DNA of 64,000 nt from Lewinella sp. W8 (GTDB lineage Bacteria > Bacteroidota > Bacteroidia > Chitinophagales > Saprospiraceae): contig NZ_SNAQ03000003.1 of the NCBI RefSeq assembly GCF_004375085.3, positions 124,001 through 188,000 of the forward strand, written 5' to 3'. Position 1 is the stretch's first letter. Each line of letters opens with the position of its first letter. The notes under the pieces are model-generated. The model was not told where the DNA came from, did no database searches, and saw nothing but the letters and a program-made list of their open reading frames with translations. Below, piece by piece: positions 1-64,000 of this stretch. Position numbers and translations under genes: made by a program.

Positions 1-768
1 AATGGTTTCCTTGAGGTCCTTCATTTCGTCCTGCACGTAGCGCTGGATGTTCTGGGGGGAGGGGAGGAAGGGCGTGATTCTTGCCCGGACGTACCAGATT
101 TCGCGGAGGTCAGACAGCGATACCCGGTAGGGTTCGTAGAAGTTGTTGTCCGCAAACAGCTCCAGCTCCTTGCTTTCGGCGATGAAGTTGTGCACCCGCC
201 GGATGGCCACGTCGCTGCGCGTAACGATGATGTAGGCGTAGTTATCCTTGATTCCGCTTTCCCACAGGGTCGGTTCCAGGAAGGAGCACACCACTTTGTC
301 GCCCTCGAAGAGCGTGGGCTCCATACTGTCTCCCGGAACGTCAAAGCTCCGGTGGGTGCCGACCTTATACTTATAGTCGGGCAGGCTGTAGGTGGGCAGA
401 TCCTGAACGAAGGAAGGATCCCCTAATTCAGAAGCGTAGACGGACTGGGCGGGCAGTGGCACGTGCACGATGAGTTCGTCGTCGTTGGGGGTCTGGATGG
501 TGGTCAGAACCCGGAAACTCTGGTTGGTTTCCTCGGTCATGAACATGGGGCCATCACCGGTCATGATGTAGACCGGGTTCATTTTGTAGGTGGCGATGGC
601 CTTGCGGAGGAGCTCGATGGTAACGTCGCGCCGCCCCTTGAGGATTTCCGAAAGGGACTGGGGGAGGTAATCCAACGAGAGGGCAAACTGCCGACTGGAA
701 CGAACGCGTTTCTCTTCCCGCAGCTTGTTGTGGCACTTGATGAATCGCTGCGAGACGACGTTATTCAT
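1..768 (-). CDS. HTH / S24 (LexA-like) transcriptional regulator, partial at the window edge
   Basis: The frame is open from an ATG at 768 to the window edge (256 codons, no stop), so the C-terminus is missing. Residues about 1-70 look like a compact helix-turn-helix region. Residues about 140-250 are an S24 peptidase-like fold with the nucleophile motif PGDSMEPT (Ser148). Where LexA/UmuD proteins carry the catalytic lysine, this protein reads AIRRVH (Arg190), and no clear Ala-Gly cleavage site is visible, so self-cleavage is doubtful. The family gives dimeric repressors or activators; the target here is unknown. A strong promoter (804-833) lies upstream and a palindrome lies at 853-868 in the divergent intergenic space, so autoregulation is plausible. 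Confidence 0.85.
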   Translation of the reverse strand, partial: MNNVVSQRFIKCHNKLREEKRVRSSRQFALSLDYLPQSLSEILKGRRDVTIELLRKAIATYKMNPVYIMTGDGPMFMTEETNQSFRVLTTIQTPNDDELIVHVPLPAQSVYASELGDPSFVQDLPTYSLPDYKYKVGTHRSFDVPGDSMEPTLFEGDKVVCSFLEPTLWESGIKDNYAYIIVTRSDVAIRRVHNFIAESKELELFADNNFYEPYRVSLSDLREIWYVRARITPFLPSPQNIQRYVQDEMKDLKETI

Positions 769-803
769 AATCGGTGAGTAGTTGGTTAGCCCTGAGTGTG
801 ATT

Positions 804-833
804 CAAATATAAACGCAAAGAACGTTACTCCAA
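804..833 (-). promoter_or_regulatory. Bacteroidota-type promoter of the S24 regulator
   Basis: On the minus strand TTG (833-831), exactly 19 bases, then TATATTTG (811-804). This matches the Bacteroidota consensus TTG-N19/20-TAnnTTTG. The predicted start of transcription lies about 30 bases before the ATG at 768. Confidence 0.7.
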
Positions 834-852
834 TAGTGACGAAAGAAAAAAA

Positions 853-868
853 TCGCACTTTTTTGCGA
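853..868. promoter_or_regulatory. Candidate operator, palindrome TCGCA-N6-TGCGA
   Basis: A 5+5 inverted repeat lies between the divergent S24 regulator and the aminotransferase gene. Its size and location fit an operator for the neighbouring HTH regulator, but no second copy was found to support this. Confidence 0.3.
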
Positions 869-935
869 ATAAGATGAAAACAATGATTTTTCTTTTCCCA
901 ATTCCCGAATTCCGGCTGGGTTTTATCTTGCCCTC

Positions 936-2081
936 ATGACCATCCGTTCCAAACTTCCTACCGTCGGGACCACCATTTTCACCGTCATGAGCAGACTGGC
1001 GGCGGAACACGGTGCCATCAACCTGTCTCAGGGCTTCCCGAACTATGAAGTAGATCAGCGACTGAAGGATCTGGTCAACCACTACGTACAACGGGGCTTC
1101 AATCAGTACGCCCCCATGACCGGGGTACCCGAACTGCGGGAGGCCATTGCCCGTAAAAAAGAAATCGTCTACGGCGCCTCCTTGGACCCCGACCGGGAAA
1201 TCACGGTGACCAACGGCGCCACGGAGGCCATCTACGGTGCGATTGCGGCCCTGATCCATCCCGGTGACGAGGTCATCATCTTCGAGCCGGCCTACGACAG
1301 CTATGGCCCGGCCATCCGCCTCAGTGGGGGGAAGGTGGTACCCTTTCGGTTGCTCAGTCCGGATTACCGCATCGACTGGGCGGCCGTACGCCAAAGGGTA
1401 ACCGACCGCACCCGGATGATCATCATCAATTCCCCCCATAATCCGACCGGAACCACCCTAAAGTCCGCCGATCTGGAAGCCCTGCGGACAATCGTGGCGG
1501 GAACCGATATACTGATTTTGTCCGACGAGGTCTACCAGCACCTGATTTTCGACGGCGAACGGCACGAGAGCATTCTGCGGTATCCGGATTTGTACCAACG
1601 GGCCATCGTAACGATGTCGTTCGGGAAAACCTTCCACGCTACGGGATGGCGGATTGGCTACGCCATCGCCCCGCCGGTCCTGACGGAGGAGATACGAAAG
1701 GTCCATCAGTTCAATACCTTCAGCATCAACCGACCGCTCCAACACGCCCTGGCGGATTACCTGGCGGAGCCCGATCACTACCTCCAACTGGCGGACTTCT
1801 TCCAGCGCAAACGCGACCTGTTTGCGGCCGCCATGCAGGACACCCCCTTTGAGATGCTGCATTCGTCCGGAACCTACTTCATGCTGGCCCGTTACCGCGA
1901 CCTGCCCGCGCTGGATGATCAGGCCTTTGCCCGGTGGCTGACCCGGGAACGAGGCGTGGCCGTGATTCCGATGTCTTCTTTTTACTCTGATGAAACCGAC
2001 GAAAAAATCATCCGTTTCTGTTTCGCCAAGACGGATGACTTACTCCTGGAGGCGGCCAATCAACTGAAGCGTCGCTCATAA
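936..2081 (+). CDS. Methionine/glutamine aminotransferase (YbdL-like, fold type I PLP)
   Basis: This 381-residue cytoplasmic class I/II aminotransferase resembles E. coli YbdL and glutamine transaminase K. Visible hallmarks are SQGFPN near residue 31, NSPHNPTG near 165, SDEVY near 196, and the PLP lysine in SFGKTFHATGWRIGY (Lys231). YbdL-type enzymes transfer the amino group of methionine, glutamine or aromatic amino acids to 2-oxo acids. The next gene, 29 bases downstream on the same strand, is an omega-amidase. The pair matches the methionine-salvage arrangement in which 4-methylthio-2-oxobutyrate is aminated with glutamine and the resulting 2-oxoglutaramate is hydrolysed. A TATCTTG element (924-930) lies just before the ATG, so the leader would be very short. 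Kynurenine aminotransferase is the main alternative name. Confidence 0.88.
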   Translation: MTIRSKLPTVGTTIFTVMSRLAAEHGAINLSQGFPNYEVDQRLKDLVNHYVQRGFNQYAPMTGVPELREAIARKKEIVYGASLDPDREITVTNGATEAIYGAIAALIHPGDEVIIFEPAYDSYGPAIRLSGGKVVPFRLLSPDYRIDWAAVRQRVTDRTRMIIINSPHNPTGTTLKSADLEALRTIVAGTDILILSDEVYQHLIFDGERHESILRYPDLYQRAIVTMSFGKTFHATGWRIGYAIAPPVLTEEIRKVHQFNTFSINRPLQHALADYLAEPDHYLQLADFFQRKRDLFAAAMQDTPFEMLHSSGTYFMLARYRDLPALDDQAFARWLTRERGVAVIPMSSFYSDETDEKIIRFCFAKTDDLLLEAANQLKRRS

Positions 2082-2110
2082 CTTCCTCCCACAAAAAACG
2101 TTGCCCTTCC

Positions 2111-2887
2111 ATGAAAGACCTCACGGTAAGCCTCCTACAATCTAAACTCGTATGGCACGACCCGGCCGCCAATCGCGCTCGTTTTGATGCACTCATTGGC
2201 CGGATTGCGGTCCCCACTGATTTGATCATCTTGCCCGAGATGTTCACTACCGGCTTTACCATGGACGCAGCGGCGAATGCGGAACCCATGGACGGGCCGT
2301 CGATGCAGTGGATGCGGGAAAAGGCCGGGGAAACCAGGGCGGTGGTCACGGGTAGCCTGATCATTAGCGAGAACGGTAAGTATTTCAACCGCCTCGTGTG
2401 GATGACGCCCTCGGGAGCCTACCAAACCTACGATAAACGCCATCTGTTCGCCATGGCGGGGGAACACGAGCACTACGAGATGGGGCAGAAGCGGTTAACC
2501 GTCGAATTATCGGGTTGGAAAATTTGCCCCCTCATCTGCTACGATCTGCGCTTTCCCGTCTGGGCGCGGAATACGGACGCTTACGACCTGCTGATCTATA
2601 CGGCAAACTGGCCCGACCGTCGGGCCTACGACTGGCGCACGCTGTTGCGCGCGCGGGCCATCGAAAATCAATGCTATGTGGTCGGAGTTAATCGGGTAGG
2701 GGAAGACGACAGTGGTCATCACTACCGGGGAGACAGCTGTATTGTGGACCCGGGGTGGCGTCACGTTCTCTTTCAGGCGGCAGAGGAGGAAGTCGTGCAT
2801 ACGCAAACCCTGTCCGCAGCTCACCTGCAGGATGTGAGGGCAAAGTTGCCCTTTCTGATTGATCGGGACGACTTCACGATTAGCTGA
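2111..2887 (+). CDS. Omega-amidase (YafV-like nitrilase-superfamily amidohydrolase)
   Basis: 258 residues, full length for carbon-nitrogen hydrolases. The Glu-Lys-Cys triad is visible as LPEMF (Glu43), YDKRHLF (Lys109) and CYDLRFP (Cys143). YafV/NIT2 enzymes hydrolyse 2-oxoglutaramate or 2-oxosuccinamate to the 2-oxo acid and ammonia. This pulls forward the glutamine-dependent transamination by the aminotransferase just upstream, with which it is very probably co-transcribed. No signal peptide is present, so it acts in the cytoplasm. The ATG at 2111 gives the usual N-terminus (LTVSLLQS). Confidence 0.88.
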   Translation: MKDLTVSLLQSKLVWHDPAANRARFDALIGRIAVPTDLIILPEMFTTGFTMDAAANAEPMDGPSMQWMREKAGETRAVVTGSLIISENGKYFNRLVWMTPSGAYQTYDKRHLFAMAGEHEHYEMGQKRLTVELSGWKICPLICYDLRFPVWARNTDAYDLLIYTANWPDRRAYDWRTLLRARAIENQCYVVGVNRVGEDDSGHHYRGDSCIVDPGWRHVLFQAAEEEVVHTQTLSAAHLQDVRAKLPFLIDRDDFTIS

Positions 2888-2892
2888 TCGTA

Positions 2893-3855
2893 TCAGCCTA
2901 CGAGTAAAGTAGCGGTTTCCCCGCGCTGCCCGAGGCGCATCTTGTGTTCCGCCTCTTGTTTCTCCTCTTCCTGCACGGAAGACTTAATGGGAGCAACGTC
3001 TTTTTCCAAAAGCCCCAATTCAATGAGGATTGGGAAATGATCGGACCCAATAGACTCTAGCCGCTGCAGGCGGCCCACGCCCAGGTCGTGAGAATGAAAA
3101 ATATGGTCGAGCGGCCAGCGGGCCCACCAGTGATCAGCGTGGAAGGTGGAATATAATCCCCGACCCAGTCGCGGGTCGGAAAGACCACTGATTTTACGGA
3201 ACAGTCGGGTGCTGTGTGACCAGGCAACGTCGTTCAGGTCACCGGCGACGATGGCCGTCCGCCCCGCTTCCTTTACTTTCTTGCCTACCATGATGAGTTC
3301 GGCGTCCCGACTCGTGCTGGCGTAGGCTTCCGTGGGGCTGGGCGGCATCGGGTGGACGAAATAAAGATCAATTTCTTTACCACTTGCGAGCTGGATGGTG
3401 GTCTCAATGCCCGGGATGTCGTCCTTCACCCGGTAAGTGACCTGCGGATCCTCCAGTTCCATCCGGCTGTAGAGATGCATGCCATAGAGGTTATCGAGGG
3501 GTACCCGGACGGCGTGTGGGTAATCTTCCCCCAGTGCTTCGTCGAGTTGTTTCTCCCACCACTCGTTGGTTTCTACGGTAAGCAGTAAATCCGGTTGCTC
3601 ACGGCGCACCAGATTAATGAGCAATTCACTTTTGTCGTTGGTCTGCAGCACGTTACTGACCATCAATCGCAGTTCGGCCCGGTCCCGGGGCAGCCCAATG
3701 GATGATTTCGCCCAGATGCTGGTGTAGGGAAGAATACGGTAGAACTGGTATAGAGTGGCGGAAAGTAGCAGCAGACCGATCGTCCAGTGGTACCAGTCTC
3801 CTTGTTCGTTGGCGTACCACCAACAACCACCGGCCAGCGCCAGAATGACGACCAT
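2893..3855 (-). CDS. Membrane-anchored endonuclease/exonuclease/phosphatase (EEP) family protein
   Basis: The EEP (DNase I-like) fold is shown by ETNEWW near residue 96, AGDLND near 200 (Asp-Asn pair) and the C-terminal SDHFPI near 271. Residues 1-40 contain transmembrane segments, so the catalytic domain is probably extracytoplasmic. The substrate is unknown; relatives are annotated only as family proteins. The start is a problem. From the first ATG (3855) the protein lacks the family's usual N-terminus, yet the same frame continues upstream for 46 more codons to 3993. Those codons encode a hydrophobic helix followed by DDWWIRGFDYPRLQ, which looks like family sequence, and they contain no ATG, GTG or TTG. 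An ATA codon at 3993-3991 sits where a start would be expected. The gene converges with the omega-amidase (5-base gap). Confidence 0.8.
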   Translation of the reverse strand: MVVILALAGGCWWYANEQGDWYHWTIGLLLLSATLYQFYRILPYTSIWAKSSIGLPRDRAELRLMVSNVLQTNDKSELLINLVRREQPDLLLTVETNEWWEKQLDEALGEDYPHAVRVPLDNLYGMHLYSRMELEDPQVTYRVKDDIPGIETTIQLASGKEIDLYFVHPMPPSPTEAYASTSRDAELIMVGKKVKEAGRTAIVAGDLNDVAWSHSTRLFRKISGLSDPRLGRGLYSTFHADHWWARWPLDHIFHSHDLGVGRLQRLESIGSDHFPILIELGLLEKDVAPIKSSVQEEEKQEAEHKMRLGQRGETATLLVG

Positions 3856-4174
3856 TTGGAGGCGGGGATAATCAAATCCCCGAATCCACCAGTCGTCCCG
3901 GGGGACGAGGGGTAGTAGGGTTCCGACGAAGCCGAAAATTCCGAGGGCGTAGGCTAATATGGTGATGACTAATGAGATGGCGGTTTGCTTTATTACTGAT
4001 AAGGGAAAGCGGAATTAAATTGTTCGTTTTTGGTGATTTGGTCGCTTTGGGGGAGACAAAGTGAACACCAGTAGGGTCCGGGCAATTAATTAGGGGAGAT
4101 TCACCGGCATCCCCGAAAGTAGCCCGGTAACTGATTATCTTCACCTTCGTTCTTCCATCTACACCCCACCTATT

Positions 4175-7096
4175 ATGCGGCATTCCTTTTTCCTGGTTTT
4201 TCTCCTGATGATTTGCTCTTTCTCCCTGCTGGGACAGCGCTCCGACGAACAGCTTCGGGAACTGGTGCAGCAATTCCGGGAGGATCCCCGTGGTCCCTAT
4301 CAGGACATTCGCTGGTTTTGTTCCGACGGAACGACCCGGGAAGCGCGGGATCCCTGTCCCGATGACCCGGACGCTCACCAGCACGCGCGCTACAAGACCC
4401 TGGTCAAGGATATTGCCGCGTCTCAACAGTTGTACTTCGGGCAGATTCTGACCAACTCCAGTGAGCGCGCCTTTTGGGACGCCGACGATGACCACAGCCG
4501 CATTAAGCAGTACCTGCTTGGGAATTATCTGGTGGCGGTAGACGACGGGTGGATTCTGGAAAAGGCCCGTTTTTACCGCGGAGCCTTTCAGGTGGAGGAC
4601 GAAGAAGCCTGGGGACAAAATTTCTTCCGGTGGCTGCTTCGTGACCGGAAGCGGCTGGCCGAGCATTATTTCCTGATCGCTCAGGCCGCCCGCGACGTAC
4701 CGCACCGGGGGGAAACGGACGTCACCCAGCGCGTTCGCTCCGTCTCCCGCGTCATCGCCGATAAGTATCCCGAGTTCATGGATTTGCGAATCAAAATTCA
4801 CGGCAGACCATCGGGCGAGGACGCAGGTGCCGTGTCCGACTTTTTGGCCGAGCACCGGGAAGCGCTCGCCGAGCTGGACCTCGTAGATGACGCCGAACTC
4901 CTCATCAACGACATCCGGGAAACCTACGGGGGCAACGGACTGAGCCGGATTGCCGGCCTCCAGAAACTCCTCCGCCTGAACGAGGAAGAAGCCCAGCCGG
5001 TCAAAGAACGTCTCGCCGCCTTTTTATCCACCCAGGAGAAAAGTGGCATTATCGACCGGCTTACCGCCGCCACCGAGTTAAGCCTCTACCTCCGGGAACA
5101 GTTGGTCAACAATGCATCGATCGGTTCCACTGACCGCATGTATCTGGTGGACATCAACAACGAGCTGGGGGATCTGGCCTTCCGGGAAGCTCCCAAGTGG
5201 GAGCCGGGCAACGCCCGGGAGCGGATGGAAAAAATCTGTTACCTGTCCCAGGCCGCCGCCGGAGCCGGACTGGTGGAGCTCTGGGAATACGACGAAGCCA
5301 GCCAGCAGCTGGCCGATCTTAACTATCAGTACGTCTTTCCCGCCACCATGGCTACCTACGTGGACAATGCCCGGCGAGTAGTCGAGTGGGGCACGGCCAC
5401 CAACCGGGCCACCTTTGGCGAGGTAGTGGAAAAATACGCCGCCTTTGAGCCCAAGGCCTACGGCTTTCTGGACAGCCGCATCCGGGCCTCGGTTCTCCTG
5501 CCCCTCGGCGACGAGGTGAGCAAGCTCGGTGCCTGGCTGGCCAACCACCAGGAACAGGGTAACGCCCTGCTGGACCTCCCCAGCCAGGCCCAGGCCCGCG
5601 GACTGAACCCGGGCTTTGCGCGGGGAAAACTGCGGGTAATTGACGGTAATCCCGAAGCGGTGGAAGTCAACCCCGACGATATCTTCGTCTTCAGCCGGCC
5701 ACCGGCGGACCTCAAACCCGTCGGGGGCATCCTGACCGTCAGCGAGGGGAATATGGTGAGCCACGTGCAACTCCTGGCCCGCAACCTGGGCATACCCAAC
5801 GCCGTTTTGACCAGCGATCAGTTTGAAGCCCTGGGCGACTACGACGGGGAGGAAGTGTTCTACGCCGTATCCAACGCCGGCACCGTCCTGATGAAGATGA
5901 CCGACGAAATGACGGATACGGAAAAAGACCTCTTTGCGCAGCGGGAGAGAAGCCAGGAACGCATCAGCGTTCCGGTGGATCGCATCGACCTGAATACGCG
6001 CTCGGTACTGAACATGCGGGACGTCAGCTCCGTGGATTCCGGCGTCCGCTGCGGCCCTAAGGCCGCGAACCTGGGGCAGCTCAAACGCCTGTTTCCCGAT
6101 AAGGTAGTGGAGGGACTCGTCATTCCCTTCGGCATCTTCCGCGAGCACCTGAACCAGCCCATGCCGGGGCAGTCCGGTAAGTCCTACTGGGCCTTCCTGA
6201 ACGAAGGCTTTGCGGAGGCAAAAGCCATGGAAGAGGATGGCGCTTCGGCCACGGAGGTAGAAAACTTCACGCTGGGTCGCCTGGCCACCCTGCGGGAGGC
6301 CATCGATGAGATTACCATTTCGCCCGAGCTGGTGGCCCAGCTCGAAGAAGGATTCCGTTCCGTGCTCGGGGGTAATCTTGGCAAGGTGCCCGTCTTCCTG
6401 CGCTCCGACACCAACATGGAGGACCTGGCGGACTTCACCGGGGCGGGCCTCAATAAAACGGTGTTTAACGCCGTGGACCGCGACCGTATCCTGCGGGGCA
6501 TCAAGGAAGTATGGGCCAGTCCGTACACGGAGCGGAGTTACCGTTGGCGGCAACGCTACCTCCTCAATCCGGAGAACGTCTTCCCGAGCATCCTCATCAT
6601 TCCCACGGTGGACGTGGATTATTCTGGGGTCATGATCACCAAAGGAATCACTTCCGGGCACCCGGGTGACGTGACGGTGGCCTTCAGCCGGGGTGCCGGT
6701 GGTGCCGTGGACGGCCAGGCCGCCGAATCTTATTTACTGGATCACACCGGCCGCTTTACCTTGCTGGCACCTGCGCGCGAGCGCCTGCACCGCAGACTGC
6801 CCGTAACGGGGGGAAGCGTAATGCTACCGGCCACCTTTGAGGAGCGCGTGTTGAAACCCCAAAACCTCGTGGACCTCTGGCAACTTAGCCAGGAGGTGGA
6901 AAGGGTGATGCCTTCCTCCCCCGGGGTGGAAACGGAAGGTCCCTTTGACGTGGAGTTGGGTTTTCAGGACGATAAGATATGGTTGTTTCAAATCCGACCC
7001 TTCGTGGAAAATGATAACGCCATGAGTTCCGAATACCTGGAGAGTATCTCTCCGGCCCAGCGCGATGGCGTTTGGTTGGATTTGGAGGCGGGATAG
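4175..7096 (+). CDS. Exported PEP/pyruvate-binding (PPDK-like) protein with permuted domain order
   Basis: 973 residues. Residues 1-21 form a hydrophobic signal peptide ending SLLGQ. An alpha-helical region of unknown role (about 25-480) follows. Next comes a PEP-utilising mobile domain with the phospho-histidine context GNMVSHVQLLARNLGIPNAV (His530). Last is a PPDK/PEP-synthase N-terminal ATP-grasp domain with GPKAANLGQLK near 627, RSDTNMEDL near 743 and a C-terminal VELGF...WLFQIRP. In PEP synthase and PPDK the ATP-grasp domain precedes the histidine domain; here the order is reversed and the PEP/pyruvate TIM barrel appears to be missing. A signal peptide on an ATP-dependent fold is unexpected. 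Possible roles include phosphotransfer to an envelope substrate, or a non-catalytic descendant. It stands alone between unrelated genes. Confidence 0.75.
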   Translation: MRHSFFLVFLLMICSFSLLGQRSDEQLRELVQQFREDPRGPYQDIRWFCSDGTTREARDPCPDDPDAHQHARYKTLVKDIAASQQLYFGQILTNSSERAFWDADDDHSRIKQYLLGNYLVAVDDGWILEKARFYRGAFQVEDEEAWGQNFFRWLLRDRKRLAEHYFLIAQAARDVPHRGETDVTQRVRSVSRVIADKYPEFMDLRIKIHGRPSGEDAGAVSDFLAEHREALAELDLVDDAELLINDIRETYGGNGLSRIAGLQKLLRLNEEEAQPVKERLAAFLSTQEKSGIIDRLTAATELSLYLREQLVNNASIGSTDRMYLVDINNELGDLAFREAPKWEPGNARERMEKICYLSQAAAGAGLVELWEYDEASQQLADLNYQYVFPATMATYVDNARRVVEWGTATNRATFGEVVEKYAAFEPKAYGFLDSRIRASVLLPLGDEVSKLGAWLANHQEQGNALLDLPSQAQARGLNPGFARGKLRVIDGNPEAVEVNPDDIFVFSRPPADLKPVGGILTVSEGNMVSHVQLLARNLGIPNAVLTSDQFEALGDYDGEEVFYAVSNAGTVLMKMTDEMTDTEKDLFAQRERSQERISVPVDRIDLNTRSVLNMRDVSSVDSGVRCGPKAANLGQLKRLFPDKVVEGLVIPFGIFREHLNQPMPGQSGKSYWAFLNEGFAEAKAMEEDGASATEVENFTLGRLATLREAIDEITISPELVAQLEEGFRSVLGGNLGKVPVFLRSDTNMEDLADFTGAGLNKTVFNAVDRDRILRGIKEVWASPYTERSYRWRQRYLLNPENVFPSILIIPTVDVDYSGVMITKGITSGHPGDVTVAFSRGAGGAVDGQAAESYLLDHTGRFTLLAPARERLHRRLPVTGGSVMLPATFEERVLKPQNLVDLWQLSQEVERVMPSSPGVETEGPFDVELGFQDDKIWLFQIRPFVENDNAMSSEYLESISPAQRDGVWLDLEAG

Positions 7097-7122
7097 TCCG
7101 GAAAATTTCGTAATTTTTGCGG

Positions 7123-7299
7123 ATGGAGAAGGCAGAAAAGATTTTCTTTTGGGTTTGTAGCGGATTGATTCTCGCCTGCATCATCGTAGGGCTCGTCAGT
7201 GGATTCCATTCGGGGCTTTACCTGACGATGTTGAGTCAGGTCCTCCTGATTTCAAGCATCTTCGTGGCCCGCCAGGAGCGCTTGCGTAAGGAAGACTGA
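7123..7299 (+). CDS. Small two-helix membrane protein
   Basis: 58 residues from the ATG at 7123. The open frame could begin at a TTG at 7117, but a TAAT-TTTTG promoter-like stretch covers that point. Two predicted transmembrane helices (about residues 7-29 and 30-48) are followed by a charged tail (RQERLRKED). No family is recognised. It lies 26 bases after the PPDK-like gene and 76 before the acyltransferase. Short leaders and a sensible hydrophobic composition make it likely to be real. Confidence 0.55.
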   Translation: MEKAEKIFFWVCSGLILACIIVGLVSGFHSGLYLTMLSQVLLISSIFVARQERLRKED

Positions 7300-7375
7300 T
7301 GCCGCCGCACTTCCCCGAAGTAGATAATATCTGGGGCGGTGCGCATATTTCCGGCAGGATTCCTAACTTCCCTGC

Positions 7376-8476
7376 ATGGGAGTAAAGCTTAAGGATCGGG
7401 TCCTGTCCGTAGACCTGCTGCGCGGACTGACCATTGCGGCGATGATATTGGTGAATAATCCGGGGAGTTGGGGGAGTGTGTACGCTCCGCTGCTGCACGC
7501 TGACTGGCACGGGTACACGCCGACCGATCTCGTCTTTCCGTTTTTTCTGTTCATCGTCGGCTGTTCCATCGCCTTTGCCTACCGGGGAAAGGAACCCAGT
7601 GGCGCCGTTTACCAGAAAATCGCGGTCCGTTCGCTTAAGTTGATTGCGTTGGGACTGTTCCTGGGCGCCTTCACGCTCACCTTTCCCTTCGTTAAGGAGT
7701 GGGAGGAAATACGTTTTCCGGGCGTGCTGCAACGCATCGGCGTTGCCTTTTTCTTCGCGGCCCTCATTGCCCTGCACGCTAACTGGAAGGTCATTCTTGG
7801 CGTGACCGTCGCCCTGTTGCTTGGCTACTGGGGGATTATGGGTTACCTGCCCCTGCCCGACGGCAGTGCCCCCACCTACGAGCGGGCCCCGAACAACTGG
7901 GCCATGTACGTGGATAAGCTCATTTTGGGCACCCACACCTGGAAACCGGACTACGACCCGGAGGGTATTCTGAGTACCCTGCCGAGTATCGCCACCACGC
8001 TGATTGGGGTGATTACCGGACGGTTTTTGAATTCCCGGCAGTCGAATAAATCCCGGGCACTGGTGATTGCCGGGGTGATCATGCTGGCCATCGGAGAATT
8101 ATGGAACCTCACCTTTCCCATCAATAAGGCGCTGTGGACGAGCTCCTTCGTGCTGGTGACGGCCGGCTGGGCCCTGCTTTTGCTGGCCCTGATCTACTTT
8201 CTCAACGACGAAAAAAAGATCAATTTCGGCAGCACTTTCCGGATGGTGGGGGCCAACGCCCTCATCCTGTACTTTCTCAACAGCTTCATCGCCAAAATTT
8301 TTGGCCTCATCAGTATCGGGGATACATCCCTGAAGGGCTGGCTCTATCAGAACATTTACGTGCACGACTTCCTGCCTCCGAAGTTGAGCAGTTTGCTGTA
8401 TGCCCTTACGGTGGTTGCCTTTTACGTGGCGCTCGGCGTATACCTGTACCGTCGGAAAATTTTCATTAAGGTGTAG
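7376..8476 (+). CDS. Heparan-alpha-glucosaminide N-acetyltransferase-like membrane acyltransferase (DUF5009/NagX type)
   Basis: 366 residues with about ten hydrophobic segments. The opening VLSVDLLRGLTIAAMILVNN and the following DLVFPFFLFIVGCSIAFAY are characteristic of the HGSNAT/YeiB/NagX superfamily, and a conserved histidine lies in APLLHADWHG. HGSNAT acetylates terminal glucosamine across a membrane. Bacterial members, often next to sugar-utilisation genes, probably modify amino sugars or cell-envelope glycans at the inner membrane. No sugar-catabolic neighbours are present here, so the substrate is not indicated. Confidence 0.8.
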   Translation: MGVKLKDRVLSVDLLRGLTIAAMILVNNPGSWGSVYAPLLHADWHGYTPTDLVFPFFLFIVGCSIAFAYRGKEPSGAVYQKIAVRSLKLIALGLFLGAFTLTFPFVKEWEEIRFPGVLQRIGVAFFFAALIALHANWKVILGVTVALLLGYWGIMGYLPLPDGSAPTYERAPNNWAMYVDKLILGTHTWKPDYDPEGILSTLPSIATTLIGVITGRFLNSRQSNKSRALVIAGVIMLAIGELWNLTFPINKALWTSSFVLVTAGWALLLLALIYFLNDEKKINFGSTFRMVGANALILYFLNSFIAKIFGLISIGDTSLKGWLYQNIYVHDFLPPKLSSLLYALTVVAFYVALGVYLYRRKIFIKV

Positions 8477-8634
8477 TGCGGCGTCGGCCGTGCGCGTTTG
8501 TCGTCAATACCGTGTTTTCTTTTACCGGGAAAGGAAATTTGCGACGGAATGATGTTAAGACAAGATTTTTACCCGGAATCCACGACTGACCACCGTGTTT
8601 TTCCCAATCTTTGTGTCCCTAACCAAACCAAACC

Positions 8635-9585
8635 ATGTCTGAAAAAATTCTTGTGACCGGCGCGAACGGTCAGATAGGCAAGGTGTTGACCGCGGCCTTG
8701 CGGGAGAAGTACGGTCGGAAGAACGTGATCGCTTCCGACATCGTCAAAACGCCGGCGGATAACGAGCCTTACCTGTTTCTGGACATCCTCAATAAGACCC
8801 GGCTTTACGAGATCGTCGAGGACCACAACATCACCCAGGTCTTCCACCTGGCGGCCATTCTTTCAGCCAACGGGGAGTGGAACCCGCTGAAGACCTGGAA
8901 CATTAATCTGAACGGACTGATCACCATTCTGGAGTTGGCCAAAGAGAAGAAGCTTAAGAAGGTCTTCTTTCCCAGCACCATTGCCGTTTTTGGCCGCACC
9001 ACGCCGAGGGTGGATACCCCGCAGGCTGTCCCCCTGGAACCGGAGACGATCTACGGCATCAGTAAGGTATCCGGTGAGTTGCTCTGCAATTATTACCACC
9101 AGAAGTACGGCATTGACGTGCGGTCGATCCGCTATCCGGGCATCATCGGCTACCAGTCGATTCCTCACGGCGGGACCACGGATTATGCAGTGGAAATTTT
9201 CCATTCCGCGCTCAAGGGGGAAACCTATGAGTGTTTCTTGGCTCCCGATACCCGCCTGCCGATGATGTACATCCCGGATGCCATCCGGGCCACCATCGAA
9301 CTCATGGAGGCTCCCGTAGAGAACATTAAGACCCGCACCTCCTACAACCTGGCGTCGATGAGTTTTTCTCCGGCGGAGATTTATGCCGAAATCAAGAAGA
9401 ACCTTCCCGAAGCGCAGATTACCTACCAACCGGATTTCCGTCAGGAGATCGCCGCCAGCTGGACCGAGAGCATTGACGATAGTCAGGCGCGGGCCGACTG
9501 GGGCTGGGCCCCCGCCTATGACCTGTCGGCCATGACCAAAGATATGATTGAGCAAATCGAAAAATTATACTTTCAGCATCACTAA
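8635..9585 (+). CDS. tdh: L-threonine 3-dehydrogenase, SDR type
   Basis: 316-residue extended-SDR epimerase-like protein. The NAD-binding motif is TGANGQIG (residues 8-15). An FPSTIAVFG segment is followed by the catalytic YGISK at about 143-147, and SIRYPGIIGY is typical of the short-chain threonine dehydrogenase group. It oxidises threonine to 2-amino-3-oxobutyrate with NAD+. The next gene, nine bases downstream, is the ligase that cleaves this unstable product, so the two form an operon. This is the bacterial/animal SDR-type enzyme, not the zinc MDR-type enzyme of E. coli. Confidence 0.9.
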   Translation: MSEKILVTGANGQIGKVLTAALREKYGRKNVIASDIVKTPADNEPYLFLDILNKTRLYEIVEDHNITQVFHLAAILSANGEWNPLKTWNINLNGLITILELAKEKKLKKVFFPSTIAVFGRTTPRVDTPQAVPLEPETIYGISKVSGELLCNYYHQKYGIDVRSIRYPGIIGYQSIPHGGTTDYAVEIFHSALKGETYECFLAPDTRLPMMYIPDAIRATIELMEAPVENIKTRTSYNLASMSFSPAEIYAEIKKNLPEAQITYQPDFRQEIAASWTESIDDSQARADWGWAPAYDLSAMTKDMIEQIEKLYFQHH

Positions 9586-9594
9586 GCATTAAAG

Positions 9595-10791
9595 ATGAAC
9601 AAACAAGAAATGTACGCTGACCTCCAGACCGAACTGGATCAGCTTCGCGCCGAAGGACTTTACAAAGAAGAGCGCATCATCACCTCCCCGCAGGCCGCCG
9701 AGATTGTCACGCAGCAGAACCCCTCGGTCCTGAATTTCTGTGCCAATAATTACCTGGGACTTTCTTCCCACCCCGACGTTGTGGCCGCCGGGAAGGAAGC
9801 TATTGACGGCCATGGGTTTGGTCTGTCTTCCGTGCGCTTTATTTGCGGCACCCAGGATATCCACAAGGAGTTGGAGGCGAGAATCGCCAAGTTCGTAGGG
9901 ACCGAAGATGCCATCCTTTATGCGGCGGCCTTTGACGCGAACGGCGGACTCTTTGAGCCCCTGCTCGGGCCCGAAGACGCCATCGTCAGCGACCAGTTGA
10001 ATCACGCCTCCATCATTGACGGTATCCGCCTCTGTAAGGCCAAGCGCTACCGCTACCTGTCCAATGACATGGACGATCTGCGTGCCAAGCTGAGCGACGC
10101 CCGCGCGGCGGGCGCGCGGCGCATCATCGTGGCCACCGATGGGGTGTTCTCCATGGATGGCGTCATTGCTCAGGTGGACAAGATCGTAGCCATCGCCAAA
10201 GAGTTTGGTGCCCTGGTCATGGTGGACGATTGCCACGCTACGGGCTTCACCGGTAAAACCGGCCGGGGATCGGCCGAACACTGTGGAGTATTTGGCGAGG
10301 TAGACATCATCACCGGCACCTTCGGGAAGGCGCTTGGCGGCGCTTCCGGGGGCTTCACGGCCGCCAAGAAGGAGGTGGTGGACATGCTGCGGCAGAAGTC
10401 CCGTCCCTACCTGTTCTCCAACACGCTGGCACCCTCCATCGTGGGCGCCTCGATCAAGGTGCTGGACGTTCTTTCCCACTCCACGGAACTACGCGACAAG
10501 CTGGAATCCAACACCCAGCGCTTCCGCGAAGGGATGACGGCCGCCGGTTTTGACATCATTCCGGGCGTGCACCCCATCGTACCGGTTATGCTCTACGATG
10601 CGGCGCTGTCGCAGAAGTTTGCCGATGCCCTCCTGGAAGAAGGCATCTACGTCATCGGGTTCTTTTACCCGGTCGTGCCGAAGGGCAAAGCCCGAATCCG
10701 GGTGCAGATTTCCGCCGGCCACGAACCCGAGCACATCGACAAGGCCATTGCGGCCTTCACCAAGGTGGGTAAGGACCTGGGGGTAATTTAG
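9595..10791 (+). CDS. kbl: Glycine C-acetyltransferase (2-amino-3-ketobutyrate CoA ligase)
   Basis: 398 residues, normal length for the alpha-oxoamine synthase family. NYLGLSSHP near residue 52 and the PLP lysine in GTFGKALGG (Lys245) are visible. The C-terminal [21 protein letters not shown] is diagnostic of KBL rather than of serine palmitoyltransferase or 8-amino-7-oxononanoate synthase. It converts 2-amino-3-oxobutyrate and CoA to glycine and acetyl-CoA, completing threonine degradation started by the upstream tdh. It uses PLP and acts in the cytoplasm. Confidence 0.92.
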
Positions 10792-10840
10792 GAAGGGGCG
10801 ACGGTCCCGGGTTTTGCTTCGCAGCTACCTTCGGTGGTCG

Positions 10841-10893
10841 TTCAGCTCGTCGGGATCACCGATGCTAGTAGCATGCGGCGACGCGCAGGTGCC
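10841..10893 (+). repeat. Dispersed structured repeat, copy 1 (AGCTCGTCGGGATC ... GCGCAGGTGCC)
   Basis: It matches the reverse complement of 61153-61206 along its length. The central perfect hairpin ATGCTA-G-TAGCAT (10862-10874) is replaced in the other copy by ATTCTA-T-TAGAAT, so both arms changed together. The GCGCAGGTGCC end also occurs at 48124 (without the last C), 61246 and, inverted, 48233 and 11604. Confidence 0.6.
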
Positions 10894-10910
10894 GGGTGGT
10901 GCCGGTATGG

Positions 10911-11520
10911 CCTCGGACTGAGTTTCCGCGACCGATTGCCCGCCCGGCCGAGGAGCTCTGCTCCGAGAGCATCTTGGGTACGAGTTTATTTCTCCGCTAC
11001 GTCCTCGGACTGGAAGTCCTCGACCGATTGCCCGCCCGGCCGAGGAGCTCCGCTCCGAGAGCATCTTGGGTAAGTATTTACTTCCCCGCTACATCCTCGG
11101 ACTGGAAGTCCTCGACCGATTGCCCGCCCGGCCGAGGAGCTCTGCTCCGAGAGCATCTTGGGTACGAGTTTATTTCTCCGCTACGTCCTCGGACTGGAAG
11201 TTCTCGACCGATTCCCGCCCGGTCGGGGAGCTCCGCTCCGAGAGCCTTTTGCGAAAGGATTTATTTCTCCGCTACGTCCTCGGACTGGAAGTCCTCGACC
11301 GATTCCCGCCCGGTCGGGGAGCTCCGCTCCGAGAGCATCTTGGGTAAGTATTTACTTCCCCGCTACATCCTCGGACTGGAAGTCCTCGACCGGAGGAAGC
11401 TAACGCCCTCGGACTGGAAGTCCTCGACCGGAGGAAGCTAACGCCCTCGGACTGGAAGTCCTCGACCGGAGGAAGCTAACGCCCTCGTACTGGAAGTCCT
11501 CGGCCGGGGGGAGTTTGTTT
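10911..11520. repeat. Tandem array: five 91-92 bp units followed by four 38-bp sub-units
   Basis: Units begin with CCTCGGACTGGAAGTCCTCG at 10911 (degenerate), 11003, 11095, 11187, 11278 and 11369, a period of 92, 92, 92, 91 and 91. From 11369 the period drops to 38 (11407, 11445, 11483): the first 24 bases of the unit are kept and followed by GAGGAAGCTAACGC. Each long unit contains two small hairpins, GGACT-GGA-AGTCC and GGAGC-TCN-GCTCC. Because 92 is not a multiple of three, all three forward frames stay open in places, so the open frames here are not evidence of coding. The array fills the space between kbl and the vWA gene. Confidence 0.85.
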
Positions 11521-11561
11521 ATGCAATTTGCGGCGAGGGGGCATCTACCTCTAAAAAAAAC

Positions 11562-13394
11562 ATGCCCACCTTACTCAGATTTCTTTGCTTTTCCCTATTG
11601 CTTGGCACCTGCGCACCGTCGCCCGCATTCGCGCAGACCGATGATTCTCCAACCCCGAACACCTTCTCCGGCTGTATTCAGGAGGAGTCCGGAGAACCCC
11701 TGATTGGTGCTTCCATCGTGGTCAAGGGAACGACCACCGGCACCGTCACCGACATGGAGGGCTGCTTCTCCCTGGAGTACCCCGGGGAAACCGTGACCCT
11801 GGAGATTCACTACACGGGCTACCGCACCTTTACCATCGAATGTACGGCCGGCGAAAAGCAAACCTACACGATGGAAGCGGAAGTGGAGACGCTGGAAGAA
11901 GTTGTGGTCGTAGGCTACGGAGTCTCCCGAAAGCGATCGGTCTCGGCGGCTGCCGTCAGTATGCCGGCCTCCTCCGTCGCCCGCGAATCGGCCCCAAGCC
12001 ATCGTGCCTACGAAGACGCGGCTGCAGATACGGAAAGTGTATCCGTGCCGGCGGCTGATCGTCCTGCGGCCGGACAACTCACCGCCGGCGAGGTCAACGA
12101 TTTCGGCAAGTGGGAAATGTGGCACGACATCAGCCAGGAAGACCTGGCCGAACACCGGGCCGTCTGGCAACTGTACCCCGACCACCGCTACCCGGTGCAG
12201 CTGACCTACGATAATGGCAGTCCCGCGATGGACGTGCCGGTGGGATTGTATACGGCATCCGGACAGCTCATCTGGGAAACCCGCACCGATAATCACGGAC
12301 GTGCCGAGCTGTGGCGTGGCCTACTGGATCAGAATAAGTACGAACAGGACCGGCTGGAAATTCGGGCAGTGGTTAATGGAAGGGAACTTCGGTTTCCTAC
12401 GGCCCATCCCGTGAAATCCGGCTTCAATTCCCTGGCATTAAAACAACCCTGCTACCGGAACGCCGCCGTGGACGTGGCTCTGGTGGTGGACGCCACCGGA
12501 AGCATGGGCGACGAAATCGCCTACCTGTCCAGTGAACTGGAGGACGTGGTGCGTCGGTCCGCTGATTCCCTGGCGGGCGCTGACCTCCGCTTCGGCAGTG
12601 TGTTTTACCGCGATGAAGGAGATGACTATCTGACCCGTCACGCCGACTTTACGGATGACGTTGAAAAGGCGGTTTCTTTCGTCCAGGAACAATCAGCCGG
12701 CGGCGGTGGCGATACGCCCGAGGCCGTGGACGCCGCGCTGGGGGTGGCCCTTGACAGCCTGAGCTGGAGCGATGAGGCGGCAGCCAGAATCCTGTTTCTG
12801 GTGCTGGATGCTCCTCCCCACAGTTCCGATCAGCACGTGGCCCGTATGAAAAAGCTGACCCAGCGAGCCGCCCGCATGGGCGTTCGGATCATTCCGGTGG
12901 TGTGCTCCGGCATGGACAAATCCGGAGAGTATCTGCTGCGGAGTATGGCCCTGGCCACGAACGGAACCTACACCTTCCTGACCGACCACAGCGGTATTGG
13001 TGGCAAGCACCTGGAGCCCAGCACGGACATCTACAAAGTTGAGCTGCTTAACGATTTGCTGGTCCGTCTGATTCATCAGTTTGGTCGGACGCAGCCCTGC
13101 CAGAACGTCGATCCACTTCCCGTAGCGGAGATTGAAAAGGAGGAATCTACTTCCTTCCGGGCGTACCCCAACCCTACGGCTGGCCCGGTGACGATGAATT
13201 TGCCCGGTAAAAAGGGGCACGTGGACCTGATCGACCTGCAGGGAAAAATTATCCGCCGGTACGCAGTGAGCGCCCGGCGGATGGACATAAATCTGGCCGC
13301 TTTAGCGACCGGAACGTACATTTTACGGCATACCTCCCGCAAGGGAGTTCTGAGCAGTCGGCGAATCATTGTTGATCGCCACCTCGCTCGCTAG
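11562..13394 (+). CDS. Secreted CarboxypepD_reg-like / von Willebrand A protein with T9SS sorting domain
   Basis: 610 residues. A signal peptide (1-25, ending PAFAQ) is followed by a carboxypeptidase-regulatory-like beta-sandwich (about 35-110: SGCIQEESGEPLIGASIVVK), then EEVVVVGYGVSRKR (about 112-125). That second stretch is the sequence that normally links this domain to the plug of a SusC-like TonB receptor. No plug or barrel follows. Instead a linker leads to a vWA domain (about 300-480) with the MIDAS motif DATGSMGDE near 309. A Por/T9SS C-terminal domain (about 525-610: FRAYPNPTAGPV...GTYILR) implies export to the cell surface or medium. The start codon lies just after the tandem array, and bases 11604-11624 in the signal peptide match a dispersed intergenic repeat (48233) almost perfectly. 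Confidence 0.85.
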   Translation: MPTLLRFLCFSLLLGTCAPSPAFAQTDDSPTPNTFSGCIQEESGEPLIGASIVVKGTTTGTVTDMEGCFSLEYPGETVTLEIHYTGYRTFTIECTAGEKQTYTMEAEVETLEEVVVVGYGVSRKRSVSAAAVSMPASSVARESAPSHRAYEDAAADTESVSVPAADRPAAGQLTAGEVNDFGKWEMWHDISQEDLAEHRAVWQLYPDHRYPVQLTYDNGSPAMDVPVGLYTASGQLIWETRTDNHGRAELWRGLLDQNKYEQDRLEIRAVVNGRELRFPTAHPVKSGFNSLALKQPCYRNAAVDVALVVDATGSMGDEIAYLSSELEDVVRRSADSLAGADLRFGSVFYRDEGDDYLTRHADFTDDVEKAVSFVQEQSAGGGGDTPEAVDAALGVALDSLSWSDEAAARILFLVLDAPPHSSDQHVARMKKLTQRAARMGVRIIPVVCSGMDKSGEYLLRSMALATNGTYTFLTDHSGIGGKHLEPSTDIYKVELLNDLLVRLIHQFGRTQPCQNVDPLPVAEIEKEESTSFRAYPNPTAGPVTMNLPGKKGHVDLIDLQGKIIRRYAVSARRMDINLAALATGTYILRHTSRKGVLSSRRIIVDRHLAR

Positions 13395-13411
13395 GGGAGG
13401 CGATTGCACAA

Positions 13412-14641
13412 TTATTGCATGGCCAGCAAGTTGGTCAATTCCGGGTTTTTGCTCGCGGTGACCGTGGCGGCTTCCAGATAGGGGGCTGCCGCGGTTTTTT
13501 CGCCCCGTGCCACCAGCAGGCTACCCATCATCAGGTTGACGTCAATATTGGCGGGTCGCTTGTCGTATTCCCGTTTGGCGTATTCGAGGGCTTTGTCGTA
13601 ATCCTGCACGAGGTCGCGGTAGAAGGCCGCATACTCCAGGTTCATGTTGTGGCCGGAGTCCACGTCGTCCTGTAACATGACCAGGATTTCTTCCTGAATA
13701 GCGGCAAGTTCCGCCTTACGATCGGTAGCCGCGTAGATTTCGGCGAGTTGCTCGTAGAAGCCCACTTCGGGAATGATGCTTTTGGCTTCGTGAAGCAGTT
13801 TTTCCGCTTCCTGGTAGTCCCCGCGGTCCATGGCCAGCTGGGCCAGGCCGGCGATCGCGAAGGGGTAGTCTTCGCGTTCCGCCAGGATTTTCCGGTATTC
13901 CAGTTCCGCGGCCTCGGGGTCGCCGTAGCGATGATGGATTTCGGCCAGCGTCAGGCGGGCCCAGGCGGTGCTTTCGTAACCGGGATAACCGGCCGTTACG
14001 GCCATTTCCATGGCTTCAATGGCGCCGGGAATATCGCCGTGAATTTCGCGTAAGTAGGATACCCGCGAGTAGGAACGCAGGTCCGGACGGATTCTAGTCA
14101 TCTTGTCGGCTGAAGCCACGGCCGCCTCATAATCTCCCAGCTCTACCTGGGCGTCCACCAACGCACCGTATATCTGGGCGTTGTGGGGGTTGAGGGTAAT
14201 GGCCCGTTTGGCCACGGTCAGGGCTTCAGAAAAGTCGTGCTGCGATAACAGCAAGCTGGCCTTGGTGGAAAGGGCTTCGAATTCTAAATGAGGGTCCAGG
14301 CCCTTGTTAATGTCCAGGGCTTCGTTGACCATCTGGAGGGCGGCCGGGTAGTAATGGCCGTGCTCACCGGTGACGCGGGCTTCGTTCGCAAAGATTTGCG
14401 CGAGGGTAATCCGGGGTTTTATGGCCAGTGGGTCCTCTAGCCGGAGCTTACTGCTCATTTGCATGTATCCGCTCTGGGTTTTGTCCCATTCCAGGGTTTG
14501 CTGCAGTTTGGCCGGACGGGGGAGTAATTCGGGGATGTTTAACGCCAGGGCGGCATCATCCACCGATGATTCTTGACTACCGCACGCCAGTAACAGGCAA
14601 AGCAGTAGGTAGCAGTTTAGTTTGAGAATATTGGGTAACAT
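13412..14641 (-). CDS. TPR-repeat lipoprotein
   Basis: 409 residues. The N-terminus carries a lipobox (LLLACGS, Cys about 20), so it is probably lipid-anchored. From about residue 80 onward it is built of tetratricopeptide repeats (e.g. AKRAITLNPHNAQIYGAL, YRKILAEREDYPFAIAGLAQLA, ALEYAKREYDKRPANIDVNLMMGSLL). TPR proteins act as docking scaffolds. It is the last gene of a minus-strand cluster with two DUF4331 proteins and follows a strong intergenic hairpin; the same TPR/DUF4331 association suggests a joint envelope function. It converges with the vWA gene (17-base gap). Confidence 0.8.
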   Translation of the reverse strand: MLPNILKLNCYLLLCLLLACGSQESSVDDAALALNIPELLPRPAKLQQTLEWDKTQSGYMQMSSKLRLEDPLAIKPRITLAQIFANEARVTGEHGHYYPAALQMVNEALDINKGLDPHLEFEALSTKASLLLSQHDFSEALTVAKRAITLNPHNAQIYGALVDAQVELGDYEAAVASADKMTRIRPDLRSYSRVSYLREIHGDIPGAIEAMEMAVTAGYPGYESTAWARLTLAEIHHRYGDPEAAELEYRKILAEREDYPFAIAGLAQLAMDRGDYQEAEKLLHEAKSIIPEVGFYEQLAEIYAATDRKAELAAIQEEILVMLQDDVDSGHNMNLEYAAFYRDLVQDYDKALEYAKREYDKRPANIDVNLMMGSLLVARGEKTAAAPYLEAATVTASKNPELTNLLAMQ

Positions 14642-14697
14642 TTGGGTTGATTTTTTGGGTTTTTATGGGAGACCTATAGTATGTAGTATGGTTGATT

Positions 14698-14736
14698 CAA
14701 GTGGACGGTTTCTCCGTTCGGAGAAACCGCCACTTG
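14698..14736 (-). terminator. Strong intergenic hairpin between DUF4331 gene and TPR gene
   Basis: Inverted repeat CAAGTGG...CCACTTG with an inner perfect CGGTTTCTCCG/CGGAGAAACCG stem and a TT loop. It lies just downstream of the DUF4331 stop (14753) and upstream of the TPR start (14641). The minus-strand 3' flank has only a poor T run, so it may be an RNA-stabilising or partial-termination hairpin within the operon. Confidence 0.6.
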
Positions 14737-14752
14737 ATAATCAACCCATAAT

Positions 14753-16813
14753 CTAGTTCGATTTGACCATGCGAATGGTCTGGAGGATGTTGCCATTCCC
14801 CCCGCTCACTACGGCGATGTAGGTACCCTGGGGCAGGTTGCCTACCTGCACGGGAACGTTATGCTCACCGCTGCCAAAGGTGGTCCGGACCAGGTTCTTG
14901 ATCTGACGACCGTTGATGTCGAAGAGGTCAATGGACACGGCCGTTGGCTGGCGCACCCTCAGCTTGATGGTGGTCTGCTCCTGGAAGGGGTTCGGGAAGT
15001 TCATCCCGACCACGTTCGGGGCATCCATGCCCACACCCTGGTCAAAGAAGTTGGCCGTGGAGGTGGTGATGGCTCCACTACACTCCCCCTTGCCGCTGTT
15101 GGGCATGGCCAGGAAGGGGAAGCTGCCGGTAAAGGGCTTATCGTTGGCCTCAACTCCGGTGGTATAGGTCAGCACGTCCAGCAGATCGGTGGTTACCGGG
15201 CTATCACTATTGGCGGGGTCGAAATCGTCGTACCAAAGGCCGATGGCGGCCAGTACCACACCACTGACGGCCTGCAGCTCGATGCGCGTTACGTCATCTT
15301 CCAGGCGGCGACCGTTGGGGAAACCGTCCATATTGGGAATGAACTGTAACGTATCGCTACCGGCGTAGGCCGGGTCGGTCAGACCAAGCACGGCGGCCTG
15401 GACCAGTCCCAGAGAATTGAAGGCTGCGTCGTCGCGGGGCGTGACGGGCACGGCCATGTTAAGCCGCAGCATGTCGCCGCCGTTGGGCAGGAAGTTATTC
15501 ACGAAGGGCTTACCCGCGGCCAGCGGGTCACCACCCTTGCCGGTGGCGAGCTGGTAGGGGCGCACGTTGGGCACGCCGGTGTGGAAGGCGGGCCACAGGT
15601 CGACGGACCGGGGCAGGCCAGGACCGGGAAGCAGCAAGGTGCCAAAAACGGCATCGTCGAGGGCCGTTCCGGCCACGGCTTCGGAGCCCTTCAGGCCCCA
15701 GAGGCCATCACTGCCGTTACCGAAGTCAAAGGCACCAAGGCTATTGCGCTGAATCCGGAGCGGCGCAAAGGCCGGTACCGCCGGGCCAAACAGGGAGTCG
15801 TCCATATAAAGCGCCAGTTCGGGGTTGTAGAAGAATCCGTCCAGCAGCGTATCGGCCAACTCATCGTAGGGGGAAAGGGCGTTCCAGTAGTCCTTCATCC
15901 CCACGGGAATCACGGCCTCGTTGGTCAGCGGCATTCCCAGGCGGGAAACTTGAATCCAGTCGCCGTTTACGGTGGGTTTGCTACCGTCTGCCTGTAGGGT
16001 CCGGATGGCCGGACGGCTGGCGGAGGCCCACACGCCGATGACGTAGTCGCCGTCGAGGATGCTGGTCGGTTCGTCGGCAGCTCCCTGCTTCTTCAGCAGG
16101 TCAATGGGTACGTTGAGGGCGATGGCGCTGGTGTTGAAGCAGGCCAGACCGTCAATTGGGTCTCCGTTCTGCCGGGGCGCATCCCCGAGGTCGAAAATAC
16201 CACCCAAATCCACGAAGAAGGGATCGTCAACGGGACCAGCAAATACCCGTTCGCCCGTATTAGCGGTGGTGATTTTACTCATCCAGTATTCGCCGTAGGA
16301 GTTTTGTCCCAGACCTACCGCCGATTCAATCGAACGGGGGCCGATGTTGGGAGCCGGCACTTCTCCACCATTAACGATGGTGATAAAGCTGGCACCACCG
16401 TCGAGACTGCGTTCGAGGGTGTAGGTGGTCTTCAGGTTTTCCTGCCCCAACCGGATGTTGAAGAAGGTCGTCGGGTCCTGGTTTTCCCGCTGGAAGGTGA
16501 AGCGGTAAATGATCTCGTCACCGGGAACGGCGGCGTCATTATCCACGTGAATTTCGTAGCGGATGTCCTCCCCGAAGTGGTAGTAGTTGGGGCCTCCGTG
16601 GGGAAGCTGCATCGGGATGTAGGTGGCAATCAGCGTCACCATGCTGGGGTCTTCCGGTGACCGGAAGGCATAGACATCGACGTTGTCCGCCAGGGGGTCA
16701 TCCGCGATGAGCGGCGCCTCCCGGTGGCTGGAGGCATTCAGCGACATACTCACCCCAAAGAGGAGCATCAGGAGCAGCGCATAAATGCATTTATTTACGG
16801 TAGAAGGTTTCAT
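14753..16813 (-). CDS. DUF4331 domain protein with T9SS C-terminal sorting domain
   Basis: 686 residues. A signal peptide (about 1-28) precedes the DUF4331 hallmark ASSHREAPLIADDPLADNVD. The domain runs to about residue 590 and includes FHTGVPNVRPYQLATGKGGDP and PNGRRLEDDVTRIELQAVSG. A Por/T9SS sorting domain (NFPNPFQEQTTIKL...GTYIAVV) ends the protein, so it is probably secreted and cell-surface attached. DUF4331 has no established biochemical role. It is a close tandem paralog of the next upstream gene, with long stretches nearly identical. The two differ in the C-terminus: only this one keeps the sorting domain. Confidence 0.85.
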   Translation of the reverse strand: MKPSTVNKCIYALLLMLLFGVSMSLNASSHREAPLIADDPLADNVDVYAFRSPEDPSMVTLIATYIPMQLPHGGPNYYHFGEDIRYEIHVDNDAAVPGDEIIYRFTFQRENQDPTTFFNIRLGQENLKTTYTLERSLDGGASFITIVNGGEVPAPNIGPRSIESAVGLGQNSYGEYWMSKITTANTGERVFAGPVDDPFFVDLGGIFDLGDAPRQNGDPIDGLACFNTSAIALNVPIDLLKKQGAADEPTSILDGDYVIGVWASASRPAIRTLQADGSKPTVNGDWIQVSRLGMPLTNEAVIPVGMKDYWNALSPYDELADTLLDGFFYNPELALYMDDSLFGPAVPAFAPLRIQRNSLGAFDFGNGSDGLWGLKGSEAVAGTALDDAVFGTLLLPGPGLPRSVDLWPAFHTGVPNVRPYQLATGKGGDPLAAGKPFVNNFLPNGGDMLRLNMAVPVTPRDDAAFNSLGLVQAAVLGLTDPAYAGSDTLQFIPNMDGFPNGRRLEDDVTRIELQAVSGVVLAAIGLWYDDFDPANSDSPVTTDLLDVLTYTTGVEANDKPFTGSFPFLAMPNSGKGECSGAITTSTANFFDQGVGMDAPNVVGMNFPNPFQEQTTIKLRVRQPTAVSIDLFDINGRQIKNLVRTTFGSGEHNVPVQVGNLPQGTYIAVVSGGNGNILQTIRMVKSN

Positions 16814-16828
16814 ATTATATTTTTGCTC

Positions 16829-16852
16829 GCTGTTCCGGCGCGCCGGAACAGC
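16829..16852. repeat. Perfect 24-bp palindrome between the two DUF4331 genes
   Basis: GCTGTTCCGGCG followed by its exact reverse complement, 15 bases upstream of the ATG at 16813 and 18 bases after the previous stop. It has the same relative position as the hairpin at 14698, so each junction of this operon carries one. It lacks a T run and is better read as an RNA processing/stability hairpin or a protein-binding site than as a terminator. Confidence 0.6.
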
Positions 16853-16870
16853 GGATTGATTAGATTATGG

Positions 16871-18616
16871 TTAGTCGTCCAGGTTTACGTGATTCACCTC
16901 CGTACCACGCCAGGGGCTGGCTACGTAGGGGAAGGAGGAATTGAAGGGCCGATCATTGGCCTCCACTTCCGTCGAGTAGGTCAGGACGTCCAGTAAATCC
17001 TGGGTTACGGGACTGGTGCTCGTGGCGGGATCGTAGTCGTCGTACCACAGTCCGATGGCGGCCAGTACCACCCCGCTTACGGCCTGAAGCTCGATGCGGG
17101 TTACGTCATCCTCCAGGCGGCGACCATTGGGGAAGCCATCCATGTTGGGAATGAATTCCAAGTCGGCGGTTCCGGTATAGGTCGGGTCGGTAAGTCCGAG
17201 GACGGCAGCCTGGACAAGTCCGAGTGAGCTGAATCCATCGCTGGCTCGGTCCGTGACGGGCACGGCCATGTTCAGCCGCAGCATGTCGCCGCCGTTGGGC
17301 AGGAAGTTGTTCACGAAGGGCTTACCCGCGGCCAGCGGATCACCCCCCTTGCCCGTAGCCAGTTGATAGGGACGAACGTTGGGCACACCGGTGTGGAAGG
17401 CGGGCCAGAGGTCCACCGAACGGGGTACTCCCGGACCGGGAAGCAGCAGGGTGCCGAATACGGCGTCGTCCAGGGCGGTGCCCGCGACGGCGGCGGAACC
17501 CTTCAGGCCAAACAGACCGTCTTGGCCGTTGCCAAAGTCAAAGGCGCCCAGGCTGTTGCGCTGCACGCGCAGCAGGGAAAAGGCCGGTACGGCTCCCCCA
17601 AACTGATCGTCGTCCATGTAGAGGGCCAGTTCCGGGTTATAGAAGTATTTATCCAGCAGCGTATCGCCCAGTTCCTGGTAGGGCGTCAGGGCATTCCAGT
17701 AGTCCTTCATGCCGATGGGGATGACTGCTTCGTTGGTCAGGGGCATACCCAGGCGCGATACCTGCACCCATTCGCCGGAATACGTGGAAGTGTCACCGGC
17801 CGTTAGGGTCCGTACGGCTGGTCGGCTGGCGGAAGCCCACACGCCGATCACGTAGTCGGGGTCGAGGATGGAGGTGGGCGTTGCGGGTGCTCCCTGCTTG
17901 AGGAGGGTCGTGATGGGAATTTGCAGGGCAATGGTGTGCACGTTGAACTGCGCTAAGCCGTCGCGGCTTTCCACGTCCTGTCCCTGGCGGGGACTGTCGC
18001 CGAGATCAAAAATCCCGCCCAGGTCCACGAAAAAGGGATCATCGGACGGACCGGCCCAGACGGACTCTCCGGTGGAAGCCGTCACGACGGCATCCATCAT
18101 CAGGTCTTCGTAGCTGGAGTCCAGACCTACGGGACCCTCAATTGAGCGGGGGCCGATGTTGTAGGGGGGCACCGGACCATCGGTGACGATGGTCTCAAAG
18201 GTCATTCCACCGTCCAGGCTTCTTTCCAGGGTATAGGTGGCCTTAAGGTTCTCCTGCCCCAGCCGGACGTTAAAGAAAGTGGTGGGGTCTTCGTTGACCC
18301 GCTGAAAGGTGAACCGGTAGGTAATTTCATCCCCGGGCACCATGGCGTCGTTGTCTACGTGAATTTCGTAGCGAATGTTTTCGCCGAAAGTGTAGTAGTT
18401 CGGTCCACCCTGCGGCAGTTGCATCGGGATGTAGCTGGCCAGGATCGTGATGGTGTTGGGGTTGTCCGGGCTTCGAAAAGCATAGACGTCGGTGTTGTCG
18501 GCCAGGGGGTCATCGGCGATCAGCGGAGCTTCCCGGTGGGAAGACGCCAGAAGGCCAGTAGACACCACCAGTACCGCTAGAATGCTTCCGAAAAAGCGTG
18601 TAATGGGTGATTGCAT
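16871..18616 (-). CDS. DUF4331 domain protein, paralog without sorting domain
   Basis: 581 residues. A signal peptide (about 1-24) is followed by SSHREAPLIADDPLADNTDVYAF and the whole DUF4331 domain. It ends soon after VEANDRPFNSSFPYVASPWRGTEVN, exactly where its downstream paralog passes into the T9SS domain. It is therefore exported to the periplasm or outer leaflet but probably not by T9SS. It is the first gene of the operon, followed by the second DUF4331 gene and the TPR lipoprotein. The pair most likely arose by tandem duplication followed by loss or gain of the C-terminal domain. Confidence 0.85.
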   Translation of the reverse strand: MQSPITRFFGSILAVLVVSTGLLASSHREAPLIADDPLADNTDVYAFRSPDNPNTITILASYIPMQLPQGGPNYYTFGENIRYEIHVDNDAMVPGDEITYRFTFQRVNEDPTTFFNVRLGQENLKATYTLERSLDGGMTFETIVTDGPVPPYNIGPRSIEGPVGLDSSYEDLMMDAVVTASTGESVWAGPSDDPFFVDLGGIFDLGDSPRQGQDVESRDGLAQFNVHTIALQIPITTLLKQGAPATPTSILDPDYVIGVWASASRPAVRTLTAGDTSTYSGEWVQVSRLGMPLTNEAVIPIGMKDYWNALTPYQELGDTLLDKYFYNPELALYMDDDQFGGAVPAFSLLRVQRNSLGAFDFGNGQDGLFGLKGSAAVAGTALDDAVFGTLLLPGPGVPRSVDLWPAFHTGVPNVRPYQLATGKGGDPLAAGKPFVNNFLPNGGDMLRLNMAVPVTDRASDGFSSLGLVQAAVLGLTDPTYTGTADLEFIPNMDGFPNGRRLEDDVTRIELQAVSGVVLAAIGLWYDDYDPATSTSPVTQDLLDVLTYSTEVEANDRPFNSSFPYVASPWRGTEVNHVNLDD

Positions 18617-19003
18617 TAGATGCAGGTTTTAGTGAAAAAATGAAGTCCAGCGTTCCGGACGTACTTAGGTACGAGGGAAAGGGGTAGGGTGGATTCACCA
18701 ACCGGCGAGAAATTGTGATTTATTTTAACCGTAAGTGTTTGAGCATAAATAGGAAAGGCCATTTGGCGTGGCCGCAGGTGCCGTGCCATTCAGGAAGCGC
18801 ATTGTTAGGGTGGGGGAGGTAAGCAGCGTGGGAGAAATGGAATTGGTATCCCGTAGATCAGGAGGAGCAATACGCGATGGTCTTCTTTTGTACTTACTGT
18901 CCTTTGAGCTCTCCCGGATTCGCGACGGGAGTAAATGCTCTGTCCGTTGCGCTTTTAATCTCCGAAGTGGCTACCTTTATTCGGTACCCATTACTACAAT
19001 ATC
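18617..19003. other. Divergent intergenic region, no gene seen
   Basis: 387 bases between the DUF4331 operon (minus) and the small membrane protein (plus). It should hold both promoters, but no convincing TTG-N19-TAnnTTTG pair was found. A GCAGGTGCCG fragment of the dispersed repeat family lies near 18775. The open frames here (18768-19140) are short, overlapping and unlike coding sequence. Confidence 0.4.
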
Positions 19004-19492
19004 ATGGCGATCAGGCAATTGAAACTTGTATTTCTCCTTCCCCTCTTTCTGGTAAGTTTCGCCGCCGGCGGAGCGGCGGTGGCTCCAGCACCGGCCAACC
19101 AGACGGCCGGCATCACACTTGCCGATCTGGACAAGGATAGGGTAGAGGCCCGCCTGGGGCGTAAGCTGAAGTTTCGGGAGAAGGTTGGTTTATGGATACT
19201 CAAGAAGCGGGTTAAGCGGCAGGAGCGCCGGGCCCGCCGCGCCCAGCGCGGCGCGGGGCCAGTGGATGGCCTGGCCCTGGCCAGCTTCATCTGCGGAATC
19301 CTGGGTTTCCTGATCGGCTGGCCGGCCATTGCGGCCTTGGTGTTAGGGATTGTTTCGCTCTCCGGCTTTAACCGAAACCCCGGATTCCGGACGGGTAAAG
19401 GATTCGCGATTGCCGGCATTGTCCTGGGCGGGGTAGTCATCCTCGCCGTATTGACGGTCGTGGCGATTTTTGCTTCGGGTGGATTTTTATAA
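19004..19492 (+). CDS. Small exported/membrane protein, basic linker plus DUF4190-like tail
   Basis: 162 residues: a signal peptide (about 1-24), a short acidic stretch, then RVEARLGRKLKFREKVGLWILKK and a run of Arg/Lys (KRQERRARRAQR). Two transmembrane helices follow (about 88-112 and 130-158), resembling DUF4190-type small membrane proteins (LALASFICGILGFL). A second protein of the same design lies at 34575-34982: both share LGRKL-F-E--x-L-x-K and the basic stretch. Function unknown; positive-inside topology is predicted from the basic segment. Confidence 0.7.
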   Translation: MAIRQLKLVFLLPLFLVSFAAGGAAVAPAPANQTAGITLADLDKDRVEARLGRKLKFREKVGLWILKKRVKRQERRARRAQRGAGPVDGLALASFICGILGFLIGWPAIAALVLGIVSLSGFNRNPGFRTGKGFAIAGIVLGGVVILAVLTVVAIFASGGFL

Positions 19493-19510
19493 CTCAATTA
19501 CCACGCTGAA

Positions 19511-19554
19511 CATGTTCTTTTCGGCTCCGTTAGGAGATAAAAGTCAAGAACATG
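19511..19554 (+). promoter_or_regulatory. Hairpin enclosing the start codon of the metallo-hydrolase gene
   Basis: CATGTTCTT (19511-19519) is the exact complement of AAGAACATG (19546-19554), whose last three bases are the ATG of the next gene. If folded in the mRNA, the start codon would be paired. The loop contains AGGAG. A chance repeat cannot be excluded. Confidence 0.3.
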
Positions 19555-20364
19555 AGAGTATTCACTTTATTGCTCCTCACCCTGATGCTGTGCACCTGCG
19601 GTGAGCGCCCAACCGAGTCCCAAACCGAGGAGATGCCGGCAACCACCGAGGTGGAGGAAGCCCCGGAGGCCAATGATGATGCCTTCGGCGACGTCACCGT
19701 GCACCCCATTTACCACGGTTCCGTCGTCCTGGAAGCTGCGGGGAAAACGATTTTTGTAGACCCCCACGGTGGAGCGGAACGCTACAAGGATTTTGCGGCA
19801 CCCCAGCTGGTGCTCATCACCCACACCCACGGAGACCATATGGACAAGGAAACGCTGGCGGGAATCGACCTGTCCGGAGCAACCCTGGTGGCCCCCGCCG
19901 CCGTGATGGAAGGACTGGAAGACGTTGAGTTCGGTGGCAAAGTTAGCCTGGCCAACGGCGAAAGCGAGCGCGTCCATTCGGTGGGCGTGGAAGCCGTGCC
20001 GGCTTACAATTTGCCCAAGGCAGAAGACGGTTTTCACCCCTACGGGAAATTCAACAGCTACCTCGTTACGGTAGACAACCAACGCTTCTATTTCTCCGGA
20101 GATACGGAAGATATAGAAGAGATGCGGGCGCTGGAAAACGTCGACGTGGCCTTCATTTGCATGAACCAGCCCTACACCATGACGGTAGAGCAGGCGGCCG
20201 ATGCCGTCGCGGATTTCAAGCCCCGCGTGGTGTATCCCTATCACTACCGGAACCAGGGAGGCACCAAGAGCGACGTCGAAAAATTCGCCGCCATTCTCAG
20301 TGAGTCGGCCCCCACCGTAGACGTTCGCCTGCGGGAATGGTATACGGAGGCGGAAAGTAAGTAG
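19552..20364 (+). CDS. MBL-fold metallo-hydrolase lipoprotein (UlaG-like)
   Basis: 270 residues. A hydrophobic leader with Cys14/Cys16 (LMLCTCGE) suggests a lipoprotein, followed by a low-complexity acidic linker (about 20-45). The beta-lactamase-fold domain shows HTHGDH (His91, His93, Asp95, His96), YFSGDTED and VVYPYHYRNQGG. The sequence lacks later features of class B lactamases and resembles the UlaG-like/beta-lactamase superfamily group annotated as MBL-fold hydrolases. The substrate is unknown. It probably binds one or two zinc ions in the periplasm. Confidence 0.8.
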   Translation: MRVFTLLLLTLMLCTCGERPTESQTEEMPATTEVEEAPEANDDAFGDVTVHPIYHGSVVLEAAGKTIFVDPHGGAERYKDFAAPQLVLITHTHGDHMDKETLAGIDLSGATLVAPAAVMEGLEDVEFGGKVSLANGESERVHSVGVEAVPAYNLPKAEDGFHPYGKFNSYLVTVDNQRFYFSGDTEDIEEMRALENVDVAFICMNQPYTMTVEQAADAVADFKPRVVYPYHYRNQGGTKSDVEKFAAILSESAPTVDVRLREWYTEAESK

Positions 20365-20378
20365 GCCCCGAATTTCCC

Positions 20379-20547
20379 CTTAGAGCTTGTTTGGAATTTA
20401 GTAATCGACCTCCATTTGGCCTTTTTTGGCACTAGCCGCGTTGGGAAAATCCTCATTTAGCGCTGCTAAACTCCGGCTTTCCCGCCTTGCTACTACCAAA
20501 AAATTCTCAAATTCGGCCAGACGACCAAAATCCAAACAAGCTCTTAG
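20379..20547. mobile_element. 169-bp inverted-repeat-bounded element (MITE-like)
   Basis: Ends CTTAGAGCTTGTTTGGA (left) and, inverted, CTAAGAGCTTGTTTGGA (right): 17 bases with one mismatch, enclosing non-coding DNA that contains TTTAGCGCTGCTAAA. No clear target-site duplication is visible. It sits between the convergent metallo-hydrolase and arginine decarboxylase genes. Confidence 0.5.
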
Positions 20548-20553
20548 TTTTTC

Positions 20554-20589
20554 AAAAAAGGGCGGTATCGAAACGTTTCGATACCGCCC
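20554..20589 (-). terminator. Rho-independent terminator of arginine decarboxylase
   Basis: A perfect 14-bp stem (20560-20573 with 20576-20589, CG loop) is followed on the minus strand by six T (20559-20554). It lies 23 bases after the stop of the minus-strand decarboxylase. One of the clearest terminators in the window. Confidence 0.9.
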
Positions 20590-20612
20590 TCGTTATTCCT
20601 TCGTTAAAGCGA

Positions 20613-22010
20613 TCAGTACCCCAGAATCTCCAGCATCGATTCGGCGGTTTGTTTCGGGTGCAGGACCCGATCCACGAGATTGCCGGCATCGTCCAGATCA
20701 ATGATGATGTGCTGCGGACTGGGGATCATGCAGTGCTTGATGCCCCCGTATCCGGAGATGTTGTCCTGATAGGCCCCGGTATGGAAGAAGCCCAGGTAGA
20801 GCGGTTCTTCGTCTTCGGGCTTGATCATGGGCAGGTAAACCTGACTTTCGTGGATTTCGCTGTTGTAGTAATCCGAGTTGTCGCACGAAAGTCCGCCGAT
20901 GTTGACCCGGCGGTAGTTGTTGTACCAGTGGTTGATGGGCAACAGGATGAAGCGCTCGCCGATGCCCCAGGCATCGGGTAGGGTGGTCATGAGCGAATTG
21001 TCGATCATGTACCACATCTCACTGTCGTTCTGCTGTTTCTGAGCCAGCACCGAGAAAATGGTTGCACCACTTTCCCCCACGGTGTACTTGCCGAATTCCG
21101 TGAAGATGTCCGGCTCGGGAACGTCCATTTCCTCGCAGGCCTCCAGGATGTTGGAGACGATTTCCCGGACCATGTACTTGTAGTCGAACTCGAAGCCGAG
21201 GCTGTTGCGGATCGGCATGCCGCCGCCGATGTTCAGGGCGTTCAGGGATTCACTTTCCTGCTTGAGCTCGCCGAAGAGGCGAACCGCTTTTTTCAGTTCT
21301 CCCCAGTAATAAAGACTGTCTTTGATGCCCGTATCCACGAAGAAGTGGAGCATCTTTAGGTTAAACTTCTCGTTGTCCCGGATGCGGTCCCGGAAGAGGG
21401 GGACAACGTCCGCGCCCCGCAGTCCCAGGCGGCTGGTGTAAAACTCAAAGTTGGGTTCTTCCTCGGTCGCGACCCGGATGCCGATGTTGCAGGTACCCTT
21501 TACGTGCTCCTCGTAGTAGTCGAGTTCGTGACCGTTATCGACGACCGCAATCAGGTTTTTGAACCCGTCGTTGATCAGACTGACGATGCCCGCCAGGTAG
21601 TTTTCGGGTTTGAAACCGTTGCAGACGATGTAAACGGATTTGTCGATTTTGCCCCGCTTGTGCAGCCGGCGGATCAGGTCCACGTCGTAAGCTGAACTGA
21701 TTTCCAGTTGCACGTCCTGCTCCAGGGCTTCTTCCAGCACGTGGGCAAAGTGACTGCTCTTGGTGCAGTAGCAGTAATAATATTTCCCCGTGTAGCCCTG
21801 GCTGCGCATGGCGCGCCGAAAGAGGTTCCGGGCGGCCTTGATTTTCCGGCTGATGCTGGGCAGGTACGTCAGCTTCAGCGGCGTACCGTATTTCCGGATC
21901 AGGTGGATCAGCGGGATGTTGTTAAACGTCAGGTAACCATTATCCAGATCAAAGCCTTCCTGGGGGAAGTAGAAGGTCTGGTCAATCAGGTCAAAATATT
22001 TGTTGGCCAC
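20613..22010 (-). CDS. speA: Arginine decarboxylase (PLP, alanine-racemase fold)
   Basis: About 465 residues of the group IV decarboxylase family, of the Bacteroidota form annotated as arginine decarboxylase. Visible features are the PLP lysine context YCTKSSHFAH, SAYDVDLIRRL, the glycine-rich ALNIGGGMPI, and ICNP-like VPEPDIFTEFGKY with GESGATIF. It makes agmatine from arginine, the first step of spermidine synthesis. The GTG at 22010 is preferred as start (MANKYFDLIDQTF). The TTG at 22031, which would extend the frame, lies inside the -7 promoter element. It is monocistronic, with a terminator at 20554. A 20-bp palindrome overlaps the promoter and suggests repression. Confidence 0.82.
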   Translation of the reverse strand: MANKYFDLIDQTFYFPQEGFDLDNGYLTFNNIPLIHLIRKYGTPLKLTYLPSISRKIKAARNLFRRAMRSQGYTGKYYYCYCTKSSHFAHVLEEALEQDVQLEISSAYDVDLIRRLHKRGKIDKSVYIVCNGFKPENYLAGIVSLINDGFKNLIAVVDNGHELDYYEEHVKGTCNIGIRVATEEEPNFEFYTSRLGLRGADVVPLFRDRIRDNEKFNLKMLHFFVDTGIKDSLYYWGELKKAVRLFGELKQESESLNALNIGGGMPIRNSLGFEFDYKYMVREIVSNILEACEEMDVPEPDIFTEFGKYTVGESGATIFSVLAQKQQNDSEMWYMIDNSLMTTLPDAWGIGERFILLPINHWYNNYRRVNIGGLSCDNSDYYNSEIHESQVYLPMIKPEDEEPLYLGFFHTGAYQDNISGYGGIKHCMIPSPQHIIIDLDDAGNLVDRVLHPKQTAESMLEILGY

Positions 22011-22028
22011 GGCGAAATTTTGAGGGCG

Positions 22029-22062
22029 CAAAAATACGGCGATTCAAAATTTAAATTTTGAA
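22029..22062 (-). promoter_or_regulatory. speA promoter with 20-bp perfect palindrome
   Basis: On the minus strand TATTTTTG (22036-22029) matches the TAnnTTTG -7 element and predicts a leader of about 13 bases before the GTG. A perfect palindrome (22043-22062, core AAATTTAAATTT) covers the spacer and -33 region, where a bound protein would block initiation. Confidence 0.5.
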
Positions 22063-22376
22063 AAAAACGACGCTTGCCCGGGTGGACGCTGTTAGCGGTT
22101 GATCCTAAATCAATTGTGAAGCGGGCGGGAAAGAAGGACCTGGATACGTAAGGGAAGTTAACCTTATCGGGAGGTACTGGGCCATCCTTACGGCTTTCCG
22201 GTGTTCAGCGTTGGAAAGGTGGTAATTAGTCAGAACCAACCTCGTAGCGTAATCGGGGTCAGTAGAGCACTACGTGCGGGTGCCGGGTTGATCCGGGGCG
22301 CCGAATTGTTTGGTTTATTCCCGTGGGGACGCCAGGTTCTTTTTCGTTAAATTGCCCCCGAACCCATACCAACAGC
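22063..22376. other. Intergenic region, no gene seen
   Basis: About 310 bases between the divergent decarboxylase and M14 peptidase genes. It should carry the peptidase promoter; TTAAATTGC near 22347 is the only weak -7 candidate. No repeat match was found apart from GCGGGTGCCGGGT near 22277, faintly similar to the GCGCAGGTGCC family. Confidence 0.35.
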
Positions 22377-25019
22377 ATGCTGCGATTGAGACGACTACTG
22401 CCCCTGATGGCCTTACTTTTATCCGGTTTCCTGACCGCCCAGGTGGACCAATTTGAACGGCTGCCCCTGCCGGATAATGAGGCCGACATTCAGTCACCGA
22501 AAGACTTCCTGGGCTACCGCCTGGGCGAACGCTTTACCGAATACGCCCGGTCGGTGGAGTACTTCAGGTACCTGGCGGAGGCAAGTCCCCGCATTCAACT
22601 GGAACAGTACGGAGAAACCTACGAGAAACGCCCCCTGATCGTCCTGACGGTCAGCGACGTGGCACACATGCAGCGGATTGAAGAAATTCGCCAGAATAAC
22701 CTGAAGCTGGTGGACGCTTATCGGGCGGACCGGGATGAGGTGGCGGCCCTGGCCGCCGAGCATCCGGTGATTAACTCCTACAGCTACAACATCCACGGAA
22801 ATGAAGCTAGCAGCACCGAAGCGGCCATGCAGGTGGCCTACGAACTGGCCACCACCAAAGATCCGGAATTGCTGTCCGCTCTCAAGCAGACGGTCAACGT
22901 CATGTTCATCTGCATCAACCCGGATGGCCGCGACCGCTACGTCTACTGGGCCAACTCCGTGGCCCGCGCCACGGGCGGAGAGGAACCCCGTGACCTGGAA
23001 CACTACGCTCCCTGGCCCAATGGCAGAACGAACCACTACTGGTTCGACCTGAACCGCGACTGGATCTGGGGCGTCCACCCCGAAAGCCGGGGCCACACGG
23101 CTCACTACCAGAAGTGGATGCCGCAGGTGCACACCGACTACCACGAACAGGGCTACGACGCCAATTATTTCACGGTGCCCGGCACCACCCCGCGCAACCT
23201 GCTGTTACCCGAAGCCTACGAAACCTGGGCCGATACCTTTGGCCGGGCCAACATCACGGAATTCAACAAGAAGGGACTGAGCTACTTCACCCGTGATCGC
23301 TTCGACTTTTATTACCCCAGCTACGGCTCCAGCTATCCCGCCGTGATGGGCGGCATCGGGATGCTGACCGAACAGGGCGGCATCGGTGGTCACCGGGCCA
23401 TCGAAACCGAGGATGGCTACGTCCTGACCCTGCGGCAGCGGGTGTACGATCACTATACCACCAGCCTGGCGCAGGTGCGGGCGGCGGCGCGGAATCGCCG
23501 CGCCCTGATCGACTACAGTATGATGGCCTGGAACCCCTTGTCTAGCAAGGCGATGGCTACGGCCTACCTCATTGAGGATGACGGAAGCGAGTATTTTGGC
23601 GACGTGGTGAATATCCTCCTGGCTAACGGAGTGGAGGTGGAGCGTACCACCGAAGCCCTGACGGCCTCCGGCGCCAGTTACCGGGACGGCGGGCGCGTAG
23701 CCCGCCGTACGCACCCCGCGGGAAGCGTGATCGTCTCCACCGAACAGGCCCGCCACCTCTTCGTCAACAGCCTGCTGAGCAAGGATATGCAGATCGAGGA
23801 TAGCGTGATGTACGACATGAGCACCTGGTCGGCGCCCCTGGCCTATAACCTGGAGGCCTTTTCTTTCCGGGGACCCCTTACGGTGGACACCGAGCCCGTT
23901 ACCAGCCCGATGTCACCGGAAGGCGGAGTCTTCCGCGTGGACGGCAACGGACCGGCTTATGCCTACGTAATTTCCTGGCACCAGCGCCACGCGCCCAAAT
24001 TCTTATCGGCCCTCTGGAAGGAAGGCATCCGCGTCAGGAGTGCGGTGGAAGGATTTACCGCCGATGACGGTACGGAATTTTCCGCGGGCAGTCTGGTGGT
24101 GCTCGCCGGAAGAAACCTGGAAAAGGAGGCCTCGTTGGACGGCACCATGACCCTCCTGGCCCGTAAGTACGGGGTGCGGGTGCACCGCTTCACTACGGGA
24201 CGGATGGCCTCGGGCAATGACCTGGCCAGCACCCGTAACTTCCCCGTCAAGATGCCCCGGGCGGCCCTGTTGGTGGAGCCTCCCTTCAACACCTATACGA
24301 GCGGACAACTCTACTTCCTCTTTGATCAGGAAACCCAGCTCCCCGTGGAGCGCATCCGGGCTTCCATCCTGAGCCAAACGGATCTGCCGAAATTCGGCAC
24401 CCGCTACGGCACCGCCGACCTGAACGACTACGACGTACTCATCCTGCCGGACGCCGGCAACCTGGACGCCGTGTTCGGAGAATCCGGGCAGGCGGCCCTC
24501 AAACGCTGGCTGACGGCGGGCGGAACGCTGGTGGCCGTTGGCAGCAGCGCGGAATTCTTTACCGAACGCAGCGGCTTCCTCAAGGCTCAGAAACTCGACC
24601 GCCCGGATCGCGACACCTCCGAAGAGGCAGCGGGACTGGCCTACGGAGACCGCACCGACTACTACGGAAAAAAACGAATTCCAGGTACGGCCCTGCACGC
24701 CTCGGTGGACGTCTCTCACCCGCTGGCCTTCGGGGTTAAAGGAGAGGTGTATACCCTGAAATTTGGGAGCAGCGCCCTGACGCCCGACGCCAGCCTGCAG
24801 TCCGTGGGCCGCTACGCCGCGGAGGCCGAAGACCTCCTGGCCGCCGGCTACGCCAGCGCCGACAACCTGGATCACCTGGCCGGCAAGACCTGGGCCGGGA
24901 TGCGAACCTTCGGCCGGGGAAAAATCGTCTACTTCCTCGACAATCCGCACTACCGGATGTTCTGGCGCGGCCCCAGCCGGATGATGCAGAACGCCGTGAT
25001 GATCGTGCCGGGAATGTAG
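22377..25019 (+). CDS. Exported M14-family zinc metallocarboxypeptidase
   Basis: 880 residues from the ATG at 22377, chosen because it opens directly into a signal peptide (MLRLRRLLPLMALLLSGFLTAQ); the frame itself extends 18 codons further upstream. The M14 zinc site appears as IHGNEASS (His140, Glu143) and a downstream histidine in VHTDYHEQG (252-256). INPDGRDR and FDLNRDW are typical of the substrate-binding region, and LTEQGGIGGH carries the likely catalytic glutamate. The C-terminal half (about 550-880) is a glutamine-amidotransferase-like Rossmann region (DYDVLILPDAGN). Probably periplasmic or secreted peptide degradation; large M14 proteins of this layout are common in Bacteroidota. 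Confidence 0.85.
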   Translation: MLRLRRLLPLMALLLSGFLTAQVDQFERLPLPDNEADIQSPKDFLGYRLGERFTEYARSVEYFRYLAEASPRIQLEQYGETYEKRPLIVLTVSDVAHMQRIEEIRQNNLKLVDAYRADRDEVAALAAEHPVINSYSYNIHGNEASSTEAAMQVAYELATTKDPELLSALKQTVNVMFICINPDGRDRYVYWANSVARATGGEEPRDLEHYAPWPNGRTNHYWFDLNRDWIWGVHPESRGHTAHYQKWMPQVHTDYHEQGYDANYFTVPGTTPRNLLLPEAYETWADTFGRANITEFNKKGLSYFTRDRFDFYYPSYGSSYPAVMGGIGMLTEQGGIGGHRAIETEDGYVLTLRQRVYDHYTTSLAQVRAAARNRRALIDYSMMAWNPLSSKAMATAYLIEDDGSEYFGDVVNILLANGVEVERTTEALTASGASYRDGGRVARRTHPAGSVIVSTEQARHLFVNSLLSKDMQIEDSVMYDMSTWSAPLAYNLEAFSFRGPLTVDTEPVTSPMSPEGGVFRVDGNGPAYAYVISWHQRHAPKFLSALWKEGIRVRSAVEGFTADDGTEFSAGSLVVLAGRNLEKEASLDGTMTLLARKYGVRVHRFTTGRMASGNDLASTRNFPVKMPRAALLVEPPFNTYTSGQLYFLFDQETQLPVERIRASILSQTDLPKFGTRYGTADLNDYDVLILPDAGNLDAVFGESGQAALKRWLTAGGTLVAVGSSAEFFTERSGFLKAQKLDRPDRDTSEEAAGLAYGDRTDYYGKKRIPGTALHASVDVSHPLAFGVKGEVYTLKFGSSALTPDASLQSVGRYAAEAEDLLAAGYASADNLDHLAGKTWAGMRTFGRGKIVYFLDNPHYRMFWRGPSRMMQNAVMIVPGM

Positions 25020-25046
25020 GCGTCTTCGCGACACCTAGGTAGTACA

Positions 25047-25108
25047 GCCGGTCCTCCGAGCAGTCTTTACTGGGCCGTTGGCCTGGTATGCTGCTCGTCG
25101 GTCTCGGC
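25047..25108. repeat. Dispersed structured repeat GCCGGTCCTCC...GGTCTCGGC, copy 1
   Basis: It matches 40633-40694. The outer arms GCCGGTCC/GGTCTCGGC and the core TCTTTACTGGGCCG are shared. The inner stem is CGAGCAG/CTGCTCG here, and CCTCC-AGC/GCT-GGAGG in the other copy. Both copies lie just downstream of plus-strand genes (M14 peptidase, miaA), where they may act as 3'-end hairpins. Confidence 0.6.
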
Positions 25109-25136
25109 GTAGACCTTCCGTGCTAATCCATGTTTT

Positions 25137-27500
25137 TTACCGAAGCTTTTCGATGAGCTCCTTGGGTTTGAAGGGCTTGGACAGAAAATCGTTCATGCCG
25201 GCCTCCATGGCCTTGTGGACGTCCTGCCGCATGGCCGATGCGGTCAGGGCGATTATCCTGGTGTCCCGGTTGGGGTTGGCCGTGGACCGGATCTTTTGTG
25301 TTACCTGGTAGCCATTGATTCCCGGAAGCTGAATGTCCATCAGGATGACGTCGAATTTGGTCGCGGCGGCTTTCAGCAATGCGTCCTCCCCGTTCTCGGC
25401 CAGCTCCTGTTGCACGCCGAGTTTTTCGAGCAGTTTGATGATGTATTTCTGGTTGATTCGGTTGTCTTCCACCACCAGGATGTTCATGTGCTTAGTGTTT
25501 TGCGAAGTAATGGGCGCGGGCCGCTGGTCGGCCCTGGATTCCGGGGCCGCTGATTCCGGGACGACCAGCGGGATCCACACGCTGAAAGTACTTCCCTTGC
25601 CCCGCTCACTTTGGGCTTCAATGCGCCCTCCGAGTAGGCCGACGAGTTCCTTGGTGATGGCCAGCCCCAGCCCGCTGCCGCGAATGTTGGCCCGTTCGTG
25701 GGCGTCGATCTGTTTGAATTTCAGAAAAACCTGATCCAGCTTATCGGCCGGGATGCCTTCGCCGGTATCCCAGACGGAAAGTTGGAGCATGGCCTGATCC
25801 TTGCCGTTCACCACCCTGGCCGATAATCCGATTTCCCCCTGCCGGGTGAACTTCTCGGCGTTACTGAGCAGGTTGTTGAGGATTTGCTGCAGGATTACCG
25901 GATCGGTGAGCACGATGTCCGGAAGCGCGGCGTCCTTCTGCAGCATCACGGAGACGGGCTTGGACAGTACCTTATTGCGGTAGGTGGCCAGCAGGTTCTC
26001 CATCAGGTTGTGCAGTCGGACCTCCCGGACGACGACATCAATGGAGCCACTCTGAATCTTGGCGATGTCCAGGACGTTGGAAATCAGTCCGTGGAGGAAA
26101 TTCGCCGAGTGATCGAGGGTCGTCACGTAGTCCAGCTGCTCCTCACTGAGTTCGGTGTCGTACAGGAGGTTTACCATGCCGATGACGGCATTCAGGGGGG
26201 TGCGGATTTCGTGACTCATGTTGGCCAGAAAGGCCTCCTCGGCCTGCTGGGCGTTTTCGGCGAGTTGCTTGGCGGCCAGAATCTCTTGCTCATTCTCCTT
26301 CCTGAGCGTAATGTCGGATTCGATGGCCATGAACCCCTGGACCTTGCCCTCCTCGTCGAGCATGGGGTTGCAAATGATCTTAATCCAGTAGGGCTCCCGT
26401 TGCTTATTGTAGTTCAGGACCTCCACGTCAAAACCCCGGTGTTCCTGGATGGCCTTCCGCATGATCTCGACCACCTCCTGGTCGGTTTCCGGACCCTGAA
26501 GGAAATCTCCGGGCCGCTTGCCGATGACCTCCTCCAGCGTGAAGCCGGAGATTTTGGTGAAGCCTTCGTTGACCCACTCCAGGTATCCTTCCTTGTCGGT
26601 AATGATGACTCCGTTGGTGGTTTGACTGGCGACGAGGGAAAGGCGTTCCAACTCCTTGTTCAGTTCCCGTTGCCGGGTGATGTCCCGACTGATGCCCACG
26701 ATGCCGGTAATTTTCCCCTTACCGTCAAGGAAGGGGAATTTGCTGGTGAGCATCCAGGCCTCTTTGCCGAAATCATTGTGGAGTATTTCCACGCGATTCT
26801 CCACGGGAATGCCGGTCGACAAAATTTCTTCCTCAATCAGCTTAGAGTTCTTTCCCGTGATGGAAAAGACTTCTTCGTCCGTCTTCCCGAGAATGTCTTC
26901 CGGAGCCGTGAAGCCCGTATGCTTCAGGTCCGCCGCATTCGTCAGGACCTTTCTTCGCTGCCCATCCTTTAGGTAGATGGCGTCGGGGAGGTAGTCAAGG
27001 ACGGTTTTCAGCAACCGCCGGTCGGCTTCCGATTCCTGCTCCGCGGCCAGGCGTCGGTCCTTTTCCCGTAGGTTCTGGTAGGTATTGATCAGCAGGCATA
27101 CGATCGGACGCAACTCCTTGATCTGAATGTCCGCAAAAGGCACGCTGCGTCTGAGAATCAGGGTCTGATCCGGGGCCGGGGAAAATACGTAGATCCACTG
27201 GTCGTCCAGCGGAACGACCTGATACCCACCCGATGTTTCCAGAAGGTGCTTAGAGGATAGAATTTCCTTCCCGACGGAGGACCGGGGGAACATCCCGGGA
27301 ACGGCAAAAGTGTACTGATGCTGGCCATCCGAAGCGGCGCTGGAGATTAACCCACAGGCATTGCATTCCAATCTTTTTAACAGCAGCGGGACCGTTTTAC
27401 GGACCAGCAGCCGCTCGGAAGTTTGGTTGCCGATGGCCAGCGCAATTTCCAGCAGGATATCGCTGAGAATCGGAGAATGCTTATTGCTCGAGGAGTCCAA
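25137..27500 (-). CDS. Hybrid sensor histidine kinase (GAF-like, PAS-PAS, HisKA-HATPase, REC)
   Basis: 787 residues with no transmembrane segment, hence a cytosolic sensor. The order is: a GAF-like N-terminus (about 10-150); PAS1 (about 165-285, VLDYLPDAIYLKDG); PAS2 (about 290-410); HisKA with NMSHEIRTPLN (His430); HATPase with NLLSNAEKF and GSGLGLAIT; and a receiver (about 675-787) with VILMDIQLPG (Asp722). PAS2 ends PGDFLQGPETD, very like a LOV domain, but the flavin-binding cysteine of the NCRFLQ motif is replaced, so light sensing is unlikely. The start overlaps the stop of the upstream FIST gene by 20 bases, so the two are translationally coupled and probably function as sensor plus kinase. 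Confidence 0.88.
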   Translation of the reverse strand: MDSSSNKHSPILSDILLEIALAIGNQTSERLLVRKTVPLLLKRLECNACGLISSAASDGQHQYTFAVPGMFPRSSVGKEILSSKHLLETSGGYQVVPLDDQWIYVFSPAPDQTLILRRSVPFADIQIKELRPIVCLLINTYQNLREKDRRLAAEQESEADRRLLKTVLDYLPDAIYLKDGQRRKVLTNAADLKHTGFTAPEDILGKTDEEVFSITGKNSKLIEEEILSTGIPVENRVEILHNDFGKEAWMLTSKFPFLDGKGKITGIVGISRDITRQRELNKELERLSLVASQTTNGVIITDKEGYLEWVNEGFTKISGFTLEEVIGKRPGDFLQGPETDQEVVEIMRKAIQEHRGFDVEVLNYNKQREPYWIKIICNPMLDEEGKVQGFMAIESDITLRKENEQEILAAKQLAENAQQAEEAFLANMSHEIRTPLNAVIGMVNLLYDTELSEEQLDYVTTLDHSANFLHGLISNVLDIAKIQSGSIDVVVREVRLHNLMENLLATYRNKVLSKPVSVMLQKDAALPDIVLTDPVILQQILNNLLSNAEKFTRQGEIGLSARVVNGKDQAMLQLSVWDTGEGIPADKLDQVFLKFKQIDAHERANIRGSGLGLAITKELVGLLGGRIEAQSERGKGSTFSVWIPLVVPESAAPESRADQRPAPITSQNTKHMNILVVEDNRINQKYIIKLLEKLGVQQELAENGEDALLKAAATKFDVILMDIQLPGINGYQVTQKIRSTANPNRDTRIIALTASAMRQDVHKAMEAGMNDFLSKPFKPKELIEKLR

Positions 27501-28584
27501 CTACGGCCGTTTTGTTGTAGACGTCAAGATACGAATCTCCGTTATTGGCAATTTCTCCCAGGGTGAGGGCTCCGAAGGCGTTGGCTTCGGGGTCGAGGGC
27601 CAGCAGCTCCCGTTCGAAGTGATCGCCCATGAACAGCACTCGCGAAATACAGTCAATGATCAGCGTTCCTCCCCCCAGGTTTCCGGAGTCGGTGGCCGCC
27701 TGCCGGGCCTGGCCCGCCCCGGCGATGAGGCTCTCCAAATCGCCGTACAGGATTTGGACGAAGGAACCCTCCTCGATGTCGTCCAGCAAAAAGATGCGCT
27801 CGTTTTCGGTCTGAAAGGGGTCGCGCACGATCATTTCGTCGTTGAGCTTTTGAATGCCGAAGGGATAGGATTTGGTGGCGTTGAAAAAATCGCCAAAATC
27901 AAAGGCTTTACCGGCGTGCTCTTCCACGATTTTCTGGTAAGTGCTCATGGCCGGTTGCCAGTTCAGGCTGATGACCTGATTGCCCTCCGCCTCGGTTACC
28001 TTCATGGGCTCACTGATGGGTTTCCACCCGTGGGCGATCCCCAGCGTAATGGGTTTTGGCATGAGGGCCACCACCGCACTGCCGTGGGTAACCCCCGCAT
28101 TGCTGATGATGCAGGGAAACGGACGAAAGGCCAGGGAGCCCGCTCCTCCGCCAAGGTAATTGGGGAGAGATCCGTACAGGTTATACAGGGTATCCAGTAG
28201 TTGGCTTTTTCCCCGAACCAGCGCATCGATGAAAATGAAGATGGAGGCGTTCTCGATTTCGGGGACGTCAAAGGCAGTGGTGATCTTATCCTCAATCGCT
28301 ACTTCGTCGAAGTCGAGAATGGTCACACTGGCCATCTCTTCCCGTAGCCCCAGGATGATACTCTTGTCGCTAAAGCGCTGCCCGTCGATGATCACCTCCG
28401 GGAAGACCGCTCCGATGACGGTGGTTTTCATTTGGCGCAATTGCTCCTGCAGGGTGGCTACGTCGAGATTCACGTCTGCGCCGACGTACATCAGGATGGA
28501 GTTGACCGAGGTAGTGGCCTCAAGCTCTCGCAGCACCTCCGTTAATTGATGAGCTTCCTCCTGGGAAACAATGCGCTTTAACAT
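27481..28584 (-). CDS. FIST domain sensory protein (NosP-like candidate)
   Basis: 367 residues from the ATG at 28584; the open frame extends upstream but that part looks non-coding. The FIST_N region covers about 20-220 (VGADVNLDVATLQEQLRQ, GGGAGSLAFRPFP, THGSAVVALMP). FIST_C covers the rest, with YPFGIQKLNDEMIVRDP and an NRVLFMGDHFERELLAL-like motif (SRVLFMGDHF) typical of the family. FIST proteins bind small ligands. Some, called NosP, bind haem and nitric oxide and control a co-transcribed histidine kinase. Here the next gene is a hybrid kinase overlapping by 20 bases, the expected partner. Ligand not determinable from sequence alone. Confidence 0.82.
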   Translation of the reverse strand: MLKRIVSQEEAHQLTEVLRELEATTSVNSILMYVGADVNLDVATLQEQLRQMKTTVIGAVFPEVIIDGQRFSDKSIILGLREEMASVTILDFDEVAIEDKITTAFDVPEIENASIFIFIDALVRGKSQLLDTLYNLYGSLPNYLGGGAGSLAFRPFPCIISNAGVTHGSAVVALMPKPITLGIAHGWKPISEPMKVTEAEGNQVISLNWQPAMSTYQKIVEEHAGKAFDFGDFFNATKSYPFGIQKLNDEMIVRDPFQTENERIFLLDDIEEGSFVQILYGDLESLIAGAGQARQAATDSGNLGGGTLIIDCISRVLFMGDHFERELLALDPEANAFGALTLGEIANNGDSYLDVYNKTAVVGLLEQ

Positions 28585-29489
28585 AGTGAACAGCTTTCTA
28601 ACTAAGGGTAAGGTCCCGGATGGGCACCAAATCATACAATTCCCGACCAAAGTATTCAATTTTGGCGGGACTTTCGTCCCTAAGCCACCCAACGGGATGA
28701 CAAGTCCTTTTAGGATGCACTTTTTCGGTGATGAACGGATAAAACCCCGTTGGCCGCCGTGCAAAATTATCCGGTAGGGGATTCAGAGGTTGGGTAGGGG
28801 TTGGAATAGTTAGGGGCCTGCCGGCCGGGTGCAAGGTGGAACCTTCCGGCGCAGTGGTTCCGGGTTGTTTGGTTGCCGGGTGGTCTACCGGTGACTGAGG
28901 GAGCATCTTTTGCATACCGGACGTAGGGTAATAACAATCCAGTCTTCTGGCCAGAGGTAACCCGTGGTCGGCGCTGTTTCGCGAAGGCGTAGCCGAGCGA
29001 AATGGCGTCCGAACTCTATTTGATGACAAAATTTTTCTCACCCTACAATGCATGGGTGGCCGTCGGGAGGATTAACGGGGGAGGAACCACGCACCCCTTC
29101 CCTCAAACTCCTCACTCCGGGTAAGGCGCGTCTGATCGCTTCCGTCCGGGCGCATGAGGTAGAGTTCTCCGTCGTAGCCGTGGCGGGGATGAAATAGTAT
29201 CTGGTGCGTGATTTTTCAATTTTAATCGATTCCTGGCCAATAAGTTGGTTCCGCTGGACCTGGTTGGCCGGACTACCTGGGTGAACGGTATCTTCCTCGG
29301 GGGCTGGCTGTATGTGGGGAAATTACCGGTGGTTGAACAGGAAATACTTGTCGGCGGGGACAATCGTGACGAATCAGTATGCGTCCGTGGTCTACCAAAA
29401 AGTATACAACTCCCGTAATCGTGTATACGCCATTCAGCTCCCCAACCCTCCACCTTTGCAGTATTCCTAACTTAAACAAGTTCCCAATA
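28585..29489. other. 905-bp intergenic region with one dispersed repeat, no gene seen
   Basis: No reading frame here has convincing composition; the longest (28598-29053 minus, 151 codons) is proline/arginine-rich without a recognisable domain. A structured repeat lies at 28964-29046. The region carries the divergent promoters of the FIST-kinase operon and the SDR operon; CACCTTTG near 29449 is a weak -7 candidate for the latter. Confidence 0.45.
28964..29046. repeat. Dispersed repeat GCGAAGGCGTAGCCGAG, copy 1
   Basis: It matches 35016-35112 (shared GCGAAGGCGTAGCCGAG-YGAAATGGCGTCCGAAC and a TTTTT-TCACCCTAC end). It contains a hairpin TTTCGC...GCGAAA enclosing GGC-GTA-GCC. In the other copy the outer stem changes to TTTTGC/GTGAAA and still pairs through G-T wobbles. 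Confidence 0.6.
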
Positions 29490-30446
29490 ATGAGTGCAAA
29501 TTCTCAATTCGGTAAACAGGGCTGGACCCCCGCCCGCATCGATTCCCTTGCCGGGAAAACTTACCTCATCACCGGTACCACCTCCGGCACCGGATTCGAG
29601 GCGGCCAGGATCCTACTCGGTAAAGGCGCCGAGGTCGTCATGCTGAACCGCAACGAGCAGAAAGCGGCCGGGGTGATCGCTGATCTGAAGCAACGGGTGG
29701 GAGCGGGCTCAAAGGTGTCTAACGTAAAAATGGACCTGGCGGACCTGGCTTCCGTACGCGCGGCCGCTGAAGAAATTCTGACGAAAGTGCCCAAAATCGA
29801 CGCGCTGATCTGCAACGCCGCCATCGCGCAGGTGCCCCAACAGCAGCTGACCAAAGATGGCTTCGAAAGTCAGCTAGGCGTGAATCACTACGGCCACTTT
29901 TTGCTCTGTAGTTTGCTGTTTGACCGCTTGAACGAATCCCGCGGACGCATCGTCGTCGTGGCCAGCGAAGGCTACAAGATGGGGAGTAAAACTATTCAGT
30001 TCGACGACATGAACTGGGACAAAAATTACAGTCCCAATGCCGTCTACTCCCAGAGTAAACTGGCGCAGATGATGTTCGCCTACGAACTACAAGACCGCGT
30101 AAAAGCAGCCGGTAAGCAGGTGACCGCCTACGTTTGCCACCCCGGTGCCTCGGCAACTTCGCTGATCGAGAACAGTGGCAGCCGGATGTCGAAAATTATC
30201 TTCGGGCTGATGGCGAAGACGCCGCTCGTGCAGTCGGCCGAAAAGGGTGCGTATGGCCAGGTGATGCTCGCCACCGAGCCGACAGAAAACCTGGACCAAA
30301 AAGCGTACTACGGCCCGACGGGCTTTCAGAACTTTACCGGTCCGGTTCGGGCCAGCGAGGTGGCGCCCCACGCCCAGGATAAGGTGACGATGGAGCGGCT
30401 TTGGTCGGTTTCCGAGAAGGCCGTAGGTTTTACCTGGAATATTTAA
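29490..30446 (+). CDS. SDR-family oxidoreductase (retinol dehydrogenase/protochlorophyllide reductase-like)
   Basis: 318 residues from the ATG at 29490; an upstream in-frame ATG at 29379 lies in poor sequence. The cofactor motif is TGTTSGTGFEAA (about residue 33), with ICNAAIAQ, the catalytic Ser in VVASEGYK and YSQSKLAQ (Tyr-x-x-x-Lys). NRN after the second strand suggests NADP(H). Members of this subgroup reduce or oxidise lipophilic carbonyls; substrate unknown. It is followed within 16 bases by a membrane protein and then an AraC regulator, forming a small operon. Confidence 0.82.
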   Translation: MSANSQFGKQGWTPARIDSLAGKTYLITGTTSGTGFEAARILLGKGAEVVMLNRNEQKAAGVIADLKQRVGAGSKVSNVKMDLADLASVRAAAEEILTKVPKIDALICNAAIAQVPQQQLTKDGFESQLGVNHYGHFLLCSLLFDRLNESRGRIVVVASEGYKMGSKTIQFDDMNWDKNYSPNAVYSQSKLAQMMFAYELQDRVKAAGKQVTAYVCHPGASATSLIENSGSRMSKIIFGLMAKTPLVQSAEKGAYGQVMLATEPTENLDQKAYYGPTGFQNFTGPVRASEVAPHAQDKVTMERLWSVSEKAVGFTWNI

Positions 30447-30461
30447 GCTAAAACATATAAT

Positions 30462-30968
30462 ATGGATATCTTGAAAGCAGCCACCGACTGGGCTAAAGCC
30501 GAACTCGTTTCCACCCCCTTCTTCGTCCTCGCCGGCCTCCTCTTCCTCGGGGCAAGCATCGGTTTTTGGCAGCTGGGCAAGACCGAACTGGCCCGGGCCT
30601 ACATCATTCCCACGCTGGTAGCTGGCGTTCTGCTGGTCATCATCGGGACGGGGCTGTACTTCACCAACCGCGCCCGGCTGGCCGATTTTCCCGTCGCCTA
30701 CGAGCGGGATGCCCCGGCCTTCGTGGCCGCCGAAAGCGAGCGTGCCGCGGCGACCCTGAAGGAGTATAGCACTATCGTATTCACTGCCATACCTCTTATC
30801 ATTGCATCCTGCGCCCTCGCCCTTATGTTTCTAAGCGGCCCTAACTGGCGAGCGGCTTTGATCACGACCATCGCGATGCTGACGGTCATCTTGCTGATCG
30901 ACGGCACGGCCTACGCCCGGATCGCCGCTTATTACGAACAACTCAAAGTCGCGGGCGAAACGCTGTAA
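30462..30968 (+). CDS. Four-helix membrane protein of unknown function
   Basis: 168 residues with four predicted transmembrane segments (about 20-38, 46-65, 106-124, 132-150). A central soluble loop contains YERDAPAFVAAESERAAATLKEYS. The segment FTNRARLADFPVAYERD is distinctive, but no family name is known to me. It lies between the SDR gene (15-base gap) and the AraC regulator (14-base gap), and this three-gene unit suggests a shared inducer. Confidence 0.7.
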   Translation: MDILKAATDWAKAELVSTPFFVLAGLLFLGASIGFWQLGKTELARAYIIPTLVAGVLLVIIGTGLYFTNRARLADFPVAYERDAPAFVAAESERAAATLKEYSTIVFTAIPLIIASCALALMFLSGPNWRAALITTIAMLTVILLIDGTAYARIAAYYEQLKVAGETL

Positions 30969-30982
30969 TCAAATTTCTCAAC

Positions 30983-31897
30983 ATGCAACACTTCAAAACC
31001 CTTGCTGCCTACTTCGCGTACATGGGGATGCCCCGCCCGGAGCACCCCATGCTGAGCGTGCTGACGGCGGGGGCGGATGATTTTCTGCCCTGCCCCAAAA
31101 CCAGTTCCCAACCGATCACCACGGGCTGCTATTCCATCAGCCTGAAAAAAATCGTCAGGGGAAACCTCACCTACGGCAGGACGAAGTACGACTTTTCCGG
31201 CGGGGCCCTGATCTTCATCGCTCCGGGTCAAATTTTGCAGTGGGACGAAAGCGTGGTCTTTGAACGGCAAAAGGGTTTTTCCATCAACTTCCACGAAGAT
31301 TTTCTGCGGGGAACGGAACTGGCCCGTCAAATCAAACGATACGGTTTCTTTTCCTATTCCGTCAACGAAGCACTCCATCTTTCCCCCCGGGAAGAACGGC
31401 AACTGGAAGCCATTGTCGGGAGCATCGAACTGGAGTACCACAACAACCAGGATGCCTTCAGTAAGGACATCATCATCTCCCAGCTGAGCACCCTGCTGAA
31501 GTACGCCGATAGGTTCTACAATCGGCAGTTTCTCGACCGGAAGGCGTTGTCAAACGACCTGCTTACCCGGTTCAACCAACGGCTTAGGGCCTACTTCGAG
31601 TCGGGGCAATTGGAGGGGCAGGGAATTCCGAGTATCGAGCGAATGGCGGCGGAGCTAGCGGTTTCCCAGCGTTACCTGAGCGATACACTGAAGAAGGAGA
31701 CGGGGAAGACGACCACCGAACATCTGCAATTGTACCTGATCGATGAAGCCAAAGAAATGCTGTTGCAACCGGACAGAAGTATCGCGGAGGTGGCGTATGC
31801 CCTCGGCTTTGAGTACCCGCAGTACTTCTCGCGTTTATTTAAGCAGAAGGAAGGTTTGAGTCCGTCGGCTTACCGGGATAAGTACCGGTTGAATTGA
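30983..31897 (+). CDS. AraC-family transcriptional regulator
   Basis: 304 residues. The N-terminal cupin-like sensing region covers about 40-160 (GGALIFIAPGQILQW). The C-terminal double helix-turn-helix covers about 205-300, with IERMAAELAVSQRYLSDTLKKETGKTT and IAEVAYALGFEYPQYFSRLFKQKEGLSPSAYR. It probably controls its own operon (SDR plus membrane protein), as is common when the regulator is the terminal gene. Confidence 0.85.
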   Translation: MQHFKTLAAYFAYMGMPRPEHPMLSVLTAGADDFLPCPKTSSQPITTGCYSISLKKIVRGNLTYGRTKYDFSGGALIFIAPGQILQWDESVVFERQKGFSINFHEDFLRGTELARQIKRYGFFSYSVNEALHLSPREERQLEAIVGSIELEYHNNQDAFSKDIIISQLSTLLKYADRFYNRQFLDRKALSNDLLTRFNQRLRAYFESGQLEGQGIPSIERMAAELAVSQRYLSDTLKKETGKTTTEHLQLYLIDEAKEMLLQPDRSIAEVAYALGFEYPQYFSRLFKQKEGLSPSAYRDKYRLN

Positions 31898-32375
31898 ACT
31901 AAAGGGTGAATTTGCCGGTACGTCAGCCCCCCTGTAACCGACGCTTCTTTACTAATTATGCTCGTCCAGCCGCACTACTTCGTCTTCTGGCTACCATAAT
32001 GCGAACGATTTTGAATACTACTGGGATAAGTGTTCCACCAAAGTCCCCGAAGGGGCGGGCAGTGGGCCGGCCCTCATCCTTTCTGAACGCTCCAATTGAA
32101 CGTTAGATCAATCACCTTCCAACCTCCCCCTCGCTCCCCATCCCCCGCAACTTTCCACCTCCCCACTACCGTTCCTCCACCAACATTAAGCCAGTAAATG
32201 AAGGATTCTCACTATTCGGTAAGGCGTTTGCGCCCCGGTCGCCGACGGCGACGCCGCCGCTGAACCGGCCTTTGACGGTCGGTCGGATCGCCCGGGCGTG
32301 CCCGTGGACGGACCGCGAAAAAAATGGTCTGACTAGTCTCCCAATCCTTATTTACTCCTTAATTTTGCGCCCCTT
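31898..32375. other. 478-bp intergenic region upstream of argS
   Basis: No gene seen. It contains a GC-rich block near 32230-32300 with a GTCGCC-GAC-GGCGAC hairpin, and a GACTAGTC palindrome (32331-32338) about 30 bases upstream of the argS -7 element. No match to the other repeat families was found. Confidence 0.4.
32360..32367 (+). promoter_or_regulatory. Candidate -7 element of argS
   Basis: TAATTTTG fits TAnnTTTG perfectly and ends nine bases before the ATG, implying a leaderless or nearly leaderless mRNA. No TTG is found 19-20 bases upstream. Confidence 0.45.
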
Positions 32376-34229
32376 ATGGCACATTCCCTTCCCGAAATTT
32401 TGACGTCCGGCGTGCAGGCCGCCCTCACGGCCCTTTATGACGTTGACGGATCCGCACAAGACATTACCCTGCAAACCACCCGGAAGGAGTTTGAGGGAGA
32501 GTTCACCGTGGTTACTTTTCCCCTCACCCGCCTAGCCCGGAAAAAACCGGACGAGATCGCCGGTGACCTGGGTAACTACCTGAAGGAAAAGCTCGCCGAA
32601 GTCAGTGACTTTAACGTCATCAAGGGGTTCCTCAACCTGGTCATTGCGCCCACTTACTGGCGGGACTTCCTCCTGAACGGACCCCAAAAGGCCGATTTTG
32701 GGCGGGGCGAACGGAAGGGAGAAACCGTGGTCGTGGAGTTTTCGAGCCCCAACACCAACAAGCCCCTGCACCTGGGCCACGTGCGGAACATCCTGCTGGG
32801 GTGGTCCAGCAGTCAGTTGCTGGAGGCCGCCGGGTACGACGTGAAGAAGGTGCAGATCATCAACGACCGGGGAATCGCCATCTGCAAATCCATGCTGGCC
32901 TGGGAACGCTTTGGCGAAGGCGCGACCCCGGAAAGCACCGGGGTGAAGTCCGATCACTTCGTGGGCGATTTCTACGTCCTTTTTGAGAAGAAGTTCCGGG
33001 AGGAATACGCTGCCTGGCAGGAAAGCGCGGAGGCCCAGCGCATCCTGCAAGAAAAGAAGAAAGCGGATCAGGAGGCCAGCGCCTTCTGGAAGGGCTTCAA
33101 GAACCAGTACTTCAACGAGCACAGCAAGCTCGGCGCGGAGGCCCAACAGATGCTTCTACGGTGGGAAGCCGGCGACGAGTCGGTGGTCAAGCTGTGGAAA
33201 AAGATGAACGCCTGGGTCTACGCCGGTTTCGACGAAACCTACGACCGGCTGGGCGTGAGCTTTGATAAGCTCTACTACGAATCCAACACCTACCTGTTAG
33301 GTAAGGATATGGTGGACAAGGGCTTGAGCACCGACGTATTCCAGAAGCGGGACGATGGTTCGGTATTTGCCGACCTGACCGACGCCAAGCTCTCCGAAAA
33401 AACGCTCATGCGGGCGGACGGTACGAGCATCTACGTCACCCAGGATTTGGGTACGGCCCGTTTGCGGTACGACGACTTTGGCGCCAAGCGGATGGTCTAC
33501 GTGGTCGCCGACGAGCAGAACCACCACTTCCGGACCCTCTTCGAGTTACTGAAGCGGCTGGAGGAACCCTACGCCGACGGCCTCTTCCACCTGAGCTACG
33601 GCATGGTGGACCTGCCGTCCGGCCGGATGAAGAGCCGGGAAGGCACCGTGGTGGACGCCGATGACCTGATGAATGAGGTCATCCATGAGGCGCGCCTGGC
33701 GAGCCAGGAACGGTCCGCCACCGAAGGACTCAGCGAAGCGGAGCAGGAGGACATCATCCGGCAGATCGGCATGGCAGCCCTGAAGTTTCACATCATCAAG
33801 GTCGGCCCCCAGAAACGGATGGTCTTTGACCCCAAGGAGAGTGTAGACATGCAGGGGCAAACCGGCCCCTACGTGCAGAACGCTTACGTCCGGACGCAGG
33901 CCGTCTGGCGGAAAGCCGGTGCGGACCGGGACGTATCCGCCGCCGGGGACTACCGGGATTTGGCTCCCGCGGAGCGGGATCTGATCGCCCAGCTCTACGC
34001 TTACCCGAACCTGATTCAGGAGGCCGCCGAGCAGTACGACCCGAGTTTGATCGCTATGTACTGTTACGAACTGGCCAAAAACCTACACAAGTTCTGGCAC
34101 GACCACAGCATCCTCAACGCCGAAACCGAAGCCGCCGTAGCCTTCCGCCTGCAACTCTGCCGGGCCGTGGGCAACGTGCTGAAGTCGGGGATGTTGCTGC
34201 TGGGCATTGAGGTGCCGGAGCGGATGTAG
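32376..34229 (+). CDS. argS: Arginyl-tRNA synthetase
   Basis: 617 residues. The N-terminal Add-1 domain (1-110) and class I signature LHLGHVRN (HLGH at 132-135) are present; SSPNTNKPLH just before it is diagnostic of ArgRS. The second signature is GRMKSREGTVVDADDLM. The C-terminal anticodon-binding DALR domain includes QTGPYVQNAYVRTQAVWRK. It charges tRNA-Arg in the cytoplasm and is normally essential. Slightly longer than most bacterial ArgRS because of an insertion at about 190-270 (lysine/glutamate-rich), typical of the Bacteroidota form. Confidence 0.95.
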   Translation: MAHSLPEILTSGVQAALTALYDVDGSAQDITLQTTRKEFEGEFTVVTFPLTRLARKKPDEIAGDLGNYLKEKLAEVSDFNVIKGFLNLVIAPTYWRDFLLNGPQKADFGRGERKGETVVVEFSSPNTNKPLHLGHVRNILLGWSSSQLLEAAGYDVKKVQIINDRGIAICKSMLAWERFGEGATPESTGVKSDHFVGDFYVLFEKKFREEYAAWQESAEAQRILQEKKKADQEASAFWKGFKNQYFNEHSKLGAEAQQMLLRWEAGDESVVKLWKKMNAWVYAGFDETYDRLGVSFDKLYYESNTYLLGKDMVDKGLSTDVFQKRDDGSVFADLTDAKLSEKTLMRADGTSIYVTQDLGTARLRYDDFGAKRMVYVVADEQNHHFRTLFELLKRLEEPYADGLFHLSYGMVDLPSGRMKSREGTVVDADDLMNEVIHEARLASQERSATEGLSEAEQEDIIRQIGMAALKFHIIKVGPQKRMVFDPKESVDMQGQTGPYVQNAYVRTQAVWRKAGADRDVSAAGDYRDLAPAERDLIAQLYAYPNLIQEAAEQYDPSLIAMYCYELAKNLHKFWHDHSILNAETEAAVAFRLQLCRAVGNVLKSGMLLLGIEVPERM

Positions 34230-34249
34230 GAGTAGGAGACGTAATGGCC

Positions 34250-34393
34250 TAGGCTGTTCCGTGAATTAACCCTTTGGCCATCAAGTCATTGAATTTTCCA
34301 GTAGCGACAAGGCATGCCTTGTCGCTACCGTTTGCCCCTCTGAACTGCCGCGATTCCGCAGGAATCGCTGATGAAACCTCACGGAACAGCCTA
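34250..34393. mobile_element. 144-bp MITE-like element, copy A, with 10-bp target duplication
   Basis: It begins TAGGCTGTTCCGTGA and ends with the exact inverse TCACGGAACAGCCTA. Flanks are CGTAATGGCC (34240-34249) and CCTAATGGCC (34394-34403), a 10-bp direct repeat with one difference. Inside are two hairpins: a perfect 28-bp palindrome (34301-34328, GTAGCGACAAGGCA and its inverse) and GCGATTCC-GCA-GGAATCGC (34350-34368). Copy B, of identical length, is at 37499-37642, and a diverged relic is near 50181-50333. No transposase is encoded. Confidence 0.82.
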
Positions 34394-34574
34394 CCTAATG
34401 GCCTCACCGCTATTTTCCTTAAAAACAAACTGTTAAATCCCGGAAACCCTTCTTTAGGCTCGTTAAGCTGGGCTTAAAGGAGGGTTTTTGCGTGGGTCCT
34501 GCGGGGTGGGATGGTAGCTTTATTGCAACCGGACGAAGCGATTTTCGTCCCTTTCCCCACAAAAACCCATCAAA

Positions 34575-34982
34575 ATGCCTGTATCTCTACGTTCATTATT
34601 CCTTGGCCTGCTGTTGCTCCTGCTGGCCTTCCCCGCACAGGGTGCCATGTTGGCCATCGCCACGCCCGTCACCCCCGCCGAGGCACCCGCCGCTACGGAG
34701 CAGCTTCTCAACCTGAACCGGCAGGCCCTGGAACAACAACTGGGGCGTAAACTGACCTTCAAGGAACGCCTGGCGCTGGGCGCCACCAAACGAAAACTGC
34801 GCCAGGAACAACGGCGCGCGCAGAAAGGAAAGGCCAAAAAGGGAAAGAAGAAAGGCTTCGGCATCTTTGGCTTCGTCCTCGGACTGGTGGGCCTGATCCT
34901 GGCCGGCATCCTCCTGAGCGTCATCCTGATCGGTTCGCTGGCCATTGTTGGCGTGATCTTCGTCTTTGCCCTGCTGTTTTAG
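34575..34982 (+). CDS. Small exported/membrane protein, paralog of the 19004 gene
   Basis: 135 residues: signal peptide (about 1-24), LNRQALEQQLGRKLTFKERLALG, a lysine/arginine-rich stretch (RRAQKGKAKKGKKK), and one or two C-terminal transmembrane helices (about 96-135). The LGRKL-F-ER-L motif, basic stretch and helix order match the protein at 19004-19492. A TAGCTTTA element lies about 60 bases upstream. Function unknown. Confidence 0.7.
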   Translation: MPVSLRSLFLGLLLLLLAFPAQGAMLAIATPVTPAEAPAATEQLLNLNRQALEQQLGRKLTFKERLALGATKRKLRQEQRRAQKGKAKKGKKKGFGIFGFVLGLVGLILAGILLSVILIGSLAIVGVIFVFALLF

Positions 34983-35015
34983 GGAAGAGATCAAATGTAC
35001 CTTAAGTAGGAGGTT

Positions 35016-35112
35016 GTGGTCGGAAGCCTGTTTTGCGAAGGCGTAGCCGAGTGAAATGGCGTCCGAACACTAATTGATGTATAGCTCAAGCGTGAAATTT
35101 TTATCACCCTAC
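35016..35112. repeat. Dispersed repeat GCGAAGGCGTAGCCGAG, copy 2
   Basis: Second copy of the repeat at 28964-29046, lying 40 bases upstream of the trp promoter. The copy is longer by about 14 bases near its right end (insertion around TATAGCTCAAGCG). Confidence 0.6.
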
Positions 35113-35151
35113 ATCAAATTCGTCTTCTCCCAACAAATTCAACGGGAATCC

Positions 35152-35181
35152 TTGCCGTTTTCAGATTAGGACCTATCTTAG
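35152..35181 (+). promoter_or_regulatory. trp operon promoter
   Basis: TTG (35152-35154), 19 bases, then TATCTTAG (35174-35181), fitting TTG-N19-TAnnTTTG with one mismatch in the -7 element. Predicted transcription start is about 35186-35190, at the start of the leader peptide. Confidence 0.6.
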
Positions 35182-35185
35182 CGCC

Positions 35186-35245
35186 ATGCAAACGATGACC
35201 AACAAAAACTGGTGGTGGCTGCAGCGTACTTTCCGAGTAACCTGA
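35186..35245 (+). CDS. trpL: Tryptophan operon leader peptide
   Basis: A 19-codon frame, ATG at 35186 to TGA at 35243-35245, with three consecutive TGG codons (35210-35218) in its middle (NKNWWWLQRT). A second ATG at 35195 could be the true start if transcription begins near 35187. Tryptophan is the rarest amino acid, so three in a row ahead of trpE, with an overlapping terminator/antiterminator, identifies a classical attenuation leader. Ribosome stalling on the Trp codons would free 35233-35242 for antiterminator pairing. Confidence 0.88.
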   Translation: MQTMTNKNWWWLQRTFRVT

Positions 35246-35310
35246 TGCGGTCCGTTTGCCAATTGCAAAGAAACTTTAAGCCCGTCGGTTACTCCGGCGG
35301 GCTTTTTTTA
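35231..35310 (+). terminator. trp attenuator (terminator with competing antiterminator)
   Basis: Terminator: 10-bp stem AGCCCGTCGG (35279-35288) with CCGGCGGGCT (35294-35303), loop TTACT, followed by six or more T. Antiterminator: CCGAGTAACC (35233-35242, at the end of the leader frame) pairs with GGTTACTC-CGG (35287-35298), removing the terminator's left arm and loop. The leader stop codon at 35243 directly abuts the first antiterminator arm, so a ribosome that reaches the stop masks it and termination results. Confidence 0.88.
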
Positions 35311-35375
35311 TTCCCGTAGGAGTAGTCGAGTAAATTCTCTTCATTTTGTCTTTTCCCCTTACAACTTCCCGGACG

Positions 35376-36776
35376 ATGAACATCAAGGTCAACAGCAGAC
35401 GACTGACCGCCGATCAGCTGACGCCGGTCATGCTGTACCTGTCCGTCCGTGACGAATTTTCGGACCCGGTATTGCTGGAGTCCAACGAAACCCGCGACAA
35501 CGAGCATTATTACTCCATCGTCGGTCTGGAAACCCTCGCCAGTTTTCGGGTCACCGAAGGCGTCATTAAGCGTAATATTCTGGGGGAAGCCCTACCCGGA
35601 GAGACGGTCAGCGACGTAGATGCGGTGTCCCAAAGCCTGCACACCTTCCTGTCGGACTTTAAACTCGACTACACCCACGCTGACCCCCTGGTCAAGTCCT
35701 TCAACGGCCTGATTGGTCACACCAACTTTGAGGGCGTGCAGTATTTCGATACCCTGAAGTTCAGTAACGACCAGGTTCTGCGGTCGCCGGACCTACGGTA
35801 CCACCTCTACCGCTTCATCCTCGTCTTTCACCACTACCGCGATGAGCTCCTGATCACCGAAAATTTACCGGAGGGCGAGGAGAGCAGGATGGAAGAAGTC
35901 ATTGCGGCCATTCGTCGGGGTGGGGGAGTTCACCCCTTCCGGCGCCACGGCGCGGAGAGTAGCAACCTGACTGACGAGGAGTACAAGGAACTGGTGGCCC
36001 GTGGCAAACACCACTGCCAGGTGGGCGACGTGTTCCAAATCGTCCTGAGCCGGCAGTTTCAGCAGGGATTCCGCGGCGATGAGTTTCAGGTGTACCGGGC
36101 GTTGAGGAGTATTAACCCCTCACCGTATCTTTTCTACTTCGATTACGGAGATTACCGTATCATGGGCTCCAGTCCGGAGGCCCAGATGGTGATCCGGGAG
36201 GGCGTGGCCCGCCTCAACCCCATCGCGGGAACCTACCGCCGGACCGGAGACGACGCCAAGGACCGGGCCGCCACGAAGGCCCTGCTGGAAGACCCCAAAG
36301 AAAACGCCGAGCACGTCATGCTGGTCGATCTGGCGCGCAACGACCTGAGTCGGCACACCAAAAACGTGCGGGTGAAGAGCCTGCGGGACGTCCACTACTA
36401 CAGCCACGTCATTCACCTGGTGAGCACCGTAGAGGGCGAATTGCACGAGGAGGGACAGGCCGTCAGAATCTTCGGCGACACCTTCCCGGCGGGAACCCTT
36501 TCGGGAGCCCCCAAGTACCGGGCCATTGAGCTGATCAACGAATACGAGAACCAGCAACGCGGTTTTTACGGCGGCGCGATCGGGTTCATCGACTTTGCGG
36601 GGGGCATGAACCAGGCCATCCTCATCCGGTCCTTCTTTAGCCAGGACAACCAGCTGTTCTATCAGGCGGGCGCCGGCATCGTGGCGGCCTCTAACGCGGA
36701 CAGCGAATGCCAGGAGGTCTACAACAAACTCGGCGCACTGACCAAGGCCATCGACAAGGCCGAAACCTTCCTGTAA
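35376..36776 (+). CDS. trpE: Anthranilate synthase component I
   Basis: 466 residues from the ATG at 35376 (the frame is open from a TTG at 35346, inside the leader). The N-terminal feedback-inhibition motif PVLLESNETRDN is intact. The chorismate-binding domain shows FQIVLSRQF, MGSSPEAQMV, RLNPIAGTYRRTG, DLARNDLSR, GTLSGAPKYRA and GGAIGFIDFAG. With TrpG it makes anthranilate from chorismate and glutamine, the first step of tryptophan synthesis. Expression is set by the attenuator just upstream and the enzyme by tryptophan inhibition. Confidence 0.95.
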   Translation: MNIKVNSRRLTADQLTPVMLYLSVRDEFSDPVLLESNETRDNEHYYSIVGLETLASFRVTEGVIKRNILGEALPGETVSDVDAVSQSLHTFLSDFKLDYTHADPLVKSFNGLIGHTNFEGVQYFDTLKFSNDQVLRSPDLRYHLYRFILVFHHYRDELLITENLPEGEESRMEEVIAAIRRGGGVHPFRRHGAESSNLTDEEYKELVARGKHHCQVGDVFQIVLSRQFQQGFRGDEFQVYRALRSINPSPYLFYFDYGDYRIMGSSPEAQMVIREGVARLNPIAGTYRRTGDDAKDRAATKALLEDPKENAEHVMLVDLARNDLSRHTKNVRVKSLRDVHYYSHVIHLVSTVEGELHEEGQAVRIFGDTFPAGTLSGAPKYRAIELINEYENQQRGFYGGAIGFIDFAGGMNQAILIRSFFSQDNQLFYQAGAGIVAASNADSECQEVYNKLGALTKAIDKAETFL

Positions 36777-36807
36777 TCACATTTTACTCATTTAAAATTT
36801 TCTTGCT

Positions 36808-37407
36808 ATGAAGGTTTTAATCCTTGATAATTACGACAGCTTCACCTACAACCTGGTGCAGTACGTCGAAGAAGAACTGGGCCACTCGATTGACGTTTTC
36901 CGCAACGACGAAATTGATCTTGATCGGGTGGGGGAATACGATTTGATTATCCTCAGTCCCGGTCCGGGAGTGCCCAGCGAAGCGGGCATCATGCCCGCCC
37001 TCATCAAGCAGTACGCCCGGGAGAAGGTGATTTTCGGGGTGTGCCTCGGGCACCAGGCCATTGGGGAAGCCTTCGGGGCCTCGCTGATTAACCTCGACCA
37101 GGTGCACCACGGCATCGAAACGGAAATGCAGCGCACGGACGGTGACGATCCGATTTTTTCGGAGGTCCCGGACCACTTCAACGCCGGGCGCTACCACAGC
37201 TGGGTCATTGATCCGGCAACCATGCCCGAGGAACTACTCGTCACCGCCACGGGAGAATTCGGGGGAATCATGGCCCTGCGCCACCGGGAGTACCCCGTTT
37301 TTGGGGTACAGTTTCATCCCGAAAGCATCATGACGGAACACGGACGCCTCATGATCAGGAATTTGCTGAACTTTGCCCGGCAACGGAGCACCACGGCTGC
37401 TGCCTGA
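36808..37407 (+). CDS. trpG: Anthranilate synthase component II (glutamine amidotransferase)
   Basis: 199-residue class I glutamine amidotransferase. The triad is visible as GVCLGHQAIGEAFG (Cys about 77) and FHPESIMTEHG (His/Glu). The start MKVLILDNYDSFTYNLVQY is typical of TrpG/PabA. It delivers ammonia to TrpE, encoded 31 bases upstream. Adjacent trpE favours anthranilate rather than aminodeoxychorismate synthesis, though dual use with PabB is possible. In most relatives trpD, trpC and trpF follow; here they do not. Confidence 0.92.
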   Translation: MKVLILDNYDSFTYNLVQYVEEELGHSIDVFRNDEIDLDRVGEYDLIILSPGPGVPSEAGIMPALIKQYAREKVIFGVCLGHQAIGEAFGASLINLDQVHHGIETEMQRTDGDDPIFSEVPDHFNAGRYHSWVIDPATMPEELLVTATGEFGGIMALRHREYPVFGVQFHPESIMTEHGRLMIRNLLNFARQRSTTAAA

Positions 37408-37498
37408 TGACTTTGCACCTGCCGTGATGGCCATCGTGACGTCCCCTGACTTCGTCCAGCGTGCCGTCGCGTGATCGCGAAACTTTACCGTTTAGAAA

Positions 37499-37642
37499 TA
37501 GGCTATTCCATGAATGAATCATTTGGCCATCAATCCCTTGAATTTTCTAGTAGCGGCAAGGCATGCCTTGCCGCTACCGGTTGCCCCACTGAACTGCCGC
37601 GATTCCGCAGGAATCGCTGATGAAACCTCAAGGAACAACCTA
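37499..37642. mobile_element. 144-bp MITE-like element, copy B, inside the trp operon
   Basis: Exactly the same length as copy A. It starts TAGGCTATTCC and ends GGAACAACCTA, flanked on both sides by a perfect 10-bp direct repeat CGTTTAGAAA (37489-37498 and 37643-37652). Its main palindrome (37550-37577) reads GTAGCGGCAAGGCA plus inverse; the A-to-G change relative to copy A is matched by T-to-C on the other arm. The second hairpin (37599-37617) is identical. It lies between trpG and trpB. Confidence 0.85.
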
Positions 37643-37702
37643 CGTTTAGAAAGACCTTTTGTCGCTTACAACTTCTGCTCCATGCACACAAAAGAAACTA
37701 TC

Positions 37703-38914
37703 ATGAAAAATCCAGGCATCGACGTCGATGAGCGGGGATATTACGGCCGCTTTGGCGGGGCCTACATTCCCGAAATGCTGCACCCGAACATTGAAGAATT
37801 GAGGGCCAACTACCGGGAAATGACCGCCGATCCTGCCTTCAAAAAAGAGTTTGATGCGCTGTTGCGCGACTACGTGGGTCGGCCCAGTCCGCTTTACTAC
37901 GCCAAGCGGCTCAGTGAGCATTATGGGGCGAAGGTCTACCTGAAGCGCGAGGATCTGAACCACACCGGTGCGCACAAAATCAACAACACCATCGGCCAGA
38001 TCCTGCTGGCCCAGCGACTGGGGAAAACCCGGATCATCGCCGAGACCGGTGCGGGGCAACACGGCGTGGCCACGGCCACCGTTTGCGCCCTCGTCGGACT
38101 GGAGTGCATCGTCTACATGGGGGAAGTGGACATCGAGCGCCAGGCCCCGAACGTGGCCCGGATGCGGATGCTCGGCGCCGAGGTGCGCCCCGCCCGCAGC
38201 GGCTCCAAAACCCTGAAGGACGCCACCAACGAAGCGATTCGCGACTGGATCAATAATCCCGAAAACACCCACTACATCATCGGCTCCGTGGTCGGCCCCC
38301 ATCCCTATCCGGATATGGTGGCCCGCTTTCAGTCGGTGATCTCGGAGGAAACCAAATGGCAGCTTAAAGAAAAGGAGGGACGGGAGCACCCCGATGCCGT
38401 CATCGCCTGCGTGGGCGGGGGCAGTAACGCCGCCGGTGCTTTCTACCACTACCTGAACGACGAGCGCGTCCGGCTCATCGCCGTCGAGGCCGCCGGACTC
38501 GGAGTGGATTCCGGAGAATCGGCCGCCACCAGCGTGCTGGGCACGGAAGGCATCATCCACGGAAGTCGTACGTTGTTGATGCAAACCGACGACGGGCAAA
38601 TCGTGGAGCCCTACAGCATTTCCGCCGGACTGGATTACCCGGGCATCGGACCACTCCACGCCTTCCTGATCGACTCCAAACGAGCGGAAGCCATCAGCGT
38701 CACCGACGAGAAAGCCCTGGAGGCGGCCCTCTTCGTCACCCGCACGGAGGGCATCATTCCCGCCCTGGAAACGGCCCACGCCTTTGCGGCCTTCGAGCAG
38801 CTGGAATACGGTCCGGAGGACGTCATCGTCGTTTGCCTGAGCGGCCGGGGAGACAAGGACCTGGCCACCTTCACCAAATATCTTGACCAACTAAAGGACC
38901 GCGATCATGAATAG
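37703..38914 (+). CDS. trpB: Tryptophan synthase beta chain
   Basis: 403 residues from the ATG at 37703 (37682 is an alternative seven codons upstream). The open frame continues further upstream, but that part is translated mobile element and is excluded. Landmarks: [12 protein letters not shown], the PLP lysine in [13 protein letters not shown] (Lys92), [14 protein letters not shown], and GGGSNAAG for phosphate binding. It condenses indole with serine. It overlaps trpA by eight bases. Confidence 0.95.
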
Positions 38915-39692
38915 ACTCACCCAACTCTTTCGGTCCGGCACCCCCGACCTGCTCAACGTGTACTTCACGGCGGGTTACCCCCGGCTGGACAGTACCGTGC
39001 CCATCATCACCAGTCTGGCGGCGGCCGGGGCCAACCTCATCGAAATCGGCATGCCCTATTCCGATCCGATGGCCGACGGCGAAACCATCCAGCGGAGCAG
39101 CATGCGGGCCCTGAAGAACGGAATGACGCTCGACCTCCTGTTCGAGCAGATCACCGAAGCCCGTCGGCAGACGGAAATTCCCCTCGTCATGATGGGCTAC
39201 TACAATCAGGTGATGCAGTACGGTCCGGAGCGCTTCGTATCCGCCGCCGCGAAGGCCGGCGTGGACGGACTCATCCTCCCGGATTTGCCCCTGCACGAGT
39301 ACCGGCAGGACTTCCGCCAGCTGGCCGAGGCCGCCGATCTGCAGGTCAGCTTCCTGATCACGCCCCAGACCAGCGAGGCCAGGGTGCGGGAGATCGGCGC
39401 GGTGAGCACTGGTTTCATTTACGTGGTGAGCAGCAGCAGCATTACGGGCAAGAGCGGCGGAATCACCGACGCGCAACAAGCTTATTTTGCCCGCATCAAC
39501 GCCCTGGATTTGCCCCAGCCAAAACTCATCGGGTTCGGCATCAGCGACGCGGCCAGTTTCCGCACGGCCTGCGCCTACGCCGACGGAGCCATCATCGGCA
39601 GCGCCTTCATCCGGGCGCTGGCCGGACGCGAGGATGACGTAGAAAAAGCCACGCGGGAATTCGTGGAGGGCATCCTGCAACCGGTGGCCTGA
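38907..39692 (+). CDS. trpA: Tryptophan synthase alpha chain
   Basis: 261-residue TIM-barrel protein with [19 protein letters not shown] (catalytic Glu and Asp), DLPLHEY, and IGFGISDAA. It cleaves indole-3-glycerol phosphate to indole, channelled to TrpB. Start overlaps the trpB stop, and its own stop overlaps the miaA ATG (TGATG), so translation is coupled through three genes. Confidence 0.95.
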
Positions 39693-40594
39693 TGCCGGAT
39701 GCGAAGCCCCTCCTGATCGTGGTCGGCGGACCGACCGCCAGTGGCAAAACCGGCCTGGCCATCGACCTGGCCCGGCATTTTTCCACGGAGATCATCAGTG
39801 GAGACAGTCGACAGTTTTATCGTGAAATGCGCATCGGCAACGCCCGTCCGAGTGAGGAGGAGCTTGCCGCCGTGCCCCATCACTTCGTGGCCGACCGCAG
39901 CATCACCGAGCCCCTCACGGCGGGGCGCTTCGCCGAAGAGGCCCTGGCCCGGCTGGCGGATATCCACGCAAGACACCGGGTGGCGGTGCTCGTCGGGGGC
40001 AGCGGGCTGTACCTCCGCGCACTCTGTGCGGGACTGGACGAGTTCCCCGAGGTGACGGAAGCGGCGCGGACGCAGGTGCAAAGACTCTACGAAAGCGCGG
40101 GCCTCCCGGCCCTCCAGCAACGATTAGCGGAGCTGGATCCCGCATATTTTGCGGAAGTGGACCGGCAAAATCCCCGACGGCTGATCCGGGCCCTGGAGGT
40201 GAGCCTCTCGGCCGGGAAAGCCTACTCCTCCTTCCGGGGCCAACAAAAGCCCCGGCCCTTTCAACCCCTCTACCTCAAGCTTCACCCCGACCGGGAAGTG
40301 CTCTACGCCCGCATCAATCAGCGGGTGGACGAGATGCTGGCCGAGGGCCTGGAAGCCGAAGCCCAGCGACTCCGGGACTATCGTCACCTGCCGGTGATGC
40401 AAACCGTCGGCTATCAGGAATGGTGGCCCTATTTCGACGGGGAATACGACCGCAGCACCGCCGTGGAATTGATCAAACGGAACAGTCGTCGCTACGCGAA
40501 GCGGCAGGTAACCTGGTTCGGTAAGGGGGAAACCTACCGGGCGGTGAGCAATCTGGAAGATGCCCTTCGGATCGTTGGTGTCCACTGGTCTTGA
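39692..40594 (+). CDS. miaA: tRNA dimethylallyltransferase
   Basis: 300 residues. The P-loop is GGPTASGKTGLA (residues 9-20), followed by IISGDSRQFYREMRIGNARPS, VGGSGLYLRAL and the C-terminal RRYAKRQVTWF. It adds a dimethylallyl group to A37 of tRNAs reading UNN codons. Those include tRNA-Trp, whose decoding affects trp attenuation in enteric bacteria, so its coupling to the end of a Trp-attenuated operon is notable. Confidence 0.94.
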   Translation: MPDAKPLLIVVGGPTASGKTGLAIDLARHFSTEIISGDSRQFYREMRIGNARPSEEELAAVPHHFVADRSITEPLTAGRFAEEALARLADIHARHRVAVLVGGSGLYLRALCAGLDEFPEVTEAARTQVQRLYESAGLPALQQRLAELDPAYFAEVDRQNPRRLIRALEVSLSAGKAYSSFRGQQKPRPFQPLYLKLHPDREVLYARINQRVDEMLAEGLEAEAQRLRDYRHLPVMQTVGYQEWWPYFDGEYDRSTAVELIKRNSRRYAKRQVTWFGKGETYRAVSNLEDALRIVGVHWS

Positions 40595-40632
40595 AGGTCT
40601 TGCTTAAGTAGCGCTCCAGGTAAGGCAGTATC

Positions 40633-40694
40633 GCCGGTCCTCCTAGCTGTCTTTACTGGGCCGGAGGCCCGGATTGCTGCTCGGAGGTCTCGGC
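40633..40694. repeat. Dispersed structured repeat GCCGGTCCTCC...GGTCTCGGC, copy 2
   Basis: Second copy of 25047-25108, 39 bases after the miaA stop. The inner stem GGGCC-GGA-GGCCC corresponds to GGCC-GTT-GGCC in copy 1, so pairing is kept while loop and stem bases differ. Confidence 0.6.
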
Positions 40695-40728
40695 ATCCTG
40701 AACAATAGTCTCTTAATGCTTACTAACT

Positions 40729-41233
40729 GAACAGCCTACGTCTGCCCCCCCGGGGAGAGCCTGGTGTCACCATTCCCCGAAAGGCGACCACACCCGGTTT
40801 CCCGAAGCAGTAAATAAGTCTCACTTCCCGAGAAGGGAAGGGTGATTGCCGTACTGAAGCCGTTGAGCGAGCATCTTTCGCCGGATAAATCCGGCGCTAC
40901 TGAATTGAGAACGCGTGGGAACCGCAAGCGGGGAGCGGTCGGCGGCCGAAACGCGAGGTACGAGGGGAGAGTTGGCTGACCGTTAGTGACGGCACGAGAT
41001 GAACAGCCTCAGTCTAACGCCCCCTTGTGAGAGCTTGGTGTCGCCTTTCCCCGAAAGGCGACCACACCCGGTTTTCCGAACCCGGAAATCAGTCTCACTT
41101 CACGAGAAGGGAAGGGGGATTGCCGTACTGAAGCCGTTGAGCGAGCATCCTTCGCCGGATAAATCCGGCGCTACTGAATTGAGAACGTGTGGGAACCGCA
41201 AGAGGATAGCGTTTGGCGGCCGAAATACTTATC
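40729..41233. repeat. Tandem duplication of a ~270-bp non-coding unit
   Basis: Two copies, starting with GAACAGCCT at 40729 and 41001. They share GGCGACCACACCCGG, ATTGCCGTACTGAAGCCGTT, the perfect hairpin CGCCGGAT-AA-ATCCGGCG, ACTGAATTGAGAACG and GGCGGCCGAAA. The copies differ at scattered bases, so the duplication is not recent. The CTTCCCGAGAAGGGAAG hairpin of copy 1 reads CTTCACGAGAAGGGAAG in copy 2. No reading frame is supported. The region between miaA and the M28 peptidase (40595-41264) holds nothing else but the repeat at 40633. Confidence 0.75.
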
Positions 41234-41264
41234 ATCAACTGGTTGCCCGCTAAAATATCCCGAT

Positions 41265-42173
41265 TTACCGCAGGGATTTCCCCCTGAGCTTCTTGTCGAA
41301 TACATTCGTGGTTTCCTTCACGAACTGGACCACTTCGTAGTAGAAGTCGGGGTTGATTTCGGAGAAGTCGTCGCTCGGCTGGTGGTATCCGGGGTGGTCT
41401 TCCACGCCAAAGTAGAGGTAGGGGATACCCCGCTTGAGGAACATACCGTGATCACTGGACATGGTCCAGTTGTTGGCCCCCGTGTACTCCGGGCCCTCGT
41501 GCATCTGGGTGACGGTGAGGTCCGTTTTTTTCTTCGCCTTCTTCAGGAATTTTGCCAGTTCCGGGAAGTCGTACTGGCCGCAGATGTTGATCGTCCGGTC
41601 GGGATTGCGACTGACCATGTCCATGTTGATGTTGAGGAGGATTTTGTCCCGGTCTACGGGGGGATCTTCCACGAAGCGGTCGGCGCCCTTAAGGCCCATT
41701 TCCTCCGCGTCAAAAAAGGCGAAGATGATGGAGTGTTTTGGTGGGTTATTCCGGTAGTGCCGGGCCAGCGCCAGCAGCGCACAGGTTCCGGAGGCGTTAT
41801 CGTCGGCGCCGTTGTACACCACGCCGTCACGGGTGCCCACGTGGTCGTAGTGGGCAGACAGTACGATGTAGCGGTCGGGATATTTTGTGCCGGGCACCGT
41901 GACCGTAATATTGTGACCGGTGTACTGTTTTCTCAATCGGTTCAGAAAGCCGAAGGTATCCACCATGGTGGGGTAGGAGGAAATGAACTCGGAAAGGGCG
42001 TCGAGGAGGTAGGTACGGGCCAGTTCGTTTTCTCCGGTTTGGCGACCGCCGTACTCGTCTGAGGACAGAGTTTTCAGGTCGGCGAGTAGTTGCCCGCGAT
42101 CAATTTGGGCGAAGGCCCACTGGTGACCGGCCAGCAGGAGGAGAATAAGGAGGGGGCGAAGGGCTTTTTTCAT
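41265..42173 (-). CDS. Exported M28-family aminopeptidase
   Basis: 302 residues from the ATG at 42173, which opens into a signal peptide (MKKALRPLLILLLLAGHQWAFAQ); the frame is open 41 codons further upstream. Zinc ligands of the M28 family are visible: LSAHYDHVG (His), NGADDNASG (Asp), FFDAEEMGLKG (catalytic Glu and ligand Glu), INMDMVS (Asp) and a late His in DHPGYHQPSDD. Likely periplasmic or secreted peptide trimming. Its 5' end lies 121 bases from the divergent dehydrogenase gene. Confidence 0.86.
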   Translation of the reverse strand: MKKALRPLLILLLLAGHQWAFAQIDRGQLLADLKTLSSDEYGGRQTGENELARTYLLDALSEFISSYPTMVDTFGFLNRLRKQYTGHNITVTVPGTKYPDRYIVLSAHYDHVGTRDGVVYNGADDNASGTCALLALARHYRNNPPKHSIIFAFFDAEEMGLKGADRFVEDPPVDRDKILLNINMDMVSRNPDRTINICGQYDFPELAKFLKKAKKKTDLTVTQMHEGPEYTGANNWTMSSDHGMFLKRGIPYLYFGVEDHPGYHQPSDDFSEINPDFYYEVVQFVKETTNVFDKKLRGKSLR

Positions 42174-42294
42174 AAGGACAAAAGTACGGTACCGTGGAAG
42201 GATAGTTACGAACAAAGCGGGAAACAAAGACATTTCAGGAGTAGTCAAAATCTGGGGTAGTTGGCTACCTTCCCCGACAACCATACCACCTTCC

Positions 42295-43746
42295 ATGCAG
42301 CTTTCCGACCCAACTTTACTGCGTTCATCGGCTTACGTCAACGGTGACTGGCATCCCGCCGGGGCATCCTTTCCCGTCCTTAACCCCTTTAACGGTGAAT
42401 TGCTGGCGGAAGTGGCCGACGCGACCGCAGCGGATACCGAAGCGGCCGTCACGGCGGCCTCCGCGGCCTTCCCGGAGTGGAGTGCCCGGACGGCAGCCGA
42501 ACGATCAAAAATTTTACGGCGCTGGAATGACCTGATCCTGGAGAACCTGGAGGATCTGGCGCAGCTATTAACCGCCGAGCAGGGTAAGCCCATCAACGAG
42601 GCCCAGGGTGAGGTGCGCTACGGAGCCTCCTTCATTGAATGGTTTGCCGAGGAGGGAAAGCGTGCCTACGGGGACGTCATCCCGGGCCACGGCCGGGACA
42701 AGCGCATCACGGTCGTCAAGCAGCCCGTAGGGGTGGTGGCGGCCATCACGCCCTGGAACTTTCCCATCGCCATGATTACCCGCAAGGTGGCTCCGGCCCT
42801 GGCCGTCGGGTGCACGGTGGTGGTGAAGCCCGCCGAGGATACGCCCCTGAGTGCGCTGGCCCTGGCGGAACTGGCGTCGCGAGCGGGCTTTCCGCCCGGA
42901 GTATTCAACGTGCTCCCCACCAGCAACCCTAAGGCGGTCGGCGCCGTACTGACCGGTGACGAGCGGGTGAAAAAGCTGAGCTTTACCGGCTCAACGGCCG
43001 TGGGTAAGCAGTTGATGGCGGACTGCGCGGGAACCGTCAAGAAAGTATCCCTGGAACTCGGGGGCAATGCCCCCTTCATCGTGTTTGATGACGCCGATCT
43101 GGCGGCGGCGGTGGAGGGAGCCATGGCCAGCAAGTACCGGAACGCCGGGCAGACCTGCGTGTGTGCCAACCGTATTTTCGTCCAGAACGGCATCTACGAA
43201 GACTTTATCGCGGCCTTCACCAGGGCGACCCAGGCGCTTACCGTGGGAGACGGTAGCCAGGAAGCCACCGAGATCGGACCACTGATCAACGAGGCTGCGC
43301 TGGAGAAAGTCCAACGCTTGCTTGTGGAGGCCGAGCGCAACGGGGCGGAAATCCTGACGGGTGGCGGGCCAGTTGAGGGCCAGGAATTATTGTTTCAACC
43401 AACGGTGGTCGGGGGAGCAAGTACAGACATGCAGATGAGTAAGGAGGAGATCTTTGGCCCGGTAGCGGCCGTGTACCGTTTTGAGACCGAGGCGGAAGCC
43501 GTTGAATTAGCCAACGCGACACCCTTCGGGCTGGCGGCCTACTTCTACGGGCGCGATTACGCCCGCTGCTGGCGAGTGGCCGAACGCCTGGAATACGGTA
43601 TGGTGGGCATCAATACGGGCATGATCTCAACCGCCGTTGCGCCGTTCGGCGGGGTTAAGGAAAGTGGTTTCGGCCGGGAGGGCAGTAAGTACGGCCTGGA
43701 GGATTACCTCATGACCAAATACCTCTGCTGGGGCGGGGTGGAGTAG
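42295..43746 (+). CDS. gabD: NAD(P)-dependent succinate-semialdehyde dehydrogenase
   Basis: 483 residues of the aldehyde dehydrogenase superfamily. Visible landmarks are PWNFPIAMITRKVAPAL, FTGSTAVGK, LELGGNAPFIVFDDAD (Glu254) and the nucleophile in NAGQTCVCANR (Cys288). The second cysteine two residues later is a hallmark of SSADH, as is FGGVKESGFGREGSKYGLEDY near the end. It oxidises succinate semialdehyde to succinate, in GABA or putrescine degradation. No GABA transaminase is adjacent; other semialdehydes remain possible substrates. Confidence 0.88.
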   Translation: MQLSDPTLLRSSAYVNGDWHPAGASFPVLNPFNGELLAEVADATAADTEAAVTAASAAFPEWSARTAAERSKILRRWNDLILENLEDLAQLLTAEQGKPINEAQGEVRYGASFIEWFAEEGKRAYGDVIPGHGRDKRITVVKQPVGVVAAITPWNFPIAMITRKVAPALAVGCTVVVKPAEDTPLSALALAELASRAGFPPGVFNVLPTSNPKAVGAVLTGDERVKKLSFTGSTAVGKQLMADCAGTVKKVSLELGGNAPFIVFDDADLAAAVEGAMASKYRNAGQTCVCANRIFVQNGIYEDFIAAFTRATQALTVGDGSQEATEIGPLINEAALEKVQRLLVEAERNGAEILTGGGPVEGQELLFQPTVVGGASTDMQMSKEEIFGPVAAVYRFETEAEAVELANATPFGLAAYFYGRDYARCWRVAERLEYGMVGINTGMISTAVAPFGGVKESGFGREGSKYGLEDYLMTKYLCWGGVE

Positions 43747-43800
43747 GGCGTTTCGCGCTGCCGGAAGGAGCATAGTGGATTAGTTCATTACCTTCATGCC

Positions 43801-44562
43801 ATGACTAAGGAAGATGCGTTGGATTATCTGGGGCCCACCGAATTTGCGGTCTACCAGCAATTCAATCGTAAAGCGGACCTGGAGGAATTGCTGTCCCTCT
43901 TTCGGGAACACCAGATTCCCTTCACCACCCACGATCGGGAGCAAAGCCCGGGAGTGGGAGCCGTCATTGTGGGGGATCCGCTGCAGCCCCGATTCTGGGT
44001 GGAGATTCCGAGTAACCTCTTCCAGAAGGCCAACTTCCTGCTGGAGGAGCACGCCGAGGCAAGTCTGACGGAAGAAGACCTGAGCCACCATCCTTTCGCT
44101 GAGTACCGCCAGGAAGAACTGGAGGAGGTCATCATTAACGCCTCCAGCTGGAGCCCCGAAGCCGTGGCGGTGGCCCGGGTGCTGCTGCAGCGGGAAGGCA
44201 AGTCGGTTGACCTGGCGGCCCTCCGCCAGGCTTATCGGGAACGACTGGCGGAAAAATACCGGGCCCGATCCCTTCCCGTTGGCTACGTAATCCTGGCTTC
44301 CATAATCGCTGCGGTCGGTGGCTTTACCTTGTCCTTTATGCTGTTTTTAGGCGCCTTGGGGATGCTGCTGTATTACCGTTTCGGCCGCCGAATTGACCCC
44401 AACGGAACCCCCCACGCCATATTTGACGTGCCGACCCGGCGGAGAAGCGGCTACGGTATCCTGCTGGCGCTGGTCGGATTGCCCCTGGGGCTGCTGAATT
44501 ACTTTACGCTGCACTGGTACGATATTCCGACCATTGATCCCTGGCTTTGGCTGTGGTTCTGA
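43801..44562 (+). CDS. Membrane protein with DUF2007-like N-terminus, function unknown
   Basis: 253 residues. The N-terminal soluble part (about 1-160) contains a ferredoxin-like DUF2007-style region (LLSLFREHQIPFTTHD...VEIPSNLFQKANFLLEEHA) and an acidic helical segment. Two or three transmembrane helices follow (about 160-190 and 217-240). The C-terminus is tryptophan-rich. Related proteins are widespread in Bacteroidota without a known role. It stands alone upstream of the SQR operon. Confidence 0.65.
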   Translation: MTKEDALDYLGPTEFAVYQQFNRKADLEELLSLFREHQIPFTTHDREQSPGVGAVIVGDPLQPRFWVEIPSNLFQKANFLLEEHAEASLTEEDLSHHPFAEYRQEELEEVIINASSWSPEAVAVARVLLQREGKSVDLAALRQAYRERLAEKYRARSLPVGYVILASIIAAVGGFTLSFMLFLGALGMLLYYRFGRRIDPNGTPHAIFDVPTRRRSGYGILLALVGLPLGLLNYFTLHWYDIPTIDPWLWLWF

Positions 44563-44634
44563 GGAGGTTAGGCGTTGTTTGCGCCCCTGACGCATTACGG
44601 AATACGGCGAATTATTGTTAGAATCATTTGCTTG

Positions 44635-44679
44635 TGTGACAAACGTCACACGCTGCCGGAGGATTGATGCCTAGCTTTA
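44635..44679 (+). promoter_or_regulatory. CRP/FNR-type site and -7 element upstream of sqr
   Basis: TGTGA-CAAACG-TCACA (44635-44650) is a perfect TGTGA-N6-TCACA palindrome. Its centre is 29.5 bases upstream of TAGCTTTA (44672-44679), a near-match to TAnnTTTG. That puts the site near -42 of the predicted start, the classical class II activator position. Two other sulfur genes have the same arrangement (52985-53029, 63807-63852). Confidence 0.7.
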
Positions 44680-44702
44680 GCCTGCTTAAAGCGATATACA
44701 AC

Positions 44703-46007
44703 ATGCAAAATCACCATAAAGTACTCATCATCGGCGGCGGAACGGCCGGCATCATGGTTGCCGCCCAGCTCATCGAGCAGAAGAATTTTACTGACGTCGC
44801 CATCATCGAACCGGCGGACACCCATTACTACCAGCCCGCCTGGACCCTGGTGGGAGCGGGTACCTACGACTACGAGAAAACGGCTCGCCCCATGGCCTCC
44901 GTAATCCCGAAGCAGGCTACCTGGGTGAAGGATAAAGCGACTGGCTTTGATCCGGAAAATAATACCGTGCATACCGCAAATAGTGGTGACCTGACCTACG
45001 ACTTTCTCGTCGTTGCCCCCGGCCTGACCTACGATATGAGCATGGTGCCCGGCCTGGGAGATGCCCTCGATAAGGGAGTGGTTTGTAGTAACTACACCGA
45101 CCCCGAGCATACCTGGAAGGTCATCCAGAACTTCAAGGGAGGAACGGCTCTATTTACCCAGCCCGCGACGCCCATCAAGTGTGGTGGTGCGCCCCAAAAG
45201 ATTATGTATCTGGCCGAAAGCCACTGGCGGAAAACCGGCGTGACCGATAAGACGGACATCGTGTTCGCCACCCCGGGTACCGTGATTTTTGGGGTGCCGG
45301 AAATCAAGAAAACGTTGATGGAGGTAGTAGACCGCAAAGACATCAACCTGCGGTTCTTCCATAAACTTGTCGAGCTGGACGCCGAAAACCAGATCGCCTG
45401 GTACGAACTAACCAAGGACCCCGCCGGGGAAGGGGTAAGCCTCACTTCCGGAGAAGATTTTAAAGACCTTGAAGGGACCTTTGTCCACAACTTCAAAAAC
45501 GTGAAGGTCACGGTGAAGGACGGTCGTTTCGGAATTCACTACGATATGCTCCACACCGCTCCTCCTTCGGTAGCGCCGGAGTTTATCCGCAACTCGTCCC
45601 TGGTGAATGATGCCAAGTGGCTGGAGGTAGATCAGTACACCATGCAGCACAAGAGGTTCAGCAACATCTTCGGCCTCGGAGACGTCGCCGGACTACCCAC
45701 GGCCAAGACCGGGGCGGCAATTCGCAAGCAGGTTCCCGTGGTAGTGGACAACATCATCACGCTCATGCAGCATCAGCAAACGGGCAACAAGGAATACAAC
45801 GGTTATTCCTCTTGCCCCCTGGTCACCGATTACGGAAAGATGGTGCTCGCCGAGTTTGATTACGACAACAAATTCACGCCCGATCCCAAACTGAAACAGA
45901 TGCTGGTCTTCAACAGCGATAAGGAACACTGGCGGCTGTGGATGCTGAAAAAATACATGCTGCCGTACCTGTACTGGAACAAAATGATGCGCGGACAGGA
46001 TGTGTAG
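44703..46007 (+). CDS. sqr: Sulfide:quinone oxidoreductase, type II (SQOR-like)
   Basis: 434 residues. The FAD-binding motif is VLIIGGGTAGI (residues 7-17). The two redox cysteines appear in PIKCGGAPQKIMYLAE (Cys160) and YSSCPLVTDYGKMVLAEFDYD (Cys371). Both contexts are close to human mitochondrial SQOR, placing it in type II rather than the FCC-like types. It is a peripheral inner-membrane enzyme that oxidises sulfide to a persulfide and reduces quinone, probably menaquinone here. The ATG at 44703 is used; an upstream ATG at 44664 would lie before the predicted transcription start. Its stop overlaps the rhodanese start, and the operon continues with a desaturase and perhaps sulfite oxidase genes. 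Confidence 0.92.
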   Translation: MQNHHKVLIIGGGTAGIMVAAQLIEQKNFTDVAIIEPADTHYYQPAWTLVGAGTYDYEKTARPMASVIPKQATWVKDKATGFDPENNTVHTANSGDLTYDFLVVAPGLTYDMSMVPGLGDALDKGVVCSNYTDPEHTWKVIQNFKGGTALFTQPATPIKCGGAPQKIMYLAESHWRKTGVTDKTDIVFATPGTVIFGVPEIKKTLMEVVDRKDINLRFFHKLVELDAENQIAWYELTKDPAGEGVSLTSGEDFKDLEGTFVHNFKNVKVTVKDGRFGIHYDMLHTAPPSVAPEFIRNSSLVNDAKWLEVDQYTMQHKRFSNIFGLGDVAGLPTAKTGAAIRKQVPVVVDNIITLMQHQQTGNKEYNGYSSCPLVTDYGKMVLAEFDYDNKFTPDPKLKQMLVFNSDKEHWRLWMLKKYMLPYLYWNKMMRGQDV

Positions 46008-47049
46008 CGGGAGCGTATTAGTAAACCATCAGCGAGGATATCAGTGGCGGGGCTTCCTGTTGGGAGCCCTTCTGCTGGTGTTACTTGGCTGTGAGGTCAG
46101 GGATACTCCGGAGACCAAGTCATGGGAGCCGGCCAAAGCCTTGGTTTCCGCTGAGGTACTGGATTCCCTACTGCGGACCGGTGAGCCTCATTTGCGCATT
46201 ATTGAGGTCAGTAAGGCTAGGGACTACCTGGCCGGACATCTCCCCGGAGCAGTCAATCTTTGGCGCCCGGATTATGAAAGCCAGGGCGAATACCCCTACG
46301 AGGGGATGATGGCTTCCCGGGAAGCCATGGAAAAACTCCTGGGAAAGCTGGGGGTGTTACCCGAAGACCGCCTGGTGTTGTACGACCAGAAGGGGTGTGC
46401 GGATGCCTCCCGCTTGCGGTGGATACTCCGGCAGTACGGCCACCCGAAGGTGTTCCTGCTGGACGGTGAAGAGTACCGATGGAAGCAGCTAGGCTTCTCT
46501 TTGGACACCAGCACTGTAGCCATGACGGAGTCCTCTAACTACAGGTTCCCGGAAAGTCCCCGATTAAGCAGCGCGCACTTTGGCGACATCCTGTTGGCCC
46601 TGGCGGACACCAACCACTTACTGCTGGACGTGCGGGAAAACTATGAATTTGGGGGACTTCCCTTCCGGAGTGGTGAGAAAATCCACCACTTCAAGGCCGG
46701 AGCCTCCGACGCGGGCAGTATTCCCGGCGCCATTCACCTGAATTGGTCAGACGCCGTGGATCTGGCGGGTGATCACCGCTTCAAATCCCCGGAGGATTTG
46801 CGGCAATTGTACGAGGGGGTCGGGGTTCGTCCGGACAAGGACATCATCGTATACTGCCAGTCTGGCGTCCGGTCCGCGAATACTACTTTCGTGCTGGCGG
46901 AATTGCTGGGGTACCCGCGGGTCAGAAATTATGACGGTTCCTGGATTGAATGGAGCTATTACGGTAAACACGGGTTTCATTTCCCGATTGAACGCCACAG
47001 CGACTCCACGGCCGTGGCGCTCGCTTACCGTGCGTTGAGTGAACAGTAA
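46000..47049 (+). CDS. Double-rhodanese sulfurtransferase lipoprotein
   Basis: 349 residues. The N-terminal hydrophobic segment ends in a lipobox (LLVLLGCEV, Cys about 31), so it is probably membrane-anchored outside the cytoplasm. Two rhodanese domains follow. The first (about 45-165) carries YDQKGCADASR instead of a normal active-site loop. The second (about 190-330) has the catalytic CQSGVRSA loop (Cys286). It likely transfers sulfane sulfur from SQR-derived persulfide to sulfite (thiosulfate sulfurtransferase) or the reverse. The ATG overlaps the sqr stop by eight bases. Confidence 0.85.
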   Translation: MCSGSVLVNHQRGYQWRGFLLGALLLVLLGCEVRDTPETKSWEPAKALVSAEVLDSLLRTGEPHLRIIEVSKARDYLAGHLPGAVNLWRPDYESQGEYPYEGMMASREAMEKLLGKLGVLPEDRLVLYDQKGCADASRLRWILRQYGHPKVFLLDGEEYRWKQLGFSLDTSTVAMTESSNYRFPESPRLSSAHFGDILLALADTNHLLLDVRENYEFGGLPFRSGEKIHHFKAGASDAGSIPGAIHLNWSDAVDLAGDHRFKSPEDLRQLYEGVGVRPDKDIIVYCQSGVRSANTTFVLAELLGYPRVRNYDGSWIEWSYYGKHGFHFPIERHSDSTAVALAYRALSEQ

Positions 47050-47078
47050 ATCTATCTCCTTATACTTAAATTGATGAC

Positions 47079-48110
47079 ATGGAAAAGTATTGGAACTTAT
47101 TTGTTGAAGGATATCGGGGGTACGCGGACTACTTCTGGCAGGAAATTACCAGTCCGGCCTGGAACAACTACTTCTACTGGTTGATCGGGGTTTCGCTGTT
47201 CTTTCTGCTGCTGGAGGTCGTCATTCCCTGGCGGAGAAATCAGCCGGTATTTCGGCGGGATTTCTGGCTCGATGCCTTCTACATGTTCTTTAACTTCTTT
47301 CTCTTCTCGTTGATCATCTACGCGGCTGCTTCCAACGTGGTGGTGAACCTGTTCAACGACATTATTATGTGGGCCACGGGAGGATTCAACCTCCAGGCCA
47401 ACAATCCGCTGAACACCTTCCCGATGTGGGCCGTCTTGTTGATCGGCTTCGTGGTGCGGGATTTTGTCCAGTGGTGGATTCACCGCTTACTGCACCGTTC
47501 CGATCGCCTGTGGGAGTTCCACAAAGTGCACCACTCGGTGCAGGAAATGGGGTTTGCGGCCCACTTGCGGTACCACTGGATGGAGAACATCGTGTACCGG
47601 ACCCTGGAGTACATTCCTCTGGCCCTGCTCGGCATTGGTCTGTACGACTTCTTCATCATTCATATTTTCACGCTGGCCTGGGGGCACTATAACCATTCCA
47701 ACATCAGCGTGAGCGGTCGGCTGACCGGCGGTATTCTGGGCGGACTGATTGGCCTGTTGATCGCTAATAGCTTACTGGACATCAATCTGCTGACGGATCC
47801 TTCCTTCCTGACCAAAGTGACCGTAGTGGCGGGTTCCGCCGGATTGGGGGCACTCTTGCTGGGGGGCATCATGAAGTATGTCTTCAACAGTCCGGAGATG
47901 CACCTGTGGCACCATTCCTACGAATTGCCCAAAGAACGGAGATACGGGGTTAATTTTGGCCTCACGCTGGCCCTGTGGGATTATATTTTTGGCACGGCCT
48001 ACATTCCCCACAACGAGGGCGACATTCGTCTGGGCTTCCCGGGAGTAGAGGAATTTCCGGAGAATTTCGGCAGCCAGTCTGCCCACGGCTTTGGCCCGTT
48101 GAAACAATAA
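47079..48110 (+). CDS. Sterol desaturase / fatty acid hydroxylase superfamily membrane protein
   Basis: 343 residues with several transmembrane helices. The di-iron histidine boxes are present: HRLLH (about 128), HKVHHS (about 147) and HLWHHSYE (about 270). This superfamily hydroxylates or desaturates lipids with O2 at the cytosolic face of the membrane. It lies 29 bases after the rhodanese gene and is probably in the sqr operon, an unusual partner for sulfide oxidation. Its substrate might be a membrane lipid or quinone-like molecule; nothing in the sequence decides this. Confidence 0.82.
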   Translation: MEKYWNLFVEGYRGYADYFWQEITSPAWNNYFYWLIGVSLFFLLLEVVIPWRRNQPVFRRDFWLDAFYMFFNFFLFSLIIYAAASNVVVNLFNDIIMWATGGFNLQANNPLNTFPMWAVLLIGFVVRDFVQWWIHRLLHRSDRLWEFHKVHHSVQEMGFAAHLRYHWMENIVYRTLEYIPLALLGIGLYDFFIIHIFTLAWGHYNHSNISVSGRLTGGILGGLIGLLIANSLLDINLLTDPSFLTKVTVVAGSAGLGALLLGGIMKYVFNSPEMHLWHHSYELPKERRYGVNFGLTLALWDYIFGTAYIPHNEGDIRLGFPGVEEFPENFGSQSAHGFGPLKQ

Positions 48111-48113
48111 TTA

Positions 48114-48253
48114 TGGCGACGGAGCGCAGGTGCAATAATAGGATGTAGGATCAAGGTTTTAGGATTTAGGATTACGGCTACTTAACTGAATCCTCAGTCC
48201 TTAAACCTCAATCCTAAATCCTGCATTTCCCCGGCACCTGCGCGCCGTCGCCC
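48114..48253. repeat. ~140-bp nested inverted-repeat element upstream of the sulfite oxidase
   Basis: Outer arms GGCGACGGAGCGCAGGTGC and its near-perfect inverse (GGCACCTGCGCGCCGTCGCC, 48233-48252) enclose a second inverted pair, AGGATTTAGGATT (about 48160) and AATCCTAAATCCT (about 48211). The GCGCAGGTGC end is shared with the repeats at 10841 and 61154. AT-rich TTAGGATTTAG fragments recur at 50127-50160, on the other side of the sulfite oxidase genes. Confidence 0.6.
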
Positions 48254-48302
48254 CATACGCTACCTCACTCATCAATCTACTGGCACGATTAAGTTTTGCC
48301 TT

Positions 48303-49622
48303 ATGCACAAGAAAGATAAAAAGGGAATCCATGAATTGTACGCGGAAGACCCCCTGGCCGCCGATAAGCAATTATGGGATCGGGAACCGCTGCCGAACAC
48401 GCGGCGGGGATTTCTGAAAAAGGGTGCTCTGACGGCCATGAGTCTGGTCCTCGGGGCCAAAATGGTCCACGCAGAGCATTTTCCCGCGGGCATGATCCCG
48501 GCCGCGCTGGCCGGTTCGGACCAGCCGTTCGCCCTGCCTGGCAAACACCCCGGCCTGATCGTGCTCAATGACCGGCCCATCAACGCCGAAACCCCGCCGG
48601 AACTGCTGGACGATAAGCTGACGCCGAACGACCGCTTTTTCGTGCGGAACAATGGCATTCCCCCCGAGAACGTCGATTTATCCACCTGGACCCTGACCAT
48701 TGAGGGGGAGTCCGCCGCCCAGACGAAGACGTATACCCTGGCGGAGTTAAAGCAAAAATTTACTCCCGTGACCCTGCAGCTCACCCTGGAATGCGGGGGC
48801 AATGGTCGCAAGGAGTTTAATCCTCCGGCCAAGGGCAATCAGTGGTCCACCGGCGCGGTGGGATGCGCGGCCTGGACCGGTATTCGTCTGCGGGACGTGC
48901 TGGAGGACGTGGGCGTAAAGTCCGATGCCGTTTACGTGGGCTACTACGGAAAGGATACCCACATTTCGGGGCAGGCCGACAAGGTGGTGATTTCCCGTGG
49001 CGTACCGATTGACAAGGCGATGGAGGCCGAAAGCCTGATCGCCTGGGAGATGAACGGTAAGCCGATTCCGATGCTCAATGGCTACCCCCTGCGCCTGGTC
49101 TTTGGCGGCTATCCGGCCTCGGCTTCCGGAAAGTGGCTCTCCAAAATCGTCATCCGGAACCAGGTACACGACGGTCCGAAGATGACGGGGCAGTCCTATC
49201 GGGTGCCCTGTAAACCCGTGGCTCCCGGCACCAAGGTGCCCGACGAGGAGATGTGCATCATCGAGGGGATGCCGGTAAAATCGCTCATTACCTTCCCGAA
49301 AACGGGGGCAACACTCCGGCAGCGCCAGGCGCTGCCGATCCGGGGGAAAGCCTGGACTTCGACCGAAAAAATTACCCGGGTGGACTACTCCATTGACTTC
49401 GGGGCGACCTGGCAATCCTGCACCCTGGAGCCGGCCGCCAACCGCTATGCCTGGCAGCAGTTTTCGGCCGACATTCGGTTCCCCGAAATAGGCTACTACG
49501 AGGTGTGGGCTCGGGCCACCGACGCCAACGGCATCGCCCAGCCGATGCTCCTACCCGGTTGGAATCCCCGCGGATACCTGAACAATGCCTGCCACCGGAT
49601 CGCCATTAAAGTCACCGCCTGA
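48303..49622 (+). CDS. TAT-exported molybdopterin sulfite oxidase (SorA/SoxC-like)
   Basis: 439 residues. A twin-arginine signal (NTRRGFLKKGALTAMSL, Arg34-Arg35) indicates folded export to the periplasm. The oxidoreductase molybdopterin domain carries the Mo-ligand cysteine in LTLECGGNGRKEF (Cys164). The Mo-cofactor dimerisation domain follows (about 320-435: VKSLITFPKTGATLR...GYYEVWARATD). It oxidises sulfite to sulfate and passes electrons to a c-type cytochrome, encoded next with a one-base overlap (TGATG). SorA and SoxC cannot be separated firmly by eye; absence of other sox genes favours SorA. Confidence 0.88.
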   Translation: MHKKDKKGIHELYAEDPLAADKQLWDREPLPNTRRGFLKKGALTAMSLVLGAKMVHAEHFPAGMIPAALAGSDQPFALPGKHPGLIVLNDRPINAETPPELLDDKLTPNDRFFVRNNGIPPENVDLSTWTLTIEGESAAQTKTYTLAELKQKFTPVTLQLTLECGGNGRKEFNPPAKGNQWSTGAVGCAAWTGIRLRDVLEDVGVKSDAVYVGYYGKDTHISGQADKVVISRGVPIDKAMEAESLIAWEMNGKPIPMLNGYPLRLVFGGYPASASGKWLSKIVIRNQVHDGPKMTGQSYRVPCKPVAPGTKVPDEEMCIIEGMPVKSLITFPKTGATLRQRQALPIRGKAWTSTEKITRVDYSIDFGATWQSCTLEPAANRYAWQQFSADIRFPEIGYYEVWARATDANGIAQPMLLPGWNPRGYLNNACHRIAIKVTA

Positions 49623-50110
49623 TGAGGGAGCCATTCGATAACTTAAGACCGATTCTGGTCACGCTGAACCTCTCCGTCCTCGTCCTGATCTTCTGCTTTG
49701 GCTACCTGCTCATCGGCGATCAGGTCGTTGCGATGTTTGACCAGCCGAAACCGATGGACATGGATGCCTACCGCGCCTCCGCCGCCACGGCGGCCGCGGA
49801 AGATGTCGATCGCATCGAAAACGGCATTCACGTACAGAGCGGGCTGATCTACGCCGAGGGCTTCGACATCGTGCGGGGCACCTGCACGGCCTGCCATTCG
49901 GCCAAGCTCGTCACCCAGAACCGGGCTACCCGCGAGGGCTGGGAGCAAATGATCCGCTGGATGCAGGAAACCCAGGGCCTCTGGGACCTCGGCAAAAATG
50001 AAGACGCCATCCTGAGCTACCTCGCCCAGCATTACGCCCCCGAAGAGGTGGGCCGCCGGGCAAACCTGGACGTGGAAGCCATTGAGTGGTACGTGCTGGA
50101 CCTGGAGTAG
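49622..50110 (+). CDS. Membrane-anchored monohaem cytochrome c (SorB-like partner)
   Basis: 162 residues. One N-terminal transmembrane helix (about 12-35) is followed by a periplasmic domain with a single haem motif CTACH (about 86-90) and a probable axial methionine in EQMIRWMQET. It is coupled to the sulfite oxidase gene by an overlapping stop/start. It is best read as the electron acceptor that links sulfite oxidation to the respiratory chain. Confidence 0.85.
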   Translation: MREPFDNLRPILVTLNLSVLVLIFCFGYLLIGDQVVAMFDQPKPMDMDAYRASAATAAAEDVDRIENGIHVQSGLIYAEGFDIVRGTCTACHSAKLVTQNRATREGWEQMIRWMQETQGLWDLGKNEDAILSYLAQHYAPEEVGRRANLDVEAIEWYVLDLE

Positions 50111-50643
50111 GGAGGAAGAATTAGGATTTAGGCTCAAGGAATTAGGCTTTAGGATTTAGCTTAACAAGGAGGAACTGGAATAGGCTTGCTCCGCAAGCCG
50201 GTCTACGCCCAGCCTTATGCCCCAAAGAAGTGGGCCTCCGTAGCGGCAAGACATGTCTTGCCGGAGACTAGGCACCCCATCATCGGAGCGCGATTCCATC
50301 GGAATCGCGTGGCTCACCTGCGTAATCAATCGGGGCTACCGGAATAGAAAAAGTTGGATAACAAACTACGGTCGGCGGACTACCCCCTTCGTTCCTCGCG
50401 TTTCGGCCGACGACCTCGCCCGCTCCGGCCTGGAAGGCCGTTCCTAGCTGCGGAGCGTGGTCTGCCGCCCGTTCGCAGAACGGCCAGGGCCACGCGACCA
50501 TAGCGGTGCCCGGTGTGCCCACTATTTCAATAAAATAATTGGAATATTTTCGAGAGGTGCGATATTTAAATATGGCCAAACATGAAGCGAACTTGAGAGT
50601 AATACCTTTGAATGCGAGTAATGTATGATTACTAAATTAAATT
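50111..50643. other. 533-bp intergenic region with a diverged copy of the 144-bp element
   Basis: About 50181-50333 resembles the 144-bp element. TAGGCT is at 50181, a palindrome CGGCAAGACA plus inverse (50244-50263), and GCGATTCC-ATC-GGAATCGC (50290-50308), with the two hairpin starts 50 bases apart (49 in the intact copies). No right-hand terminal repeat or target duplication is seen, so it is a relic. TTAGGATTTAG motifs lie at 50127-50160. From about 50520 the base composition turns AT-rich, continuing into the next gene. Confidence 0.6.
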
Positions 50644-51315
50644 ATGGTCATGGATAGGTTGAAATACTTTTTAATTGGTTTGCTGATCATTGTTCCATCC
50701 TTCCTACTTTATTGCCAGAATTATACCGTAAAATCTTTTGATTGTGTAGATGTCGTCGGTGTAGGACAGTCCTATATACAAGCAGGCACGCAAATGGGGG
50801 AGGGGAGGTTAGAAAATCTACCTAATAGGTTTTTTAAGCTTGATAAAATAGGTAGGGAAGGTTTTCATTATCTAACCATTAGTGTCGATAGTATTGTTGG
50901 TGAAAGTTGCTTGTTTATATCGTTTCCTTTGTCTTCACCAAGGTTGCTTGTATCAGAGTTGATACAAAGTTTGTCAGACAGTCTCAGTATTAGTTATTCA
51001 ATTAAGGTAGATACTTTTAAAGCTGTCGAATTTTCGAATGAGGAAAATCTTTATAACCTTAATGAAGGAATGGTTAACTGCCTATATGGAGGAACAGATA
51101 GAGGAATATTGGGACCAACCCCGGTTTTCTTGCGGATGGTAGAGGATAGGAAACTAAATTTTCGAGTAATTAATAGCGTAATTGAAGCTCTTCACCAAAA
51201 CTTTACTCCTGCTACTCTCGAGTGGATTTCTAAGGAGTATGCCCTAGTAAAAAGAGAGGTTAAATATAATGTTCTACATGCCCGCTTTTTTAAAAATAGT
51301 TGTAGGCAGGAATAA
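50644..51315 (+). CDS. AT-rich orphan gene, small exported protein of unknown function
   Basis: 223 residues. A hydrophobic N-terminus (about 9-26, LIGLLIIVPSFLLYCQN) looks like a signal peptide or lipoprotein leader. The rest is soluble, serine- and isoleucine-rich, without a recognised domain. Base composition stands out: the first 60 bases of the gene line are 33% G+C while neighbours exceed 50%, and codons end mostly in A or T. This suggests recent acquisition. A second ATG at 50650 is an alternative start. The AT-rich tract covers roughly 50520-51410. Confidence 0.65.
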   Translation: MVMDRLKYFLIGLLIIVPSFLLYCQNYTVKSFDCVDVVGVGQSYIQAGTQMGEGRLENLPNRFFKLDKIGREGFHYLTISVDSIVGESCLFISFPLSSPRLLVSELIQSLSDSLSISYSIKVDTFKAVEFSNEENLYNLNEGMVNCLYGGTDRGILGPTPVFLRMVEDRKLNFRVINSVIEALHQNFTPATLEWISKEYALVKREVKYNVLHARFFKNSCRQE

Positions 51316-51415
51316 TTTGGGATTTCTTGGGTTTAGGCATAATAGATTATCCTTGTAGGTAATTATTGGGACAAAGCTTTAGAAAACTTCATTGAAAGGG
51401 AAGTGCACTAGATGC

Positions 51416-51469
51416 AAAAAGCGGGGCTACGTCAAGACGCACTATGCAATCGTCTTTCCGTAGCCCCGC
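51416..51469 (-). terminator. Terminator of the first CstB-like gene
   Basis: An 11-bp stem (GCGGGGCTACG at 51421-51431 with CGTAGCCCCGC) and an inner AGACG/CGTCT stem, followed on the minus strand by TTTTT (51420-51416). It lies 45 bases beyond the stop of the minus-strand gene at 51514. Confidence 0.85.
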
Positions 51470-51513
51470 AGTAATTCCCAATTACGAGCTATATAAAATC
51501 GTAGCTTAACAGT

Positions 51514-52923
51514 TTAAAGTTCGGTGGTTTGCTCCACGTAGTCGGTCCGTTCCAGGTCCGTTTGCTTCAGGGCGTCGAAGCCGCCCTGGATGTTAACCAG
51601 GTGCTGGAAGCCCCGGGCCCGCAGGATGGAGGCGGCAATCAGGGAGCGGTAACCACCGGCACAGTGCAGGTAATACTGCTGCGCGGGGTTGAGGTCCTTC
51701 ATGCTGGCGTTGATGAAGTCAAGCGGAAAGTTGACCGCCCCTACGAGGTGCTCGGCGGCAAACTCACTGGCCTTGCGGACGTCGACCACTTCGGCGTCGC
51801 CCAGGGGCATCGTCGCGAACTTCTCCGCGGAAACTTCCTGGATGATGTCAACGTCCTCTCCGGCCGCTTTCCAGGCGTCGAAGCCGCCCTTAAGGAAACC
51901 GATGGGGTTGTCGTAACCCACCCGGGCCAGACGCGTAACCACTTCTTCCTCATCGCCTTCGTTAGCGACAAAGAGAATGGGCTGCTTGAGGTCCGGGATG
52001 AGGAGGCCGACCCAGGGGGCGAAGGTACCGTCCAGTCCGATGAAGATGGAGCCGGGGATGAATCCCGCACCAAAGTCCTCCTTGGTCCGGGTATCAATCA
52101 CCAGAGCCTCTTCTTCGGCCCAGGCGGCCTTGAAGGCGCGCACGCTCAGGGCCTGGGTGCCCTGCTTGCGGACGTCCTCAAAGCTGGTGTAGCCCATCTT
52201 GTTCATCATGGCATTTTTCGGGAAGTACTGGGGCGGCGCCACCAGACCCGTAAGCACCTCTTTGACGAATTCTGCCTTGGTCATGTCGGCCCGCAGGGCG
52301 TAGTTGAACTTCTTCTGGTCGCCCAGGGTGCCTTCGGTTTCCTTGCTCATCTTCTTCCCGCAGGCAGATCCCGCTCCGTGACCAGGGTAAACGATAACGT
52401 CATCGGCCAGGGGCATGATCTTGTTGCGGAGGCTTTCAAACAGGAAGCCGGCCAGATCCTCTTCCGTGATTTCGCCCTGCTTGATGGCCAGGTCGGGGCG
52501 GCCAACGTCGCCCAGGAAGAGAGTGTCTCCGGTGAAAATGGCGTAATCCTTGCCGTTTTCGTCCCGTAGGAGGAAAGTGCTGGATTCCATGGTGTGGCCA
52601 GGAGTGTGGAGCACCACGATGGTCACGTCGCCCACCTTCAGCTCCTCACCGTCTTTGGCAACGTAGGCATCAAAGTTGGGCTCGGCGGTTGGGCCATACA
52701 CGATGGTTCCGCCAGACTGCTTGGCCAGGTCAAGGTGACCGGAGACAAAATCGGCGTGAAAGTGAGTCTCCAGGATGTACTTGATGGTGGCACCGTCTTC
52801 GGCGGCACGCTCCAGATAGGGCGCCGTCTCCCGCAGGGGGTCAATGATCACGGCCTCGCCCTTGCTTTCAATGTAGTAGGCGGCCTCCGCCAGACATCCG
52901 GTATAAATTTGTTCGACTTTCAT
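51514..52923 (-). CDS. CstB-like persulfide dioxygenase-rhodanese, paralog 1
   Basis: 469 residues. The N-terminal metallo-beta-lactamase domain (about 1-240) has the persulfide dioxygenase iron site: THFHADF (His54, His56, Asp58), HTPGHT, FTGDTLFLGDVGRPD and YPGHGAGSACGK. A first rhodanese-like domain (about 260-350) has no active cysteine. A second (about 370-460) has HCAGGYRS (Cys421). This is the arrangement of staphylococcal CstB, which converts persulfides to sulfite and then thiosulfate. It is monocistronic, with a terminator at 51416 and a CRP/FNR-type box upstream. A close paralog lies at 62328. Confidence 0.9.
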   Translation of the reverse strand: MKVEQIYTGCLAEAAYYIESKGEAVIIDPLRETAPYLERAAEDGATIKYILETHFHADFVSGHLDLAKQSGGTIVYGPTAEPNFDAYVAKDGEELKVGDVTIVVLHTPGHTMESSTFLLRDENGKDYAIFTGDTLFLGDVGRPDLAIKQGEITEEDLAGFLFESLRNKIMPLADDVIVYPGHGAGSACGKKMSKETEGTLGDQKKFNYALRADMTKAEFVKEVLTGLVAPPQYFPKNAMMNKMGYTSFEDVRKQGTQALSVRAFKAAWAEEEALVIDTRTKEDFGAGFIPGSIFIGLDGTFAPWVGLLIPDLKQPILFVANEGDEEEVVTRLARVGYDNPIGFLKGGFDAWKAAGEDVDIIQEVSAEKFATMPLGDAEVVDVRKASEFAAEHLVGAVNFPLDFINASMKDLNPAQQYYLHCAGGYRSLIAASILRARGFQHLVNIQGGFDALKQTDLERTDYVEQTTEL

Positions 52924-52984
52924 GCTAAAGGTTTTTAAAATATTTAGGGTGGTGGAAGGGGAGAATCCCTCCCGATTACCTTAG

Positions 52985-53029
52985 CAAAATTAGCCTGCTG
53001 ACCCGCCCGTGAATGTGTATGCGATCACA
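52985..53029 (-). promoter_or_regulatory. CRP/FNR-type site and -7 element upstream of CstB-like gene 1
   Basis: TGTGT-ATGCGA-TCACA (53014-53029), one mismatch from TGTGA-N6-TCACA. On the minus strand TAATTTTG (52992-52985) is a perfect TAnnTTTG, 29.5 bases from the box centre, with no TTG at the -33 position, as expected for an activator-dependent promoter. Confidence 0.68.
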
Positions 53030-53088
53030 CAAGGAAGTGATTGAAATCATCTCCGGCAATGACAAATGCCGCAGTTTAATCATGGGAC

Positions 53089-53196
53089 TTAACCAATACT
53101 GCTAGACAAATGGCCGTTTCGGTTCCTCTCCAGCGTAGCGAAAGGGAGAGGTCAGGAGAGGGAGAAAACGCATTTGTCTAGCAGTGTTGGGCTTAA
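53089..53196. mobile_element. 108-bp inverted-repeat element with TTAA ends
   Basis: A perfect 15-bp inverted pair ACTGCTAGACAAATG (53098-53112) and CATTTGTCTAGCAGT (53171-53185) extends outward with small gaps to TTAA at both ends. The centre holds CCTCTCC...GGAGAGG. It contains no coding sequence. It may be a MITE-like insertion downstream of the unknown membrane-protein pair. Confidence 0.5.
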
Positions 53197-53227
53197 TCCT
53201 ATAAGTGATGCTACCGGAATCGGCCCC

Positions 53228-53590
53228 TCAGGAGCTCCCCGGCGCTGCTTTTGGATTGATGAAAAACCAGAAATAGGCCAGGCCGATGAGGTAGAACGGA
53301 TAGTCCCAGGGATCGTGTACGAACGCAGGATCCAGGATGGGGAAAATGATTTCTCCCAGTACGATAAAGAATGTTCCGGCTACCAGCGTGAAGGCGGCCG
53401 TTAGTCGTGGTCGGCCAAAGAGCCAGCGTAGGTCAATCAGCCAGAGGGTGAGGAGGATGGGCAGAAAGCAGAGCGGGTCGAGATAGTGGTCAAGGAGTGT
53501 CCAGTGAAGGCGCAGTAAACGCTCGAGGATCAGGTGGCCGCCAAAGAGCAGGAACGGAATGGCCGCAGCGATGAGGTGTTTTTGATTCAT
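53228..53590 (-). CDS. Small membrane protein, four helices
   Basis: 120 residues, almost entirely hydrophobic, with four predicted helices (about 5-24, 37-55, 63-83, 93-112) and the motif LVAGTFFIVLGEIIFPILDPAFVHDPWDYPFYLIGLAY. No family name known to me. The start codon immediately follows the stop of the next upstream gene (53591), so the two form a unit. Confidence 0.65.
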   Translation of the reverse strand: MNQKHLIAAAIPFLLFGGHLILERLLRLHWTLLDHYLDPLCFLPILLTLWLIDLRWLFGRPRLTAAFTLVAGTFFIVLGEIIFPILDPAFVHDPWDYPFYLIGLAYFWFFINPKAAPGSS

Positions 53591-53821
53591 CTACAGCACC
53601 GCCAGGAAGGCAACGATCAGGCCCAAGATTAGGAGGGGAGAAAGGATAATCAAAATTAGGATGCCTACGCCCCGGATCAGTAATTTCAGGCCACCGAGCC
53701 ACCAGGGGTCTTCGGGGTGAAAGGTGGCCAGGTGATCCCACCACTGGTAAGCGGCCTTGGCTTTATCCGCCATCGCTTCGGCGGCGTTCGGTTTTGGGTC
53801 TTCGGGTGCTTCGTTGGTCAT
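53591..53821 (-). CDS. Small single-helix membrane protein
   Basis: 76 residues: a polar N-terminus rich in Glu/Pro/Ala (1-25), a YQWWDHLATFHPEDPWWLGG segment, and one long C-terminal helix (about 46-75). Upstream partner of the four-helix protein, with directly abutting stop and start. Unknown function; the pair could be a small membrane complex. Confidence 0.6.
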   Translation of the reverse strand: MTNEAPEDPKPNAAEAMADKAKAAYQWWDHLATFHPEDPWWLGGLKLLIRGVGILILIILSPLLILGLIVAFLAVL

Positions 53822-53961
53822 GGTGGCACGGTGCGGGGGCAGAGAAATGGCTGGTACGATTCAACATTGATACAAAATACATCCACCCGGAGTTTTCTTT
53901 CCGATCATCGTTTGGGCACTTTGTTTGGCGTCGGAGCGCAGGTGCAAAGCGGAATATTCAG

Positions 53962-54453
53962 CTACTGTCGCTGCAGCAGGGAATCGAGCTTTTGCTCTAC
54001 CGAGTCTAATTTCCGAAGCAAAGGTTCGGGGCTTTCGGGCCTCAAACCCTCCCGGATATACTGAAACAAGTTGCGGATGGTGGAATCCGCGAACATACGC
54101 CGTGGATGGACCAGGAGCAGGGTGTCTCCTTCCCGCAGGTAGTCGGCCGCATTTCCGTTCGATAATTCGAGCGCAGTTTCTCCGAGTAGACTAATGGTCT
54201 GGGAGGCCATCTGCGCATCCCTGCTAATGTTGACGTCCAGGATAATCTTCAGTTCGGAAACCACCGTCAGGTCGGGCTGCAGGTTTATCTTGTCTAGATA
54301 CCCGATCTCAATGCCCGAAGCGTAAACACTCATGCCTTCCTTCAGTTGGTGCGCGGTCTCCGATTGTAGATATACCGTCTTTTCGCCCGCATCACAGGAG
54401 GTCAGGAGAAAAAGCAACGGGAGCGAAAAAAGGAGGGCGGGTTTCCGGCGCAA
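53962..54453 (-). CDS. MCE/MlaD-domain lipoprotein
   Basis: 163 residues. A lipoprotein leader (LLFLLTSCDAG, Cys20) is followed by a short MCE domain: LKEGMSVYASGIEIGYLDKINLQPD and ELKIILDVNISRDAQMASQ resemble MlaD (GVKVGxV and IxI.) and ALELSNGNAADYLREGDTL. A coiled C-terminus (LLRKLDSVEQKLDSLL) completes it. MCE proteins bind and move lipids between membranes. No MlaE/F permease partners are nearby, so this is an orphan member. Alternatively a substrate-binding accessory of a distant Mla system. Confidence 0.7.
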   Translation of the reverse strand: MRRKPALLFSLPLLFLLTSCDAGEKTVYLQSETAHQLKEGMSVYASGIEIGYLDKINLQPDLTVVSELKIILDVNISRDAQMASQTISLLGETALELSNGNAADYLREGDTLLLVHPRRMFADSTIRNLFQYIREGLRPESPEPLLRKLDSVEQKLDSLLQRQ

Positions 54454-54697
54454 TGGTTCGGGAAGTACTTACGGCACCAAGATAGGGAAGCTCCGTGAAT
54501 CACTTTGGCATACTTACCACCCAAAATCCCCGCAGTTCGTTGGCCGCATAGAATAGGGGACGGTGGTTGTAACGACAAAGGTATCCGGGGAAATGAAGTA
54601 GTCGCATGACCAGTATCACTCAGGCCGTTGCCGGATAGCTAAATGTTGTATCTACTCCGAAACCGTTATCTTGTATTGGTTATCAATCATCCCACCT

Positions 54698-56701
54698 ATG
54701 TATTATCCGTTATTGTTTACCGCTATTTTTGGGGTATTTTCTTCCCCAGGCCCAGAGACTATCTCCCCGCGGCCCGATCGTGATCGAGCGCTTTTTTTTG
54801 CGGTCAATGAATACGATAATTTGTCCGATTTGAACTTCCCCATCTCGGACGTAGAAACCATTGCTGGGGAGCTGGAGGAGCATTATGGATTTACGGTGGA
54901 GATCGTCCATAATCCTACCCGAAAGCAAATCCGGGATAAAATTCTGGAGTACGACGGAAAGTATGCTTCCGGAGAATACGAACAGGATGGTCAACTGCTA
55001 ATTTACCTGACGGGGCACGGTATTTCTAACGAGTCATCCGGTAACGGATATTTCGTGCCCAAAAACGGGGATGAGGAAGACCTGGCGGCTACGGCCATCG
55101 AGTACGATTGGTTAAGGAGTGAAATTGACCATATTCCTTGCCGCAGAATTCTGGTCACCATTGATGCCTGCTTTTCTAACAGTTTTGACGAGAATTGGCC
55201 TTCCAAGAGTAGCCGACGCTTTGGCCGTCGCGGTAGCCAGGATAAGGACCAAATTATGGTGGATTTCGATAATTATCGCACCCGAAGGTACCTGACGTCG
55301 GATGCCGAGGATAACGAAACCCCCGACAAGTCTCAACTGGCTAATCGGATAATCGAGGGGCTCCGGTTGTCCAATCCCGCTAACGGATACTTTACCGTGG
55401 AGCAATTGCACGCCAATCACCTGCGTAAGGCCGCCCCAACCCCCGGCCTGGGTTCCTTCGGTTCCCACGAACCAGCGGCACGATTCCTCTTTTTTCGGGA
55501 CGGAAGTGCCCCGCCAATTCAGAAAAGCCCGGAGATGCTGGCCTGGGAGGAAGCTCAATCAGTCAACAGCTGCGAGGCATTTCAAAAGTATTTAGATGAG
55601 TTTCCGGAGGGCAATTACAGTATCCTGGCGAAGAAGAAAATGGAGGCCTGCGCCCTGGCTAAAAAAGAGGAAGATGCCTGGGCCATCGCGAAGCAACGGA
55701 ATAGTTGCCTTTCCTACCTGGCTTTCCGCCAGGCCTACCCCAAAAGTTCCTACGGTGAGGTCGCCGAGGCCAAAGAGGAGGAGCTGGACTGCGCGCGGAC
55801 TAACCCTAAGAAAAGCCAAATCTACGTGGCGGGCGGAAGCTTTAGGATGGGAGATTTTTCCGGAAACGGAAGTGAGTTCGAGCGGCCAGTGCGCACGGTA
55901 AAAGTGAAAACCTTTTACCTCAACCGGACGGAGGTCAGTAATGCGGAGTTCGCGCAATTCCTCAACGAAAAGGGGAATTTGTCAACCGGTGGAGGCCCCT
56001 GGTATCTCATTGACAATGCCAGAGCTGCGATTAAGAAGTCCGGAACTAAGTACGTGGTGGACTCCGGAAAGGAGCAGTATCCAGTCAGTGGGGTTAGTTG
56101 GTATGCCGCGGTGTATTTCTGTAACTGGAGAAGCGAAAAAGAAGGGTTTACGCCCGTTTATTCCATCATTAAAACTAGGGCCGGAATTGCCGTTAAGCCG
56201 AACTGGGCGGCAAATGGATACCGACTACCGACGGAAGCAGAATGGGAGTATGCTTCCCGGGACCGCGGAGAGGACCTCCGCTGGGCTGGCACTTCCTCCC
56301 AGGACTCCCTTCACTTTTTTGCCAATTTGACGGGAGGAGCGGACGGTCATCGCTACATCGCCCCCTCCGGCGCGCTCCTCGCTAACGATCTGGGGCTCGC
56401 CCATATGAGCGGTAATGTATCGGAATGGTGCTGGGACTATTTCGACGGTAAATATTATCACGAAGCCCCGAGTGACGATCCTCGGGGACCAAGTTCTGGA
56501 ACTAAACGGTCCTTACGAGGAGGGAGCTACAGCCATGCCGTTAACTACGGACGAACCACCACCCGACAGGGCTGGCAACCCGCCGTACCTAACGGAATGA
56601 TCGGTTTTCGATTAGCCAGGAACTGGTCTTCAACCCTGAGACGGAGTGATCCCAGAGCTCCAAATGGAGGTCGCCAAAGGGTTGGCGGCAGGGGGGAGTG
56701 A
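54698..56701 (+). CDS. Exported metacaspase (C14) fused to an FGE-sulfatase-like domain
   Basis: 667 residues from the ATG at 54698 (a TTG at 54671 is the alternative). A hydrophobic leader (about 1-20) suggests export. The caspase p20-like domain (about 30-270) shows LFFAVNEYDNLSDLNFPISDVETI, LLIYLTGHGIS (His107) and RRILVTIDACFSNS (Cys158), a complete catalytic dyad. Two related ~45-residue helical repeats follow (about 285-365: AWEEAQSVNSCEAFQKYLDEFP and AWAIAKQRNSCLSYLAFRQAYP). Then comes an FGE-sulfatase/SUMF1-type domain (about 375-640: VAGGSFRMGDF, NRTEVSNAEFAQF, YRLPTEAEWEYASRD, MSGNVSEWCWDYFDG, RGGSYSHA). The copper cysteines of true formylglycine-generating enzymes are not seen, so this domain may bind ligands instead. 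Metacaspases cleave after Arg/Lys and typically need calcium. Confidence 0.85.
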   Translation: MYYPLLFTAIFGVFSSPGPETISPRPDRDRALFFAVNEYDNLSDLNFPISDVETIAGELEEHYGFTVEIVHNPTRKQIRDKILEYDGKYASGEYEQDGQLLIYLTGHGISNESSGNGYFVPKNGDEEDLAATAIEYDWLRSEIDHIPCRRILVTIDACFSNSFDENWPSKSSRRFGRRGSQDKDQIMVDFDNYRTRRYLTSDAEDNETPDKSQLANRIIEGLRLSNPANGYFTVEQLHANHLRKAAPTPGLGSFGSHEPAARFLFFRDGSAPPIQKSPEMLAWEEAQSVNSCEAFQKYLDEFPEGNYSILAKKKMEACALAKKEEDAWAIAKQRNSCLSYLAFRQAYPKSSYGEVAEAKEEELDCARTNPKKSQIYVAGGSFRMGDFSGNGSEFERPVRTVKVKTFYLNRTEVSNAEFAQFLNEKGNLSTGGGPWYLIDNARAAIKKSGTKYVVDSGKEQYPVSGVSWYAAVYFCNWRSEKEGFTPVYSIIKTRAGIAVKPNWAANGYRLPTEAEWEYASRDRGEDLRWAGTSSQDSLHFFANLTGGADGHRYIAPSGALLANDLGLAHMSGNVSEWCWDYFDGKYYHEAPSDDPRGPSSGTKRSLRGGSYSHAVNYGRTTTRQGWQPAVPNGMIGFRLARNWSSTLRRSDPRAPNGGRQRVGGRGE

Positions 56702-56768
56702 ATATTTGCCTGGCTGGTGGTATCTGGATAAAATCTTGACGGGGGGACTTGAAAAATGTGCGCAAAAG

Positions 56769-57056
56769 TTATCGTACCAGGATCAGTTGACTGTCCTGCA
56801 TGCCCTCCACCCAGTGCTTAATCATTGGCGGTATTTCCTGAAATTCACCCGCCCGAAGTTGAAGGTTTTCGCCTAGTTCAGACCCGTAGATAACTTCCCC
56901 GGAAACGCACAATAGCCAGGCCCTGACTTTTGATACGTGTTCCCGCAGCAATTCTCCCTGAAGAATTTGCAGGGAAGTGACAGTAGCCTGATCGGACCTG
57001 AATACGGGTTTAGCGGAAACTCCTTTTTCAGTTGAGTGAAATTGGTCAAGGGTCAT
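56769..57056 (-). CDS. Small cupin-domain protein
   Basis: 95 residues forming a single cupin barrel: LREHVSKVRAWLLCVSGEVIYG (motif 1-like) and LRAGEFQEIPPMIKHWVEG (motif 2-like, one His). Metal-ligand histidines are partly conserved (His40, His82). Such small cupins often bind simple ligands or act as sensors. It converges with the metacaspase gene and shares the minus-strand orientation of the cytochrome gene that follows. Confidence 0.65.
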   Translation of the reverse strand: MTLDQFHSTEKGVSAKPVFRSDQATVTSLQILQGELLREHVSKVRAWLLCVSGEVIYGSELGENLQLRAGEFQEIPPMIKHWVEGMQDSQLILVR

Positions 57057-57084
57057 TGCGGTTCTTTTTTCCGTAGGTACAGCT

Positions 57085-58044
57085 TTATTTTGGCATCCTC
57101 ACCACCCAAACTCCCCGGAGTTCGTTGGCCGCATAACCGGTGGCCCGATCATCGGGGTAGCGCTCCTGGAGTACGGCCAGGGTACTGGATAAAACCTGTT
57201 CTTCTTTTTTTCCGTGGCACTGCAGGCACATGTCGTTGGTGACGATGGGGTAGTAGCCGAGGTAATGCGTAGTGGTTTCGTCCAGGTAATGTGCCTCCTG
57301 ATTACCGGCCGCTAATTCCGTCCGGATATTCTCCAGGATGACTTGTTCTTCCTCGGTGGCCGCATTATCGGGGTTGCGGGGACGGTCACTAATTCGGCGG
57401 ATGTCTACTCCCTGAACGCTGGCCATGCTGTCCGTCAGGGGAATGGCCCGGGTGTTACAGAAATCCACGGCGTAGGCGGCACCGCCCCGCTGGATTGCGC
57501 CCAGGAGGTTTTTGCCGAGTTGTGCTTTAGTGGCGAGCGCATACTGCCGCCCACGGGCGGCAGGGGAGAATTGGCCGGTTTCCTGCCCCATGCTTTCCCG
57601 TTCCTGCCGCTGGTGTTCCCGCAGCCACTCCGGACTATCCATCTGCGCATAGAACACGTAGGTGGCAATGTCCGCTAGTTGATCGTCAGGCAGGGGAAGG
57701 GCGGGCATCAAGCCAAAGCGGCGAATGGCGCCGGGCATCTTGGCGTAGTAGGGGTTGGGTTTTTGGACCGACCGCGTAAACGCCCACGTAAAGCCCTCCA
57801 GGGTGGAGGTGTCACTCAGGTAGTGGTCCTTGACCGCCACCATCGGTGGCGCCAACCGGCCGCCCAGCGAGTCGCTGGGGTGGTGGCAACTCTCACAGTT
57901 GATCCGCAGTAGTTCCTGGCCCCGGTCCATGGCCGCCAGGATGGCCGGATCGGAGGGAAGCTGGGCTTCTCCGGCGGGATCGGTTTCGGAGCAGGAGAAG
58001 AAGACGAGGAACAGGAGAAGGAAGGAGAATAGTTGCTTCAACAT
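57085..58044 (-). CDS. Cytochrome c fused to DUF3365, lipoprotein
   Basis: 319 residues. The lipoprotein leader ends FFSCSE (Cys about 18). An N-terminal class I cytochrome c (about 35-140) has CESCH (about 51) and a likely methionine ligand in GLMPALPLPDDQLADIATYV. The C-terminal DUF3365/Tll0287-like domain (about 165-319) has its own haem motif CLQCH (about 270) and the family pattern GNxxxAIxxGGxxxAVxFCN. DUF3365 is thought to be a redox sensor or haem protein with a PAS-like fold. The fusion suggests an electron-transfer or redox-sensing role in the envelope, suitable for a region rich in sulfur oxidation. Confidence 0.8.
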   Translation of the reverse strand: MLKQLFSFLLLFLVFFSCSETDPAGEAQLPSDPAILAAMDRGQELLRINCESCHHPSDSLGGRLAPPMVAVKDHYLSDTSTLEGFTWAFTRSVQKPNPYYAKMPGAIRRFGLMPALPLPDDQLADIATYVFYAQMDSPEWLREHQRQERESMGQETGQFSPAARGRQYALATKAQLGKNLLGAIQRGGAAYAVDFCNTRAIPLTDSMASVQGVDIRRISDRPRNPDNAATEEEQVILENIRTELAAGNQEAHYLDETTTHYLGYYPIVTNDMCLQCHGKKEEQVLSSTLAVLQERYPDDRATGYAANELRGVWVVRMPK

Positions 58045-58122
58045 GGCTGGGTGGTCATTGTCCGGTAAAGTTACCCGCCTACCGGCGCGCCATCGGTGAC
58101 CAGGATCACGGACCCATCATCT

Positions 58123-58653
58123 TTAGAACTTTAGGGTATACTTGAGCAAATCACCTCTTTGCTGCTCATAAATGATTGGGTTCCCGTTGATGAAGTATTG
58201 ATTTTTTGTCCCCCCGATAATACCCCCCAGAATGGCTCCGGGAAGCACTCCGGTGATGGCACCCCCTGCGGCCAGGAAGTCGGGATCACAAAACCAACCC
58301 GTGCATCCTGAAGAAGAAGAGTACCCGAGAATGGCTCCCACCGTGGCCCCCGAAACCGCTCCAATCAATATTCCCCTACCGGTTCTTCCCTTACGTCGGA
58401 ATTTGAGGTACTCAATATTGCGTACCCGCAAATCATTTGGCTCCAGGTCCAGTCCCGTTCCTATGACGATGATGCTGTCTTCCAGCTGGAGCAAGTAGCC
58501 CTGGATACGTGGAGAATCATCCTTTGAATCCACCCAGAGGTTGAAGGGTTTCTCCCTGACCTCGGTGATGGTCTGGGCCATCGAGAAATAGGGCAGGGCG
58601 AAAAGTAGCATCAGGGATAAAGTGACCCACTGCTGTTTGGCGTTGATGTGCAT
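58123..58653 (-). CDS. Exported glycine-rich protein, paralog A
   Basis: 176 residues. A signal peptide (about 1-26, ending SMAQ), a beta-rich N-terminal half (IRIQGYLLQLEDSIIVIG, RVRNIEYLKFRRKGR), then glycine-zipper helices (GRGILIGAVSGATVGAILG and GAITGVLPGAILGGIIGG), and the ending FINGNPIIYEQQRGDLLKYTLKF. The next upstream gene encodes a protein with the same layout and ending. Function unknown; the glycine zippers suggest membrane insertion or oligomer formation. Confidence 0.7.
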   Translation of the reverse strand: MHINAKQQWVTLSLMLLFALPYFSMAQTITEVREKPFNLWVDSKDDSPRIQGYLLQLEDSIIVIGTGLDLEPNDLRVRNIEYLKFRRKGRTGRGILIGAVSGATVGAILGYSSSSGCTGWFCDPDFLAAGGAITGVLPGAILGGIIGGTKNQYFINGNPIIYEQQRGDLLKYTLKF

Positions 58654-58692
58654 GATGACCTAATTAATTTGAATAGTAATGGAGGGACTGAC

Positions 58693-59196
58693 CTAAAACT
58701 CGAGGGTATACCGGACCAATTCTCCGCGTACCTGCTCGTATACGGCCGGATTGCCGTGGAGGTGGATCACGGTTTTGGGTTTGCTGATGGCCGTACCCAT
58801 TGCCGCGCCAAGTGGCGTAGTAATGAGCGGCAGGGCAAGAATCAGGGGGCTAGCTTGATTTACTGGCGTTGCGGCCAACACGGCTAAACTTATGGCCAGC
58901 CCGCCGGCGGCTCCTCCCAGCAGGGCAAAACCATTGCCACGTGCTTTTCTGAACTCCAGGTAATCAATATTCAGAACGGGAACGTAGGTCCGGAAGGATT
59001 CCTGATCATCCAGAAGAACAAGTCGGTCTTTCTCTGCCTGGAGTAGGAAAGCCTTTCGCATTAAGTGCCCCTCAAATTGCTTGACCCGGACGTGATACTT
59101 CACGCCCGGAGGTGCTTTGGTCTCCTGGGCTTTGCCGGGGATCACGCAACCGATGACCAGCAAAAGGCCCAGAAATTTACCCGGAAGTAATTTCAT
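58693..59196 (-). CDS. Exported glycine-rich protein, paralog B
   Basis: 167 residues, same design as its downstream neighbour: signal peptide (1-23), beta segment with VPVLNIDYLEFRKARG, two glycine-rich helices (about 90-140), and the closing LHGNPAVYEQVRGELVRYTLEF. The shared GNP--YEQ-RG-L--YTL-F ending identifies a tandem duplication. The start lies directly after a hairpin (59198-59227). Confidence 0.7.
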   Translation of the reverse strand: MKLLPGKFLGLLLVIGCVIPGKAQETKAPPGVKYHVRVKQFEGHLMRKAFLLQAEKDRLVLLDDQESFRTYVPVLNIDYLEFRKARGNGFALLGGAAGGLAISLAVLAATPVNQASPLILALPLITTPLGAAMGTAISKPKTVIHLHGNPAVYEQVRGELVRYTLEF

Positions 59197-59197
59197 T

Positions 59198-59227
59198 GCT
59201 TACCCTTTTGGTTGCCAAAAAGTAAGC
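59198..59227 (-). promoter_or_regulatory. Hairpin immediately upstream of the paralog B start codon
   Basis: GCTTAC-CTTTTGG-TTG-CCAAAA-GTAAGC inverted pair, ending two bases before the ATG at 59196 on the minus strand. It may act in translation control or mark the end of the upstream transcript. Confidence 0.4.
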
Positions 59228-59304
59228 GTGATCAGGGGCGCTCCCGGTGATGAAGGTCATCCCGTAAGAGGAAATTTCGCAGCCTGTCGGCTGAAGGAGG
59301 CTGG

Positions 59305-59835
59305 CTAAAAAGTCTTCCCTACTCCCAAAGCAAAATTCCACGTATGGTAACCATCCCCGAGCCGCTGATCGTAAAAGATGCTGGGCGCCAGGTCAAAGTG
59401 TCCGCCGATGGGGATTTCGTACTCTACGCCGAGGCGAAAGAGCGCAAAATTATTTTCCCGCTCCAGTTCAATGCCCGGACCGGCAAGCAAAACTACGCCA
59501 CTGCGGGTGCGATACAGGGCGTCCAGGGTGATCACCAGTGGATTGATCCGCTCAATTTCTTCCCCTTCTTCGTCGAGAAAAATGAAACTTTCGATTTCAA
59601 TATCGTTGTGTAGCCCGACCCCCAGGCGGGAAGAAAACCAGTATTCCACGTCCAGTCCCCAGGAGGGCACGAAAACGTGGGCGTCAGCGCTTTCGGTGGG
59701 AACGAGCGTATGCCCGATCAGGGCGGCTACCCGAAATCCCCGGTGGTCGTCATCGTGGTGATCAACCGAATGGTGCTGGCCGTGGGCCAGTGAACTGCCG
59801 AGCAGGACTAATAGAAAAAGGTAGGGGTACTTCAC
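59305..59835 (-). CDS. Outer-membrane beta-barrel protein
   Basis: 176 residues. A signal peptide (about 1-19, ending AHGQ) is followed by a histidine/aspartate-rich stretch (HHSVDHHDDDH) and alternating amphipathic strands (WGLDVEYWFSSRLGVGLHNDIEIE, LFRLGVEYEIPIGGHFDLAPSIFYD), ending in an aromatic-terminated strand (WNFALGVGKTF) typical of barrel assembly signals. The His-rich N-terminus could bind metal. It lies 21 bases after the porin gene on the same strand. Confidence 0.7.
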   Translation of the reverse strand: MKYPYLFLLVLLGSSLAHGQHHSVDHHDDDHRGFRVAALIGHTLVPTESADAHVFVPSWGLDVEYWFSSRLGVGLHNDIEIESFIFLDEEGEEIERINPLVITLDALYRTRSGVVLLAGPGIELERENNFALFRLGVEYEIPIGGHFDLAPSIFYDQRLGDGYHTWNFALGVGKTF

Positions 59836-59856
59836 GGTAGTTCTTTTTGCGTCTGA

Positions 59857-61134
59857 TTAGAGAATGATCACCCAACCCGCGCCCACATAACTGCCCCGTG
59901 CAATGGTACCGACGCCCGATTGGAAATAGAAATTGTTGTTGATGTCCTGCGGGCCTACGGCACCCATGCTCCCGTGCCGGTGGGCATAAAAGAGGGAAAG
60001 CTTGGTGTTGGGGTTGAAGTAAAGGTTGGCCCCGATATCCAGGCCGCCGTCCCCGCCGGCAAAGGACCGGAGTGCATTGGCGGCCGCCACGTCTTCTGCT
60101 TCTTCCGGTCCCCGGAAGTACCAGTAACTCACCACCGGTTCCAGCACGTAGCCCCGGAAGACCGGTAGGTTTTTTCCTGCGCGAACGTAGCCGGTAGCAC
60201 TGTGGGTGGAGGTGCCCGTCAACCCCGTTCGGTGGAGCTGAAAGTATTCTCCGTCGAGGTGGAACCCATGGGTGTTGTAGAGCCATTCGATGCCGTAGGC
60301 GGTGTTCTCCCGAAAGAGGTCAGATTTTCCCTGTCGGGCGGCTGCCACCCCGAGGGTCAGGCCGTGTCGTTTCCCAAAGTAGTTGACGCGGTGGCCAGAG
60401 GCATATCCGGCGCTTTCCGGATCCCCGAAGTGGACCGCCATGCGGCCGACCAGTAGGGGGCTATAGGCCGCTCCGGTAGAGTTTCCGGACAGCGATTGGA
60501 ATACCGGGTTCAATACGGCGGCTTCATACGTCAGGTGCAGCGGGTGCTGTTTTCCGGTGAACTGTCCGGCGAGCATCACCCCCGTAGCCCGACCGGGACC
60601 GGTTCCCACCAGGTGGCGGCGCAGGTAATTTTGCGACCAGGCCTTCTCAAAGGAATTGCTGCGCAGGGCCGCCGTGGTGCTCTCCCGGCCGATCGGTGCC
60701 GCCATGTAGCCGGCCAGGAGGTTGAGGCGATCGTCTTCTGGCCGGATTTGCCACCGAACGATGGCGTTCCAGAGGCGAAAGCCGGGGGAGGATCCATTGT
60801 TCGTGCCACCCTCCGTTGCGGCCAGGAGGTCGTGACCGACGAGGTCCAGGGCCGCGGTGAGCTTAAAGCTCAAGGTTTGGTAGGGTTGACCGGAAATACT
60901 CAACCGACTGCGGCGGAGTTGAGGAGTGAAGCGATTGTCTACCGGCAGCAGCTCCCCACTGTCCTCGTCCAGCACGCGCATCCCGTGGGTATAGGTTCCC
61001 CACAGTTGGAAGCCCACGCTTGCCCGGATGTTGAAGTCCTCGAGCACTTTGGTAAAGGCAGAAGAATCGGTTTGGGCATAGGAAGGACTGCCCATCAAGA
61101 TGATGGGAAAAAGGAGAAGTACTACACGAAACAT
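59857..61134 (-). CDS. Phosphate-selective-porin-like outer-membrane protein
   Basis: 425 residues. A signal peptide (about 1-20, SYAQ) is followed by a porin O/P-like barrel: SVGFQLWGTYTHGMRV, FTPQLRRSRLSISGQPYQTLSFKLTAALD, LWNAIVRWQIRP and a C-terminal strand (GVGTIARGSYVGAGWVIIL). It probably provides a path for anions across the outer membrane. It follows the two YeeE/YedE genes on the same strand, so it may serve sulfate or thiosulfate passage in the second CstB operon. That link is inferred from order only, and a repeat element interrupts the run (61154-61256). Confidence 0.75.
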   Translation of the reverse strand: MFRVVLLLFPIILMGSPSYAQTDSSAFTKVLEDFNIRASVGFQLWGTYTHGMRVLDEDSGELLPVDNRFTPQLRRSRLSISGQPYQTLSFKLTAALDLVGHDLLAATEGGTNNGSSPGFRLWNAIVRWQIRPEDDRLNLLAGYMAAPIGRESTTAALRSNSFEKAWSQNYLRRHLVGTGPGRATGVMLAGQFTGKQHPLHLTYEAAVLNPVFQSLSGNSTGAAYSPLLVGRMAVHFGDPESAGYASGHRVNYFGKRHGLTLGVAAARQGKSDLFRENTAYGIEWLYNTHGFHLDGEYFQLHRTGLTGTSTHSATGYVRAGKNLPVFRGYVLEPVVSYWYFRGPEEAEDVAAANALRSFAGGDGGLDIGANLYFNPNTKLSLFYAHRHGSMGAVGPQDINNNFYFQSGVGTIARGSYVGAGWVIIL

Positions 61135-61153
61135 GGTTATTCAGGTTAAACCT

Positions 61154-61256
61154 GGCACCTGCGCTACGTCGCATTCTATTAGAATCGACGATCCCGACGA
61201 GCTGAGTGGAACTCGGGAACGTCGCAATACTTATTGGGCGCAAACGCGCAGGTGCC
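61154..61256. repeat. 103-bp element bounded by GGCACCTGCGC / GCGCAGGTGCC
   Basis: Perfect 11-bp terminal inverted repeat. Its left half (61153-61206) is the second, inverted copy of the 10841-10893 repeat, with the covarying hairpin ATTCTA-T-TAGAAT at 61173-61185. It sits between the YeeE/YedE genes and the porin gene. Confidence 0.65.
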
Positions 61257-61263
61257 AAGTTGA

Positions 61264-61677
61264 TTAGTGCGGCAGTTTTGGTCGGAAGACGCCGTAGAGA
61301 TAGGTGCCGAGTACCGCGCCGAGAATGACGATGCCGATCATCCATACCCCGTGACCGAGGAGGGTGAACATCGGCCCCGGACAGGCACCCGTCATGGCCC
61401 AACCCAGGCCGAAAATGGTGCCCCCGAACAGGTAGCGGGGGATACTCATATTCTTAGGGTTGAGCTTGAGTTCATCCCCGGTGATGGCTTTGATCTTGAG
61501 TTGCTTGGCGAGAAAAACCCCCAGGGCACCCGTCACGACAGCCGTGCCGATGATGCCGTACATGTGGAAGCTCTCGAAGCGAAACATTTCCTGAATGCGG
61601 AACCAGGATACGGCTTCGGATTTGGTCATGATGAAGCCAAATACCGTACCGATAAAGAGATAGAAAAGCGTACGCAT
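61264..61677 (-). CDS. YeeE/YedE-family (DUF6691) transporter half
   Basis: 137 residues with four transmembrane helices. The conserved GACPGPMFTLLGHG (Cys about 105) matches the pore-lining cysteine motif of thiosulfate-type YeeE/YedE transporters. These short proteins work in pairs, and the other half is the gene directly upstream (8-base gap). The pair probably imports or exports thiosulfate or a similar sulfur species across the inner membrane. Confidence 0.82.
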   Translation of the reverse strand: MRTLFYLFIGTVFGFIMTKSEAVSWFRIQEMFRFESFHMYGIIGTAVVTGALGVFLAKQLKIKAITGDELKLNPKNMSIPRYLFGGTIFGLGWAMTGACPGPMFTLLGHGVWMIGIVILGAVLGTYLYGVFRPKLPH

Positions 61678-61685
61678 GGCTCAGA

Positions 61686-62258
61686 TTATAGTTGAAGGAT
61701 GAAGGGAAGGATGAACCAACTCATCAGCAGTCCGCCGATGAAAAATCCGATGACGGCAATCAGGGAGGGAAGCTGGAGGTTGGACAGGCCGCTGATGGCG
61801 TGTCCACTCGTACATCCACCCGCCCAGCGGGTACCGAAGCCAACCAGTAGGCCGCCGATCAGGGCGTAAAGGATGCCTCCGAGTGAGAAGATTTTCTCGG
61901 TGCTAAACAGTTCGGCGGGAACAAAGTCGCTTTCCGCCGTTGGGCCATCAATGCCGATGGAATTCAGGTAGGATACCGTTTCGGTGGATACTTCCGCCGG
62001 AGCACTGGCGGGAAGGACCGAGGTGGCCAACCAGCCGCCAATCACGGCACCGCCGATGAACAGCAGATTCCAACGTTGGGCTTTCCAATCGAAGCGGAAA
62101 AACTCCACGTTCTTTCCGGCGCCGGCAATACTGCACATCGTACGCAGGTTGCCCGAGACACCAAATTCCTTGCCGGCGTAGAGCAGGACAAACATCACCG
62201 TGGCAATGGCGAATCCGCTTACGGACCAGTGCCAGGGTTCTGAAATTAATTCTAGCAT
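61686..62258 (-). CDS. YeeE/YedE-family thiosulfate transporter half
   Basis: 190 residues with five or so helices and the hallmark GTRWAGGCTSGHAISGLS (Cys about 143). This matches TsuA-like transporters, in which cysteines relay the thiosulfate ion. It pairs with the shorter gene immediately downstream. Together they follow the second CstB-like gene, whose product forms or uses thiosulfate. Confidence 0.85.
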   Translation of the reverse strand: MLELISEPWHWSVSGFAIATVMFVLLYAGKEFGVSGNLRTMCSIAGAGKNVEFFRFDWKAQRWNLLFIGGAVIGGWLATSVLPASAPAEVSTETVSYLNSIGIDGPTAESDFVPAELFSTEKIFSLGGILYALIGGLLVGFGTRWAGGCTSGHAISGLSNLQLPSLIAVIGFFIGGLLMSWFILPFILQL

Positions 62259-62277
62259 AGTTTCTTTTTTGAGGGAA

Positions 62278-62301
62278 GGGTGGAGGCCGAGGCCTCCACC
62301 C
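62278..62301 (-). terminator. Intergenic hairpin between the CstB-like gene and the YeeE/YedE pair
   Basis: GGGTGGAGGCC-GA-GGCCTCCACCC, an 11-bp perfect stem. On the minus strand it is followed by TTCCCTCAAAAAAG, so there is no T run; it is more likely an intra-operon stability or processing hairpin. Confidence 0.5.
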
Positions 62302-62327
62302 CTATGTTGTTGTGTTGTTGAATATGA

Positions 62328-63779
62328 TTAAACAACAGCGGCAAGGGCCTCATCGATGACCTCCTGGGACATCTTGCTGGGGCACAAATAGTCGGTTTTT
62401 GACAATTCGGTCTCTTTTAGGCCCTTCCAGCCTTCCCGAATGTTGACCAGGTGCTCAAAACCGCGGGCCCGGAGGATGGAGGCGGCGATCACGGACCGGT
62501 ATCCACTACCACAGTGCAGGTAGTAGGTTTTGTCCCGGTCCAGTTTATTCATGTTGCTGTTGATGTAGTCCAGAGGGAAGTTGGTGGCATCCGTAAGGTG
62601 CTCGGAGAGGAACTCCGTGGGCTTGCGGGTATCGAGGATTTCTCCGTCCAATTCCTGCTGGGCCTTCTCCACGAAGGCTGCGGGATCGATGTTGGCGATG
62701 GTGTCGATTTCCTTGCCCGCGGCCCGCCAGGCTTCGATGCCTCCCTTCAGGTACCCGAGGCTGTGGTCGTAGCCCACGCGGCTGAGCCGGGTGACGACCT
62801 CTTCGGCACGTCCCTCGGGAGCTACGATCAGAATGGGCTGGCGAATATCAACGATCAGCGCGCCCACCCAGGGAGCGAAGCTACCGTCAATCCCGATGAA
62901 AATACTGTTCGGGATGTGGGCCTCGGTGAAGGCCTCGCGGTCGCGGGTGTCCAGAATGAGGGCTTCCTCCGCTTCGGCGATGGTCTCGAATTCTTCGGGA
63001 CTCAGGGCACGGTCTCCCCGTTGCAGCACCTCAGTGAAGCTGTCGTAGCCGGCCTTATTCATCATGGCGTTTTCGGCGAAGTACTGAGGGGGAGGTAGCA
63101 GGCCCGCCGTAACCTCCGCGATAAATTCCTCCCGCGTCATGTTCTCGCGGAGCGCGTAGTTGGTTTGCTTTTGTTCTCCGAGCAGGCCGAAGGTTTCCTT
63201 GCTCAGGTTTTTACCGCAGGCAGATCCCGCCCCGTGGGCGGGATAAACGATAACCTCGTCGGCCAGGGGCATGATCTTTTCCCGCAGGCTGTCGAAGAGG
63301 TATCCGGCCAGATCTTCTTTGGTCACCGAACCCTGCTTGATGGCCAGGTCGGGGCGACCAACGTCACCCAGGAACAGGGTGTCACCGGTGAAAATGGCGT
63401 AATCCTTGCCGTTTTCGTCCTGCAGTAAGAAAGTGCTGGACTCCATGGTGTGACCCGGAGTATGCAGTACTTTGAAACTGATGTTGCCTACTTTAAGAAT
63501 TTCTCCATCCTTCGCGGAGTGAATATCATAATTGGTTTCGGCCATGGGGCCATACACGATGGTTGCTCCCGTTGCTTTGGCCAGGTCGAGGTGACCGGAG
63601 ACAAAGTCGGCGTGGAAGTGCGTCTCAAAAATATACTTGAGTTTGGCCCCCGTTTTTTCCAGTTTATCCAGGTAGGGCTTGGTCTCCCGGAGGGGGTCAA
63701 TGATAACGGCTTCTCCCGCACTTTCAATGTAGTAAGCTCCCTGGGCCAGGCAGCCGGTATAAATTTGTTCAACTTTCAT
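62328..63779 (-). CDS. CstB-like persulfide dioxygenase-rhodanese, paralog 2
   Basis: 483 residues, same three-domain plan as the gene at 51514. The metallo-beta-lactamase domain has THFHADF (about 53-59), HTPGHT, FTGDTLFLGDVGRPD and YPAHGAGSACGK. A cysteine-free rhodanese domain follows, then a catalytic one (HCGSGYRS, Cys423). Long stretches are identical to paralog 1, but the active loop (CGSGYRS versus CAGGYRS) and a ~20-residue C-terminal extension (YLCPSKMSQEVIDEALAAVV) differ. It begins an apparent operon with the YeeE/YedE pair, and a CRP/FNR-type box lies upstream. Confidence 0.9.
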   Translation of the reverse strand: MKVEQIYTGCLAQGAYYIESAGEAVIIDPLRETKPYLDKLEKTGAKLKYIFETHFHADFVSGHLDLAKATGATIVYGPMAETNYDIHSAKDGEILKVGNISFKVLHTPGHTMESSTFLLQDENGKDYAIFTGDTLFLGDVGRPDLAIKQGSVTKEDLAGYLFDSLREKIMPLADEVIVYPAHGAGSACGKNLSKETFGLLGEQKQTNYALRENMTREEFIAEVTAGLLPPPQYFAENAMMNKAGYDSFTEVLQRGDRALSPEEFETIAEAEEALILDTRDREAFTEAHIPNSIFIGIDGSFAPWVGALIVDIRQPILIVAPEGRAEEVVTRLSRVGYDHSLGYLKGGIEAWRAAGKEIDTIANIDPAAFVEKAQQELDGEILDTRKPTEFLSEHLTDATNFPLDYINSNMNKLDRDKTYYLHCGSGYRSVIAASILRARGFEHLVNIREGWKGLKETELSKTDYLCPSKMSQEVIDEALAAVV

Positions 63780-63806
63780 GGTTAGTCATTATTTGATTGA
63801 ATACTG

Positions 63807-63852
63807 CAAAATTATGGGTGACGGAATCCGGGAATCGGTGATGCCCGTCACA
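63807..63852 (-). promoter_or_regulatory. CRP/FNR-type site and -7 element upstream of CstB-like gene 2
   Basis: GGTGA-TGCCCG-TCACA (63837-63852), one mismatch from TGTGA-N6-TCACA. On the minus strand TAATTTTG (63814-63807) is a perfect -7 element, with box centre 30.5 bases upstream, the same geometry as at 44635 and 52985. Confidence 0.68.
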
Positions 63853-63926
63853 TTAGGCGATCGGATCGGTAATTATTTGATGAATGGGGACTACACTCCC
63901 CTTAGAATCACCGAACCGCTACGTGC

Positions 63927-64000
63927 CTAAAGGTTGGCTTGGGTCGCGTATTGGGGGGGCAGACGGGTTTCGGCAACCTTATCCACGGCGGCACCAACAC
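63927..64000 (-). CDS. C-terminal fragment of an unidentified minus-strand gene
   Basis: From the window edge the minus strand reads about 23 codons ending GAAVDKVAETRLPPQYATQANL and a TAG at 63929-63927. Composition is plausible for coding, but only the last residues are inside the window, so identity and reality are uncertain. Confidence 0.35.
   Translation of the reverse strand, partial: VGAAVDKVAETRLPPQYATQANL

Follow-up and report, generated by a model that had tools for sequence, protein, structure and literature searches.

The trpE-trpG-trpB-trpA operon described here is very likely controlled by a ribosome-mediated transcription attenuator, whose leader peptide is probably leaderless. 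The operon lies in a 64,000-nucleotide stretch of DNA (the window), from a 6.18 Mb genome of the Lewinella/Neolewinella group. Among the matches listed (80 named loci), the closest TrpE is that of Neolewinella lacunae, with 81% identity. From position 35376, on the + strand, the gene order is trpE, trpG, trpB, trpA and miaA, and all five are consistent with Pfam. Briefly, trpE (35376..36776; PF00425, PF04715) encodes anthranilate synthase component I, and trpG (36808..37407; PF00117, and its position after trpE) the anthranilate synthase glutamine amidotransferase. The beta and alpha subunits of tryptophan synthase are encoded by trpB (37703..38914; PF00291, preceding trpA, start codon picked by eye) and trpA (38907..39692; PF00290). 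Before these genes lies a Trp-sensing leader, which very probably switches them by letting transcription proceed or by stopping it. Features of the leader are given below and are also on the + strand.

The leader peptide ORF, trpL (MQTMTNKNWWWLQRTFRVT), has 19 codons and occupies 35186..35245, stop codon TGA (35243-35245) included. Three tandem Trp codons, TGG, form the sensor (35210..35218). A sequence-only reading of this DNA had described the same 19-codon frame and Trp triplet, and its coordinates were right to within a base or so. It had also reported a terminator stem, of 10 bp, with a T run. Both are present, but the stem has 11 pairs. This intrinsic terminator hairpin, AAGCCCGTCGG-TTACT-CCGGCGGGCTT (35278..35304), contains 8 G-C pairs around the loop TTACT, with the T run at 35303..35309. 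It is evident in the sequence, in a terminator scan and in folding. The scan returned two sites in a 701-base region, against 0.9 expected, the other being weaker and on the minus strand. The fold of 35258-35311 is worth -21.2 kcal/mol (z = -4.1), and 1 of 200 shuffles was equally good.

Part of the terminator can also pair with RNA upstream. The core antiterminator arms are CCGAGTAACC (35233-35242) and GGTTACTCCGG (35287-35297). Their pairing had been proposed beforehand, correctly save for an end at 35298 that was one base too far. As also claimed, the leader stop codon directly follows the first of these arms. In folding, GATG/CGTC and GGT/GCC lengthen the antiterminator to 17 pairs. The full arm 2, CCGAGTAACC-T-GATG-C-GGT (35233..35251), overlaps the stop codon and pairs with arm 3, GCC-CGTC-GGTTACT-C-CGG (35280..35297), both arms being found by folding and a duplex test. 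Arm 3 is made of the terminator 5' arm, the loop and the beginning of the 3' arm. The antiterminator fold was computed for 35229-35300, the RNA past a ribosome stalled at the Trp codons while the terminator is still incomplete. It reached -22.1 kcal/mol (z = -2.2), with 6 of 200 shuffles equally good. The complete terminator (35231-35311) reached -25.6, and is stabler than the antiterminator. Hence, the switch must be kinetic. Folding also predicts a 1:2, or protector, hairpin (35217..35252) that would hold the antiterminator arm in untranslated RNA. Alone, the window version of this hairpin is no better than shuffles (z 0.2 to 0.4). For the untranslated leader (35186-35311), the predicted fold combines the terminator with a 1:2 structure that contains both the Trp codons and arm 2 (-45.0, z = -3.4).

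From this anatomy, we infer the start site, ribosome stalling and the tryptophan response. Transcription would start at, or about 1 base from, the A of the ATG at 35186. A ribosome would load on this 5'-terminal ATG and trail RNA polymerase. With ample charged tRNA-Trp, it would reach the stop codon at 35243-35245, placing its footprint over arm 2. With arm 2 masked, the 3:4 terminator would form and transcription would end near 35304-35309. When charged tRNA-Trp is scarce, the ribosome would instead stall at the Trp codons (35210-35218), opening the 1:2 hairpin. The freed arm 2 could then pair with arm 3, consuming the terminator 5' arm and loop, and polymerase would continue into trpE. If there is no translation, arm 2 would be held by the 1:2 hairpin and the terminator would prevail. 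The sequence-only reading had proposed that the first antiterminator arm is freed when the ribosome stalls at Trp, and masked by full translation. This mechanism is supported; it fits the anatomy, and relatives conserve the Trp codons and the mutually exclusive stems.

The promoter upstream of the leader, also noted earlier, is by its sequence of the Bacteroidota type. A -33-like TTG (35152..35154), variable in the genus, lies 19 nt ahead of the -7 element TATCTTAG (35174..35181; consensus TAnnTTTG), which is itself 12 nt before the leader ATG. A sigma-70 promoter scan found no promoter in the region. In transcript maps of Flavobacterium psychrophilum and F. johnsoniae, the -7 element occupies -12 to -5 (PMC9723704, PMC6847099), and 4 or 5 nt are allowed between the element and the start (PMC6847099). 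Since the T of TAnnTTTG is 12 nt before the ATG, transcription should start on the A (35186..35186) or within one base of it. It is probable that the leader peptide is leaderless, given this predicted start at its ATG.

We compared DNA upstream of trpE in 21 genus genomes (window included), 87 other Saprospiraceae (the family set) and 75 named Bacteroidota records. The 12-nt spacing, read by eye, is present in 20 of the 21 genus genomes. Note that this count comprises 18 of 19 loci plus L194 and L196 (C as first T); L008 has 13 nt. Where several ATGs were in frame, the one preceding a Gln or His codon was chosen, and the frame can also begin further upstream in L004, L007 and L015. An automatic scan of the genus with a stricter motif (5 of 6 consensus positions) recovered the 12-nt spacing in 11 of 21, whereas 5 had a different spacing and 5 had no element. 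The earlier prediction of a leaderless or near-leaderless peptide gains inferential support from the genus-wide spacing and the two flavobacterial start-site maps.

A genome-wide yardstick was drawn from 424 kb of the window genome, using simple ATG ORFs of at least 100 codons. TAHHTT is commonest exactly 12 nt upstream of the start codon (11 of 283 ORFs). The runner-up offset has 5, the reverse-strand mean is 0.7, and counts climb again over a broad zone at about 26-35 nt. As for the complete motif, TAHHTTTG, one of the 283 ORFs has it at 12 nt and two have it at 14 nt. Within the window, TAHHTT-N6-ATG occurs 9 times, against 2.0 expected. We take leaderless genes to be a real minority class in this genome. 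About 3.7% of 5' UTRs are shorter than 10 nt in B. thetaiotaomicron. Leaderless mRNAs account for 5.5% in F. psychrophilum (PMC9723704).

The attenuator could be real and its leader peptide nevertheless not leaderless. The peptide may begin at the second in-frame ATG of the leader, at 35195, giving a 9-nt 5' UTR, or another promoter may be used. A second in-frame ATG precedes the Trp codons in 7 of the 21 genus genomes, at differing codon positions. Furthermore, when the best-scoring element of the automatic scan is taken, 32 of the 82 family loci have it 24-35 nt before the ATG, compared with 12-15 nt in 14 and no element in 21. On the other hand, the first ATG and its 12-nt spacing are kept in 20 of 21 genus genomes, the second ATG is not, and leaderless-type spacing is enriched in this genome. 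We therefore regard this variant as unlikely, but worth bearing in mind, and prefer a start at the first ATG. By the same scan, spacing in the 64 named loci is 12-16 nt in 19, of which 15 have exactly 15 nt. Chitinophaga-type loci and Tenacibaculum have 15-16 nt between element and ATG; the 15-nt spacing would leave a 5' UTR of about 3 nt. Among the matches listed from the open-access literature, we found no report of a leaderless trp leader in Bacteroidota, nor of attenuators in Saprospiraceae.

The remaining trp genes, trpD, trpC and trpF, are outside the trpE operon, clustered on a separate contig (G000:C77; Pfam). No Trp leader was found upstream of the trpD cluster (L197 searched); the sole short ATG ORF with W.?W sits within the trpD region and was rejected as a second leader. 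Similarly, none was seen by eye in the trpG-trpB gap. Across 424 kb of the genome, a pattern search for leaders of other amino acids gave 5 matches, among which the trp leader alone looks real. In Sinorhizobium meliloti, trpL/rnTrpL is leaderless, its RNA starting with the ATG of trpL (PMC7298713). There, attenuation affects trpE(G) only, trpDC forms a separate operon, and rnTrpL acts on trpDC in trans (PMC7298713). The window host is alike in having a probably leaderless trpL and trpDC apart from the trpE operon. It is unlike S. meliloti in that the latter is an alphaproteobacterium, with three trp operons and demonstrated trans roles. Given the likeness, and the absence of a detected Trp leader before the distant cluster, the terminated leader RNA of about 120 nt, or its peptide, might act in trans on trpD-trpC-trpF besides its cis role. 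This seems quite doubtful, as the duplex between leader and trpDCF RNA was not significant (-64.7, versus -59.0 +/- 3.4 for 30 shuffles with a minimum of -65.7).

For the comparison, we counted as a leader any ORF of 6-50 codons that starts with ATG, contains W.?W and lies at most 480 nt upstream of trpE. Such an ORF is present in 21 of 21 genus, 82 of 87 family and 64 of 75 named loci, and contains WW in 21, 79 and 61 of these, respectively. The same rule on the reverse strand gave 0, 1 and 3 (4 of 183), and dinucleotide shuffles (20 per locus) had a Trp-rich ORF in about 3%. Of these 167 leaders, 166 are followed by a terminator. The distance from the last Trp codon to the terminator start is 59 nt in the window, 48-66 in the genus, 47-77 in the family (median 57) and 47-72 in the named set (median 58). 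In 20 of 21 genus genomes, the stop codon is 18 or 24 nt past the last Trp codon (39 in L196). Hence, arm 2 is at or beside the stop.

These data bear on whether the Trp-rich ORF arose by chance, with the hairpin simply ending transcription of an upstream gene, or terminating the leader constitutively. A near-identical stem (CCGTCGG...CCGGCGG) does occur in two congeners at loci with neither trpE nor a Trp leader (L020 and L023, the G011 match and second G020 match, dropped from the comparison). Hence, terminators with this stem are common in the genus. However, the ORF, its spacing and the alternative pairing are kept far above chance, and the hairpin starts 296 nt past the end (34982) of the nearest + strand ORF upstream. 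Such a reading is thus very improbable. In a DNA search of 60 genomes, matches were confined to the genus (20 of 60, window genome included).

The composition of the sets should be noted. A TrpE match was present in 92 Saprospiraceae genomes outside the genus, of which 87 were taken; G150 (no upstream DNA), G081, G112, G117 and G131 were omitted. The named set is the 80 loci listed minus 5 of the window's genus. Leaders are identical in L029/L120, L030/L130 and L032/L143, hence the family and named sets overlap. One ORF counted among the 64 named leaders, in L058, is within an upstream gene and probably a false match. The rule left 16 loci without a leader. Upstream DNA is too short in L040 and L144. 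L033 has a WWW ORF, but this starts with GTG and one of its codons is unreadable. In L030 and L130, apparently the same genome, the leader is at -509, outside the 480-nt limit, and in L086 and L099 it is about 1.4 kb upstream of trpE. No leader was seen in the remaining nine (for L136, L139 and L160, over 480 nt only).

The antiterminator is also retained. To assess it, RNA from the Trp codons to the terminator was paired with the terminator, and compared with 100 dinucleotide shuffles of the first partner. Mean z was -1.5 in the genus, -2.5 in the family and -1.7 in the named set, with p <= 0.05 in 8 of 21, 58 of 82 and 24 of 63, respectively; the signal from the genus by itself is modest. 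The antiterminator covaries across Saprospiraceae. In a MAFFT alignment of 82 sequences (16 consensus pairs, 1082 cells), 77.2% of cells were paired. Sliding by 1-3 columns lowered this share to 29.7-48.6%; note that the consensus pairs were taken from the sequences under test, which favours them over the slid controls. Row shuffles (n = 200) paired 72.7% of cells on average, and 74.1% at most. Changes on both sides occurred in 14 of the 16 pairs, against 6-13 when slid, and compensatory cells numbered 75, against a row-shuffle mean of 31 and maximum of 54. In the genus, 75.0% of cells were paired versus 24.2-47.8% slid, with 8 compensatory cells and a shuffle maximum of 8. This genus result is uninformative because most columns are constant and two arm 2 layouts are mixed. 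The 1:2 hairpin is strong in relatives, with a mean z of -2.5 in the family, -2.7 in the named set and -0.9 in the genus (window, +0.4); z is below -1 in 72 of 82, 56 of 63 and 11 of 21, respectively. Taken together, the ORF, Trp codons, terminator and alternative pairing, with covariation in the family, are comparative evidence that supports ribosome-mediated attenuation.

TRAP-like and T-box control are found in other phyla, but it is exceedingly unlikely that a protein- or tRNA-binding leader of either sort operates here with the ORF incidental, since the Trp codons are conserved with a fixed geometry and Rfam found no T-box, or any other family, in the whole window at the gathering threshold. 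A permissive Rfam scan gave 23 weak matches, none above its own cut-off and without a T-box row; most overlap the terminator.

The sequence-only reading, which described attenuation by leader peptide as best known from Proteobacteria, overstated the novelty. A likely cis-regulatory motif of Bacteroidetes, Bacteroid-trp (RF01692), was catalogued in 2010 (Weinberg et al., PMC2864571, Table 1), in a paper whose main text lacks the word tryptophan. Rfam annotates RF01692 as a tryptophan peptide leader, and its occurrence in F. psychrophilum has been discussed as an E. coli-like leader (PMC6414381). Clues for leader-peptide attenuation before amino-acid operons have also been described, in a main text that does not name trp (PMC9723704). 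Hence, trp attenuation in Bacteroidota is not new. The kind of element is already known, but here the leader ORF seems to begin with the first base of the RNA.

The window element resembles Bacteroid-trp in phylum, in its place before trp genes and in its Trp-codon leader. In the RF01692 alignment, as in the predicted fold here, a hairpin pairs the Trp codons with downstream RNA. Unlike the window element, the modelled pairs of RF01692 leave out the terminator. Even with E values up to 10 allowed, RF01692 (cut-off 49 bits) matched neither the window nor its genome. For annotation, 1 of 120 Saprospiraceae genomes (G061; 95 of the 120 have a TrpE match) and 7 of 75 named genomes score above the cut-off of the model, whereas a simple rule, a short Trp-rich ORF with a terminator 47-77 nt after the last Trp codon, recovers the element upstream of trpE at 167 of 183 loci. 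At E <= 0.001, there are matches in 12 named genomes and, with stricter filters, in 4 Saprospiraceae genomes, all just upstream of trpE by position. None of 20 upstream loci was over the cut-off. Comparing positions by hand, matches fall on the leader directly before trpE in L057, L062 and L102, and on the leader 1.4 kb before trpE in L086 and L099. The match in G061 coincides with its leader. That of L053 cannot be on the trpE contig, and that of L082 is where no WW ORF was seen. We regard the window element as a probable diverged relative that the RF01692 model misses.

The E. coli trp attenuator has a tandem-Trp leader peptide and 1:2, 2:3 and 3:4 pairings. Tandem Trp codons, three pairings and a similar distance from Trp codons to terminator are shared with the window element, going by the general anatomy of the E. 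coli system. Unlike in E. coli, the window leader has no Shine-Dalgarno sequence, and its arm 3 consists of the terminator loop and parts of both terminator arms. The Rfam model Trp_leader (RF00513) scored 19.9 bits in the window (E = 0.1), below its cut-off of 41. In mycobacteria, leaderless polycysteine leader ORFs have been described (Canestrari et al. 2020, cited in PMC9031893 and PMC9094748). As predicted for the window leader, these are leaderless ORFs that sense an amino acid via ribosome speed; they differ in sensing cysteine and in belonging to another phylum.

A broader reading, on which we are evenly divided, is that a single ancient, rapidly diverging attenuator controls nearly all Bacteroidota trp operons, with under a tenth of its copies visible to the Rfam model. 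Several lineages would have shifted to leaderless or near-leaderless forms (Neolewinella, with a spacing of 12 nt, and Chitinophaga-type loci and Tenacibaculum, with 15-16 nt), others would have multiplied it into two or three serial modules, and the window would hold the leaderless form. If so, a 5'-terminal AUG would load the sensing ribosome as soon as it emerges. Bacteroidota mRNAs are without Shine-Dalgarno sequences (PMC6847099). Hence, it is worth asking how a leader ribosome loads early enough to keep up with polymerase. A leaderless leader peptide, with promoter spacing kept genus-wide, would be a clean system for testing ribosome loading.

Trp leader-terminator modules are repeated in tandem upstream of trpE at ten loci, with three modules in L182, and two in L184, L044, L053, L060, L069, L072, L077, L084 and L097. 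These were retained from 15 loci with at least two Trp-rich ORFs. The others (L063, L065, L116, L151 and L156) were not counted as tandem; the terminator of the extra ORF is missing or weak, or the ORF overlaps the leader. In seven tandem loci inspected, no -7-like element was found between modules, which suggests that the modules may act in series on one transcript. The suggestion is a weak one, since in four of the seven (L182, L184, L060 and L072) the same motif search also found nothing ahead of the first module. Serial leader ORFs are known in another system, the tandem attenuators of Salmonella mgtCBR. In all of the tandem modules, the terminator begins 49-65 nt past the last Trp codon.

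TAHHTT peaks exactly 12 nt upstream of the start codon, where it was found for 11 of 283 open reading frames (the window plus loci L198–L215; 424 kb of contig C33). Judged from sequence, this peak is a sign of a putative leaderless gene class in the window's genome. The separate trpD-trpC-trpF cluster of this genome (L197, G000:C77:229719-230465) was searched for a Trp leader and none was found. Since TAGCTTTG is located 13 nt upstream of the trpD ATG, trpD itself may be nearly leaderless. Among relatives, a -7-like element lies 15 nt upstream of the Trp leader ATG at L034, L036, L038, L039 and Chitinophaga-type loci (e.g. L054, L061, L070 and L075). Therefore, the predicted 5' UTR is only about 3 nt.

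In ten loci (L182, L184, L044, L053, L060, L069, L072, L077, L084 and L097), two or three Trp leader-terminator modules are arranged in tandem upstream of trpE. The first leader encodes IWLPWWGLL, or similar, at L044, L053, L069, L072, L077 and L084, and IWLWWGNTFLC at L060 and L097. Among seven tandem loci inspected, none had a -7-like element between modules, and four also had none before the first module.

The genomes containing L086 and L099 passed the cut-off for RF01692, the Rfam Bacteroid-trp model, at a Trp leader approximately 1.4 kb upstream of trpE. Perhaps this distance arises because another trp gene is first in order. The genome containing L053 also has an RF01692 match above cut-off (G185:C212:5077-5211), on a different contig to trpE, which is possibly a second attenuated trp locus.

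Separately, a stem near-identical to that of the window's terminator (35278-35304), CCGTCGG...CCGGCGG, forms a terminator without trpE at L020 and L023, both from the window's genus.
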